From contig CAIIXF020000180.1 in the NCBI GenBank assembly GCA_903813345.2, positions 9,410 through 73,409 of the forward strand: 64,000 nucleotides of DNA. The letters are read 5' to 3'. Made by a program: the position numbers and the translations under genes. Each line of letters starts with the position of its first letter. Position 1 is the stretch's first letter. The DNA comes from Owenia fusiformis (taxonomy: Eukaryota; Annelida; Polychaeta; Sabellida; Oweniidae). Of this stretch, positions 1 through 64,000 are shown piece by piece. The notes beneath the pieces were generated by a model. It was not told where the DNA came from, did no database searches, and saw only the letters and a list, made by a program, of their open reading frames with translations.

Positions 1-689
1 CCAGTTTGTGAAAGCGGTTTTTGCCTTCGAGTACTTCTGCAAATGTTGGTCCTACTCTCTATTGATTTATATGGTGACCTAATTACAATTATTTTACTTA
101 TTATTTATATAGGGCCGTAAGGAAAGGGGACTATAATCCCTAGGGGACCATAATTTTTTTACACTGGGGCTAGAATCTTCGTCAAATTCCTACCCCGGGG
201 GGCAATATCGCGTATCAAATCCCTTATCCTCTCCGCGTGGGAGGAGGGGGGGGGTCTCATGCAAACTTTTGAATGGTGCATAAGAAAACATAATATTAAA
301 TTCTATGCTCTATAGTTCAAAGCAATAATTACAGAGCTCACATTGTTATGTACTAAACAAAATGTATTGATAGGACCTGAGAGTTTAAATGAAAAAACAA
401 TCATCTCAAATAATATGCTATGTATTTTTAAAATGTATGTTTATTTGTGCAAATATTCTATGCTAAAACCAACATTTTTTTGCAATTGCTTTAACATGCT
501 TTTACTTTGAAATAAAAACAATTAAAAAAAATAATAATAATTACACGACCTCAAACCGACTTTTATCTACAAACTTTTATATATCATGTTTGAACTTTTT
601 GTGCTTGATGTTTTGAACTTTTCATTTTTCTATTCAAACCGTTTGAAACAGGATCTTAAGAGGTTCTGGACAAATCATTTGATTCTGGA
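1..689. other. No gene seen; AT-rich intergenic DNA
   Basis: I see no open frame, RNA gene or clear repeat boundary here. The only notable points are a short poly-G run near 242-254 and A/T-rich low-complexity sequence around 515-540. Confidence 0.5.
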
Positions 690-1175
690 CTTGTCATATT
701 TTTTTTCAACGAAATCACATCCAAGGGTTGAATTTTTATTAGCTATTTAGAGAGTGAGTCCTGCCTAGTATTAATTTCAATAAAAAAGTTAAAATAGAAC
801 CCTATTTGAGAGTCAATCTAATACTTACATTACATTGATAAATTAAGGCAAATCCTGAAATATTTTTAAAGTGCGTTTTTTAATGAAATATTATCCAGCA
901 AGTATTTAAATGAAACGGTCTTATTTAAATACAAATCATAACATGATATTTTTCATGAAACATTTTTCAATGAAATTCAATTGAAGGGTCAAGATAAAAC
1001 GAGCTAATTTAGGTGAAAACCCTTACATGATGATGTGTTTTCATAACTTCTTTCATAAAATTCCATCAAGGGGTGAAGATAAAATGATCGAATTTAAGTG
1101 ATTTAAGGATCAGGAGAATATGTTTTCTTTGATATTTTCTATGAAATCCCATCCAATGGTCAAGGTAAAATTTTG
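690..1175. repeat. Degenerate tandem repeat
   Basis: Four loosely similar units (starting near 709, 969, 1052 and 1140) share a core resembling GAAATTCCATC-AAGGGTCAAGATAAAA. Spacing is irregular and the copies are diverged, so this is an old array. A short A/T-rich block follows at 1160-1195 and another pair of similar segments (GATCCATATAAGG) at 1208-1300. Confidence 0.4.
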
Positions 1176-1385
1176 ATTTTGATTTTGATTTGGTCACGTG
1201 TTCGAAAGATCCATATAAGGCCCATAGAACCATATAGGAACGTCATTTTGAATGTCACGTGATAGATCCATATAAGGCTTTTAGAACCATTTATGGAAAG
1301 ATGAGGGAAGCCCCTGACACCTGTTTCACGATTTTTATGCACTTCATTATTGTACCGAAGTTTGCCGATTCGATTCGTCGTATTT

Positions 1386-1583
1386 CGGAATCCTGGTGAC
1401 AATTTTATACTCCATTGGAGTATTTTTGACCTACTTCTTATGACGGAAATTCCCGAACCTTGTTCGGATTAATCCGGATTTTCTGACCTACTTTATCTAC
1501 CGAGATTTCACGAGTTAACATTCGTCTCATTCCGGAATCCTGGTGACAATTTAATACTCCATTGGAGTATTTTTGATCTACTT
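1386..1583. repeat. 51-bp direct repeat, two copies
   Basis: A segment starting CGGAATCCTGGTGACAATTT occurs at 1386-1436 and again at 1533-1583, differing at only a few positions, with a 147-bp period. Each copy carries the short palindrome ATACTCCATTGGAGTAT. No coding potential is visible. Confidence 0.7.
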
Positions 1584-1644
1584 TTTCTGGATTTTGCCCT
1601 ACTTATTATATCTTGACAACAAGCAAATCAAAAAGTTCGACATG

Positions 1645-1710
1645 AACGGGTCTCGATCAACTAACCTAGACTATGGAAGCCAGGCACGCTAACCATGAGG
1701 CCAACGAGCT
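1645..1710 (-). other. tRNA-like segment (pol III box A and box B)
   Basis: On the minus strand a D-arm-like box A (TGGCCTCATGG, 1693-1703) is followed about 35 bases later by a T-arm-like box B (GATCGAGACCC, 1648-1658). Between them CCTGG and CTAGG can pair, but the loop would be 10 bases, and I cannot close a normal acceptor stem. I read this as a tRNA-derived repeat head or tRNA pseudogene, not a functional tRNA. The matching copy at 6135-6192 stops just before box B. Confidence 0.45.
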
Positions 1711-1984
1711 ACCGATATGAAAGAACAAAAGTATTATATATTTATACCGAGCGTCAATTCAAAATGATCCTCATTTTTGTCTCCACTTAATTACGACTCG
1801 TCAGTTGTATCCAGAATAGTAGAACGCCTATGGCGCTAGTGAATAACCAAGTCCCAGGTGAGTGGTTCGTATCCCTCCGTGATATACTATTTTTGTTTTA
1901 TTAAATACGACAGAAAGGAGCAAGGTGTAGGTTGAAAACAAGACGTTAGTTTGTTTCAAAACAGTTTGGAAACATTAATCTCTG
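1658..1984. repeat. Left arm of 327-bp inverted repeat
   Basis: The reverse complement of this stretch recurs at 5867-6192 with only about eight differences; roughly the inner 200 bases are identical. The outer end coincides with the middle of the tRNA-like segment, the inner end with CAGAGATTAATG. The two arms are 3.9 kb apart. This could be one long-armed element or two opposite insertions of one repeat; I see no clear target duplication. Confidence 0.85.
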
Positions 1985-2722
1985 GAACATTATTTTTTCA
2001 ACACTGATACAAATTTCCCTGACATTTCCCTGACATGTCTACCGTTTCAAAATTCCCGGTCATCTTTGGCCCTTTTGACCTAATTTTAAAATTACCTGAC
2101 ATTTCCAGCACTTGGAAAATCAAGTCAATTTCCCTGACATTTCCAGGTGTGTATGAACCCTGGAAATATCCCACTGGCTCGCCCTATGAATCGCTAGCAC
2201 AGATTGGATTGATTAGTGTTTCTAAATGGTGGACGAAGTGTTTGATTAGATAATTTACACATTAAGCTTCTTAAAGGGGCAACAAGGCCTGTACATAGAA
2301 AATTCGAAATTTTTTACATTTTCTGAATTTTTAGGGCAACATTTGGCTTTAACATCTTTTTTTATACATTTTTTCTTAAAATGTATGGATAAACAATAAA
2401 AATTTCAGCATTAAGCAGTGCAAATTCAGTTCAAAGCTTCTATAAAGGGAGTCCAACTTATAGATTTTGAAAATCCGACTCGTTTAAAGAAGAATATCAG
2501 CAGCTTAAATCACGCCTTGTGATCATACAAAATGAATGGAGGGGGGGGGTAGGCGATTTCTGCAAGAAAACTCAACAAATTTGGAAGATTTATGTTTTTC
2601 AAGATAAAATTTACAACTGAATTGCCAAATGAATAGGCGCAGTGCATGGCAAAATATGTAAGGTCTTCTAGTATTTTTTGAACTGATACGCTTCTAAGAT
2701 ATGAGATCTATTATAAAAGGCG

Positions 2723-2748
2723 CATCATCATCATCATCATCATCATCA
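2723..2748. repeat. CAT/ATC trinucleotide microsatellite
   Basis: An uninterrupted run of CAT units. It lies between the arms of the 1658-6192 inverted repeat and is not part of any reading frame I can support. Confidence 0.9.
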
Positions 2749-2827
2749 ACGTGCAAAAGTCAATGTTTTTGCTATAAATCAGGCAACAATGGTCTACACG
2801 ACCTGTAATAAATAGGTATGAGGGGCG

Positions 2828-3596
2828 TTATTAGAGAATTTTCGTTTTTTAAAAACTTATACGTATACTTATACTTATAAACCCAATAAACAAGGTGTTT
2901 CATAATTTCCCAATTCGTCGGGAAATATCTCCTAGGACGGTAATAAAAAGGGCCAATGGCATACCATCCGTACCCCTTGATGTAAAGCATGTTTAGTTGT
3001 GTCATATGTGTTTTCTAGAATCAAATAGGCTGATATATATTTTTTGTAGATGATCGTTTTTAATCACCTTGTAGAAATAACGAAGGGAGAATTAGTTCAG
3101 CTAATGAATGAGTCGAGCTATTTGATTGGATACTATGCCTATTCAGCCGATTAATTTTAATAAGCCATTCTGGTCAGTAGGTCCACACATATACTATGCG
3201 GAGATCCAACTCTGTAAGTTTATAATCAGCGTATAAAGGCCCTTTTATACGTAAAAACTGAAAAATTGACCTTATAATTTCATGAGAACTTTGAAATGAT
3301 CGACTCGTTCGTGTAGTGATTCACTTTAAAGGGTCTTGTTTATCGTACACTACAAGGACCCGTCAACTAGAATTTAGTTTATCGTGTTCATAATTGACAC
3401 TAGCAAAGGACATTGTATTCGCAGTCCCTAGTTGATGATGATTCGATGAAGCTTGACTATATCGGGAATAGTTATGCCCCACTTGGTACAGATTATGAAA
3501 ATCAATTTGAATTGATTTTAGTTCGACAAGACCCTTTAAACTATAAGTATACGTATAAGTTTTTGAAACAACTTATAACGAAAATTCTCTATTATC
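2828..3596. repeat. Inverted-repeat element
   Basis: The left arm (2828-2880, with TAGAGAATTTTCG and ACTTATACGTATACTTATA) recurs inverted at 3541-3596. The inner part 3326-3540 is related, in opposite orientation, to 15125-15375, including the TTTAAAGGGTC ends. This suggests an old dispersed non-autonomous element. Boundaries are approximate. Confidence 0.55.
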
Positions 3597-3699
3597 ACAA
3601 CACTGACATTGCTCACTTTTTAAAGTTGTTTCAAAGCGTTATATGTAAATGGGCGTGTGGAAGGCCCGTGGGTGGCAATAAAATAACTCGAACTTCAAA

Positions 3700-5100
3700 T
3701 TAAAATATACATAAAATAGTATATTTCAAACTTCAATGTTTAAAATACAATGCTCTGTAATGTACAACATGAACTCTTACAGCAACTACTGACAAGCCAA
3801 CATCCAATGCAAACTCAGCTACATGTGAGTGAGAAAGACCATATAGGGGAACAATAGATATATAAAACTGACACAGTTTGCATAGTTGAATAACTCAAGG
3901 TGAAAAGTGAACATGGTATTAAAAGAGTAAAACTGCAAACAACCTACTTAGGGACCTGTTATATTGAGATGAATAGGGATTGATTAATATGAACAGTAAT
4001 AATATAAAATGTGAAAATGACCATGTTACATATACAAAAAATAACCCCATTGTTACAAAATCACAAAAAGTGAAATATCTATTGTATTGCATTTTCGTTC
4101 ACTGGACATATTTTAATTGCATTGCTATTAGATACATTTTAAGGGTGATATGAAAATTGAACCACGAAAACAGATGTACTTTAAGTTAAAGGGAACTTTC
4201 TACCATACCCGCCATGCTATCTGACCCGAACGAGCCACCTTGTGGTGAGATTGGTAACTACCTGCTCGCATCTGCGTTATTACGCAGAGACATAAACGTA
4301 TACACAAGGAAACGATAGGAGATAACCTATTTTATCTCTGTATACATTTAACTTTAATACATCGTTGAATCGAATTTGTCCAAAGGTCTTGAAACGTAAA
4401 ATACCTAAATATTTATCTTAGACCTTGGGATGACCTTGTACAAGAAACATTAATGTTGACCTCGGTTCATCTAATCATAATTCGCCAAGGGCCATAGTAT
4501 CATCAAACGCCAAATACCTAGACATTGATCGTTTACTTGGATTTAAATAAGGAGTATGATTTTAAAATTGGCTAGGTCGTGGTTAAGCAACAATAGTATG
4601 TTCGAAATACCGCTGTGTAATGCCTGGATCACATTTGCTGCGAGTATTTTGTTCAAAATTGAATACATTTCTGAACACAATACTCAATCGGCCGGGCGCC
4701 GTAGTGAAAATCGGAGCAAATGTGACCAAGACATAAAACAATTGAATAATACTGTATCAGTTTCACATTTACAGCGGTCAAAAGCATTTACAAAAAAACC
4801 GCCAGAGTTGGCAATCATATAAAATGAAACCAATCCCGCTGTGATTCATAGAAATAACTAATTTACTGCATTGAGTTCAATGTTATAACCATGTCGATTT
4901 ACATGAGTGTCCGATTCATTGTACCAAATTTAAATCTTGACTGTTCTCCAGAAAGCAATAAGCTGACATATATCATATTTTACATTTTAATACAACTGAA
5001 AAGATAATAAATGTTTTAATATAAAGTTGACGTAGTTATAAATGTTTTCAGCGTAAAATCAAAGCACAACCATATAATTAAAAACATTACGCTGGGATTC
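3700..5100. other. No gene or clear repeat seen
   Basis: AT-rich sequence. The longest open frame (4556-4822, 88 codons) has no recognisable motif and no splice or codon evidence that would make it a gene. Confidence 0.45.
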
Positions 5101-5162
5101 CAACTGGATACAACTGACGAGTTGTATTTAGGTGGCCTAAAGTGCTGCTTATTTTTTCGTGA

Positions 5163-5818
5163 AGCCACTCAGTAAAATTACGATTTCTCTCAACCCTGAT
5201 GTTCAATCAACATCATTCGAGTATCTATATGTTCCTGACACGTTCGGGCATCCGGTTATGACAACGTCTACCCAATGTTTGCACGAGAAATTGTAATTCA
5301 TGACTGAAATCGGGAAGACAAAAATATGTGATATTCTTTCAGAATTGTTTATAATAACTATTTACAAAAACGTTCCCGAGACACAATCCATTTAGGTAGG
5401 GTTTGTTTTAAAGTCGAAAAGCCCCAATAAGACAATACAAACCCAGATTAAACCCAGAAGAATGCAGATTTCATGTAATGATTTACGTTCATGTAAACAA
5501 GGAAAGTACATATAATCCCCATATAAAACACTGGCCTACGTGACATGTAAACACAGGTTCAAATTGAAATATAGAAAATTTTCAACATAGCATTTGCTTC
5601 TGTGTTCTGTATGCCCCTCTACCTGCTAATAAGGCAATGTATCTTCAAATAAAACCTTAGCCAAGTAGATAAGGGTCTCTGGAACACTTTTGTAAATAGT
5701 TTTCACAAGCAATTTTATTCCCGGACGCCCAAACGTGTCAGGAACACATATATATTTGAATGATCTTGATTGGACATCAGGTTGCAGAGAAATCGTATTT
5801 TTACTGAGTGGATTATTG
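5163..5818. other. Inverted pair of coding-like fragments, unknown protein
   Basis: Plus-strand 5163-5263 and minus-strand 5719-5818 are diverged copies of one segment. Both keep an open frame reading roughly PLSK-TISL-PDVQS-SF-Y-VPDTFG-P. The minus copy sits in a 66-codon frame (5626-5826). A second shared block, around TATTTACAAAA, lies at 5351-5380 and 5675-5704. The left copy has about 98 extra bases between the blocks. Retention of the peptide in both copies suggests coding ancestry; I do not recognise the domain. Confidence 0.4.
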
Positions 5819-5866
5819 AATTTCATAGATCTAGAGGCCCTTCAGGAGTGGAAAATCTTAAATTAT

Positions 5867-6192
5867 CAGAGATTAATGTTTCCAAACTGTTTTGAAACAA
5901 ACTAACGTCTTGTTTTCAACCTACACCTTGCTCCTTTCTGTCGTATTTAATAAAACAAAAATAGTATATCACGGAGGGATACGAACCACTCACCTGGGAC
6001 TTGGTTATTCACTAGCGCCATAGGCGTTCTACTATTCTGGATACAACTGACGAGTCGTATTTAAGTGGAGACAAAAGTGAGTATCATTTTGAATTGACGC
6101 TCGGTATAAATATATAATACTTTTGTTCCTCATATCGGTAGCTCGTTGGCCTAATGGATAGCGTGCCTGGCTTCCATAGTCTAGGTTAGTTG
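5867..6192. repeat. Right arm of 327-bp inverted repeat
   Basis: Reverse-complement partner of 1658-1984, about 97-98 percent identical by eye. It ends inside the tRNA-like segment at GGTTAGTTG and then passes into unrelated AT-rich sequence. A 28-bp piece of it (CTGGATACAACTGACGAG and following) also recurs at 5105-5132. Confidence 0.85.
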
Positions 6193-6459
6193 TAAGTTTT
6201 CAATTTTTTACATATAATCATATTGAAATCTAGTGTAATGATACACTAGAGAGGTTGGCAGACGGTCTAGACATTACCATAAAGTCTTATCATTATATCC
6301 ATTGAATGATGTCATCTCAGCAACTAGAATATGGTGATTGGTCATCATGCATAAGTACTATAGTGTCTCATGTACTCTTTCAAGGGCCATTTTAGCCATA
6401 TCTAGCCAGTTCACTGTATACAAAATCGGGTGGGGGTCCTAAGCTGAACGCCCAGATAT

Positions 6460-6900
6460 CAATATGTTCCCATACCAATCTGTCAAATTCCAATGTGTTC
6501 CTATACCAACTAAAATAACATCCAAAAGCCAAACCAAATGTTAAATGAATATAAGACCATTTGCCATACCAAATACTGGTATAGGACCAATTTCATATTA
6601 ATCCAGATATAGACCAATAATGCCATTGCAAATGTCCAGATATAAGGCCAATGCCAGCGCAAATGTCCAGACATAAGCCATATAATGCCATACCAGTCCA
6701 GATATAAGACCAATGTCATAGCAAATGTCTAAATATGCCATAATGCATTGCAATGTCCAGATATAGGACCAACGCATACCAACCCTGATATAAGACCAAT
6801 GTCATAAGAAATGTCCAGATATGAGGCAAATACCATAGCAAATGTCTCATTAATATAGGACCAATGAGTAATCGATTATCTGTCGCCATTTCCAATGTCA
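6460..6900. repeat. Minisatellite, unit about 38 bp
   Basis: Repeated variants of AATGTCCAGATATAAGACCA followed by ATGCCATAGCA run through the whole stretch. Short open frames on both strands here are by-products of the array. Confidence 0.75.
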
Positions 6901-6972
6901 AGATACAAATCCAATGAAACCTTCATATCTTATATTTTGTATTCTCTAATCCACTACTATATACTGATCTTG

Positions 6973-7480
6973 AAAGGAGGGGACTGTCAGATGGGTTCTG
7001 TAGTACTTGCCTCTCAGAAAAAGATACACTTGAACACCGCTTATTTACTTGCCCATCCACAACAACACAACGAAATATGTTTTTTGAAAAGTTTAATAAA
7101 GAACGCCCGGATTCAATTGTCAATAGTTTTTTACAACTTTCCATTTCTGAGAAAACACGTTGGATTTTGGGGGATGATGTAGCTATATATTCGGGACAGG
7201 ACCTAGGTTCTACTTTTGATAAGCTATCAAAAACATTTTTAGTTGATATCAATAAAGAGATATTCAAACATTGATTTTATTCACTTTCACTTTCTGTAAT
7301 GACAATGAAGATAATCTATTATCAGTATTGTAATGTATTTTAACAAATATTTTAATGTGTTTTAATGCTGTAATATGTTGTATTTTAATGATATGTCATT
7401 CTGCCGCACTGATACTCATCATGTGCCACTGTTGTAAATAGTGAGAGCAATAAATAATAATAATAATAATAATAATAATA
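6973..7480 (+). mobile_element. LINE retrotransposon 3' end
   Basis: From about 6973 the plus strand reads a cysteine/histidine cluster, FCSTCLSEKDTLEHRLFTCP, typical of the C-terminal tail of reverse transcriptases from CR1/L2/RTE-like elements. It continues in frame to a stop at 7274 (ending NKEIFKH). Non-coding sequence then leads into a TAA microsatellite at about 7452-7480, as expected for a LINE 3' tail. The reverse transcriptase is missing, so the copy is 5'-truncated. The clade is uncertain. Confidence 0.7.
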
Positions 7481-7767
7481 TATGACCTCTAGAAAATTCA
7501 CCTTTTTCGAGGATCTGAAATCTCCACTTCAGCTAATCCATGACTAATTATTTATTGCAAATCTTCGCCATACTAGAAGTGTGAGTTAATATATTTTCTA
7601 TGACCATTCTCATACCAGAAAGTGGAAAATTTGACTATTGCCAAACCTCAAAAGTTATAAGTTAGGGGCATTCTCCTACTAGATTCATACTAGATTTGGA
7701 TTCATTGCCATACCAAATGTCAAAAAGGTTCTCCACGTGCGCCGAGCATCCCAATCAAGGTTATATA

Positions 7768-8862
7768 CAGGGTGGTCCAAAAAAAATTGGAACATTTGTT
7801 AATTGAACGCAAAACCTTTATTTTTCATTTAAAATGCACCAAATTTTACTAAACATAGTTCAGACACTTATTTATCTGATGTAAAGTTTATAGGTGCAAA
7901 CCACTAAGTTAACACCTTAAACTAGTCAAATGTTTCATAGGACCCCCTTTTCTCAAATATACACTTGTCAATTTTGCTGCTACTTTTTCAAGTAATCTTT
8001 ATGTCAAAGCTTTAATGAACATGATGATTGCTATACTCGTTTTATAAAATCATATCCAGTTGACAAGAGATATTTACATCTATGGTTTACTAGAAAAGTA
8101 TTGTGTTAATGCCAACTTAAAGAATACCTAAACTAATTATTTTTATTTGAGAGGGAAAAGGGAACATGTCAGAGGTGAGCGATTGCTTAAACCCACACAG
8201 TTGCTAAAGTGACAAGATCATTGCTTCCATTTTTTAGTTAAGGCAAAACTTATTTACAAGGCTTTATTAAAGACCAACTCTAAACACATATAATGTATCA
8301 TTTGTGTTCTGGGAGACTCCTTTATGATATTGATATTCGTATATATTGACATATTCCATTATTCGATGAATATTATTCATATTAAAACAATAAAGGGAGA
8401 GGCTTTATTCACCAGTCAAAACTGCCCTGGTCCCTTTCTGGAGAAGAATATTCCATCAGTAATACACGAATACACCCAACAATGGCCATCAAAATATGCT
8501 TGATGCCCATCAATTTGGATAAAAAATGTTGAATATGTTACCAGATGTGATCTTCCAAAGCAAAGATATAGGGAGTTTGGTCAAGCTGAATTTCTAGATG
8601 GCTTTGACAAAAACAAACAAACAGAAAAATGAATGAATAATTTCAAAACTGGCTCCTGGGCTGGATCTTGTAATTCAGGATTAGAGGGGTCATATCAAAC
8701 ATTGTCTAGTTTAAAGCATTTATTTTGTTGTTTGCACCTATAAACTTAAAATGAGATAGATAAGTGACTGAACTATACTCAGTAAAGTTTTGGTGCATTT
8801 TAGAGGAAAAATAAAGATTTTGTATTCAATTAACAAATGTTCCAATTTTTTGGACCACCCTG
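7768..8862. mobile_element. Non-autonomous Tc1/mariner-type element (TA target)
   Basis: The element starts CAGGGTGGTCCAAAAAAA and ends with its inverse, GGACCACCCTG, flanked by TA on both sides (7766-7767, 8863-8864). The inverted arms are about 140-150 bases long (7768-7905 and 8712-8862), diverged by scattered substitutions. No transposase is encoded in the 1.1 kb. Termini of this form are typical of Tc1/mariner-group MITEs. Confidence 0.8.
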
Positions 8863-9559
8863 TATAGTGACCCCCAAGGTATATACCTGACAATCCGTTA
8901 CAATCCATTCAGAAGGGTGTCTTAAAATGTGTAGATCATGTCAACAAGTAGTTACACATGTTCTTTATTTAGTCTTGTATTTGGACATTTTGACATTGGT
9001 GTCATTTTGGCTTGTATGGGAACATATTCACATTTTTTAAATTACCCGTGACCTCGTACACGGGACACTATAGTACTTGATGACCACCGTAGTCTGGTTG
9101 CTCAGATGAGATTAATTGATGGATATAATTTTTAAACTTATTATTCTAATGTCTAGACTTTATACCAATTGACAACCTCTCTAGTTAATGATTACACTAG
9201 ATTCCAGAATGTTACTACAGGTGCGATTGTGACACTATATTTAAATGCTTCAAATTATTGTATTCAGGTAGCAAAGAGTGTGCTAATGGTGTTAGCCTTT
9301 TGCCGTCAGAAAGTATTTGACCCACTTTTGAGATATGATGTCCTACAAGTAGGTCAAAATAAAAAACTCTCCAAATTTAACGTATGAGTTATGAATTAAA
9401 GGTATACTTTTCTCAGGAATCCAAATCTGCGAACCAAATTTCGATTCGACTTCTGGTTCGGAAGGTATTGCGTTTTGAAATTTCGAGAAAAATCGATCTG
9501 ATGATCATATATAAAGTCAAGAGTAGTGAAGAAAAGGTGAGATAAAAATACCAGTGCAG

Positions 9560-9680
9560 TCCATTTTCAGGTCCAAGTTCATGTCCAAGTCAAGGCCCAG
9601 GTCAGTTCCAGCTCTACGTCCAGATTAGGTCCCAGTCCAGTCAAAGTCCAGGTTCAGGTCCATGTTATGTCCGGATCTAA
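9560..9680. repeat. Short minisatellite (GTCCAGGTC-like units)
   Basis: Imperfect 6-12-base units based on CAGGTCCAAGTC run for about 120 bases. A GTATGTGC microsatellite follows at 9780-9805. The rest of 9206-10510 shows no supported gene. Confidence 0.6.
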
Positions 9681-10514
9681 GGCCAGACAGATAGCAAAAA
9701 GTATGTTAATAGCGTTAGTCTTTTGCCGTCAAAGATATTGTGTCAGGAAAGTAGGTCAAAACATAACGTTCTCCAAATGTACGTATGTGCGTATGTGCGT
9801 ATGTACGTATTTGGAATAACCCAAGCATCTGTCTCGAGGTGGTGGGAGAGGTGTTCATTATTATGTCAAGGTACAGTATATTGAAATTTTCGAGAGGCAC
9901 TGACTTCAGTGAATCAAGGTATTTCTATTCCAAGGCATTAAGGTACTAGTATGAAGTAGAGTATACTAGTATGTATATAACATGTAGGCGTTTCACTAAA
10001 TGACACCCTTCATTGGCGGATTCAGAAGTTAACAAGAGGGACAGATTTAAAGTTCTTCAAAAAAATTTCAGCACTTGCGCAGAACATTTTTTAAGCCCCT
10101 TAAACCAAAGATTGGGCCTAAGTTTTGAAATCTTTTGATAGGTTGGCCCAAAAAGGCCCAGTTTCGCCCCAAAAGGGCAATTTTTTGGCCCAACTTAATT
10201 TTTGAGCCCACAAATTTTTTGTGCCCACTTAAGGGTTGAGGGGGGGATCCCCCTGGATCTGTCAGTGCCCTCGGCCAAGGTCAACTAAATGTATACTTTC
10301 CCTCGAAATAAACGTCCATGGGGGTATCTTGAAATGAAATGAGAGAAATTACATTGACCCCTCATCGAACGCAAATAAGGGTTTCGATGGCACTAAAATA
10401 ATTTGTACATAAACGTTGGGATATTGGAATTTTACTGTAAAGGTGCAAACGTCATTTACCCTCGCAATACTTTTATTTAGAAGTAAATGAAAAACGACTG
10501 TGGACTACGTATAG

Positions 10515-10935
10515 GAGCGGATGTCATCTCACCCGAGTGTACACTCGTTAGTCAACTATGCTCTGATCCGGGTGGACTATCGTCATTACATGCTCTCAAT
10601 TGAGTAAAGTTTTGTATGTACAGGCTCTCATCTGAGTGCATCCTTCTCAGTACACCCTTTCCCAATGTGAAACCACGTGATAACCCGCGACCCGGGTGCA
10701 CCCTCGACAGTACATACTTTCACCGGACAAGTGCACCCTTGTAAGTACACTCTCAACCAAGGGCACCCTCGTGATAACAAACTGATATGAGGCGCCCTCG
10801 TGATAACACACTCAAATACGATGCACCCTGATGTGTACTGACTAGGGTGCACTCGGGTGAAATAGTCTGACGAGGGTGCACTAGGGTGAGAGTGTGTACT
10901 GACGAAGGTGCACTCGGATGAGAGTGTGTACTGAT
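10515..10935. repeat. Inverted minisatellite (fold-back array)
   Basis: Units of about 32 bases (GGTGCACTCGGATGAGAGTG followed by TGTACTGACGA) occupy the right half. Inverted units (GTGCACCCTCG followed by AGTACA) occupy the left half, so the array can fold on itself. Open frames on the minus strand (10628-10941) are repeats of the array, not a gene. It is probably the core of a fold-back element. Confidence 0.7.
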
Positions 10936-10939
10936 ATTC

Positions 10940-13007
10940 AACTATTAATGGGTTCCCGATCGCGATGTTATGTAATAGTGTACAAGTATGATATACTTAG
11001 AAATAAATCCCATAAAGATATAACTTCAAGATCAGTGATGATGTGTGATATTGTTACACGTTGATAGTTTTTTTTATATTTCTGGGAACAAAATTATCAT
11101 ATTTTGAGTTTGCGCATCTTTCTCAAAAACAATTTTTTCAACAATCTCTATTTTTGATTTTGGTTAATGGCAAAATACATATTGGTAGTTTCTAGATTCC
11201 TTTTAGTAGCTGTGGACTGTGTACATATGATTGAATTCTGATTATCTATTTACCTTATGACTGAATTTTACGAGTGACTATAACAAAGCTACATCACAAA
11301 AAAATCATACATAAACTTAATATACAGTGAATATGCCAAAAATTACAGACTAGCTCATAATGACTTCTGAATATATTCGGGCTTGGTCTTTACTCTTTGA
11401 GTTAGAGATAATCCTTTCATCTAGCCTTAGCCAATTCAATCAGAATACGAAAAGTGTTTTATATATAAGTTCAGCAATTCAATCAGAATAGAATTCACTG
11501 AATTTTATGATTTCTTAAGTACCTGCTTTTCATTCAATTTCATAATGAAAGTCATTAAAGACCATGCAGCTAATTGTGTGGTCAGCATCAAATCTGTACA
11601 TTTATTTTACTTTTCAGAGCCTTATATACTAGGTTCAGAATAAAAGGGTAAAAGGAATCATAATTGTAAGCTGGAGTAAATCTTACATGTAAGATTATTC
11701 TCCTTTTCCCCAGATACAATTAAGTATCATATAGGGGCCTACAATCAAGCTATGTGTCTAATGCTTAGTCAGGGCTACCCAGTACCCCCTAAAGCTAACC
11801 ACACGATTGACCTCAAAATTAGGGACCAAAACCAAAACTAGAGACTTACTAGTATGTTTGCTCATAGGCAAGCTCATGCCCCTCAAAAATGTGATAGACC
11901 AACTCTAACTATTCTTATTTTAATGAATGGTTAAACAACTTATGGTACATTATATTTGTAAACTATTGTAATAATGTTCAATAATTAAAGTTGTATCATT
12001 TTTCATAAATATTGTAATATTGTAAAATGACCGGATGTATGCAAAGTATGCAAAGTTATAAAATGAGAAATATATACATGATTAAAAAAAAGTTAACCTA
12101 ATGCACGTTTCTTAATTTTCTATCAGTGATTTGTCAGGAGAAATCGGAGCTATACGTCTAATATATTACCCTGCGCGCAGAGTCTAGTTAAACTAAAGAC
12201 GGAGCTCTCTTTTAAGAAGTGAAGTCGAACGAATGCAAAGGGTACTAATATATTATATATAGGCTTTTAATAAGTTTGAGCCCAGGGGGCCAATTTTCAA
12301 AACATACCAAAGGGTCACAATTGATTATTTGGCGCAAAATCACTTAATGGTGCTCAGATTTGTAAAAACACTGTAGGATTTTCAAAGAATTTTAGCAAGG
12401 GGAGGGGATTTACTTGAACCCAACGACCCCCTCCCCTCCCTGGCCATGGACCTGTATCAAATGCGTAATGTATTGATATATACCAGTTTCGTGTCATAAA
12501 TGTTTTGTGTTGTTCGTGAAGTTAATACAGGTGTTTGTGTCTGTGTAAGAGGGGGCTTTAAGTGTTGTTTGTTGTAAACTTCATGTGACAGAGGAACAAT
12601 TGAGTTAAATTGTGATATGAGGAAACCCAATTAATTGAAAATTACAAAAAAAAACTTTTTAATGAGTTAATCGTTTAAATCCAAATTTTAACACAATGTT
12701 AATCATAGCACGAGGTACATTATACAATCAAATAAATATGAAAAACTTAATTTTCAAATTATTTTTCTTTGGAAATTATTTATTTATTTCGACTTTCACT
12801 TTTAAAACAGTGGCTCTCATTCACAAATAGTATGAAAGGAGCGTCTACATTCAATAACAAGATTATGTACATATAAAAACCTATAATTTACTAAAATAAT
12901 GATAATCATGGTTTTCCAGAATATGGTATGTACACCTCTGTTAAAAACGTTTTAAAACAATTGTCAAATTATTTTCCCATTTACACTATATGAAACAATA
13001 TTATATG
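10940..13007. other. No gene seen
   Basis: AT-rich DNA with no supported open frame. A segment at about 12170-12240 (with TTTAAGAAGTGAAGTCGAAC) recurs inverted at about 46650-46735, which marks an old dispersed repeat. Confidence 0.5.
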
Positions 13008-13065
13008 TGTAATCAGACAAAAAACTTGTATTGTATATACAATACAAGTTTTTTGTCTGATTACA
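13008..13065. repeat. 58-bp perfect palindrome
   Basis: The sequence reads identically on both strands with no spacer, centred on GTATATAC at 13036/13037; the outer arms are GTAATCAGACAAAAAACTTG and its inverse. It contains the TAA stop codon (13061-13063) of the minus-strand zinc-finger exon next to it. It could form a cruciform. Confidence 0.95.
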
Positions 13066-13345
13066 TCCATCCTTCAAATGTACAGGTTATACGAGATCCT
13101 TTGTGCTCTACTCTGACGTGGCGGTTTCGATCAGCGTTTCTAATGTATCGCTCTTTGTACTCTGGACATTCGAATTTTCCTGGTGAAGTTGGAATCCCAC
13201 TACACGTGTTCTTTAGATGGTTCAAAAGTGTTGCTTTGCTACAGAACGTTTTTGTACAGGCATCACATTTTACCCTTTCTCCCCTGGTATGGATGCGCTC
13301 ACGTCTAGTGCGTCTTGAATTGGAGGCTAGCACCTTCTCACATCT
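13061..13345 (-). CDS. C2H2 zinc-finger protein, last exon (partial)
   Basis: The minus strand reads 94 codons. A linker-like HTRGERVKC is followed by a C2H2-type finger (CDACTKTF then LLNHLKNTC, whose second ligand is Cys rather than His). A second, degenerate finger (FECPEYKERY then NRHVRVEH) follows, and the frame stops at 13061. A good acceptor (TATTTTACAG) ends at 13346 and enters the frame at AGA TGT GAG, so the exon starts inside an earlier finger. Upstream exons were not found with confidence. It is probably a nuclear nucleic-acid-binding protein. Loss of one Cys in the second finger and the palindrome across the stop codon may mean a decayed copy. Confidence 0.6.
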   Translation of the reverse strand, partial: RCEKVLASNSRRTRRERIHTRGERVKCDACTKTFCSKATLLNHLKNTCSGIPTSPGKFECPEYKERYIRNADRNRHVRVEHKGSRITCTFEGWM

Positions 13346-14026
13346 CTGTAAAATAGCAATATCTGCTCCTGAATTTTGAAGTTACCACACCCCTGGTTTG
13401 CAGGATTTGGTTCTACAATTTATGAATGTGATGTTATCCGTTTTAGGGATGCTTATCTAGTTAAATTAAAATATTTACCTCAAATCAGCACTTTTTTCCC
13501 AGGCCATTTTGATCTTTACCATGCGTATTTAGTGCACTTTGGCTATTGAAAGGTTGCTGCATTCATTGCGCATATGGCGTGGTGGAGCCGCTTCCTCCAC
13601 TGGTTGTACGACAACCAGATCCATCTACAAAATAATTGTGATATATATACCATAACCCCAAAAATATTATAAAACGCGTTGTATTTGTATTTTACTTCAC
13701 ACAGACATCTTTGTGTACGTGAAATATTTACATTACTTGAATTGTTTATTCCCCATATAAGGTAAACCTATGGCAAATTATACATACCTTTCAACAGCTA
13801 TGAGCGAGATGATAAACTGGTCGAGTGAACTTGTTTGAGCTATCTATTCGCTGTAAAAATATCAGAGAATGGGTGTTTATAGCGTAGCTTAGGTTTAAAT
13901 TGGTGAATCAATATGATTATTTAAACAAAAGTCCAAAATTCTTCCATTGAAAAGTACAGAGGCGGGCACTCATGAAACATTACATGTGCCTGACTGCATC
14001 CAAATAGATCGACTAGCCACAGTGTA

Positions 14027-14689
14027 GACACGCAGGAGAAACAACAAAGTACGAGTATTGGTTCGTGCAGAATGCAAAAAGATTACAGATTATTGAAAGC
14101 ATTGGTTTATACTATGAACGAAAAATTAAGTCATGCATTCAGGAAGGCTACATATTATAGGTTCTGATTCACTGGATAATGGAGAACATGTTCGTTCATG
14201 CACACAGGAAAAGCAAAATATACAGGGTGATCCAGAGGTAGCATCAAAGAGTATCCCATTTCAAAACAATTAATCCCATGAAACTAAATACAGATCTTCC
14301 CAAAACATTATTAGGTGTATACACCAAATATAAAGATGATTCTCCTGTTTGTCAGGCCCAACTCATCGACTGCACTGGTTGTCAGGATGGCCTTATATGA
14401 TGGAGCGATATACTAGTAAAACTGTTCATCCATCCCAGTCGTATATTTGCTATTGCAATGTTTGGTTGAGCACTTTTTTAGAAATTGAATTAATCAACTA
14501 AAATAATGTGTTTGACATCACATCTGGTACTACTTTGACCACAGGACGTATCAGAACCTATAATATGTAGCCTTTCTGAATGTATGACTAAATTTTTCGT
14601 TCATAGTATAAACCAATACTTTCTATAATTTGTACTTTTTCCATTCTGCACGAACCAAAACTCGTATTTTGAAGTTTTTCCTGCGTGTC
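14027..14689. mobile_element. Fold-back MITE with 140-bp arms
   Basis: The left arm (14027-14167, beginning GACACGCAGGAG) and the inverted right arm (14551-14689) share long blocks such as GGTTTATACTATGAACG and CTACATATTATAGGTTCTGA. The spacer is about 380 bases. No open frame and no clear target duplication are visible. Confidence 0.7.
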
Positions 14690-14897
14690 AACTTAACATT
14701 TCATACTTTTCTCAATATGTATGAATCCATTTTTATACTTGCTCCAGTGTGAAGTAACTAATAATTTGAACTTTTTACAGTGTCCATGAACCAAAAAACT
14801 TTGTTCATGCTCCGGTGTGTATGAACCAATATTTTGTTTTAAATGATCAACTAAAATAATGTGTTTGACATCACATGTGATACTACTTTGACCACCA
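14489..14897. repeat. 55-bp direct repeat, two copies
   Basis: ATCAACTAAAATAATGTGTT and about 35 following bases (GACATCACAT..ACTACTTTGACCAC) occur at about 14489-14543 and 14844-14897, with few differences. The first copy lies in the spacer of the fold-back MITE. Confidence 0.7.
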
Positions 14898-15124
14898 AGT
14901 TGGTACCAAATTAAGCGTGGTTGTTCAACGCGCGGTGTAAGGTCTGTAGTACCTTAAAAACAGTATACAAGGGGGTAAATGCTGGTGTGGTGTGTAATGC
15001 ATATCTTAGTTAATCTTGGTTTCTTTTTGTCAAGTTGTCAACTTCATGTTTTGATAAATATCACAAAAGGCAAAATTACAAAAGCACAATATTATGATAT
15101 ATTAGAGAGATTTCGCACATAAGT

Positions 15125-15375
15125 GAAAGTACAATTTATACGTATGCGTATACTTTAAAGGGTCATGTCGAACTATAATATTTGCTAAAATCAATTTTAA
15201 ATTGTACTTAATGGAACATAACTATTCTCGATATATAAAAGCTCCATCAACTAGAGACACTGATGCACTGTCATCTGCACTTGTAGATTATGCACATTAT
15301 AATTGAATGCTTGCTTCTGTGTCCTAGTAGTTGTAGTGTATTATAAACACGATCCTTTAAAATGAGTCATGATCC
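15125..15375. repeat. Diverged dispersed repeat, second copy
   Basis: Bounded by TTTAAAGGGTC (15155 on) and ATCCTTTAAA (15352 on), it aligns in reverse orientation with 3320-3545 through several shared blocks (ATAACTATTC, CATCAACTAG, AACACGAT). Homology runs past both TTAA tetramers, so TTAA is not a proven target site. Confidence 0.5.
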
Positions 15376-15443
15376 CTTAAACTGAGTCATTACATAAACA
15401 AGTTGATTATTACGCTAACCATACTTGACACTTTTAAGAATTT

Positions 15444-16700
15444 TTAAGTAGCTTTCAGAGGAAGTCTATTATCTTCATTATTTAGTTTTGTATTACCATG
15501 AGGTAGCATAATGACCTTGCTGAGAGAGTTAGCTTCTAAGAATTTTTCTAAACAGCCAATAATATGGAGATCTATAAGCAGTTGGATTCTGTCTTCTTTG
15601 AATTGAGGGCATTTGAGGAAACAATAAACAGGGGCTCCATGGCAACAATTGCAGGCTACTGAGTCTATGGTTGTAAAATGAGATGCAAATAATTTACTTT
15701 ATAGAAAAATTCTTCTTTTAACCTGTTAAATTTAATTTAAGGTTTTCTAGTGTTATCAAGTGATGTTATAATATCTATACATGTTTCATTTTCAAAATGC
15801 TTTCTTTGCCCTTTAAAGTTGATATTCTATTACAACTTTTTTTAAATCATCATCAAGGCAAATCGTCCCATTATTCAATTTCAGCAAAACATGTAGTTTT
15901 TCTGAATAAAAACTATACTGATATTTAGAGGCACAGTATACTCTCTGGCAGCCTTATGGTGTCTAATTGGTTCATGTAAGAATTTATTAAACAATTCAGT
16001 AACATATGGAGCTGATAAATTAATTCTACTTTTAAATAAAAACGAGCAAAGATGGCTTCTTCTTCTCTCAGACAAAGTTATCCAATTTAATGCATTCAAT
16101 AGCTTATTGGTGCTCGGACCATGTAGAGCTCCAGAAATTTAATGCATTATAATGTAGCCAATCAATTTTGCTTGTAGCTTTATTTGGAGCACAATTATAA
16201 ATCATATCAGTACAATCAATTTTACTAAGAATAAAATAGTTATATATAGTTTCCAAATGTTTTGAACGAAGAACATGATTTAATCGTTTAAATGGATTTA
16301 GGATTCTTTGTAACTTCTTGGTTAGCTCATTGACATGTTCCTTAAAGTTGAGCTTTCGGTCTAAAATAACACCAAGGTGTTTATGACTAACAGTTTTGGA
16401 AATGGGGTACAATATTCGTTAAAGGTGTAGTAAAAGTTAGGTCAACACTTTTTGATGCCTTGAATCTCATTTGCCAGGTATCAGCCCGGGTTTTAATTGT
16501 ATCTAGGTCAATTTTCAAATTTTGAGAGAGTAAAGGGTTTTTCTTACAGTAAGGAAGGAAGATTGATGCATCATCTGCATAAATGAACATTTTACAATTT
16601 AGATTATCAGGTAGATCATTAAGATACATCAACAAAATAAGAGCCCAAGACACTGCCTTGTCGTACACCAGCATTGTTAACATCAGTTTCTGATCATTTC
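15444..16700 (-). mobile_element. Frameshifted LINE reverse transcriptase remnant
   Basis: Reading the minus strand from 16700: GVRQGSVLG (the RT fingers motif) breaks frame into MYLNDLP and then FIYADDASIF, the catalytic YADD box (16387-16683). The next frame has KHLGVILDRKLNFKEHV and RSKHLETIYNYFILSKIDC (16104-16412), thumb-like sequence of non-LTR elements. Then come LNWITLSERRRSHLCSFLFK (15881-16099) and a Cys/His tail CNCCHGAPVYCFLKCP (15444-15665). The order is that of a CR1/Jockey-like LINE with several frameshifts, so it is dead. Confidence 0.8.
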
Positions 16701-17730
16701 GGGAGACATTCCCATCATGCTACCATAGTAACCATAAACTGAAGCAATCAAATAATGTAAGGTTGATTTTTTAGATATAAACTAAGTAAAACTTGGAGAA
16801 CATCAAGAAGACACAGAGCTTTAGAGATGACAGACATAATTATGTTTCTCGCCATTGTTTGTCTGTCGATTTGACCAATCAGCGTCTTCTCAATACAGAT
16901 TGACATTATAGAGATATGTTTTCTTTGAACCCTGAGGTTATTCCCTCTTCTTGAGAACATCTGTACCAGATTTCAAGATGATTCCAATATTATGGCAACA
17001 CCTCTGACGTTACTTCTGAATCACCCTATAAAAGTTAAGACACCCTGGAGAATGAAGAAAACATAAGTTCATATCTTTATTATATGGTAAAAGTTTGTAA
17101 TGTTTGACCCATACATGTACATACTGAACAATCGCACAAATAGAGAAAGTATGAGAATATTGTTTGATACAATCTGAATAATTGATGAATTGATGAACAA
17201 TTGGTTCTTCAAAAGGTTAACCTAGATTTTAAATATCAATCAATCTGTATCTAATGTAATAAAATAATCTGATTTTCGTATCTTATTAAACTCTAAGCAA
17301 TTCGATTAATATTAGATAGATTTTTAATTTACAATAAATGCTTAGTTCCCGTGACAGTTGCATTTGAATGTACTTTGCACCCTCTGGCCAAGTGAGGTAA
17401 GAGTTAGGATGCCAGTGTTCACCTTTCCACAAAGTCAGCTCATGAATATTATAATGAGCAGCTTAAAAATCTGTGACGTCAATGACTGAAACTTTTTCCC
17501 GCGAAAAACAAATGCAATTGAGTTAACATGTAAATCCTCGGTTGATTGCTATAAGTTTTACCTCTTCAAATGAGCAAGTAATCACTAAATTATTAACAGA
17601 TTTTTATTGAACGTCAAATTGACATTTATTTACGCCTTCTAAGCGATTTAAATATTAAATTTCTGTTCATAATGAGTAAATAATTTGAAGAGAATTACTC
17701 CCGGTCAGTTTTCAATCATGATAGGAACTG

Positions 17731-17940
17731 ATGAGGCCCATGAAGAAACTCTGCAAGATCTTGTCAAGCAAGCACCTTGAAACTTTATATAATGCGTACA
17801 TACTCCCTCATTTTGATTATTGTGACATCATATACAATAGTGCATCAGATACCAAATTGCAATCTCTTGAACGGTTACACTATAGAGCAGCATGTCTAGT
17901 CTCTGGAGCAATCCATGGCTCGAACACTAATAAAAATATT
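17731..17940 (+). mobile_element. LINE reverse transcriptase fragment
   Basis: The plus strand reads SSKHLETLYNAYILPHFDYC followed by RLHYRAACLVSGA, the same post-YADD region as the remnant at 16104-16412 but in the opposite orientation and clearly diverged from it. Only about 70 codons survive. It is a separate, truncated copy of a related LINE. Confidence 0.75.
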
Positions 17941-18421
17941 TGGTGAATTTCTGATGGAACTTCTTACTACGACATAATAACCATTTAACAGGATAGTCTA
18001 TGACCACTATCAGATAATTTAGCCGATGTTTGTAACTTCGAAATTTACATTTTTTGTTTACAATCGCACGAGACACGTGAGCCCGGGTATGTGAGGCTGA
18101 TCTGACAAGTCTAATAAACAATAGTTCTGTCAAAAAAATGATTAAATTAAATTACATAAGATTCGGACAGAAAGTGCCCCGTCCATATTTCATATTTGCT
18201 TAAAAATAAGTAGTACGTTGGGCAAATAGAATCCTTTTTATAGCAGTTAATTCAAAATATTCCTATGCCTGGCTGTACTAATTCTTCAAAACTTTCCATC
18301 ATTGACGTCATTGATTTGACTCATTTGCATACAACCAATCAGCGCGCCGGAAATTATCGATTTTCTTTACTTTGTGGAAAGGTAATCACCTTCTGTATGA
18401 TAAAGATAAATGCTTCCTACT

Positions 18422-21057
18422 CACTGGGGAGTATCGTGATGCAACAACACCGTGTTGTTGCATCAAGATGGCCAGACTTCCGGTGATAGATTTTCGTACG
18501 ATATTTTGTTTCCCCAATATAAACCCATTTCTAGGACGAGTTGCTCAATAACCATACACGTGCAGTTAGCGCACGATCTATATTTAAAGAAACTGTCATT
18601 AGTATACATGTACCATCACCAAGAAGCAATAAGTTCACGGTTTTAGTTTCTCACTATTGATGCAACAACACCAAACTGAAGATGCAACAACACTCCTCTA
18701 GATTTGAGCAATGATGCAGCAACACCAATTAATAGTATAATTTCAGAAGACCATAAATCTCGAGAGGAACAGATTTTTAAATGCTACTATTGCAACACCG
18801 TTACCCATTACCCATATTTGCGTTCTTTCCAAGGCATTCAAAATACACGTCCTGCGGGCGAAGATCCTTTATATGTATTTTCAAAAATGTATACTTTTAA
18901 ATATTATAATGTACTGGACGTTGTTCTATAATATAGTTTAATCGCCTTTAACATGACATGACAAACATCTTTATTTCCTCCAATTTGGAGAGCAAACGTG
19001 TAAAAACGTCTAATTGACTTTATTAGAGAGGCCGTTTAGTTACACGTTTAATGGAAATCTTGCACGACGCACATGTAGAATTATTGCTCTCTTTGGATTC
19101 CTTCTCTCCGACTGAGTAAAAAGGTAAACAAAATTGATAAGATTAAGGGCCCAAAAAGGTAAATTGATAGGGGTACAGTTATCCCAGATATTCCGGGCCC
19201 TCGGGAAATATCATATTGTCTCTCATCCTATACAACTCTTGAGAACGATGTATAACTCCTGGATAGCATAAACTCCTGAGCAGCGTATACAACTCTTCAA
19301 CTTGATATATGACATCATTCTTTGGGTGGGATAACAAAGGATATACAATATACAATTGTAGACCTCTCTTGAGGTCAACTGGCAAAATTGTATACCGATA
19401 CTGTAATCCTTGAAAGTTCGGAGGTCGAGGTCAACAGTACTCTCAGGGTTTACTGTTGAGTTATACACTTTGGCCAGTTGACCGAATAGAGAGGTTAACA
19501 ATTGTTTGTTAGTCCGAAGAATATAATAATTTGAAGGATATAATATACATTTGTAGACCTCTCTTAAGGTCAACTGGCAAAATTGTATACCGATATTGTA
19601 AACCTTGAAAGCACTGTTGATCAAGACCAGAGGTCGAGGACACTTTTGCCAGTTGACCGAAAAGAGAGCTTAACAATTGTTCTGTTAGTCCAAATAATAT
19701 AATAATTGGACGAATATATAATCGAATATCACGTGAACATATTTGATAAGTAAAGGTATCATATTTTAGCAAAAAATCCCCAAACCGTCGAATACTTGTA
19801 ATTTTTTACACAACTTATTTTTTTCAAAATTAAAAGAAATTCAACATTAAAAAACAATTTTTCAAAAATAGCGGTCAACAGTACCTAGTAGTGGTCAACA
19901 GTTTACAATTGTTAACCTCCTCAGATGTCAAGGTTTACAGTCGAGGTATATGATTTTGACGGTTGATCGAATGGAGAGGTCTACAATTGTTTTGTTAGTC
20001 CGAGTAAACTTATAATACACATAAAGGCGACAATCATCAATCGGCATGGCTTCATTTCACAACCTTTTCTCCGAACCACGTTAGCAATATTTTTTTAGAA
20101 AATCTGGAGACAGTGCATCGCGGCGTACTCGTTAGTGAATTAATGTTAATTTTAAGTTTCTATTTGTATTTTTTGCTATACTTGTCGCCTAGTAAAGTCA
20201 TTTTCATCAACGTTTACAAAATGTCCGTCTTCCATGTTTTTTTGTGACGTCATGAAACTTTTTTTTCAGAAGTAGCGGTCAACAGTACCTAGTAGCGGTC
20301 AACAGTACATAATTTTGACCGCTAATCAACCAATCAGAATCGAGTATTTCAGTTGAGGTACTAACAATACATTTTGTTGACCGCTAATCAACCAATCAGA
20401 ATTGAGTATTTCAATTGAGGTACCAACAACACAAAATGACTGATATCTGTTGTCTTTCCAAAATTATATTAGTTATTTGTAAACAATTTCCATACGGTAA
20501 ATCAAAGGCATTTAATTTAGAAAATGTATAATCTTTATTTTTCAGATACAATATCAATGAGATTGCCTCCCGGGGATTCAGTGCTTTATTTAGTTTGCCT
20601 TATATATCCTTCTAACTTTGATATAGACAAAGAAACCAAACAAAATACGTTTCGTCATGGACCACTGACTCACGCGTTTTATTCATGTACCGACCAACAC
20701 CTGTAAACAGAACATAAAACAGTTTCTCTTGTTGTTCAATGATACATTATATTGGCGTTTTTGCATCATCACATTGGTGTTGTTGCATCATCGATAAGAA
20801 ACAGAGTGGTGTTGTTGCATCAATAGTGAGGAATTAAAACCACGAATTTGTCGCTTCTTGATGATGCTACATGTAAACCAATGACAGTTTTTTAAAATAT
20901 AGATTATGCGCTAACTGCATGTGTATGATTATTGAGCAACTCGTCCTAGAAATGGGTGTAAATTGGGGAAAAAAACATCGTACGAAAATCTATCACCGGA
21001 AGTCTGGCCATCTTGATGCAACAACACGGTGTTGTTGCATCACGATACCCCCCAGTG
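18422..21057. mobile_element. 2.6-kb fold-back transposon with 5-bp target duplication
   Basis: The element starts CACTGGGGAGTATCGTGATG and ends with the inverse; CTACT flanks both sides (18417-18421 and 21058-21062). Arms of about 300 bases (18422-18730, 20755-21057) are highly similar. Each outer arm holds a 27-bp palindrome built from GATGCAACAACAC, and the same 13-mer recurs several more times further in (near 18660, 18680 and 18710). No transposase is present. A lone, diverged arm lies at 29597-29715. Confidence 0.85.
19340..20430. repeat. Internal tandem duplications of the fold-back element
   Basis: A block around GAGGTCAACTGGCAAAATTG is present at about 19360-19500 and 19550-19690, with a weaker third copy near 19900-20000. 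Further on, GCGGTCAACAGTACCTAGTA and ACCGCTAATCAACCAATCAG each occur twice (20270-20420). Minus-strand frames of 68-133 codons here are translations of the duplicated block, not a supported gene. Confidence 0.6.
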
Positions 21058-21288
21058 CTACTGCTTGGTTTAGCTTTGGATCACCTTGATATCATCAGTG
21101 AAATACAACGATTAACTTATTTATATTGATACAGTATATAACATACTGAGATTTCTCTTAAAATCCCATGAGTACACAACACATTTCAATTTGCCTAGGA
21201 TGCTTTAATATATTTTTGTTCTAACTGAACAGCGTTTTGTGAAACATTGAAAAGTTTTAGTTTAATACTATAGAATTTAAAGTACAGC

Positions 21289-21430
21289 TCATTCGATGAT
21301 TTCATTTGATTCGTTATTATTGAAAATAGGCTCATGAACATCTTTTTCCTTATTCAACTCGATTCCATTATCGGAACGCCCTTCTGGGTTTCTTTCACTA
21401 CGATGCGATCGAAACCATCTGCAAACCAGA
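21289..21430 (-). pseudogene. Orphaned cytoplasmic-tail exon of the PAN-like receptor gene
   Basis: Starting from the insertion boundary the minus strand reads 45 codons, beginning VCRWFRSHRSER, then acidic and asparagine-rich sequence ending ESNEIIE, with a TGA at 21289-21291. If one AGA copy and the transposon (21431-25739) are removed, this reads straight on, in frame, from the membrane helix that ends at 25740. Its start (basic residues directly after a hydrophobic helix) is what a stop-transfer sequence should look like. It was therefore the 3' end of the last exon and is now cut off from its gene on this haplotype. Confidence 0.85.
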
Positions 21431-21888
21431 GGGGTAACTCCACTGAAAGTTCTTCCATAGGCCTACATATTAACATTTGGCTTGATTCTGAATAAACTAG
21501 GATTTTCGGTATATAGTCACATATACCATAGTGTAGCTCTATATGTCCCCTTTCAAACAAGAAAAGAAAAACAGTAGAACACCCATGGAATTAAAAAGTT
21601 CTTACCAGTTTTCCCCGCCATCTATTGAAAATTTGCAAATTTCTCACTAGATTTCCAACTCTAGACCACCACAACAAGAACTAAAATATTTTTGTTCTGC
21701 CATAAAATGTCGACATAATTTTTATTAAAATATGAACATATAACATAAATAAAGTTTCATGCCAGATCTCGACTTTTTCACTCATAATGGCACTGATTTA
21801 CATTGATTTTCGGCAACCATCATCCCAATTTTAAATATAGATTTTTTGTCTTCTACCTTTTTCACAGCGCCATCTGTGGAGTTATCCC
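21431..21888. repeat. 458-bp direct terminal repeat, left copy
   Basis: Identical base for base to 25282-25739, same orientation, 3851 bases apart. It begins GGGGTAACTCCAC and ends GTGGAGTTATCCC, so each repeat is itself a small inverted-end unit. It is not LTR-like: no TG..CA ends, and no primer-binding or polypurine tract next to it. Confidence 0.95.
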
Positions 21889-22683
21889 TACTAGTGCCCA
21901 CTTATAGCTACCACACCTTAAATTTACCTCATTCTCTATCACTGGCTCTTTTTTCAGTAGAACACAGCAAACCGTTCCCCTTTTCCACAAATATATGCTG
22001 AGATATGGGGTTTTGAAGTTACTAACCTAAAATGACAACACTTCCCAAGAATACAATGTCAGGCTTAGATATATACTGGTTGGCTTGGTTTCTGGTGGAC
22101 CATGGATTGGCTATAACTTGCTATGTCAGCTGCTCCCAAGGTATGATGACTCCTATATATGCGTGTGATCTGAAAATAATAATTAAAATTCAATTAATTA
22201 ACATAATTAATTTATGCGCATAATTAATTAGGCGCAGTGTATTTTCTAAGTAAAATTTGCTTTGTCAGCATATTTTGGGATAATTAATCCATTATCTTAT
22301 TCAAACAAAGTTTATACACAACTGATATTATCTTAACAATTAAATGATACCATTAGATAACATGGAAATATTCTAAATCTGATAGCAGAGACATCTTTTA
22401 AACCTATAAAAACCTGATTTCAACATAGTATCTTACTGTTCTAGCATATGTTTTATGTAAGCATTAATTATAACCTATCATGCGACAAAACCAATTTATC
22501 CGCGTCGCCACTCTGATAAAAATTCAACATTCTTTCCATTTTTGTTGGACATTAAACAAAAAATATATAAAACACTGGTCATTCTGAAGCTAGCTTCTAA
22601 CAAAGACACACTGCTCTAAGATTCTGTTCAATCTACAACTTTGTCTAAGTTTTGGATATTTAATTCTTTAAACAGGTCAAAGA

Positions 22684-24747
22684 ATGAAGGGAAAAGGAAA
22701 GTCAGGCCATTCTAAATATGCAAATGCTAAATCATTTAAGCGGCATCATAAACGTCATGAAATACCTCAGGAAGAGTTTGAGATTGAGCCACCTTTAAAA
22801 ATCATGAGATTGAGTGAGACCAATCATAAGCTGGTTGTGAAGGAAAAGCAAGGAAAATATGAACTTGCTGATATTCATGGTAAACAATGTAGGGCTATGC
22901 TGTTACGGCCAAAGAAAGATGATCATTTACCACTTCATGAGCAGTATGGAACATCAAACCCAACCTCACCCCCAGATGAGGCCCTGATTGTGAGTCAGTT
23001 TTCCATGATCCACATGATGAATGAGGTTAATAGGGAGCATAGGGTTTATAATGAGGGTTGCATGGGCAACCTTTCCATTTATGAGAAAAAACCATTTGGA
23101 CTATGCTGGAGGATGAAATTGAAATGTGAGGTATGTCTATTTATTTCTGAAAATTACAAACTATATGAAGAAATTGAAGCAGAAGGAAGAAAAAGGGGTC
23201 CAAAACCAGCAAAAATAAATACACAGATTAATGTGGCACTTCTGAACAGTTCAATAGGTATTGAGCAATTCCGTACAATATTGGCTACGTGTAATATCAG
23301 ACCTCCAGCTGTATCAGGCATGCACAAAACAGCAGTAAAAGTGAGCTCACAAATTGAAAAAGTATTAGAAAATGATTTGAAGAATAGATGTGACAATCTT
23401 GTCAGATTAAATAAATTCAAGGGAGTTAAAGCATCTGAACAAAGCAAAATTTCAATTTCAACAGATGCAGCCTATGACAGCAATGTATATGGTGATAGAT
23501 CCAAGATGGGGCAAAATTCAACCAGAGCTTTTACAATAGCTGTTGAGAATCACACCCAAGCCCAGCAAGTCATAGGGTATTGCCTGCAGGTGAAACACTG
23601 TTGGAGAGGGGCTTATTTGAGAGCTTTAGGCCTTGATGTGCAATGCCCGGGCCATGAAAATTGCACTGCCAACAAGAACAAAGCCCATTCTTTTACAGAA
23701 TTTGAAATGGGTGGAGAAATTGCCAAACAACTCAAGGAGTGTAATTTAACAGTAGAATATTTAACCACTGATGGGGATGCCAAGGGGTCTCAAGGTGTAC
23801 AGGCGTATTACAAAGATAATAATATTGACCAAAATGTATCAAGATTAGGGGACCGTATTCACAAAGAACACCTACAATATAAGAAATGCCTGAAAGAAGA
23901 ATTTAGTAGGAAAATGTTTCCTGGAGCAACAAAGAAAGAAAGAAAAACAATACAGCAAGTATTTTCCAGAGATGTTAAAACGAGATGTAGCATACTTGTC
24001 CAAAAATATGCTCAACTTAACAATGACATTACATTAGCAATATCTACAATTGAAATGTTAGAAATTCAAAAATCCATTGTTAACTGTTACAATGGGTATC
24101 ATGAATCATGTAAGGTTTCTTTCAATGGGTGTAAAGGCCTTCCAGATAACAACTGGGTGTCTAACTCTGCAAATTTCAGAGCATGTAAATTAAAAAATGG
24201 GGATATCAAAATGACCACTGATGATTCTAAGCGCTTGATGATTTTATTAGGCTTGAGATTAGGACCAGAGGCCCTCTATGAGACTAGATTCAACACTCAT
24301 ACCAATACAAATGAATCAGCAAATAGTGTTGTCAATAAGGTATTACCAAAGAGGAACACTTATGGTGCCACAGCAGGTGGTAGAATATCATCAGCAATAC
24401 ACCAAATCAATAATGGACTAGGGGACAGTACTCACCTTAAGCTCCAATTTGTCCAGGCTCCGCTACCGGTTGGCTCTTCTGCTAGTGTGGCCCTAAAAAA
24501 GATGCAACAGAAGTCAGTTTACATAAAGAAATATAAAACATCAAGGAAAGCAAGGAGAAATAGACAGTTCCACAAACAATATCACATGAGAGAATATTTC
24601 AGAGCGAAAGAAGAAAAGAAAGCAATAGACTATCAGAAGAATCAACTCGATAAAACGACTCGATTAGAACACAATTACACAAAGAACAAGAAATCAAGAC
24701 CCAAGAGGCTGTCAAGGTATAGGGACCATGCATATGAGAAGAACTAG
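22684..24747 (+). CDS. Mutator-like DDE transposase
   Basis: A 687-residue uninterrupted frame. A basic N-terminus (KGKGKSGHSKY) is followed by a CxxC pair (C148, C151) in LKCEVCLFISENYKLY. An RNase-H-like core holds D261 (ISTDAAYD), a CPGHENC zinc-type insert (C321, H324, C327), D363 (LTTDGD) and FSRKMFPGATKKER. A candidate third acidic residue is E544 (NTNESAN). The order and spacing match the invertebrate family known as the Mutator-like transposase domain, from my knowledge of the family. The C-terminus is lysine/arginine-rich. The role is cutting and joining transposon ends in the nucleus. TATATAAAA lies about 115 bases upstream. A possible upstream exon (22032-22140, donor AAG/GTATGA; acceptor AAACAG at 22675) joins in phase, but MKG is a reasonable start without it. 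Confidence 0.85.
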   Translation: MKGKGKSGHSKYANAKSFKRHHKRHEIPQEEFEIEPPLKIMRLSETNHKLVVKEKQGKYELADIHGKQCRAMLLRPKKDDHLPLHEQYGTSNPTSPPDEALIVSQFSMIHMMNEVNREHRVYNEGCMGNLSIYEKKPFGLCWRMKLKCEVCLFISENYKLYEEIEAEGRKRGPKPAKINTQINVALLNSSIGIEQFRTILATCNIRPPAVSGMHKTAVKVSSQIEKVLENDLKNRCDNLVRLNKFKGVKASEQSKISISTDAAYDSNVYGDRSKMGQNSTRAFTIAVENHTQAQQVIGYCLQVKHCWRGAYLRALGLDVQCPGHENCTANKNKAHSFTEFEMGGEIAKQLKECNLTVEYLTTDGDAKGSQGVQAYYKDNNIDQNVSRLGDRIHKEHLQYKKCLKEEFSRKMFPGATKKERKTIQQVFSRDVKTRCSILVQKYAQLNNDITLAISTIEMLEIQKSIVNCYNGYHESCKVSFNGCKGLPDNNWVSNSANFRACKLKNGDIKMTTDDSKRLMILLGLRLGPEALYETRFNTHTNTNESANSVVNKVLPKRNTYGATAGGRISSAIHQINNGLGDSTHLKLQFVQAPLPVGSSASVALKKMQQKSVYIKKYKTSRKARRNRQFHKQYHMREYFRAKEEKKAIDYQKNQLDKTTRLEHNYTKNKKSRPKRLSRYRDHAYEKN

Positions 24748-24788
24748 ATGTACAGTATATAAGGTAGGCTTCTTATACTAAACTAACC

Positions 24789-25213
24789 TTACTCAACCTT
24801 CAGATCTAGTTTGCACATGGGATGGGGTTCATGTCCCTGACATTGGTTCATGTGAACGCAACTCTTGCGAGAATTGTTCACCCAATGGGGCTCCAGTGAT
24901 AGGTGGCCTATGACAACACAATTCTTATTGAGGCATATATGGGATATATCATCTGTACACCTGATCAATGCAGGGTTGTACATCATAAATGCCAGTCTAT
25001 GAACCAATGACACAGACTTTTTATCTTCATTTGGCCACCTAACACTCACCTGCTTGTATCCATCAGGCCTCAATGAGCCCCCATCCCATAACCAACACAC
25101 ACCATTGGCACTAGGCCTTATATTTCTTCTAAGGCGTTCTTGTTGGTGGTTACACCAGTCATCTACTACTCCAGAAAAGAATGAGGTGTAAAGTGATTAG
25201 CTATATCAGGCAT
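24789..25213 (-). CDS. I-PpoI-like His-Me zinc-loop endonuclease
   Basis: The clear frame runs from a TAA at about 25192 to 24789 and has no internal ATG at its start. It reads VCWLWDGG, GYKQVSVRW, LVHRLAFMMYNP, then SHICLNKNCVVIGHLSLEPH and a CxxxxxC-GH-C cluster. The spacing H-x-C-x4-C-x4-H, then N nine residues on and C fifteen on, equals His98, Cys100, Cys105, His110, Asn119 and Cys125 of I-PpoI. The second zinc cluster differs slightly. An ATG at 25213 (MPDIANHF) is one base out of frame, with the shift near a T run at about 25174-25180. The gene is therefore either frameshifted, or starts differently. It converges on the transposase with a 41-base gap. It is a probable DNA-cleaving partner, function inferred. 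Confidence 0.75.
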
Positions 25214-25281
25214 AAAATGTAAAAGAACAAGATATATTTTGAAAAAAAGTTTTTTTTAATTTTTCGAAATGGGCGATAATA

Positions 25282-25739
25282 GGGGTAACTCCACTGAAAG
25301 TTCTTCCATAGGCCTACATATTAACATTTGGCTTGATTCTGAATAAACTAGGATTTTCGGTATATAGTCACATATACCATAGTGTAGCTCTATATGTCCC
25401 CTTTCAAACAAGAAAAGAAAAACAGTAGAACACCCATGGAATTAAAAAGTTCTTACCAGTTTTCCCCGCCATCTATTGAAAATTTGCAAATTTCTCACTA
25501 GATTTCCAACTCTAGACCACCACAACAAGAACTAAAATATTTTTGTTCTGCCATAAAATGTCGACATAATTTTTATTAAAATATGAACATATAACATAAA
25601 TAAAGTTTCATGCCAGATCTCGACTTTTTCACTCATAATGGCACTGATTTACATTGATTTTCGGCAACCATCATCCCAATTTTAAATATAGATTTTTTGT
25701 CTTCTACCTTTTTCACAGCGCCATCTGTGGAGTTATCCC
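25282..25739. repeat. 458-bp direct terminal repeat, right copy
   Basis: Identical to 21431-21888. Read on the minus strand it supplies the premature TAA (25733-25735) to the receptor gene and, about 155 bases further, an AATAAA (complement of 25572-25577) that could polyadenylate the truncated message. Confidence 0.95.
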
Positions 25740-27111
25740 AGAGCTACTATACACACAATATGAATTGCTACACTAAAACAAAGAAATACTATTAGAAGCA
25801 GTTCCGCAGGGGGATTGAACTCCAAAAGACAAGTATCTTCCGTATTATCATGAGAAGTTTCGTTCGTAATATTATGACAAATCTCAGATGAGTCTACGGT
25901 TAGAGCTGCCAATGTGGCATCACTGTATAACCCATAGACACTAAAGCCAGTCGGATCATAAGAGAAGTTGAAGTTGTAGTCACCATTCGAATTATCTTTA
26001 GAACATATTCTAATTTCGCATACAACTGTAGAATTATCTCTGCAGTAGTTGATTACATTGTAGCCCTCTTTACATGCGGATATCATACACTGCCTTAAAT
26101 CTCTAACATCAATTTTCTTAAATACATTGCATGTTGACTTTTTGCATTGGTGTCCCACGGTTATTCGTGTAAATATGTCAGTTTTGCAATTTGGCGTTCC
26201 AGGATAGGGTAGACTCCACCATTGTATGTCTTGCTGCTCCTCGTTTTCACAAATATCATTCTGATTATAATACGACCAATCTGTACCTTCACTATTGCTT
26301 TTACACTTAAATGCAAGGTTTGCTTTATGTTTCGTTACATACAATATAGAAGTGTAGCCTGATTCGTACAAAGATGTTGGAATTGGTTGGTCTGTACTTG
26401 AAAAGTAACTATCTATTTCGTCACATTTCTCGGGAGTAGGTCTCGACGGTAATGATAATGCAGATGAAAGAGTTTTGTTAAGAATAAGCTTCGTTTTGAA
26501 TGTATGTCCAAGGCTGTAAGAACGACAGTTAGCATTATTGTCTTCGACAACAGATAAGCTGAGCTGATAATCGTCATTAGGAGCATGCCAGTTACAATAT
26601 TTCATTTCACAATCAAACTCGTTGCTTTCATGAGAAATGATATTAAAGACATTTGCATTGTTTTCACAAGATTTTACCATACAATCATATAAGTTTTGCA
26701 CTTTTAAATTACCAACGATAGAGCAGGAGGATTTTACAGCTTTCTTAGTCTCCCACGTTCTTCTCATGAAATACGAGTTATGACACCTTGGAGAATAGGA
26801 GTGCGGTCGGGCATATGTTATACCCATCGAATCATTCACATTCGGAGCTCGTGACTTCCAATTGTAATTCCAGTCCGTTCCATCAGAGTTGGGTAAACAT
26901 TCAAAAAGTTCACATCTATTTTTGTATTGATTATACATTATGACGTTTGTTTCCTTTGCCAAACAAGATTGCTTGAGACACTGATGTAATGTCACCGATG
27001 CATGTGCAGAGCGAAACGCAAGCTTCAAGTCACAACCTGGTGCCATCGGCATAGCTTCGTCAAATGTGTTAAGAGTCCTTACTTTTAGAAAGTTCTCGAC
27101 GTAACAGTTAT
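25733..27111 (-). CDS. PAN/apple-like membrane receptor, exon 2 (3'-truncated)
   Basis: An acceptor (TTTTTTCAG) ends at 27112 and enters the frame in the phase left by exon 1. The exon encodes about 459 residues. Four cysteine-rich segments share a pattern of CL/CM..SC, a short loop and C-E-L/M/I..C: TLHQCLKQSC..CELFEC, NLYDCMVKSC..CEMKYC, a weaker third, and DLRQCMISAC..CEIRIC. I read them as PAN/apple-like folds. Several N-glycosylation sites occur. A transmembrane helix (ELLLIVFLCFSVAIHIVCIV) lies at the end, then ALG and a stop supplied by the transposon. The likely role is a cell-surface adhesion or recognition protein; ligand unknown. The family assignment is tentative; the membrane topology is firmer. 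Confidence 0.75.
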
Positions 27112-27233
27112 CTGAAAAAACATTTTTCCTAATGTAAACGGGTAGTGCTCAAGGCCGGGTAGTGATTCGTATCAATTTCTAGCCTTAAATGACTTTGAAT
27201 GACTTCATAAGCAAAATCATATACTCCAGATAG

Positions 27234-27720
27234 TAACGCCACAGACACATTTCCTACGGCGACCTTGCGGTCTATCATTTCTGCGGCCAGTAACATTTCT
27301 ACGCTCGCCGTGGAATTTCTGCGCTCTCACACTTTTGTAGTCACATTTGTAGGCACGGTGAATTTAAATTTATATCGATAAATAATAGTTTTTTCATTTT
27401 ATTTACATCAGGACAATTTATAAATGTTATTCAAAGTGCTAGGATGTAATATCAAATGAAAAGTGATCGTGAAACATTGAAAAATAATGATTCAATCTTG
27501 TTGAGCCAGTTGATTTCTACGGGGACCTCAGAAATGAACAAATATTATAACTCCGAGTTATAATTTCTACAGCGACCCTGCGGCCTCTAAAAAACTGGAT
27601 ACGCCGCACGGAGGCCGCAAGGCGAGCGTAGTTTTCCTACGCTCGCCGCAGAAATACACCGATTTAATCGATCTGCGGTCGACGCACGGCCTCCGTACGA
27701 CAAATGTGACTGGGGTGTAA
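27234..27720 (-). mobile_element. GC-rich MITE, copy A (inside the receptor intron)
   Basis: The right end, read inverted, is TTACACCCCAGTCACATTTG followed by TCGTACGGAGGCC; the left end is a diverged TAACGCCACAGACACATTTC. It is markedly richer in G and C than its surroundings, with repeated GCCGTAG/CTACGGCGAGCG modules. It is homologous, inverted, to 49931-51115 and in part to 53935-54207. It lies wholly in the single intron of the receptor gene. Confidence 0.75.
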
Positions 27721-28419
27721 CTCCTCGGGTCTACGAAATTTCAAAAAGCTGTGCAAGAGTGTACGAGAAGCTTATGAAATGATACTCTGTCATATTTTGT
27801 AAAACAAAACATTTTGATAATGATAGTATCTAACGGACGATCTTCAATAATTTATTGTTTCATATGGTTTCTTTATTGAAACTTCAAATTAGACACATCA
27901 AATACCGATGTGGTGAATATATATTGTAAAAAGTCTAACACTGCCCCATATTTTCACCTTATACCAAGGGTTTGTCCGGGAATGCCCCGTGGCCGAGAAT
28001 GCCCCAAACTCCTCTTTAAGTAGTACTAGGTTTTCAATTGCTTGGGGAGCGTCCAAAATTCAAATATTTTCATTTTAATACTCGTTGATACCTTTTTGTA
28101 ATAAGACATGAAAGTTTTCTTAAGACCTCCACGCGCGAAGGGCAGGGGAATTTGACAAAATCAAAATCGAGTTGACAAATTCCCTAACCTTCGGGCAACT
28201 AGTATTTCAATTTGCACAACCAGGGAGCAATAAAAGCGAGTCAAGTACATATTCTGAAAATGTGCATTCCAAAAGGCCCTCCCATGTGCCTGTGCATTAC
28301 TAATAAATTACTAACAAAACAGATATCGCTTATCAAATATGTTTGGAAACAAAATACAATTCAAGAATTCAAAAATATAACTATATATTCAATCTTAACT
28401 CAATTGAACCGTTCCTTAC

Positions 28420-28498
28420 CTGCAACTATTTCGTCCATCATTATCCCCAATAGAGTCACGCCGAGAACCATACACACGAGAATATCCTTGAGGTTCAT
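28420..28498 (-). CDS. PAN/apple-like membrane receptor, exon 1 (signal peptide)
   Basis: An ATG at 28498 opens 26 codons (MNLKDILVCMVLGVTLLG then IMMDEIVA): a short N-region, a hydrophobic core and an alanine at a plausible cleavage point. The exon then ends on one phase-1 base at a strong donor (GCAG/GTAAGG, 28419-28418). Joined to the acceptor at 27112 this gives codon GAT and runs into NCYVENFLKVR without a break, so the intron (27112-28419) is consistent in both signals and phase. Confidence 0.8.
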
Positions 28499-28575
28499 TT
28501 TTAATGATATGAATTTTAATGTGATGTTTATGCGAAGAATTGTCTTTTTGTCCCTAACAGTTATCACGATCACAC

Positions 28576-28587
28576 TGCGCGTGCGCT
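28576..28587 (-). promoter_or_regulatory. NRF1-like site upstream of the receptor gene
   Basis: The minus strand reads AGCGCACGCGCA, one base from the NRF1 consensus YGCGCAYGCGCR, about 80-90 bases upstream of the ATG at 28498. No convincing TATA box is visible. This fits a TATA-less promoter, but a single site match is weak evidence. Confidence 0.35.
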
Positions 28588-28683
28588 AGATGCAGATACG
28601 ATTTAGTGTCAATGACATGTCAATTTGTGAGATACACGTACCGCTTCAGATCAGTTAGAGGCGTAACGACAACAGTATTAAAC

Positions 28684-28825
28684 AAATACTGGATGACCAT
28701 GAGGCGGATATGCCAGAATACCTATCCTGGAAAAAAATACTAGCCTCGGCTTCCCTCGGAGCCTAGTATTTCTTTTTGAGGATAGGTATTCTGGCATATC
28801 CACCTCATGGTCATCCAGTGTTTAT
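28684..28825. repeat. Long near-perfect hairpin (MITE-like)
   Basis: ACTGGATGACCATGAGG, then GGATATGCCAGAATACCTAT and AAATACTAG, occur on the left and, inverted, on the right. The two arms (about 65 bases) are separated by a few bases around TCGGCTTCCCTCGG. A piece of the arm (ATAGGTATTCTGGCATA) recurs at 28909-28926. Confidence 0.8.
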
Positions 28826-29596
28826 TTTATTATGCACCTCCCTTGAGAAATACCTTGTTTTAAAGAATGGGTCTACTAAAACAAGCCGATTCTAGTATTT
28901 TTTTCGAAGATAGGTATTCTGGCATACGGGATGGTTGGAGATCTCGTTGCTTCAATACTGGATAGAACGAGATCTTGCTGCCAGGTATGGCAATAGACCC
29001 TGCAGCTCTTAACCAATCAGATTTGAGTATTTTAATGAGGTGCCTTTTATCGAGTTAGTATCACTCTAGTTATCACCTCTCTGCTGCACTGGTCAAACTT
29101 TTTTTAACGTTTTTTGAGGGACTTTTTGTTTGAAAATCGTTAATTCATTTTAATCAAAATTTCAGAACTCACGCATATCTTTAAATACATGTAAGTGTTA
29201 ATTTACGTCAATTAATTGCAAATATCGTCACGTGTCTTTTGTAGAAAAAATAATAAAATTGGTTGATTAATAAGCGAGAAATTAATTAATCCATGCATGA
29301 AAGTGGTTCAGAGAAAAATGCATTTTAAAAAATTAGTACAATAACATTAAAAACATGATATATTGTTCTTTTTAATCTAGTTGGGCAATCAACATTGGTT
29401 TATTTTGAAAAGATTGGCAATTTTTTTTTTAAGTTTTGGGAAAATAATGACGTCATGATGGTCACAATGGACATTAGCAAGGCCCCTCGTCATGGTATGC
29501 CATAATGGCTTCTTTTACAAATAAAAAAACACAAGGAGCACACGCGCCTCGAACTCGCATCCTCGTGGTTAAAAGCTTTTTAATTCAGGCATACGT

Positions 29597-29715
29597 CACT
29601 GTGTGTGTGGGGGGGGGGGTATCGTGCTGCAAAAACACGGTGTTTTTGCATCAAGACGGGCAGCCTTCCTGTGATAGATTTTCGAAAGATATTTTGTTTT
29701 CTCAATTTAAACTGC
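29597..29715. repeat. Single arm of the 18422-type fold-back element
   Basis: CACTGTG plus a G-run leads into TATCGTGCTGCAAAAACACG and its inverse, then GATAGATTTTCG and ATATTTTGTTT, matching the outer arm at 18422-18520 with many substitutions. The palindrome is kept even though its bases changed (AACAAC to AAAAAC on both sides), which suggests paired substitution or conversion between arms. Confidence 0.65.
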
Positions 29716-31834
29716 AGTTCATTCTATAGTGTTGCAACCTAAATTGGATTTAAGTTGATATGGTGTTTTAGAAGTAAAAAATAAAATGTCAGTAAACATG
29801 AAATACTGTACCTAAATATTCCTCATGTTTTTTTTCGCAGCTTCTTATGATGAAGCTCAGAGTTTGTAGGGACTCAAATACCTGTCTTTGACATATGAAA
29901 TATTTTCTCACATATTTAGTTTCAAAAGGTTACACACAAAATGTCCAATTCTACAGGTTTAGTAATCATAAGAATAAGGTCTTCATTTTTACTGAAATGC
30001 TCTATTATATTCTGTATGTGATGTCAAAAGACATACGACCACGGAATGAGTAACAATGAGCGTTAATAAAGGTAAATAATTCCATATGTTTATAAAAAAT
30101 ACACGAATCTCCTATTTTACAACCATAGCTCCGTGTATTTACCTGAAAAATATACATGTACAACACAAGTTCATATAGTTCTGCCTTTTCAATTGAAAAT
30201 ATATATACGTACATATGGGAAAGTAGTTTATCAAATATGACAGAAAACAGAAGCCATTCAATTGTTTTGTCACTGCGAGAGCTCTGAATATATGTTTTAT
30301 GGTTCATCGTGCAATCTTTTCAAAGTACTTTAGACGGTGGCGCTACGAATTTCTGGTAAACAACATTTCCAAAAAATGTCATTGTGAAAGCATTAAGACG
30401 TTTTATATGACTTTTTAATCTACCTTAAAATATTAATTGTTGATTCGAAAAGTGAGTCTCCAGATGTCTGTAAAAATCACGTAAAAACAATTCGAAATTG
30501 ATAAAACGAACCCGAAGCATGATGAAGGTCGAGTGTGAGCAAACCACAATAAATCAAATACATTTCAAATGATATGAAACAGTTTTCTATAAGCCATTTA
30601 CATAAAAAATTAATAAATTAAGACAAAACAAGTGACTTTAAACACGATATATCGATAATCACGTAATATTATAAATAAGTGTAAGATCCAAAGTTTATGA
30701 AATGTCAAGTATGAGTGTGAGTGTCTCACATATTCGATCAAAATTTGCCATGCTAGTCTACTTTACTGACCCCCCTTGCTGTAACAAGGAAACCAAAAAC
30801 ACATTAAAACGTAAACATAAACCAATTAGTCACTTCACTATGAAAGTGAGGGGTGTGCGCTGTGTGCATGGACTGACACAATATCAGTGGTCATTTACTG
30901 TGTCAACTTAGTAACCCTTGCATATCGTGCTCACTCAAGTATTGAATAATTTTTTTATGATCTAAATGTTTGTGGTTTATAAAAAAAGTGATATGTTTTA
31001 GTTAGAAATACATTAATTAATATATTCATTCAAACAGCACTAGAATGCGGGAAGAAAGAGCAATGGTGACAAAATGCAGACAGAATTTTCCGTAAGGGTT
31101 TCAAACATTTCTAAACACAATCATACATGTACTTCATGTGTACTTTTATTTTTAGTGCTGTATTTATAGATATAATTTCACGTATTAAAATCATATTTTC
31201 CAGCAATGACTTCAAATTCGGAACCACACCCATATTTCATTTTCTCCAATAACTCCAAACATGTGTAAACATTGACCATGTGCATATAAATTCAGAGTTC
31301 ACGAGCTCTTTCCTATTCGATTACCTCATACACCCCTGCATGGATTTGAGTTGGATTCGCCTTTTATACGTGAGCCGACACACTTGCAAACGCTGATTGG
31401 ATAAAGATTGCGAGAATCTTTAAAACGTATCTCGAATAAGGTTTTTCATTTCTCAACATCGATCGCGATGCCATCTTTAAAAATCAAAACTAGGTTTTTG
31501 CATTTATTATGGATTCTTTGCGATTCCAATACAATAAAAATATAATAATTTGTGAAAAATGTGTCCTTGCGATTTAGATGTTGAACTTGCAAAACATTTC
31601 AATTTTGATTTCAATTCTTACAAATGATTTTGTGTAAGAAATCAATGAGCCCGGAACCATGGACCACATCTATGAAGTTTTTACCAACTTCACTAAAATA
31701 CGGATTTTAGATACGTTTGGGAAGAAATGTTCTGCAAAACCAGTTTACATCATTTTTTTCTCGTTTTGAATCAGAACGACGGTACGTACAAATGTAGAGC
31801 TAAAAACCCCATTGTTTATATCATACATCACTGG
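29716..31834. other. No gene seen
   Basis: Only short open frames without motifs, splice signals or repeats I can define. The longest (30005-30307, minus, 100 codons) is cysteine-poor, has no recognisable domain and is not supported. Confidence 0.45.
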
Positions 31835-32204
31835 TCACTATCAAGCGAAGGTTTCGGCCGTCACCTTCGACACTTAAGATGGCGAACGGGAAGTGTTGTT
31901 TTCGATATTTCTAATTTTCATCGAATTAAACCACTAAAAGCTAATAGTTGACGTAATGCTTTGATATTTGACCTTAACCAGGCTTACATGGAAACTCTGG
32001 AGTTGATCAATTGTTAAGCAATGAAGACATCATCGATATGAGTTTCCATGTCATTAAGTCTGATTTAGCCCAAATATCAAATTATTACGTCAACTATAAA
32101 GTAGTTTAATTCGATGAAAACTAAAAATATCGAAATTGACCCTTCCCATCCGATCCGCCATTTTAAATACGAAGGTGACGGGCGTAACCTCCGCTTGATA
32201 CTGA
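31835..32204. mobile_element. 370-bp fold-back MITE
   Basis: It starts TCACTATCAAGCGAAGGTT and ends with the inverse of TCAGTATCAAGCGGAGGTT. The arms (about 140 bases each) share CGTCACCTTCG, TTTTCATCGAATTAAAC and AGTTGACGTAAT. The centre holds a further short inverted pair (CATGGAAACTC). No target duplication is obvious and nothing is encoded. Confidence 0.7.
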
Positions 32205-32385
32205 CTATGCTGATACTGACAACACCCGAGTTTCTGAAAGAACATATTTTCAATGAAACCTTTTGTAAGGGCCAATTTGGTAAAGTATCAATTGCAATCT
32301 GGAGAGTCCAATTGTCACCTTGACAGCCGTTTAACTAGGGACTTTGGATTATTAATGTAATGCAGTGATATGAAATAGCGTGTTC

Positions 32386-32462
32386 GGACTGGAATCGAGC
32401 ACACCTTGCCTACACCACACACTATTCACACATAGCTAGGCAAGGTGAGTCCAATTCCAGCC
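32386..32462. repeat. 27-bp inverted repeat (hairpin)
   Basis: GGACTGGAATCGAGCACACC and following bases at 32386-32412 pair with 32437-32462, with a few mismatches and a 24-base loop containing CACACTATTCACACA. Confidence 0.65.
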
Positions 32463-32666
32463 AACTGGAACACGTGTAGAAAATATTTTGCAACATGTGA
32501 AAAGAATCTAAGCCCTAGACTCAGTGCATCGTGGCTGCTTCATTTCACTCAGACGATGTTTCTGTGCGGTGTTGCAAAGATTTGGAAGCAACATCTTCAA
32601 TGGAATGATTTAACACACAGTGTACTGAGTCCAAGGCTTAAATCCTTAAATACATTGTATTAAAAA

Positions 32667-32764
32667 AGAAAATATGAAAGCCTTCAGCTACTATTTCCCT
32701 TTATTTAGTTGTGTACCTATAAAATATAGTAGTTTAAAAATATAAATAATTGTCCTAAAGCTAT
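32667..32764 (+). repeat. 98-bp repeat, first copy
   Basis: Identical over all 98 bases to 47464-47561, same orientation, 14.8 kb apart. The block starts AGAAAATATGAAAGCC and ends TGTCCTAAAGCTAT. The flanks differ. It lies just outside the left end of the large transposon at 32831. Confidence 0.9.
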
Positions 32765-33217
32765 GTACACAACGGGAAACACTATTTTGTAAGCACTATT
32801 AAGAAAGAATACTTTATGTGTTATCCATAATAGCCGGATGACAAATTGAGGTTTTTTTCATAATGCTACCCACCTGGTATAACAAGTCGTGTGTGGTATC
32901 ATATTGAAGCTAAGAGTATGGGCAATACAGAAATGTATGTTGTGAAATTTGGTTTCGCGACCGGAGGTGATTATTTTCACTAATTAATTAGTGAACAATA
33001 ATATTGAAAAATAATTTCGATTTTCATCGTTAATGGTAAAGTACTTTAAATAACATTTTCAAGTTCTTCATGTTTATAAATTATGATGATAATACTATAG
33101 TGAGGTTAAACAGTGCTTATTATGATCAATAATATGTAAATTAGATACACATGTTATGTTATACAAGTTGAAAATGCCTTTTTATGTATCATTTCATTTT
33201 ATACTAAAACTAGTCTA

Positions 33218-33700
33218 TACAAAATGAACAAACAGAAAAATATTCTCATTTAGCATCCAAATAAAAGAGAAGTGCTCACAAGACCTTTTTAATGAAAGTT
33301 TAAATTGATTAAAGGCTACTAATTAATTGTTGGAACCCTTACAAATATACTAATTAACTTAATATTTCATTTGATTTCGTAAACTGTTCTTATACAAAAT
33401 GAACAAGACCGTTGGAGATTCTCAATTAGCATTCAAATGAAAGAAGTGCTCTCAGAGGCCTTTTTCAAAGTTTGAAATAAATAAAGGAAATTAATTAATT
33501 GGTGTAACCCTTACAAATATACTAAACAACTTATTTTTAAATCTGTTAATTTATTTTTATTAACATAACAAGCTTTTTTGAAATATTCATTTAACATTCA
33601 AATAAAAGTATAGCACTCACAAAGTAATTTTTATAAAATTTTGACACAAATAATATGAACTAATTAGTGTAACCCTTACAAATGAACTTAATAGCATCTT
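33218..33700. repeat. Subterminal tandem repeat of about 175 bp, three units
   Basis: Units begin near 33218 (TACAAAATGAACAA), 33393 and about 33566. Each carries ATTCAAATAAAAG-like and GTAACCCTTACAAAT-like blocks. They lie inside the left end of the Academ-like element, downstream of its gene, and could be transposase-binding repeats (inference). Confidence 0.65.
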
Positions 33701-33925
33701 TATGGATTTGCTTCAGTATCCGTTGAAGAAGCCATTTAATTTGTTACCTCTATTTTACTGGTCAGTAGTCAATCAAGAGTTTCTAGGGGTAACTCCAGGT
33801 ACAAACATAGGTTGATACAAAACCCTTATTATCAAACCCTATGTGAAGGAAACATAATAAGTACAGCCCTTACAAAATTAATCATATAAATTTGTTGTAT
33901 ACACCACTGTAACTCATGTAAAGGT

Positions 33926-36900
33926 TCACAAGACATCAACACTTGAATCATCTTCATCAGGATCATTCCCAATTGCCTGGATGTTGGAACAATCGCCCTG
34001 ATCATGACAGGCACATATTGGAATGCAAGTAAGTCCTGCAGCCAGACAGGGGCACTTTCGTGCAACATTACAGTTTGCGTCCTTGCAATAAAGATGTGTA
34101 ACATCCCTCAATTCAATTGGAGCGGGGTCTTTGGTGATCATTACAGGCATCATTTTCCCATCGACTATTTTCCATCCATTTCCAACTGGGTCCCACAAAT
34201 CTGGTTTGGCAATATGACTGGAAAGCCAAATCTGAAGTTGAATCTGACACCTTTGTACATGTTGCTTGAATGCATCTTCTGTTGGTGGAAGACTTGATGC
34301 TGGTTTATCTGTTGTAGAAGCCAACACAAAACGGAGGTCGTCTAATGTCATAGTTGCATTTGTTTTCTTTCCTGTCACACAATACATTGACAGAATGAAC
34401 TGCCTAGCGAAACTTTGGAATTTAATTTGGTCTTCAAATGCAGAAAGGCCAACCAGTGATGTGTGATTTTTCTGCAGTTTGGCAAAGGCAGTTCTCTTGC
34501 CAATTCTATGCAATGCGCAGGTTGTGTCCGATCCTGTGAGCACGTGAACTGCAGGAAGTAGTCGACAAATACCTTCACCAAGTCCATTTGCAATTGTATG
34601 AATGGGGATATATCGCTCCTTGTTTGCACGTCCAGTGTGCATAAAAACTTCAAGACTGTCTGTCAAATATGGAGTCTGAAAGTAATGCACTAGAAGGACA
34701 AATACATCTGTGTCATCACACTTGACAATAATACGCTGGTGCTGTTTTGCATTTTCAATAGTGTGTAGAATGAGTATTGTATCAGCCTCTTCATGACTAC
34801 ATGCAAGATGGGGGAGGTATTGATCACCGTTTGCTGTCAGCTTTAAAATTTTGTCTTTGTCTCGGAAACCACCGGCAAGAACTACACTCTGTCCCTTTTT
34901 GAGGTATTGAGGAGTTATGACCACTAGCATTTCACAAATGAAGTTAGCAAGATTTGCTTTATTCGCTGGATTCTTCAAGAATCTTCTAAAGTTAGGCACA
35001 TTCCTTCCAGCAGCAATTATATGGGTAGTTGAGTCATCATTGTTGCTGCGTCTCTCACGTTCAGCAAATTTGATAGATTTGGTATTATCATATCTATCAA
35101 ATACAACTGTTAGTGCATCAGTACTGCCCTTAAGAAACTTGAGGATTCTCCTTAAAACTGCATCCACCAGTTCCTCATAAGTCTTGAAAAGTTTTTCATT
35201 CATCGACTGCAGCAGAGCCATCCCATCAAAGATGTAACTACTACTTCCTTCTTTAAGGTCTTCCAAAACTTCTGTCACTCCGGCATATGATTCCAGTCTC
35301 TTTGCTAATTCACACTTAGCAGTTTTTCTCATTGTTCCATCATCATTGAACAATGAAGGTGGCACTGTAGTGAGCTCATGCTTCAGCACTTGTTGTAAAT
35401 CTACATCACGATCCTTTGAAACCAAAAGCAATCTTCTAAATAAAACCTCAGATTCTATGGCAATCCTTTTTCCAGCAACGGTAATGGTAGTTTTCTTTGT
35501 GTCTGAAAAGGTTTTTATGCCAAGTCTTTTATCTGGATCCCAAAAGTGTGCTGTATCTTCCAAGAGCCGGTGTACTATGAACTTTTCTTGGTGTTTCTTG
35601 GCCCTGTCGAGACATTCAGTTAGATCCTTTTCAATCTCAAGGGGTGCTATTTGGCCCGTTCCTATGTTAATTAGATTTGGTGGAACAGTCTCCATGTCAA
35701 AGGGATTTTGAAAAATGATAGTGATGGTTGACTTCATTTTTAGTAGGTCACTTTCATCTCTGGCCATTCTACTTTTTCCAATGTCACTGTGAATAGCCGT
35801 CATGCTAACTGGTACTGTAAGATTTTTCACTCTCTCAGCATATTCAGCAGTTATATGCCTGGTCACAAGCCATCTGATAAGTGCACTCTTAGATCGTGTG
35901 AAACCTATGATTCCTCCTGAGCTTTTTGCTTCCTTGTTAATTGTTTGCTCGAGTGCCTGATCTGTTGGGACACAATTGAAACGGGTCGAGTCTGATCGTC
36001 TTACAACAAATCCACCTTCCCTCATATGTTTGTATGATTCAGGGTGAAGGTTTTCTAGTTGTTTCATTTCCAGGACATAAATAGGTGTATATCTTGCATA
36101 ATTTATTTTTCCTGCTGCAAAAAACCAGGGAATTGCTTCAGCAATCGAATCAAGATGGAGTTGAAAATTTGCCAAACGGTCAGCTCTGAGGATTCTAAAT
36201 AAGATTTCACACCCTTCGAGGAAAGTAGCCCAGTATTCAAATGTTTTTGATCTTTGTCTTCCTTCTCTTTTAAATAGTAAGAGCTTCTCATCAGTTGCTT
36301 TTATTTCCTGTTCCATATCTTCAATGAGCATTTTGACTCTGTCCAGTTGACTCTCATGAAAAGCTATCTCTAGACGTTGAAGAAGATCTTTCAGTTTTTC
36401 AGATAGCAGAGCTTCATCCTTTTCTGCATACCATGCCTCTGCCGACTCTATATTTAGTCTAGAAAGTGCTTCGTAAGCTAGTTTGAGTCCCCTTATTCCT
36501 CTGTCTAAGTGTTTACCTTGTAGCATTTGTTTGGCACTTGCTGGTGCAAAAACATCTGATTCTGTTAAAATATGGAGTAGCCCACCATCAGCAAAAAGCT
36601 TTCCAATACTTGCAATAAGCGCCATTTGTAGGTGCATTACACCAAGTCTCATTGTAACCTTACCATTCAAAGCTTCTGGGTGACTCCACAATATTTGCTG
36701 GGCCTTACTGTAGATTGCCAGATCTGCAGTGACAAGTATGTGTTCTTGCTGAAGACTGGGAGCAATGTTGGCCAGTACTAATAGTGCTGTATATATGGTT
36801 GATAAATCACTTGGTGATGCATTAATGAAAGGCAGGTACCTAATTATAGATGTTGGGATACTGTGCTCTTCTAAGGCTGCTATAAACCCAGCCCATGCTG

Positions 36901-38785
36901 GGATATTTTGTTGTTTGTCTTGGTTAATCATCCTTAGTAGTTTCCAAACTGAGTCAGATCTTTTTGCTTCCAATATTGCTGCTGTTGGTTTGTCTTGCAT
37001 AATATCAGCAACATCTGAGATAGGGCCAGGGTTTGATCTTTTGGGGGGTTTGATATATTTTGATAGTGTTTGATCCTCATATTTGTTAATATCTTGAGTG
37101 CTCAACGACTTGCTAGATTGACATGGTATGCTTGTTCCCTCACCTTTCAGTTGGCATTTCTTTTGATAAAGTACCATTGCCATTGAGTGTGTACTGTTTT
37201 TGCCATCCAACGTATCTTCATTCTGGTCAAAGTTATCAATTGATGCGTCCACATGTCCAACTGTATCCTTATCTGGTATTTGGATGCCACTTGGTACATA
37301 AATATCTGATCTTCCTATCTCTGTCTTTGCAGCTGATGTTGTAAAAGCTCTAATTTCACTGTAGGAAGTGCAAAACCCAAATGCATTCAGACAATCTATG
37401 AGTTGTTTACTACCATGGTCATGTTGAAGCTTTATTCCAAGCGCCATTGATAATGGAGTCCAAGCATTTCTTGACAAAGCTATTATGCAATGGCAGATAC
37501 TGACAACCTTCATATCAAACTTCTTTGGATTTGTACCAGTACCCTCGTTTATGCGACTTACATCTTTAAATGAACTTTCATTTGTACACCATGTCACAAA
37601 ATCATAAAGCAACTCGGGAATAAATGTAGCACATGCTTCTTTATTGATACTCGTGCTAGAAGGATATACAGACTTTCCTTTTGGCAGCTCAATCTCGGCA
37701 ATGGCCCCTCGCAGAATGCATGCAGCATTATGGAGCACATGATGTGGTTCCTCCATTGTTTGATCAAGAACTGGTTCTTCCTCAAGTAGGGCATCTTCAT
37801 CCTTTATTGCATTAGCTTTGAGGAGTGCTTCTCTTACAGTTAAATTGCCAGGGCAAACAATACTTGGCTGATTTGGTCTTTCAATGAATTCAATCCTGTC
37901 ACCAAACCAATTTTTCAATCGATTCTTCAGTTTCAAAGTCCTATATTCTTCAGCATTTTCAATGCCTTTGTCTTTTAAAGCCTTGATGAACATGTTATGT
38001 AGGTGCTTTGAACTGAGAACTTCAGCCTTCTTGGACAACACCGTCTTCTCAACATATGCAATTATTTCCTCGAAGGCCAAGTCATAATCAGAACCTGGGG
38101 ATGTTGACTGTTTATTGATTGCTGCTTTTATATTACGTATATTTACATAACGTGAGTAACAAGTCCTATGATATTGGGCATCACATGCAAATAAATCAGT
38201 ATGGGCAGTCAACCGCCCAACCATCAGGTTATCATTTCTTTCATTGGCAGCTGTGAGTATTCTTTGCCTTGTGCTCTCCCCCTCATTAGTTGTAATTTTT
38301 GTAAGTGGGTATTTACGTGTTGATGTTTTGCTACACCCACTGATACATTGGTAAAACATACAACAATTTTCATTTATTTTGAAATTCTTATGAACCCTAT
38401 CAGACTGACGAATTGAACTTGAGGTAGACGCCGTCTGATCTTCAGGCAAGGTATTTTGAAATACTGGGGGAATGTTACTTTTACTAGTATAGCGTGACCT
38501 GCACCCATAATGAAATGATACATATATTTTTTGACTTAAAATGTCATTTCTAAACGGAAGCAAATTGTCATATACTTCGTCTTTGTACAACGTTGCATAG
38601 TTTATAATTGATAATAGGCCTTCTGTCTTAGGGGTTTTCACAAAGGGGCCCTTTATTTTATTTTTCAATGACTGCATGCATATAATACAGTTTTTAGGAT
38701 TAGGTGGAGCTGGCTTCATCTTTTTTGGAACTTGCTCTGTCTCAGGGTCACTCATTGTGCTAGAATTGCCACACCCAAGATCCAT
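33926..38785 (-). CDS. Academ-like transposase with XPG/PIN-type nuclease
   Basis: A 1619-residue uninterrupted frame. The N-terminal Cys/His zinc-type region includes CIICMQSL (C33, C36). Residues 517-528 read DNFDQNEDTLDG, a hallmark of this invertebrate family. A DDE-like core follows: D688 (TADLAIYSKAQ), MRLGVMHLQM with H718, SIGKLFADGG and E742 (LTESDVFAP), then QGKHLDRGIRG. Residues 1185-1425 look like an XPG/PIN nuclease: FDGMALLQ, VVFDRYDNTKSIK, HEEADTILILH, KCDDTDVFVLL and LTGSDTT give the acidic set. The C-terminus (about 1570-1605) is a CXC-type cluster, CNVARKCPCLAAGLTC then CACH..DCSN. Intactness suggests recent activity. The role is transposition in the nucleus. The superfamily name is my inference. 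Confidence 0.75.
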   Translation of the reverse strand: MDLGCGNSSTMSDPETEQVPKKMKPAPPNPKNCIICMQSLKNKIKGPFVKTPKTEGLLSIINYATLYKDEVYDNLLPFRNDILSQKIYVSFHYGCRSRYTSKSNIPPVFQNTLPEDQTASTSSSIRQSDRVHKNFKINENCCMFYQCISGCSKTSTRKYPLTKITTNEGESTRQRILTAANERNDNLMVGRLTAHTDLFACDAQYHRTCYSRYVNIRNIKAAINKQSTSPGSDYDLAFEEIIAYVEKTVLSKKAEVLSSKHLHNMFIKALKDKGIENAEEYRTLKLKNRLKNWFGDRIEFIERPNQPSIVCPGNLTVREALLKANAIKDEDALLEEEPVLDQTMEEPHHVLHNAACILRGAIAEIELPKGKSVYPSSTSINKEACATFIPELLYDFVTWCTNESSFKDVSRINEGTGTNPKKFDMKVVSICHCIIALSRNAWTPLSMALGIKLQHDHGSKQLIDCLNAFGFCTSYSEIRAFTTSAAKTEIGRSDIYVPSGIQIPDKDTVGHVDASIDNFDQNEDTLDGKNSTHSMAMVLYQKKCQLKGEGTSIPCQSSKSLSTQDINKYEDQTLSKYIKPPKRSNPGPISDVADIMQDKPTAAILEAKRSDSVWKLLRMINQDKQQNIPAWAGFIAALEEHSIPTSIIRYLPFINASPSDLSTIYTALLVLANIAPSLQQEHILVTADLAIYSKAQQILWSHPEALNGKVTMRLGVMHLQMALIASIGKLFADGGLLHILTESDVFAPASAKQMLQGKHLDRGIRGLKLAYEALSRLNIESAEAWYAEKDEALLSEKLKDLLQRLEIAFHESQLDRVKMLIEDMEQEIKATDEKLLLFKREGRQRSKTFEYWATFLEGCEILFRILRADRLANFQLHLDSIAEAIPWFFAAGKINYARYTPIYVLEMKQLENLHPESYKHMREGGFVVRRSDSTRFNCVPTDQALEQTINKEAKSSGGIIGFTRSKSALIRWLVTRHITAEYAERVKNLTVPVSMTAIHSDIGKSRMARDESDLLKMKSTITIIFQNPFDMETVPPNLINIGTGQIAPLEIEKDLTECLDRAKKHQEKFIVHRLLEDTAHFWDPDKRLGIKTFSDTKKTTITVAGKRIAIESEVLFRRLLLVSKDRDVDLQQVLKHELTTVPPSLFNDDGTMRKTAKCELAKRLESYAGVTEVLEDLKEGSSSYIFDGMALLQSMNEKLFKTYEELVDAVLRRILKFLKGSTDALTVVFDRYDNTKSIKFAERERRSNNDDSTTHIIAAGRNVPNFRRFLKNPANKANLANFICEMLVVITPQYLKKGQSVVLAGGFRDKDKILKLTANGDQYLPHLACSHEEADTILILHTIENAKQHQRIIVKCDDTDVFVLLVHYFQTPYLTDSLEVFMHTGRANKERYIPIHTIANGLGEGICRLLPAVHVLTGSDTTCALHRIGKRTAFAKLQKNHTSLVGLSAFEDQIKFQSFARQFILSMYCVTGKKTNATMTLDDLRFVLASTTDKPASSLPPTEDAFKQHVQRCQIQLQIWLSSHIAKPDLWDPVGNGWKIVDGKMMPVMITKDPAPIELRDVTHLYCKDANCNVARKCPCLAAGLTCIPICACHDQGDCSNIQAIGNDPDEDDSSVDVL

Positions 38786-39281
38786 TGTCTTTATTCATCC
38801 ATCAGATCTGTGATAATAAATAAAGGACAATGTCTCAGCTTTGAATTGATTAAATATCTGACATAAAGATCTTCATATTTGATACTTTCTTTTAAAGGAA
38901 ATGCTTATTCAGTAAAACGAATTAGTATTACTATGGAGGAGATATATCATTTAGCTATATGGATAATAAATATCTACCTGTTACTAGTACTTTGATTGCT
39001 TTGTCCATTGAAGTTCCCTATCAATCTTAATATGTATCACCCAATGGGTCGAGTCGTTACCAAGTACCATCCTATTCAAGAGAATTTAAATAGACTATAT
39101 ACCTGCATGATTGATTATTAATGAGATTTTATCCACTTAATACAAAAACTGTTGATACATTAATTACTTAGTTTTAATGTCATATTAATATCTTTTCATG
39201 TATACATTTGGATTTATATTAAATTTAGCCTGAGGTAACATAAACATAATTTATATCAATGAACATATTCACACTTACCTT

Positions 39282-40190
39282 GACGTGTCGCAAAAAGGTG
39301 GCGCATTTGTTTTTAAGGGTATCGCGTGAATGTAACTTTGATTCCCCGGATTATAAGATAATATTCTAATTAAAGTTATATATCATTTTAAAGCTGTTTC
39401 GATGAAGATTTTAGATCAACTACACTCCGTTCACATTTTTTGCGCGTTCGTTTTTAAAAAAGAGTTTTTTACCAAAACATCTGGCAAATATCCCCTGTTG
39501 ACACGTTATATTTTGAATTATTTTTCATCTTTAAACGCTCATAACTCAAACAATATATGACTATTATACTTATTTTTCGTCTTTATAAAGGTAGATGGAA
39601 GTTTTATTTCAAAGGATGAATTTTAGTAAGCGTCCCATATTGTGACGTCATAGAGTCTGAAAAATAGAATCTGTTGACAGCGACCTTTTTTGCTCATTTT
39701 TTGGTACCCTCAACTTTTCAGGTGTACATTAAACAAAAAATACGAGATCAATTTTTAATAAATCATACATGATTATTTTGCTCCTAAACTCTAGTTTATT
39801 AATAAATAGTTGATTTTGTTCACAAAAGTATGTGCTTTCTGTTGTATGTGGAAAAGTGGAGGACGAAAGGTTTTCAAAATTCATTAAAATAGGGCTAATT
39901 TACGCCATTCGCCTATTTTCAAGCAAAGCAACACGTATATTTATTTCACCTAAAATATCAATTGATTCGTGTTTTATGATGCTCCTAGCCTATTAACAAT
40001 ATATATATGATATCAGAGTTATTCGTCTAAAATGTTTTGAGATATAGAGGTAAATGTGGAGGACGAAAGGATTTTCATGTGTGTACATTTTTCTCAAAAA
40101 CGTCACATTCTATCATGTTAAAAGCGAGGATCCTCTGGATTACGCCACAAAATGTGTAACAATGCGTGCGCGAGCTTTTTGCGACACGTC
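39282..40190. mobile_element. 0.9-kb MITE inside the Academ-like element
   Basis: GACGTGTCGCAAAAAGGTGG at the left and its inverse form (GACGTGTCGCAAAAAGCTCG) at the right match at the first 16 bases and share GCGCA shortly after. CTT stands on both sides, a possible 3-bp duplication. The interior has two GTGGAGGACGAAAGG blocks (39854, 40057) and no open frame of note. It lies in the 5' flank of the transposase gene. Confidence 0.6.
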
Positions 40191-41689
40191 CTTTTCTTAT
40201 GTTTTCATAAATCTTTTCACTGCTTTAGACAAATGAGCAACAAATCAGACATCATTTGGTCATTTGAAGATAAGACAAGGTATGCTTCCCAATTAAAATG
40301 TGATATACATAACAGGATGTACATATTTGCTACAAAAATTCCTATTCTTTGTTCTATGTCTAATCCAGGGGCATCATGCTTTTCCTAATAAATGTTCACT
40401 ACCAAGAGGTAGTGAGATCATCTGAAAGGGCTTAGGATTAAGATTTCCCATAGCACAATTATGCAGTGACCACAATATAACAAAAGATTTGAATGTCAAA
40501 GAGGTTCATCCTATTCAATGTAGATAGTAATCAGATCCGGGCTTTCATACAATGGGTTTCTAATGCTTTTGATCATTGAGTGTGTATTACAATAATCATT
40601 GTTATGTCACATACCTATAAAAGATGAATGAAACAATAAAAAAGTTATCTTAAATATATTTTATGAACATGTTAAAACATAGTTAATTGTTTCTAGATTG
40701 CTTCTATAAATAATCCGTATGACACCCTCAATTTAAACAGGTTCTGATAATTTGTATATGACCAGCAATTAAATTCTTAATCGTCTTTACAATAATATGA
40801 ATATTAATTAATTCATTTATTGATCATCTTTATAGCCGTTGGCTACTTTCTAAATGGCCACTGAAACCAAGAATTTTAACCATATTTTAATGCTGTTTCT
40901 TAACTGTCTTAACATACCTTATTATTAGCATTATCATTATTATTATATAATCGTCATTATTATTACATAATATTTAATTGATATGCTGTAATTAGGGTAT
41001 TAGCATAGTTGGCATGTAAAAATGTTACATAAAATCAAATCTGTTCTTCAGAATATGAATATTTGCTCTGTGTTGTATGTTATTTTGTCAAATGCTGCAT
41101 CAGAAACAAGATTTGCCACACCCACGTTTATACTCTTTTTTGGGGTAGGGCACTAATGAGTGATAAAAAAAATATTTTAAGATGTTCAATAAGGGAAATG
41201 ATCATATCAAAATATTAAACAGTCCTGGTAGATAATTTCAAAATACTAATATGTGTTATATTATGGTGCAACTTATTTCTAACCCTAGCAATAAAAAAGG
41301 CATGGTAAAAAATAGAATCTTTTTTTCCGTCATTCAGTATTCAGATGATAATTTCAAAAAAATACAAAGGATTTTTGTTCCCAGTTTGGTTTACAATTGT
41401 TAAACAAGCATTTCCTCATATAATATCCAAAGGGTAGGTATAGTCATGCAAACCATTTAATCTTATTAAGCCTCTGGTAGTGCTACTTCAATTAAAAGGT
41501 AATTAATTACATGCTCATTAATTCGTTAATTTATTCATGTTCGGTCGCGGAACCAAATTTCACAACATATATTTTCAGTTAGCTGACATATTTTCCTACA
41601 ATATGGTACCAAACACCACTTGTTATACCAGGTGGGTAGCAAACTTTTTTTTAACCCCCTTATATTCAATTTGTCATCCGGCTATAAGT

Positions 41690-44189
41690 AATAACCACGA
41701 CTAACTACTAATTCTCAGGAATAAAAAGTTCACTCTATTGAGAGATAGATAGAGTTTATCCTTGGACCAGTTACGTCTTATCCGTGTGTCATATGACTAC
41801 TGTGTTAATTAACTAAGTAAAGTATTCCAATTAAAAAGTGTTGTATGTTTGCATGCAGCAAGCGTTTAATAATTCTTCGCATATATAATATTGTCCATAA
41901 AAGAGTCTGATATATAATATTGTCCATAAAAGATCGGTCTGATAATTACAAGTAACTCATGTTTATTTTAAAACTATTCTTTACGAATTTATGATAAGTG
42001 TATAATGTTCAATGCTCGCCAGATATGGGGGTAACCAAGATATAATAATACATACAAATCGCAGTCAGTGATTGTTCTCCACACTCACCCCTCCCCCTTC
42101 CTGACATGAACTATTTTGTAAAACCATTGACAGTGTGGAAAGGATTCTTACACTCGAGTGTCAAGGGGGGGGGGCAGTTATAAAAATTCTCAAAACTGCT
42201 CAACATGGTGAAAACTTCACGTTTTTTAAGAATGCTTGCCCGGCGAGTGGTTTGCTCTGGATTGCGAAAGAAAAAAAATTTGAATTAGGATTTTTCCTAA
42301 TACTATCATTAATTCAAACAACTTTTTAAACCGTCTCTGATTACATATCATGCCAATTAATACCATTATTGTGTTGACAGGATTAAATATGATATCTATG
42401 GGATTATAATTTAATGAACTCAATAGTCTAAATGATAATAAGTTCATAATTTAGTCTTGGCTGACTAGTCTTGCATCATCAGAGTTGGATTGCAAATACC
42501 TCCCTAAATCAAATAATTTAAATTTACAAATTTACTAGTGTACGGGGTGGGGAAACAAGTCTCCATCCAACCGCTAAAGTTTAAAAGGAAGACTATAGTG
42601 TCCCGTGAATTCATTATAATTATCTTAGACAATAGTGAAGCGGTACAATCATGGGAGTGTTAATTAATCGGAATGCAAGTTTGATTTAAAATAACTCCTT
42701 TGGATCAAATATTTAAATTCTACTAGAATGCGGGGAGTGGAAACAAGTTTCCATTCAAGCACTAAATATCAAAAGAAAGATTTCAGTACCCCTTAACTTC
42801 ACTCCCGGACTTCACTATTCACCACCCCCCCCCCCCTTCCCCAGTTATCCCTTATGACCCAAGAATGTTCGTTTCTGTGCCCCCCCCCTGTCCATGGCTA
42901 ATCTATGTGTATATTGGCATATTGGCTCCCTCCCAAAGGTGGGAAAACCAGATGCAGGCATAGACATTGACAAGGTGAGGGGATTTAAATATAAAAATAG
43001 TCTTGTTTTTGGCTCCGACTTATATATTTTGGCACTGTTTAACGAAGCCGGTTTAAGAAATGAGAGGCAGAAATAATTCCTAGAAATAAGATGGCCTGTC
43101 TTTACTGTAATCAAGATGCTACCTAACCGCAGTTATTTTGGGATATTGCTCGAGCTTGAATAACAAATAAAAGGCATGTTCTTATTTCTGTATTTAGTCC
43201 TTTGATTGTGTATTAAGTTGAGCTGCACGCAAAACGTTAAGATTGTTAAAACGCTTAAAATAAAACTTTATTCCTCTCAATTTACATAAAAATGAAACAG
43301 ATTAGATTCGAATCTCAGTCACACCAGCCACTGGTCAAAGGAAGTACAAATATCTATATTAATCAAATGTCTGAGAATTTGATAACTGTCTGGGATCCAA
43401 TGTTAATTTTATTGAATCAAACTAAGAAAAGTATAAAGATGAATTTTAAACGTTTAGAGGGAAAAGTCAAATATGCATTGTAACCCTAAAAATAATTCTT
43501 TAAAGTGTCGTACACATCTCATAACATTTATATAAATAAAACAAATAAAGCACAACCCTAATGCCCTAATGAATTCATATCGGCGCTAAACGGCCCCTGC
43601 AATTAAAACGCATCGAAGCAGGGAATGCTTGGAAAATTCTTCAGAGACTGACTTTTGTTATTTCAAAATTGAAATATGCCTAATTCCTATGAAATAATCA
43701 AATAACCACGCGATCTTTTTCCCTGGGTTTTACTCTATTTTAGATTTACTAGAAAAATGTTTATATGATGATTGCGTTTGCTTCTCACGAGTTCATTGAA
43801 AAGTTCAGTCGTAAAACTTTAGAGATCAAAAGACTAATTAGGCACCTGATTGCGAAAGTTTGATTGCATTTCGATCGCCGGGATTTTACACACGTATTGT
43901 TTAAGTAGCGATCGTGTTCTTGGGATCTTGATAACTTCCTATTTTAAGTTTTGGGTTGAAAGCAATGAGTATGTCGGACTTTCTCAAGTCCATATAATGA
44001 AACAATATCCCTTTATATTAGTCCAATCGGAATTTGCATAAACATACCAGTTTTTTATTGCAAAAAGAACTGTAATTAATAGCCTACATAAAAGCATCAT
44101 GATAAATAAAACATAAAAGCCTATTTTTATCAAAATCCATAAATCCTCACCATATAAATATAGTTTTATTGATGACCAAAAACAGATAT
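41690..44189. other. No gene seen; short local duplications
   Basis: Two copies of a 30-bp unit with ATAATATTGTCCATAAAAGA lie at about 41883-41940. A diverged 80-bp duplication (GGAAACAAGT..CCATYCAA) lies at about 42540-42610 and 42725-42800. G and C homopolymer runs occur near 42165 and 42825. Open frames here have no support. Confidence 0.5.
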
Positions 44190-44376
44190 CAAGGGCGTAG
44201 CCAGCTTTCAGTCAGGGGGGAGGGGTGCGATCGCCAAAAAGATTTCGGTTTTCAGTCAGGAGGGTATGATTGTGGCATTTTAATGCTCCTTTCTTCTTCT
44301 TTATCAGCCTTTTATTTTTATTGTTATGGGGGAGGTTGCTATCGCACACCCCCCCCCCCTCCTGGCTACGCCTATG
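44190..44376. mobile_element. hAT-like MITE (GCGTAGCC type)
   Basis: Starts CAAGGGCGTAGCCAG and ends CTGGCTACGCCTATG, near-perfect inverses. GATAT stands on both sides (44185-44189, 44377-44381). Inside are repeated CAGTCAGG..GGGTGCGATCGC blocks. A second copy is at 46752-46978. Termini of this kind are common on short non-autonomous elements in animals and are usually attributed to hAT; the 5-bp duplication seen here is shorter than the hAT norm of 8. Confidence 0.7.
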
Positions 44377-45059
44377 GATATTTTGGCAACTTTCACGTTT
44401 ACCCCGCCCCCTAATAATTTTTGCACCCCCTCTAAATATCAGACCCGTCAGGCGTTGAGGCATGGATCAGGATACCCTGACTCCCAAGCTGTGCGACTTC
44501 TGGCAACCGCTACACCTATATTCCCGGGGAAACGCTTTTAGAAAAATTGTCAAATATGGTCGTGTGTGGGCAAACAAGGAGGAGGAGGAGAGGGATGCGT
44601 GCATTGCGTGCGACCCTTCATCAGTTGTGTACCTTATTTTTGTATGAATCTCTTCCGAATAGTTATGCTAGAGGGGTTCTGATATTTATTTCTGTTTTTC
44701 AAATGAAATAATTTCACCCTTGCCCGACTGACTTGTAGATAATGCACGAATCAAATAGCATGGAGATCAGATAATCAGATTGATTCGTATTTTCGCAATC
44801 AGATGAATTAACTTATTGTTTTCTCTGATTAAAAAGCGGTTTGAAGCTACTTTTACAGGATTTGTAAATTCGCAATCAGACTGACTTATTTTAATATTAA
44901 GTCAGTGCAAGAGGAGGGGACTATTAATGTAGAAAATTGTTTTGATTTCGACACTAACTGAATAATTTATCACAATTGTTAAATACGCAAACAGAAACAG
45001 GTTTAAAAATGAGAATAGAGGCAAAAAGTCTAGACATAAAAAGTAATTAAAACCCGGGA

Positions 45060-46365
45060 ATTAAAAGCAATTTTAGACTTAGATGATCTCTTCTGTAATC
45101 AAGGTGATGTTGGTACACTTCCGCCGTTAGAAAAACAAAGACTAAGACTATATAGCAATTAATCCTTTTGTAATCATTAAATGTTAGATTCTTATTATTT
45201 TGTTGGACAATGTTCAGACTTCTGACCAAGATTAAATCATTTATGTTTGTATTTAAAAAATAGTATTTCAATCAGGCAGACGTGCTAATGAGTTCGAAAA
45301 ATACATTTGTCCACTTCCTCTCAAGAAGTTTTCAAAGGTAATCAAGTCGATTTGTTTCAGTGTTTAGCATTGTTTTTCATAACTTGACGCTGTTACGCGG
45401 TAAACACGATACAAAAATATGTCATATTCCGCAACAAATATGGCATATTCACTTGCGGTGTATGACAGATTCACCTGCGGTATATGGCATAAACACTAAC
45501 CAATGAGAACGTGATACGGAAGTACGCAATTGTCAATTGCATCGATTGAACGAACAAGTAAAACGATATAAATTATTTTAATGATTACTGAATCAACACT
45601 ACTGTGTATCGAATATATTAACTTAGCAGAAATATCAGTCACCAATCTCGCGTAATAAACTTACTCAATCAATGTAGGATGCATATATTAGTACTCGACG
45701 CACTAACTATATTGGTAATCCAGCGTAGTTTTACATTTAGAGTCGATTCTCGCTACCAATCAAATCAAGGCTTTCTGTATCACGTTTTCACCTGCGGTAT
45801 ATGTCATATTCACCTGCGGTATATGGCATATTCCGCAAGTGAGTATGACATATTCTGCAGGTGAGTATCGGGTATTCACTGAAATCAATGTATCGAATAT
45901 TCACTGCTGAATATCGCATAGTCAACTGCGGAATATGCCATATACCGCAGGTGAGTATGGCATATTCACCCGTATCACAAATACCGCACAACCATGAATG
46001 TATGCCATATACCGCGTAACAGACGCTTCCATGAACAGAATGACTTTGAAATTAGTTTTTATAATTTTAGCTTTTATACGGACATGCTTATTGTATATTT
46101 CTATATGAACGTTGTAGTTATGTGATGTAACATCGCCCCCCCCCCCAAATTACAGGTATACACATTTTGATCGGAATGCATTAACTTGCAATTAAAAGCA
46201 ATTTTAATTTTAATCTCTTATGTAATCTAGGTGATGTTGGTACACTTCCGCACTTAAGAAAACAAAGACTAAGACAAAGAGAACTAAGCAATTAATCCTT
46301 TTGTTATCATTAAATTTTAGATTCTTATTTTTTGATTGGACAATATTAAGACTTCTGTCTCCGAT
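45060..46365. repeat. Diverged 175-bp direct repeat flanking a fold-back element
   Basis: 45060-45235 and 46190-46365 share AATTAAAAGCAATTTTA, GGTGATGTTGGTACACTTCC, AACAAAGACTAAGAC and GCAATTAATCCTTTTGT. They lie on either side of the 45390-46022 element but well outside its ends, so they reflect an older local duplication. Confidence 0.7.
45390..46022. mobile_element. 633-bp fold-back element built from a short repeat
   Basis: The ends CTGTTACGCGGTA and the inverse are perfect over 13 bases and ACG flanks both sides (45387-45389, 46023-46025). The arms are made of variants of a roughly 23-base unit (CACCTGCGGTATATGGCATA with TTC), placed head to head, so almost the whole element can pair. 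Open frames on both strands are translations of this unit. Confidence 0.75.
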
Positions 46366-46751
46366 TGTTATGCAGGTATGTGTATAAAATCATGTGAACA
46401 ACATCATCGTGGAAACCCCCATCTTCATTCTCATAATGTCTTACAGCTATTTCGCAAATGACACAATCCTAAACAACATATGGACATAACGATAATATCG
46501 CAGAACTGAGCGAAAAGAAAGGTGGAACAAATTAGATTAAGATATTTTCTTTTTGAAATGCACAAAGGGCAACAGTTGAAGAACAAAAGTTAAAGGCGTT
46601 TTGAAATAGATCGTGCTTTTATATGATCCCCTTCTATAATACCCTACCCTTTGCATTTGTTCGACTTCACTTCTTAAATGAGAGTTTCGTCTTCTCGTAG
46701 TTTATAATTAGACTCTGCACGCAGCGTAATAGTGCCCCTATTATCCATGTT

Positions 46752-46978
46752 CAGGGGCGTAGCCAACTTTCAGTCGGGGGGGGGGGTTGCGATCGCCAAA
46801 AAAACAATAACGGTTTTCAGTCGGGGGAGGGGGTTGCGATCGTGGCAAAAGCAAGCCAAAAGATGCAACTTCGAATTCCTTCAAAATTGAGCTTGAAGCT
46901 TCTATCTCTTCTTCTATTTCTTGGTTCTATTTTATTGGTTATGCACCGCAACCCCCCCCCCCCCTGGCTACGCCTATG
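46752..46978. mobile_element. hAT-like MITE (GCGTAGCC type), second copy
   Basis: Starts CAGGGGCGTAGCCAA and ends CTGGCTACGCCTATG. It shares the duplicated TTTCAGTCGGGGG..TTGCGATCG blocks of 44190-44376 but has a longer interior. The flanks show no exact duplication, so it may be older. Confidence 0.7.
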
Positions 46979-47463
46979 CCTGTCGAGAGACAAAAAGAGA
47001 AGCGAAAAGACTGTTAAAACAAGTACTTCCAATAAATACTTTTACAGTTATATGTGTTTATCAACGACCCTACTTGTCAAATTAATAGAATTAATAGAAA
47101 CGAAAACTAAATTCTTTCATTACGCGAAAACCGTTGAAATATCTACCTGATTCGCTGGAATAGTCATTAGTCACATTATTTCAGAGCAAACAATTAGCAT
47201 CTACTATAATATTTATTTTTCTATCCGATATACAACTGATATTGATATCTTTCCCCGGACAATGTGTTATCTCATGATCCGTTGACATCTTCAACAATTT
47301 GATTTACCACAAGAGAGTAACCAACATTCCTTAATTAAAAAGTTGACATTTCTTGAATTTTATAGCAAAAACACTATGACACAATAACATCGAGGCAAAA
47401 TCAAAACATGGTGTGGAAATAAAAGGCATACAAAATGGCCATTAAAATAAAATTCTTGTTCAT

Positions 47464-47561
47464 AGAAAATATGAAAGCCTTCAGCTACTATTTCCCTTTA
47501 TTTAGTTGTGTACCTATAAAATATAGTAGTTTAAAAATATAAATAATTGTCCTAAAGCTAT
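47464..47561 (+). repeat. 98-bp repeat, second copy
   Basis: Identical to 32667-32764 and in the same orientation. The sequence on either side is unrelated to the first copy, so this is a short mobile or gene-converted unit, not a large duplication. Confidence 0.9.
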
Positions 47562-47959
47562 CTAATTTTAAAACATGTCAGAAGTGTAAGGGTATCCTAA
47601 TGAAATATTCCAACAGATCCATCCTTGGTCCAATGGTATTTCACTTATTTCCATAAATGAGTAATAAATGAAGTCATTTGAATGAAGGATGCAACAGAGC
47701 TAGAGATTTTAAAATTTGAGTCATTAAAATGACATCAATATTGTTATTTTGGGTGATATAAACTGCAAGGAATCAGAAAAGATGTCAATAGTAATTGTCA
47801 ATATTGTAACGGATATGATTTAAAATGCAAAGCAATTATAATAGATGGCAACAAGTATACTGATCTTCTTAACAGTAAAATATTTTTAAAATACAATTTA
47901 AAGATGGCAACGGTACACGATGACTTAAAATACAAAAGAATCGTACTCACTGTGACTAT

Positions 47960-48224
47960 CCAGGCCCCGTATATTGTGAGCAAGTTCCCGCCTACATCGG
48001 GAGCAATGAGCTCATGCTAGAAGCGGAGCATTGAGAGATATGATAAAATATAGTTATAGTTGAAGAATATCGAAGTCTGCAATTGAAATAGCAATTATGA
48101 AATAAAATTGTACTGAGTTTCGCTTACTAAAGTTCCATAGAAACGTTTATATTTCAATTTTATCATATCTCTCGAGGTTCCACTTCTAACATGAGCTCGT
48201 TGCTCGCGATGTCAGCGGGCCTGG
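47960..48224. mobile_element. 265-bp MITE with 85-bp inverted arms
   Basis: CCAGGCCC at the left and GGGCCTGG at the right open diverged arms sharing GAGCAA-GAGCTCATG, TAGAAG-GGA and GAGAGATATGATAAAAT. Nothing is encoded and the target duplication is not clear. Confidence 0.65.
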
Positions 48225-49930
48225 TTAGACACTGTGGTATAAGAGTTGGCAACAGTGATTATTTAGGATTGCTTCGAATAATATATGCGACTCGGTAATC
48301 TAAATTCTGAAATACATGCTGCTTTTGCCTTTCTCAATTTTAGTCTAATTGTTTATTTAAACAAATTTGGATTTGGATGTTATCATAAAAAATGCTTGGA
48401 ATTTTTTGAATATGTTATAACCATCTATCTGAACACAATTGTAATCAGTATTGTAACTTTGCTCGCCTCCGATCGCGTGACTCATCACGTTACAGTTATC
48501 AGATTTATTTATTGTCGCATGTTTTGTAGCTAACGTTAACGATAAGATACTCTTAAACCTTGAACCTTGAACGAGTTTTCCAACGTTTGAGGATTCTTAT
48601 AATGTATAATGTAGGTGTCTTATGTTTTCGGCTCTCTTATATTGTCATCTAATTCTTAAGTTAGTTTCGTTTTGTTTAAAGTATATGTATGTCTTTTTGT
48701 TATAACTCGGCCCTGAAACTAATGCGATGATGAATGGTAAAATAAATATGGACTAATAGATTGCTAGATTGCATTTAACACGTCGGGATGACGGTGTTGG
48801 AATCCGTTGGAATAACAATAATGTATACTAATATACGTACTAATATACCAATTGTTGGCATTGAATAAATGATTAATAGGAAAATTTATATTTTGTGACT
48901 GCAGCTGCATATCTTGGTAAAATGTTAACCAAAATGTTACATTTGACTTCGAAATTTCGAATTTCATGAAAACCAATGTGACTTGGAAAATGACAGTGTC
49001 AGATCAAAATGAACAAAAACATTTTCAACTGTTAGTCCCAATTCCATAAGTAAATGTAAAAAACTGTTATTCACGAGGCTGTGGATATTTTGAATATATT
49101 ATTTTATGTAACTTAATTCAACTGTAATACTCTGGTTGTTAGACGAACATGGGCTGTTCTAAGTCGGCTCACTTCCATCGTCCAAAATGTGTCCAATACG
49201 TAATTGACGAAGCCATTTATATTTAAATTTAACTACCGCAACATGGGGTGATCGTTCAAGTTGCCCCATTGGATTATGTGTTAAAGCCTTTAAAATCTTT
49301 AAAAAACTACTTTTAGAGCTGAAAATATAAATTGACATCATTTCTAAAACCTCTATTTTTTCCAAAATATTTCACCATTTACAAAAAGATTTTTAAGCAT
49401 CAAACATGCGTCGGGAGAGTTTTATCGCGGTGATAAAAGTTGTCGATGTATTGCCGATTTTTCTGAACCAAAATCATCGGTACCTACCCGCCTGTGCCCC
49501 GTACGGTCATCGCACTATTATTTTACGGTTCTCAGTGGCATCGTACGATCATCTTGGGATTTTGTACAATTTGACTTAGTTGTTTAATAAATCTAATTAA
49601 CTAATAAAGAAATGTTCACGTTTTCAAACAAAGATAAGGTTATGAAATATGTTTACAAAGAACTGTATGATGAAATAAGAAATGAATGAACATGCAGTTA
49701 GAAATATAATTGTAAATTAAAGAATGAAACTTTGGTAGTTGCGTGGGTGAATGGGTCGAGTCATTCTTAGCTTGTCTCGACCTTAATCGTTAGTATGTCA
49801 TGGCTATATTTCAAATATGTTAATAAACCCTTTCAGACGCGTATATTCACTCATGCATGTGTCCATATCCGGACGGGTGCTGTACGGTCATCGTCAGATA
49901 GCCTTGCGATACCCGTGCGATAGCCTAGTC
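48225..49930. other. No gene seen
   Basis: AT-rich DNA. GC-rich blocks near 49490-49560 and 49860-49925 repeat ACGGTCATCG and TGCGATAC motifs and look like edges of decayed MITEs. The 82-codon frame at 48285-48533 has no support. Confidence 0.45.
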
Positions 49931-51115
49931 TTACACCCCAGTTACATTTGTCGTACGGCGGCCATAAGTCGACTGCAGATCAATTACACGGTGTCCAACC
50001 CAAACGCTCTTACATACACGACGGAGCGTTTCATTTACGCGGAAACGCTGAAGAACAATATAAAATGGCGGCTAATGAAGATTCCACTATGACCGTAAGT
50101 ATTGTTTCACTAGTTTCTCTCACATATCATACGCTATGGTGACATATTATGTACCATTCGATGAACAATACCGTGAGCAAAGATCTTATTTATTCAACTT
50201 GCTCGATCAAAGCTCCGTAGTGTAGATCGAACGGATCTGAAGTTGACGAATTGACCACAAATTACGAATTAAACTACTATTTATATGAAAACGTCAATCT
50301 TTCTGTCAAAATAGTAGATCACAAACTTAACTCGTATATTATCATTTCCTAAAATCCCAGTCCTTGTTCTCGAGAAATCGCTTGTTTTCTTCAAAACTGT
50401 GTTAACCAGATCGGAGCGTTTCTTGAATATGAGAATGTCATCATTTTTAAGACTGGATTTTCGGTCATCAAATCACTATTACGATTATGTATGGTGCATT
50501 GAAGCATTGAAAGACCAAAATATACGTCGGTGCTCTAATCTTGGCTCAACTAATCACATATCTCGACATATGGGGGTTTTGACCGGTAGAATGACAAATG
50601 CATTTTTAAATTTTGATAACTATACTGCTTCGTACAGCTCTTCCTGATTGCTTCAAACGTCAACAGCCAGCCAAGTACAACATGAATGTCACACCCATCG
50701 AATGTTATACTTGAAATAAGTAACTCATACCTCTTATTCCCATTATTGGGGAAATCGCCAGACGGCCCATCTTTCCTGCCCGCCAGTTGTCCTACTCTGG
50801 AGCGTTTCTTTGTTTAGTTTCAGTAACGAATCGCTCCGTCGTGCATGTAAGAGCGTTTGGTTTGGACACCGTGAATTAAATCAGTGAATTTCTACGGCGA
50901 GCGTAGGAAAACTATGGTCGCCTTGCGGTCACCGTACGGCGTATGCAGATTTTTACAGGCCGCAGGGTAGGCGAAGAAATTATATCTCGGAGTTATATAT
51001 ATATTTTTTATTTCTGCGGCCCCCATAGAAATCAACAAGTCGCAGCCAGACCACAGAATGGTACCACGGTGGCCGCATGTCGGGCTTACGGTCGACTTGC
51101 GTCTGCCGTAGAGTT
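49931..51115 (+). mobile_element. GC-rich MITE, copy B, interrupted by a nested element
   Basis: The left end is TTACACCCCAGTTACATTTG. Sequence up to 49986 continues at 50879 as if uninterrupted, matching copy A (27234-27720, inverted) on both sides of the gap: GACTGCAGATC then AATTAAATCAGTGAATTTC. Later shared blocks include GAGCGTAGGAAAACTA, AGGCCGCAGGGT and CTCGGAGTTATA. The right end fades near 51115. Confidence 0.75.
49987..50873. mobile_element. 887-bp TIR element nested in MITE copy B
   Basis: It starts CACGGTGTCCAACCCAAACG and ends with the inverse of CACGGTGTCCAAACCAAACG. The arms continue through CTCTTACATACACGACGGAG with few mismatches. AATTA is duplicated on either side (49982-49986, 50874-50878). 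Copy A of the host MITE shows the unoccupied form of the site (GATCGATTAAATCGG), which confirms the boundaries and a 5-bp duplication. No transposase is encoded. Confidence 0.85.
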
Positions 51116-53934
51116 TTGATGGGTAATGTACTTTTGGAAACAGGTTCAAGGTCAGATTTTCTTTCATATCCTTGCTGTGAACAAGTTCGCAAGACGACAT
51201 ATCCACAAATTCCACATATATCCACATTTTCCAAATCACATGTCATATATGGTATTTATTCTGGAAGTGTCTGATGCAAGTGAGAATTGCAATTTTGGAC
51301 AATTTAATATTTTTTAATCATGATCTACCTAAACTAGTTTACATACCCAACACTTGATGACCAGATCAAAAATATATTGTTTTGTAGCTTAAAATTAAAA
51401 ATTTAATGACTACTATGCAGTCAAGCCAAGTAACTACTCCAACATTCGAAAATAAAAATCTCAAAAATCGCACATCTTTGATTTCCAAAATAATTTGTGA
51501 GGTTGTTTTTAAGATGATAATACATATTTTAACGTATTAATTTTGATTACATCTCGAATCCATTCTCAACAAAGCGTTCTCGAAATAAGTATTCGAAATG
51601 TATGAGTTCGGGATGATAAAAGTACGTTAAGATATACCGCTCCTTAACAATCCCTTTGGGAACAAGATATAGAATCAAATGCACATTCTTCTTATTTACT
51701 CCCTGACACATGCCAATCAAAGTTACATATGTAAATATCTCTGTTTTAAATGATTTTGAAAACGTTGTTCTCTACAGGTGCCATTTTTTTATAATTGAAA
51801 AACAAAATTGAACATTTTGCATTTCTAAATTGATAAGTTTCTTGGAATACGATTTAACTGTAAACGATTTAAGTCATTAATGATATTTCCCTTAGTGATC
51901 CCATGCTAAATAGACAGTTACCAGGTCAATGTTTTGTGTTCAACCTTGTTTTCAAGACTTTTAAACATGAGTCGACGATTATGTAGGAAATTTCATTTCC
52001 AAATGAAAGCGTGTCAACTCCTGTTTTTGCACAATATTTAGCCTTTTATTAAGATAGATCGCCAAAATCTGCATGTAGCTCTCAATAAGCCAATATGGTT
52101 TTAAATTTGTAGATGTAAGCAATAAACTCAAACAAAAATTCAAACCACCCGCTATAATTTTGATTACACAAGACGAAATTTCCACTCCCGGGGAGCACTT
52201 TGGTAACACTTTGATGGAGGATTCTGGAAAAATCGTTCGAATTTTCACAAAAGGTTTCACGTAATTTTATTGCTTTGTTTAAGCCTTGACTGATATCATA
52301 CTCAAATCTGATACCATAATTATGAATTAAAATGAAACATTAACCTCACCAGGTGATATGATAAACCGTTTCGAGAATTGATGATTTGAGTTAACTGTGG
52401 ATATTTATAAAAATGTAAGTCGGCATGTATTCAGCAGTTAATGTACACACATGATTTATGCATAAACGTGTGACTTAAATATCAATTCGTGACTATCACA
52501 TTTGACTTCCAAAAATTAAGTTGGAAGTTACAGTGGTAGGAGATTAACGAAAACGTCAATCACATCCAAATATCCGAACGACGTCAAGTATTAACAATAC
52601 ACTTTTCGTGCATCTCGAACAAGGCAAGGTTCTGTGATCCAGCAATGTGCATTCCAAAAGAAAAAATCACAAATATGAACAAATTTCATTGTGTAGGATA
52701 TTACATCTGAAATCACAAGTTTCAAATTATTTGTTTTAACCAAGAATTGTAAGAACTTGAAACATGTTGTTAGTTTTTTAAACCGCATATCCTCATTTAC
52801 CTTCTTTGACAAGGATGAATCCATTTGAAAACATGGATTTTTCTTGATTATTCTTCAATACTACCCTTGAAATATATAAGTATGTAGGATATTACAGAGT
52901 AAATTGACACGCATTTGTTTGCTCCTTATCATGAACAAAAAAATGCAGTACCATCTTGCAATATTTAAAAACAGAAAGTTCATCCTGTATGTAAACAAGA
53001 AAAAATACATCGATGGTTGGTTCATAATGAAAAATGACAAATAACAATACATCTTTTGAAGTAGGGGTATACAGGGACACAGTGGAAAATCAGAAATTTA
53101 GGTCATATCCCAAAGATAGCTTCACCAATATGTAACAGAACATCAAAATTATCATTTACACGTTTGCTGATAGGTTTATTGAAAATAATCAACCAGAAGT
53201 TTCCTTCAATTGTGGCACCATTCTTAGTGAATACTGATGAACATACGATTATCGAATGTTGACCAAGTTACTTGGCTTGACCGTATGGTCAAATTGTCTA
53301 TTTTGCTCAGACCAGGGCAGCAAATTCTGGGATTTAGTTTAGACTGCTAAGAGTTTCAAGCCAAATACCCATGCTGTGTCTCGGAATGTGTTGAAGACTT
53401 GCACTGCCAGGGAGTAAATGATTAAAAGCAGAACAAAGTTTGCCTTTCCGCCGGTGCATTGGTTTATTGTACTGAGTCCCTCGATTTAATAGAGGCGTTT
53501 GGGTCCCCAGCTGTTAGAAGCGCCCTGTATAACAGAGTTATGTACCAACAGGAAGGCATTTTTGTTTTGCTTTGAATGGAACAAGTTTGAAGAAAAACGG
53601 TACATTATGAGATTGACAATCCTTGATTTTTAAACATCTGGTAGGTCTAAAATTCAAATTAACAGTTTTTCGTGTGTAGTTGGACCCCCATGTTTTTATT
53701 ATTCCAGTATTGTTCTTCCTTCTCTCTAATACGCGTTGACTCTTTGGAGTCATTGTATTTACTATGTGACCAGATTCCGTAAGTTACTCGGGGTCTTGGT
53801 TTCACTCAACACTTTTTATATGATGTTATATCCTAGTACTATTAATGTCATTTATACATAGAACTTACAATGTATGATGTAAATAAAATAAACTGAGCAA
53901 TTAACGTTTGTACAGCTGAAGTGTATGGTCAACG
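51116..53934. other. No gene seen
   Basis: AT-rich DNA with scattered short open frames only. The 93-codon minus frame at 51979-52260 has neither motif nor splice support. Confidence 0.45.
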
Positions 53935-54207
53935 TAAGTTTGTCGAAGGGCCACGTTGCATCTGCTTCTGTTTCTCGAAAAAACTACGCCCTCCGTAGGG
54001 AGACCGTACGGCGACAGTGATTCAGAATTCAAAAGGCAACACGGCGACCATGGTTTTTATATCAACGAAATTGGCCGTGTGGTTGCCGTAGGAAATGTGA
54101 CTGCAAAAGTATCTGTCCGCAGAAATTCTACGGCGAGCGTAGAAATGTTACTGACCGCAGAAATGATAGACCGCACGGCGGCCATAGCAAATGTGACTGG
54201 GGTGTTA
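53935..54207 (+). mobile_element. GC-rich MITE, copy D (short)
   Basis: The right end, GCAAATGTGACTGGGGTGTTA, and the preceding CGCAGAAATTCTACGGCGAG and GACCGCAGAAATGATAGACC match the far end of copy A read inverted. The left part is diverged and its boundary (about 53935, near GTTTGTCGAAGGGCC) is approximate. Open frames on both strands here come from the GC-rich repeat. A related GC-rich tail extends to about 54390. Confidence 0.6.
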
Positions 54208-54858
54208 CGAGGTACAAATGTCTGTTCAAATTTTTTCTTGCTAACTGACTGCGAGCGCCGTGCGATACCCTTACCTAATGTGACCCCACTCATGGCGAAA
54301 TCAAGACGTCGGAGAAAAATCACCGGCGGCCGGTCGATTTAGAAATCGGCAGATTCCTTCTCATCGGCCGGCGCCCTGCGATAATATGACCTAGGCACTA
54401 TAATGAATGACAAATTGTAGGTTTGCCGCAAGTTATATGACCGAATATTAATCCATCCTAGTTCTTGCAAAATTACAAGTTAAGCAAACAATTGTAAAAA
54501 TGATATGTTTCTTCAGTTTCAAAAAGTTATAGGTCTATAGCGTCAGTATTATTTTTCAAGAAACCTCTTCCATTGAAATAACAGAGGAAGGCCACTGTTC
54601 ACATATTAAAATCCAACACTTAGCGTGCAAAAGTTAAACAATGAAAATGTCTATATAAAACTATTTTTGGTTAATATTTTACTGAATATACATGTATATC
54701 CTAAAATCTGATTTGCCTTGAGCCTACCATTGAATTGGTTTACAAGGAAAGGACGATTTTCAAAAATTCATCGAATTTGCCTTTGATTTTATATTGTAAT
54801 TGAGGAAAATATAGAAAATTTGGAGGTATGGGATGAAAGTCAAATTGTATACCCACCT

Positions 54859-55716
54859 TAGGGTGTTTCATTTTTCAAGAATATTCTCAGATTACAACGA
54901 CCCTTTAACACGGGGTTACAAATGGTGCTGGTAGTTCACTGATTTTTTTTCAACAAAATCGGATGACGTTAAAACTGGTCCGACGGCCATTCTTTCCGTC
55001 CCATTGAATTACATTGTGGGCAACGCCCACTTTTCAATGGAAAACAATGTTTCGCACGTCTTTGCTGCTCATTTACCGGAAATGGTTAGAACTAATATTT
55101 CTGACATAAGCCTTTGAGAATACATCAAAACACTTTCAATTAATGTAAACTAGACCGTTCTAGCACTTTTTATCGCGAACAAATGAAAAATGCATATATC
55201 GGGCATATAAATTCATGAAGTGTTTTTTCTTTTCTGTCAACGATTTGAATATTTTAGAAAATTTTTATCATAAAATAACAAAGTATTCCCTTGCAAATCT
55301 AGTAAAACATGTTTTAAGAATAAAAGTGGCTGAAATCAATTTTTTATTTTTGACCCCCTCCCCCAGTAGACTACGGGTTAATAGACTGACAATATCTCGG
55401 CGACAAAAAGTGCTACAACAATCTAGTTAGCATCAATTTTAAGTGTTTTGATGTATATCCAAATTCTTATAACAGGAAAACATTTTCCAATCATTTCCGG
55501 CAAATGATAAGCAAAGAAGTGCGAAATAATGTTTTCCATTGAAAAGTGGGCGTCGCCCCAATGTAATCCAATAGGACGGAAAGAATGGCAGACGGACCAG
55601 TTTTAACGTTATCCGATTTTGTTGAAAAAAAATCGTTGAACTTCTGGCACCATTTGTAACCCCATGTTAAAGGGCCGTTATGATCTGAGAACATTCTTGA
55701 AAAATGAAACACCCTA
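54859..55716. mobile_element. 858-bp fold-back element, 8-bp target duplication
   Basis: Starts TAGGGTGTTTCATTTTTCAA and ends with its inverse. ACCCACCT is duplicated exactly on both sides (54851-54858, 55717-55724). The arms are about 330 bases, with long shared blocks (CAACAAAATCGGAT, GTTAAAACTGGTCCG, CCCACTTTTCAATGGAAAAC). An 8-bp duplication and a TAGGG-type end point to hAT mobilisation. Nothing is encoded. Confidence 0.85.
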
Positions 55717-56024
55717 ACCCACCTTTATTTGAGATATTTCATTGCAGGTTAAGTAAACAAAAAGGCAAACATAAAGACTGGCTTAAAACACGCAGTCCAA
55801 TGGAGGAGCTAGGGTTGTAAAACCTTTGGAGGGATGTATATTTACATATTTTTTTATTTATAAAAGGACCTTTGAACTGTAATTCTCATTGTTACTTCAA
55901 GTCATCGAATTGTGACATTAAAAAATGAAACTTGTACATTTTAGAGTATGATTTGATAGCGCAGTTTTTGAGAGCTTTTACGCCAAACATAGAACCTCGA
56001 TGTTCAAGTTTCAGCATTTAAAAG

Positions 56025-57163
56025 GCTTCCTAGTCAACTCGTACCCAAGACAACTCGTACCCAAGACAACTTGTACCCAAGACAACTCGTACCCAAGTCA
56101 ACTGGTACCCAAGACAACTCGTACCCACGTTTATTTTCTGTATTATGGGTGCATATAAGAAAACAAATTGAGTCTGTGTCAAAATGTTTAATGTTATAAT
56201 GTGCCTCAACATTTTTTCTCAATTGATTAAGCAAAGCATTTTGTTTTAACTTGGATTACCTTTGAAGTGCTTTGAAGGGCTTGTTCTCAACTTTTTTACA
56301 ACAGTAACTTTTCAACAAATGAATCAAGCAATTAATTTAGCTTTAAGTGCATTCAGAGAAAATTAATAAGGGAACTTTAATCTGTTAATTTCTTTTCCAT
56401 TTTAAACTTAATTGGATTATATTTGAACAACAGTTTTACAGGGTTGAGTTGACTTGGGGTTGAGATTTACTGGGGTTGAGTTGACTTGGGGTTGAGTTGA
56501 CTTGGGGTTGAGTTTTACTGGGTTGAGTTGACTTTGGGTTGAGATGACCAGGAAGCTTTGAACACATGCATGCAAAGTGTATTATATCATGTATGAATAA
56601 GTATCAAAATAATATTTGATATTCATATTATTTAGAATATTTTTTATTGCTTAATTTTATGAAGGTGACTTCTTAGAATTATCATTCTTTAATCTGATAA
56701 TATGAAATCCTAAATAGATTATCTGTTTAATAAGAAATAGGCGCAAGTTTTGATAATCTTATATTTTTGATAATACCATATTTCAAGATGAATTAGATCT
56801 GATACTTGTTCGAAACACTCATTAACATACAAAAATACCACTAATATTGTGAACAATGATTATGAATATGTGGAATAAACATAAATCTCTTCCCCCGAAC
56901 ATCTAAATCTGTGACCAATATATTTGGTCACAAATTTCAATCGATTTCTTCCAAAAACTTTTCTACATACTTCAAACTATTCTGAACTGTATGTAACCAT
57001 TATAATATGTATATCTATACCCATTCCCAGCCCAACACTTGATTCAAAACAAAACATATACTTTGGTACAAGTTGTCTTAGGTACGAGTTGTCTTGGGTA
57101 CGAGATGTCTTGGGTACGATTGACTTGGGTACGAGTTGTCTTGGGTACGAGTTGACCAGTTAC
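56025..57163. mobile_element. 1.1-kb element with inverted minisatellite ends, 10-bp target duplication
   Basis: The left end is about six 16-base units (ACAACTCGTACCCAAG, 56030-56130); the right end is the same units inverted (57065-57159). In the centre a different but similar-looking array (TTGGGGTTGAGTTGAC, 56445-56550) occurs. CATTTAAAAG flanks the element on both sides (56015-56024, 57164-57173). A 10-bp duplication fits Mutator-type or IS4EU-type integration. No gene is inside. Confidence 0.75.
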
Positions 57164-57607
57164 CATTTAAAAGTATTGAAGCGCTTAAACACAAGAGGAA
57201 TATTTATACATAACACACAATCAATTAGCTAGACTGTCCGGTCCTAAGAGCCCAGAGCGGGTTATTACCTCTGCTGAAAGCTCAGACATAGACAGTGATC
57301 GTAGATGAAAACGCAATGAGCTCACGTGTCTTAAACCGACGACCTGAGCATTGTTGAACTCTGAGTACCATTTACTAGGTGTATAATACTGTATAAAATC
57401 ATTATATTTTAACAAATGTTGTTATCATCCATTTGACGGTCATCGTTAACACTCCGTTATCTAAAATGAATGCATGTTCACTTTGCAATGTCATGTATCA
57501 TTGTGTATTCGTGATAACGAAAGCCCTGAGAGTATGTATCAGTCATATGAGGCATTATGACATTCCAAGCCTCGAGCTGAGACGATTTTCAAAATAATTG
57601 ACAACAA

Positions 57608-58073
57608 ATGCTACCTGATGAATCGGAGATGGCTCTAGAACAAAATGGAAATTATAATAAGCCATCTAGTCGTCAATATAGACATCCGATCGATGAAACA
57701 CAGGATGAAAATGGATATCTAAAGCCAGAACATTTACGGTACGAAACAATAAATGACATTCATATATCTAAACAATCAAATTATGACGAGGTATTAGTTT
57801 TACCTCCGCCAATTCCAAGAACGCGACCATGTGAACTTTCAAATAACCACGACGAAACTAGTGAACATCGAGCTTTTCTCGAGTCGAAGAGTCCAAACTC
57901 TCATCAGCTGCAAGTGAACAAGAAAAACAAAAATGGGCGACACGGTGGCTGTTGGAAGAATTACCAGATGAAATTGTCAACCGGGCGAAGAGTGACCGCC
58001 ATTATAGTATGTTGTGTCGTCATAGCGTGTTGTGTATTGACGGCCTTCTACCTCCTATTTATCAATCGGAAAG
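57608..58073 (+). CDS. Single-pass membrane protein with ITAM-like tail, exon 1
   Basis: The exon encodes 155 residues and ends at a donor (AAAG/GTATTT). The N-terminal 128 residues are hydrophilic with five tyrosine motifs: YNKP (16), YRHP (24), YLKP (37), YETI (45) and YDEV (59). A proline-rich LPPPIPRTRP follows at 65-74. A membrane helix (ITAIIVCCVVIACC-like, residues about 129-152) follows STGRR. No signal peptide precedes it, so a type II orientation with the tyrosine-rich part in the cytosol is likely. YETI-x10-YDEV resembles an ITAM. An alternative start at Met8 is possible. I do not recognise the family. Confidence 0.65.
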
Positions 58074-58324
58074 GTATTTTTGTTGATTAACGTAGATATC
58101 AATATAAGGGCTTATAAGCTCACGTTGTTTAGTGTAGTCTAGAGAATCAAATATGGATATGGATAAAACGTGAGATTATGTAATTTTTATTCAACATTTC
58201 GAAAGTTCAAAAGTTAGTATAAAGTAGGCTTAGTATAAACAAAAAGTTAGTATTTAAGTTAAAGCTAGTATAAACAAGCCGTTGTAAATTGATGCAGTTT
58301 TGTTGTGGCGCATTTTACTTTCAG

Positions 58325-58596
58325 AACCGCATAACAACTCACGTGCAACAGATGTAAAAGACACAAACATTCAAATGATAACTATGGTAGCCGAACTCGA
58401 GGCGTTTAGTGACATAACCTACAGTGGAAGAGAAAGCGTTGTGAGTGAAGCAACAGCAATACAATCACTTTATTTGTCTAATGAACATTTAAAAACTGTT
58501 ACACCAACAGTCTATATCACTGAGGAAACAGAAATGTATGTTTCACACGTTTGTCGGACATCCCCTAATTTTTATAGATCAATATGCAATCCTTAG
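58325..58596 (+). CDS. Single-pass membrane protein, exon 2 (probably extracellular)
   Basis: The acceptor TTTACTTTCAG ends at 58324, and the phase joins exon 1 as codon GAA. It reads EPHNNSRATDVKD, then a threonine/serine/glutamate-rich stretch (AELEAFSDITYSGRES) to a stop after SICNP. A good donor (GTATGT) at 58536-58541 could instead end the exon after about 70 codons and lead to exons I have not found. The last 20 codons are therefore uncertain. N-glycosylation is possible at NNS. Confidence 0.55.
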
Positions 58597-59731
58597 AAGA
58601 CAGACTAAATATTAAGTAATAATCAAAAATATATATGTGTAGACTATCTACAACACCTTCAAACTGCAGTAATTATACGTATATCATATTGAATTCAAAG
58701 AATTGCATTTCAAAAATATGTTGTACTACACGGTTTATTCAATGTTGGGAATGAAAATATAAATATACGTTGGTATTGATATCCAACTCTATATACGCGG
58801 TTTCTGGTGATTTTATATTTGTTCAATTAGTCCTAAATTGTACGTTATGCATAATAGACCGCGTTGTCCGTGTAAATCGTAATATGAGATTGTGGTCACT
58901 TGAAAATGGCAGCTAGTGTTAGTGAATTCGTGACAGCTTTTTTGTCCAGATTTATTTATACAAACATTATTAGAGAATCCAAGAACCGCAAAACAGTACA
59001 TACAGTCATGGGCTTTCAGGAGAATGGTATGCAACATCCTAAATCATATGGTTAACCCTAAAGTATTTTTATAACACTAATGGATGGGGGGGGGGGGGGG
59101 GTCAGATGACACCCACTGGAAGCGTTTCCAAAGTTGAAGAGGTACAGTAAAAACTAAGTAATCATATTTTGGTCATTCAAAACTCTCAAAGAAGAAGGTC
59201 ATTAAAATCTTAAAACGTAGGTCAAATGAGGTCAAGAGGAGGTCAAAGAAACACAGGGGGATACTTTTGGTGTACTTTTTATTTTTCAATAAAAAAAAAC
59301 ATATGATGTTTTGTTAGCCAGAAAAGGGTAATAAATGTGATATATAGTACCCCACACAAGTTTTTGATAATAACTTTGACCCGTGATTTGAACTATCTTC
59401 CCTATACTATTTGTTATTAAACTTAGCATACATAAACTATTTCCGACATTGGAAATATTTTGTTTTCATTTTACTTCAATACATACACAAGCAACTGAAC
59501 CAAGGGGCTCATTAATACTTTTAAACATTTGACGTCATAAAACCAAAATTAAGATTTGGATTTTAAAGATTTCGTTTACTTACTATATCACTTATTTGAA
59601 CAATAACACTCCTTCAAAGACGATTTATGTGAAATATTTAAAATAAAACAATCTGAGATGACCGAATATTTTTTCTCAAAACTAGCTATTGTATTGCAGT
59701 TTACTCTTAGCAATTGGTTGTTATGTACTTC
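58597..59731. other. No gene seen; poly-G run
   Basis: Contains an uninterrupted G run of about 17 bases at 59085-59101. No open frame is supported and no repeat boundary is clear before 59732. Confidence 0.5.
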
Positions 59732-60634
59732 AAAGGAGGGCGAGTTGTTTGTAGAATGAATCGGGGGATTTTTTTCATGAATTTCGCTTATGTTTTTCAT
59801 CCAAAAAACATCAATACACTTTAAAACATTTTGTTTACTTTAAGATTACACCATGTAATCCAAAAATATATTTCTCATTTTCAAAGATACTCCATGGATA
59901 AACACCCAGGTATTTTTATTTTTCAATCTTCAGAGGGCTGGGAATCAATGATGCTCAACGCTTTTGAATACGATAAATGCTGTTTTAAATAGGTTTTACG
60001 TATGCCAATAATTTCTCAAATTATGTAAGCTGAATGCATTCTTTAATCCCTAGAATGCCTATCATAATAACATTCTTTTGTCTTGGCCACTTAATATGTT
60101 TTGTTGCTGTCTGATCATCAAATCAAATTGTTGTTATTTAAAGATGTCAGTCAAATCTGGTGAAACAGCACAACATTTACCTAAATAGCACGAGTACATA
60201 TTATGTAACTCATTCATAATATTTCGTGCATCAGGTATTAGGGCTTAGGGGATTAACTTTTACACATAAACTGAACTGACAGATGTGTACGCGTACATGT
60301 ACAACTTCCAGGATTGTAAGAATTCAAACTTGTTGATAGCCATATTTTCCTGAATGTGACATCGAGATATTATGGCATTTATGAGTGGTAAAACATGAAA
60401 AAAAGCATTTTCATTTAAAATTAGCATATGATTTGAATTGATGCGAAGAAATGTATTAGTTAACTGTATCCGTTTTACATCCATTGCAGTTGGCTACATT
60501 ATAAGACAAGGCATTCACATGCAAAATGTCAACACCTGCCATTTGTTACAGACACCAACTGCCAAACACCAACTTCCAAATGATAAACACCAACCACTGA
60601 ACAACGTCCACAAAAAAATTTGAGACCATAACAA

Positions 60635-60661
60635 TATGTCACCACTTGTGGTGGTGACATA
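60635..60661. repeat. 11-bp perfect hairpin
   Basis: TATGTCACCAC and its exact inverse are separated by TTGTG. It lies in the interior of the 59732-62735 element. Confidence 0.8.
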
Positions 60662-61122
60662 AAAATGATCATGGAAAATTGTATTTTTTTTAAAAAGTAG
60701 GAACTTCTGAGGTTATTAGAAAATTGGAAGACAAGGAAGGATTCTGGGAAGGATATTAGGGTTATAAATTGCAATGAAACTAAAACAAAACATTCTTTTT
60801 CTCAAATATCACAGTGTATATTCAAATCACAAATACGAGATCATACAATTACAATAAGGGTCTAGTGCACTTTCCATTATGATATCCCCATGAACAAAAT
60901 GAATCATTTTTAGGTGTAACATAAAGAATACAATGTCACATAATACTGTGGAAAATATTTGAGCGTTTGGACCCACATGGGCTGAGGTTGAGGTCATTTA
61001 GTTCAGCAAGGGTGTATTGACTTGCCATTGAATGGGCTCCATTGACTTAACATGTGGATATCATCAATTCCAATAGAGGCCATTGGTTTCTATTGATTTT
61101 CACAAAAATACCTAAAATACAC

Positions 61123-61225
61123 TATGACCTGAATCGATTGCAAATTAAATAATTTCACAGTATTATACAAATGGTATATCACATCAGATGTGCAAATATA
61201 AAGTTTGCAATCGATTCAGGTCATA
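61123..61225. repeat. 22-bp perfect inverted repeat
   Basis: The first 20 bases, TATGACCTGAATCGATTGCA, plus AA at 61123-61144 have an exact inverse at 61204-61225, with a 59-base spacer. It lies in the middle of the 59732-62735 element and may be a small nested element or a regulatory hairpin. Confidence 0.8.
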
Positions 61226-63050
61226 CTTCAAATTAAAAGATTATACATTTTTTCCATCATTTTTTCCTACAAAATGGCTATAGAAAAATGCTTCAAAAGC
61301 AACTTTTATACTAATGAAATCCCATACAACTTTCTAAATCCAAAGATTATACTGTTATGTTTCATTAATTAATAACATATTTGGATAATATGTTGGGATG
61401 TGTAGGATGCAAATGGATTTTGACAGACACAAAAAGACTTCTTCGTTTGGCATCTCTACCCCTGTACACTTTATGATTGAATATTGGCCCTAATAAGTGG
61501 CCCATTCATCAATACAGTGCTGAATATAGGTCAACAAGATACTAGTGTGCATATAAATGTAATAATACCTATAGCTAGGTCTGAATATTAAACTCCAGCC
61601 AAATAGAGCCACCACAATATTTCAACCTTTGAAACCCTTGCAAAAAGATTTTCTTGCAATAAAAATGTGAAAATAGCTTAGGGTACTTGTAAGCCAATCT
61701 GATTTTAAGATAGACATGTCTCGATATTTTTCAATAATTTTCATGATTATAAATACCGATAATCAATGAAAGGGACAATATTTTCACATTTGTAATTGTA
61801 TGTGTATGCATGGTCCATGTGTATGTTACCATAATTCTTTATATCCACTTAAAATGTCAAAAATATTGCCCAATTTATAATTATCAGATAATTTATTCAC
61901 AGTGATCTCCCCATGTCACTTTTACCCCTACTTGAAACCAAAGGCCCCCCAGTTGGCACCCAGTTGGAATCTGCACTTCAACTTCTGATTTGAAAAATGA
62001 GTGAAGTAAGCACCTACACTGAGATATTGTGAGCGTAGCGAGTGCTGATTTCTCCAGGCTTGAAATCTTGCACCCAGTTGAAATTTTTTTTTGGGGAGAA
62101 CACTGATTCATCACCAAAATTAGTAAAAATTATCAACATGCAGAACTACCTTAAAGAGTTTAATCTCTCACTCAATCACAATCATGTCAACCAAAACTGT
62201 ACTTGTGTTACATAATATAGGATTATACAGCTTACCATACGTGTGCAATCTATAAAGCATACACACTGACATCTTTACAGAATCATATATAATTTTTGAA
62301 TATAAACTAACTCAACCCAATAAGGCGAGTACTAAAGAATTTACTTACTTGCCATCTAAAAATCTGCTTTGAACTACCATTGGATTACCATTGGATTCCT
62401 CCAAGAGAATATTCTAGGGATTATGGAATGCATTCAGCTTACATAATTTGAGAAATTATTGGCATACGTAAAACCTATTTAAAACAGCATTTATCATATT
62501 CAAAAGCGTTGAGCATCAATGATTCCCAGCCCTCTGAAGTTTTAAAAATAAAAATACCTGGGTGTTAATCCATGGATTATCTTTGAAAACGAGAAATATA
62601 TTTTTGGATTACATGGTGTAATCTTAAAGTAAACAAAATGTTTTAAAGTGTATTGATGTTTTTTGGATGAAAAACATAAACGAAATTCATGAAAAAAATC
62701 CCCCGATTCATTCTACAAACAACTCGCCCTCCTTTATTCTGTAATATATACAAATGAAAGGTGTACATGCACGTAACCGTCTGCTAAATATCTAATGCAC
62801 AACTAATACAATACGTTGCCGTCCATAGAATTCATACGAAGTCGTCTAACGGAATTGCGTTTGAGACCTTATTATTTACAATATACACCACGTTCCTGTT
62901 CTGGATTTGTCCTTTTATGGCTTGTTCATACATAGTTTACTTACAGTTAATAGTTTGAGTGGCTTTGAGGCACATACATGTAGAACTGAGAAAACACGAG
63001 GATGGACTAAAAATTATGAACTTTGATATGACAGTCGGTAAGTTTACAGC

Positions 63051-63407
63051 TTATATTCTGCTTCTGGTAAACCACCTGGCAGATTTGACCCAGTCTTTAT
63101 AACCATCCATATATACATCACCGAATTGAACTAGTTGAAAAGGAAATCTTAACTGTGAATCTTGCCTACAGGCGAGAAAGAGGACATGCTGTCTTTCCCA
63201 TCCGCCTTTTTTGTTATCGTTACCGCAAAATGTTGCAAGTCGCCTTGACGTAACCGTCATGCTATAACACCGTGATGAAGGAGCTGGTAGCACACTATAG
63301 CGCAGCGATATTTGACCTACCATTAGCATACCTAAATATAGTCCATGGTATGACTTCCAAATATGAAGGATAGGTAGCACACTATAGCGCAGCAACATTT
63401 GAAGCAT
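63051..63407 (-). CDS. Hypothetical 118-codon frame
   Basis: An ATG-to-stop frame in AT-rich DNA, with a C-terminal half (GGWERQHVLFLACRQDSQ, then DVYMDGYKDWVKSARWF) that looks protein-like in composition. Its N-terminal half is built from a duplicated 29-base segment (TGCTGCGCTATAGTGTGCTA) found near 63285 and 63375. I recognise no domain and see no clear splice sites. It could be a fragment of an old gene or a repeat, and may not be coding. Confidence 0.2.
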   Translation of the reverse strand: MLQMLLRYSVLPILHIWKSYHGLYLGMLMVGQISLRYSVLPAPSSRCYSMTVTSRRLATFCGNDNKKGGWERQHVLFLACRQDSQLRFPFQLVQFGDVYMDGYKDWVKSARWFTRSRI

Positions 63408-63840
63408 TATTTAAGGAGGTGCATATGTTTTGATATTTTCTAAATACCATTTGCTGAAAAAAACTTCCGGCTTTCGGGTTGAAAAATGTCTCATCACAAG
63501 GGGTCAAAGAATGTAAATATTTTGATTCGAAGTTTTATACATTTTATGAGACACAGGCCGTTATTCTTAGCAAACGGACAATAAAATAGATTATGATTAT
63601 CTCAAAATTTGCTATGATTTTTACTTTAAATGTCGGTGTATAATTAGTGTTATTACACAAGTGTGCTTTTCAGATTTTGTTTGATTTCTCAAATACAAGC
63701 CAATCAGATCGAACAAATTTGTGTGGAATATTGTGGAATATTTAGGTATTTTTTTGATTGCGAACATATTACGTTTCTTACCATTTAAAACATTTTATTA
63801 CCAGAATTTATCCATTTTATCGCAAGGGGTCAAACAACAA

Positions 63841-63877
63841 GTTATTGTTTATGTTTTATAAAACATATAACAATAAC
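63841..63877. repeat. Near-perfect palindrome
   Basis: GTTATTGTTTATGTTTTATA and the following inverse (with one mismatched position per arm) form a 37-base hairpin centred on TTATAA. The surrounding sequence to 64000 is AT-rich with no gene seen. Confidence 0.7.
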
Positions 63878-64000
63878 AAATAGGTAATATTTATATCTAA
63901 TTTAATGTTTTTAGTTTTAGTTTAAAATAGTTTATTTTTGTGTCACTGATATTACAATTATACATATAAAATACATAATAAAAACACCACTTTGTAACAT

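Follow-up and report, generated by a model that had tools for sequence, protein, structure and literature searches.

A KolobokP-type composite transposon and its multimeric relatives in the genome of Owenia fusiformis

KolobokP, a lineage within the Kolobok superfamily, was described by Kojima & Bao (2022, Mob DNA 13:24; PMC9587614), who catalogued 228 families and regard their build, which resembles that of bacterial composite transposons, as unlike that of any other DNA transposon. Each element consists of an internal region (INT) between two long terminal direct repeats (LTDRs) of ~450 or 660 bp, each with its own 11-18-bp inverted ends of the form RR...YY; the direct strand codes for a DDD/E transposase and the complementary strand for an I-PpoI-like His-Me nuclease (PMC9587614). 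The transposase carries a CCHC finger after the first D, a DxxH motif and a second zinc finger before the E, and target duplications are 3-4 or 4-5 bp with no fixed sequence; other Kolobok elements, in contrast, make TTAA duplications and have neither a His-Me nuclease nor long direct repeats (PMC9587614). Solo LTDRs are on record, as are multimers with missing LTDRs in which a few bp are lost at INT-INT joints. The examples of such joints that the main text names comprise two to four INTs, with losses of 3-4 bp; one-sided footprints are reported in Corbicula, and an IS3/IS256-like circle was deduced from such footprints (PMC9587614). The same authors proposed a nuclease-driven 'induced unequal crossover' model of recombination, and suggested that the nuclease has its target within the LTDR or where two LTDR ends abut (PMC9587614).

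Here we compare with these elements an insertion found in a 64,000-nucleotide stretch of Owenia fusiformis DNA (the window), together with its relatives, for which the same 498-Mb genome was searched. We read the insertion as a complete and recent KolobokP copy of the form LTDR-INT-LTDR, and we put at about 0.93 the probability of this reading taken jointly with a scheme in which such elements undergo transposition, excision of LTDR circles, recombination and nuclease-induced breaks.

The element in the window

Positions 21431-25739 of the window are a complete insertion of 4309 bp and a genuine mobile DNA element (Table 1). A preliminary description of this DNA had noted two convergent frames with catalytic patterns, identical 458-bp direct repeats at both ends, 13-bp inverted outer termini and AGA on both sides, and each of these observations is borne out: both genes match Pfam families and converge within INT, the two repeats are identical throughout in pairwise comparison, and the outer ends contain a 13-nt core with one mismatch, at position 4, that extends to 16 nt at 88% complementarity. 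Each 458-bp repeat is, moreover, separately bounded by its own 16-nt imperfect inverted repeat with GG...CC termini. Since a 3-bp match at a single site has a chance of 1/64, the flanking AGA is by itself weak evidence. We found no empty site or allele for this insertion in the genome, where its right flank is unique and its left flank has matches elsewhere solely via a high-copy repeat, and we found one full copy of the window family. The element itself is an ordinary, apparently recent copy. Contigs C180 and C313 resemble unplaced contigs.

Table 1. Features of the insertion, in window coordinates
Feature	Position	Strand	Basis
Left target-site duplication AGA	21428-21430		Sequence; 3-bp duplications in related family
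Left LTDR, 458 bp	21431-21888	+	100% identity with 25282-25739
Outer left short inverted end GGGGTAACTCCACTGA	21431-21446	+	88% complementary to 25724-25739 and 21873-21889
INT, 3393 bp	21889-25281	+	Stretch separating the two LTDRs
INT 5' terminal motif TACTAGTGCCCACT	21889-21902	+	11 of first 15 bp equal the reverse complement of the INT 3' end
DDD/E transposase, 687 aa (ORF1)	22684-24747	+	Pfam PF20700 'Mutator-like transposase', E=2.9e-49; invariant columns with four relatives
I-PpoI-like His-Me (His-Cys box) nuclease, conserved domain	24789-25100	-	PF05551 zf-His_Me_endon, E=4.5e-11; family profile to I-PpoI structures, E=5e-7
INT 3' terminal motif TATTATCGCCCATT (minus-strand reading), candidate nuclease half-site	25268-25281	-	Conserved in two other families
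Right LTDR, 458 bp	25282-25739	+	100% identity with 21431-21888
Outer right short inverted end TCTGTGGAGTTATCCC	25724-25739	+	Complementarity to left end
Right target-site duplication AGA	25740-25742		Sequence

The transposase has a Kolobok-type signature (D261, C306/C321/H324/C327, D363, D390xxH393, C468/C476/C483 and E544) whose residues, with roles assigned from position, are invariant in the window protein and four relatives; its profile found no match among solved structures. Mutator/MuDR elements make target duplications of 8-11 bp. The element had been called Mutator-like in the preliminary description, in line with the Pfam label and with a C/DxxH motif that it has in common with Mutator/MuDR transposases, but its duplication of 3 bp is incompatible with a standard Mutator element, and its 16-bp ends within direct repeats and its nuclease partner are further differences. 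The zinc fingers and DxxH of the transposase, duplications of 3-4 bp and the repeat layout are those of KolobokP, so that the element is better read as a Kolobok and the Pfam label as the reflection of a wider relationship. With the other Kolobok lineages it shares a DDD/E transposase with DxxH, a zinc finger before the last E and 5'-RR/YY-3' termini, but not their TTAA duplication.

On the published defining features, we assign the window element to KolobokP. Its LTDR length, its GG...CC inverted ends, its duplication and its transposase signature all agree with that lineage, as do the corresponding features of its relatives; solo LTDRs and multimers are present in a nonautonomous family and in the C11/C313 family described below, the window family being known from its single full copy. 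We see no difference in kind between KolobokP and the elements studied here. Thus, the earlier proposal of a distinct transposon type holds as to distinctness but not as to novelty, since the published account already contains the layout and the gene pair, along with solo repeats, multimers and a model of recombination induced by the nuclease (PMC9587614).

An element resembling an LTR retrotransposon, in which the repeats are copied through RNA, would likewise be expected to have direct repeats that are identical, solo copies of them and short duplications. The interior, however, holds no reverse transcriptase or integrase frame, its only long frames being those of the transposase and the nuclease; no reverse transcriptase was seen in the families read, and the element terminates in GG/CC, rather than TG/CA, and has inverted repeats of 16 bp. 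We regard copying through RNA as scarcely conceivable here.

Related families in the same genome

The genome contains full-length relatives of the transposase, and those of related families are 26-53% identical to the window protein. All five autonomous families examined have direct repeats, a transposase and an opposite-strand nuclease frame, which is the recurrence that a genome search had been expected to reveal. The relatives at L032 (on C10; transposase 53% identical) have LTDRs of 458 bp and the duplication TAC, those at L034 (on C11) LTDRs of 470 bp and TTA, and those at L061 (on C5; transposase 40% identical) LTDRs of 459 bp and GAT, the two LTDRs being 100% identical in each case; L063 and L064 (on C12 and C6; transposases 26-27% identical) have LTDRs of 655 bp and the 4-bp duplications ATCT and ACAT. 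No direct repeats were found at loci L062 and L065, the latter of which carries a nuclease frame only.

A nonautonomous family retains the repeat layout, with a 468-bp repeat and an 862-bp interior without genes. The sites read, taken from the best 40 matches and giving lower bounds, include at least eight solo LTDRs, at least eight monomers and at least one multimer. Solo repeats comparable to solo LTRs, which the preliminary description had anticipated, are thus present, and so is the uniformly short duplication of 3-4 bp that it had expected: a perfect duplication of 3 bp flanks 14 of the 16 untruncated nonautonomous insertions read, in two of these only on the assumption that a terminal base has mutated. 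Duplications are 3 bp in families with LTDRs of 458-470 bp and 4 bp in the 655-bp family, and their sequences are not fixed (AGA, TAC, GAT, ATC and others), with no TTAA requirement. These ends and duplications show that the unit is inserted as a whole, with a short duplication. We propose that the transposase makes the cuts for this at the inverted ends of the LTDRs, and that homologous recombination between LTDRs would yield the solo LTDRs and multimers that are observed. A multimer on C7 has 3-bp flanks that do not match (TTA/TAT), with a left flank ending in ACTATTA, which suggests that its edge may be rearranged.

Paired LTDRs within an element are near-identical (up to 100%), as against ~75% identity between the window repeats and those of the nonautonomous family, pointing to either homogenisation or a recent common source. 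The presence of inverted ends on each 458-bp repeat, the occurrence of repeats standing alone in related families and the 'Mutator-like' Pfam label could together suggest a MULE transposon lying by chance between two independently inserted MITEs, and copies without the endonuclease or the direct repeats had been named in advance as the sign of such an assembly. No autonomous family examined is of that kind, and the nonautonomous family keeps the repeats without the genes. Moreover, diverged families share the layout, including the identical repeat pairs at C10, C11 and C5; duplications flank the whole unit rather than each repeat; and INT ends are conserved exactly at the repeat boundary. Judged from these comparisons, the recurrence of the layout across diverged families is not chance; it refutes a MULE between MITEs, to which we assign a very small probability.

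A 62-kb multimer and its junctions

The C11/C313 family includes a single 62-kb insertion (C313:22303-84380) with 17 INT units, flanked by TTT on both sides and matched by a paralogous empty site at C8:30166508-30166936 whose flanks are ~85% identical. Its INT units differ at 0-2 of 3300 bp, indicating that the array is young. Unit spacing is 3345 bp where there is no LTDR and 3820 bp where there is one, and a double-LTDR junction was seen once. Contigs C418, C443 and C513 carry further stretches of the same array type, and C418 and C443 each terminate in flank adjoining ATA, which is compatible with a second insertion. Assembly of such arrays from long reads can be in error.

The 16 inner junctions fall into four kinds. 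Seven are INT-LTDR-INT, with intact flanks reading GAC-TATTA-[LTDR]-TAATA-TTCAG; three are INT-INT joints reading GAC-TATTA-TTCAG and five are INT-INT joints reading GAC-TAATA-TTCAG; and one is INT-LTDR-TATTA-LTDR-INT. At every INT-INT junction an LTDR and 5 bp are missing; the side of the loss distinguishes the two forms, although in this TA-rich sequence the 5-bp loss could equally split otherwise, for example 3+2. Whatever the split, the TATTA spacer of the double-LTDR junction is the 5 bp absent from the second INT-INT form. Because INT-INT junctions may have been duplicated by unequal crossing over, they represent at least two independent excisions rather than eight.

We propose that a single LTDR, having a complete set of ends of its own, is able to leave alone, and that it leaves as a circle that takes with it 5 bp of flanking DNA; its loss from a multimer would then produce an INT-INT joint with a 5-bp loss. 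Such a circle may recombine into another LTDR to give LTDR-5bp-LTDR, and the simple reading of the one LTDR-TATTA-LTDR junction is that it is the product expected of an excised LTDR circle re-entering a resident LTDR. IS3 and IS256 circles, which have a short flank-derived spacer, provide a mechanistic analogue. A 5-bp target duplication beside a resident LTDR would mimic this junction; against that origin, outer duplications in the C11/C313 family are 3 bp. Bacterial composite transposons are a further parallel in that their terminal repeats can move singly or as a unit, but here the genes lie between the repeats and not inside them, and the lineages are unrelated.

Could homologous recombination alone, through unequal crossing over and slippage and with neither LTDR excision nor circles, have made all of the multimer junctions? 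Arrays of near-identical units recombine readily, and unequal crossing over accounts for LTDR-INT repeats and for solo LTDRs. Yet recombination cannot precisely delete an LTDR plus 5 bp from either side, nor can it create LTDR-TATTA-LTDR, and the similar one-sided footprints in Corbicula (PMC9587614) also argue against it. We therefore consider recombination as the sole process unlikely, and favor excision of LTDR circles acting alongside it.

The nuclease and the ends of the internal region

The nuclease frame of the window is open from ~25196, with no in-frame ATG upstream of the conserved domain. Where the C11 relative has its start ATG, the aligned position in the window reads GTA, leaving the start codon of the window frame, or an upstream exon, uncertain. 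All six nuclease members from the genome match PF05551, and the alignment of their profile with I-PpoI in the PDB covers the motif SHLCHN...C...HL..E....N..R. Residues equivalent to the SHxC, second zinc Cys, H110, E114 and N119 of I-PpoI are conserved in the element nucleases; in contrast, I-PpoI resides in a group I intron, and the element nuclease is carried by a DNA transposon. We suggest this nuclease as the most likely source of the break with which recombination between LTDRs begins, a role in which it would restore lost LTDRs and homogenise the repeats. The published 'induced unequal crossover' model (PMC9587614) is compatible with the elements described here.

The INT ends offer a possible target for such a break. 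Read inward, the first 14 bp of the window INT 3' end recur at 14 of 14 positions in L032 and 13 of 14 in L061, and the next 14 bp have 4-7 matches of 14 among the three. In the LTDR ends of the same three families, the first 14 bp have 5-10 pairwise matches, so the INT 3' end is better conserved than the insertion ends, making this 14-bp block (motif TATTATCGCCCA) a candidate nuclease half-site. The INT 5' end is in part an inverted counterpart of the 3' end: over six families, the two coincide at 51 of 90 positions, a level that none of 20000 shuffles attained, but beyond the TANTA core at only 26 of 60 (228 of 20000 shuffles). Joined without an LTDR, the window INT ends form a rough palindrome; family by family the palindrome is not significant, being reached by 15 to 477 of 500 shuffles. 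A 22-nt palindrome (91%) inside the window LTDR, AGAACTAAAATATTTTTGTTCT, was also considered as a nuclease target and rejected, having no counterpart at the equivalent place in other families.

The nuclease might thus target the LTDR-empty INT-INT joint formed by the INT ends (TGGGCGATANTAGTG...CCCA), which an LTDR would split as a group I intron splits its homing site, and cutting followed by repair from an LTDR-bearing copy would restore the LTDR. We put this forward as a doubtful proposal, and see an even chance that the INT-end motifs are instead transposase or regulatory sites and that the nuclease cuts at another place, either within the LTDR or where LTDR ends abut. The variable significance of the INT-INT palindrome and the modest agreement of the INT ends beyond the TANTA core fit such other roles, but outer ends and solo LTDRs, which lack the INT motifs, still have target duplications, implying that the transposase need not use these motifs.

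Relative to the main text of the KolobokP description (PMC9587614), with its smaller multimers and shorter losses, the Owenia elements add a 17-unit, 62-kb multimer with a paralogous empty site, INT-INT junctions with 5-bp losses in two forms, an LTDR-TATTA-LTDR junction and a conserved 14-bp block at the INT 3' end, the last of which is absent from that text; on sequence grounds, we regard these as modest new clues. They bear on a question left open in that work, namely how KolobokP keeps two identical repeats while losing single ones (PMC9587614). In the C313 array, the two kinds of excision scar lie next to what may be their reciprocal product, and the conserved INT end is a concrete candidate target for the nuclease. 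If that proposal is true, the nuclease would keep the composite structure intact by 'homing' the LTDR back after its loss as a circle.

Genomic features and their coordinates (window positions unless a contig or locus is named)
Feature	Position	Strand
Dispersed repeat	20931-21066	
Hairpin in dispersed repeat	21010-21046	
Right inverted end of transposon	25724-25739	
439-aa frame	25733-27052	-
TAA stop of 439-aa frame	25733-25735	-
1619-aa frame	33926-38785	-
16-bp tandem repeats	56035-57156	
KolobokP array	C313:22303-84380	
His-Me nuclease frame (on C9)	L065:991-1359	

KolobokP units and a nuclease frame elsewhere in the genome

Seventeen near-identical KolobokP units form a 62-kb array on contig C313, with junctions of mixed types, one of them reading LTDR-TATTA-LTDR (LTDR, long terminal direct repeat). 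On C9, the 4 kb read around a His-Me nuclease frame contained neither a recognised transposase match nor direct repeats.

Repeats and a long frame in the window

The high-copy dispersed repeat left of the transposon encloses a near-perfect hairpin, and at least 39 further copies of the repeat, 94-98% identical to it, lie elsewhere. The 16-bp tandem repeats lie in clusters about 1 kb apart that are inverted copies of each other (CAACTCGTACCCAAGA and CTTGGGTACGAGTTGT). The single-exon 1619-aa open frame, possibly another mobile element gene, had no match in a Pfam search.

A reading frame at the transposon's right end

The 439-aa frame at the transposon's right edge carries a hydrophobic stretch at its C-terminal end and likewise had no Pfam match. 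Its stop codon falls within the transposon's right inverted end, and a host frame therefore appears to have been cut or capped by the insertion.
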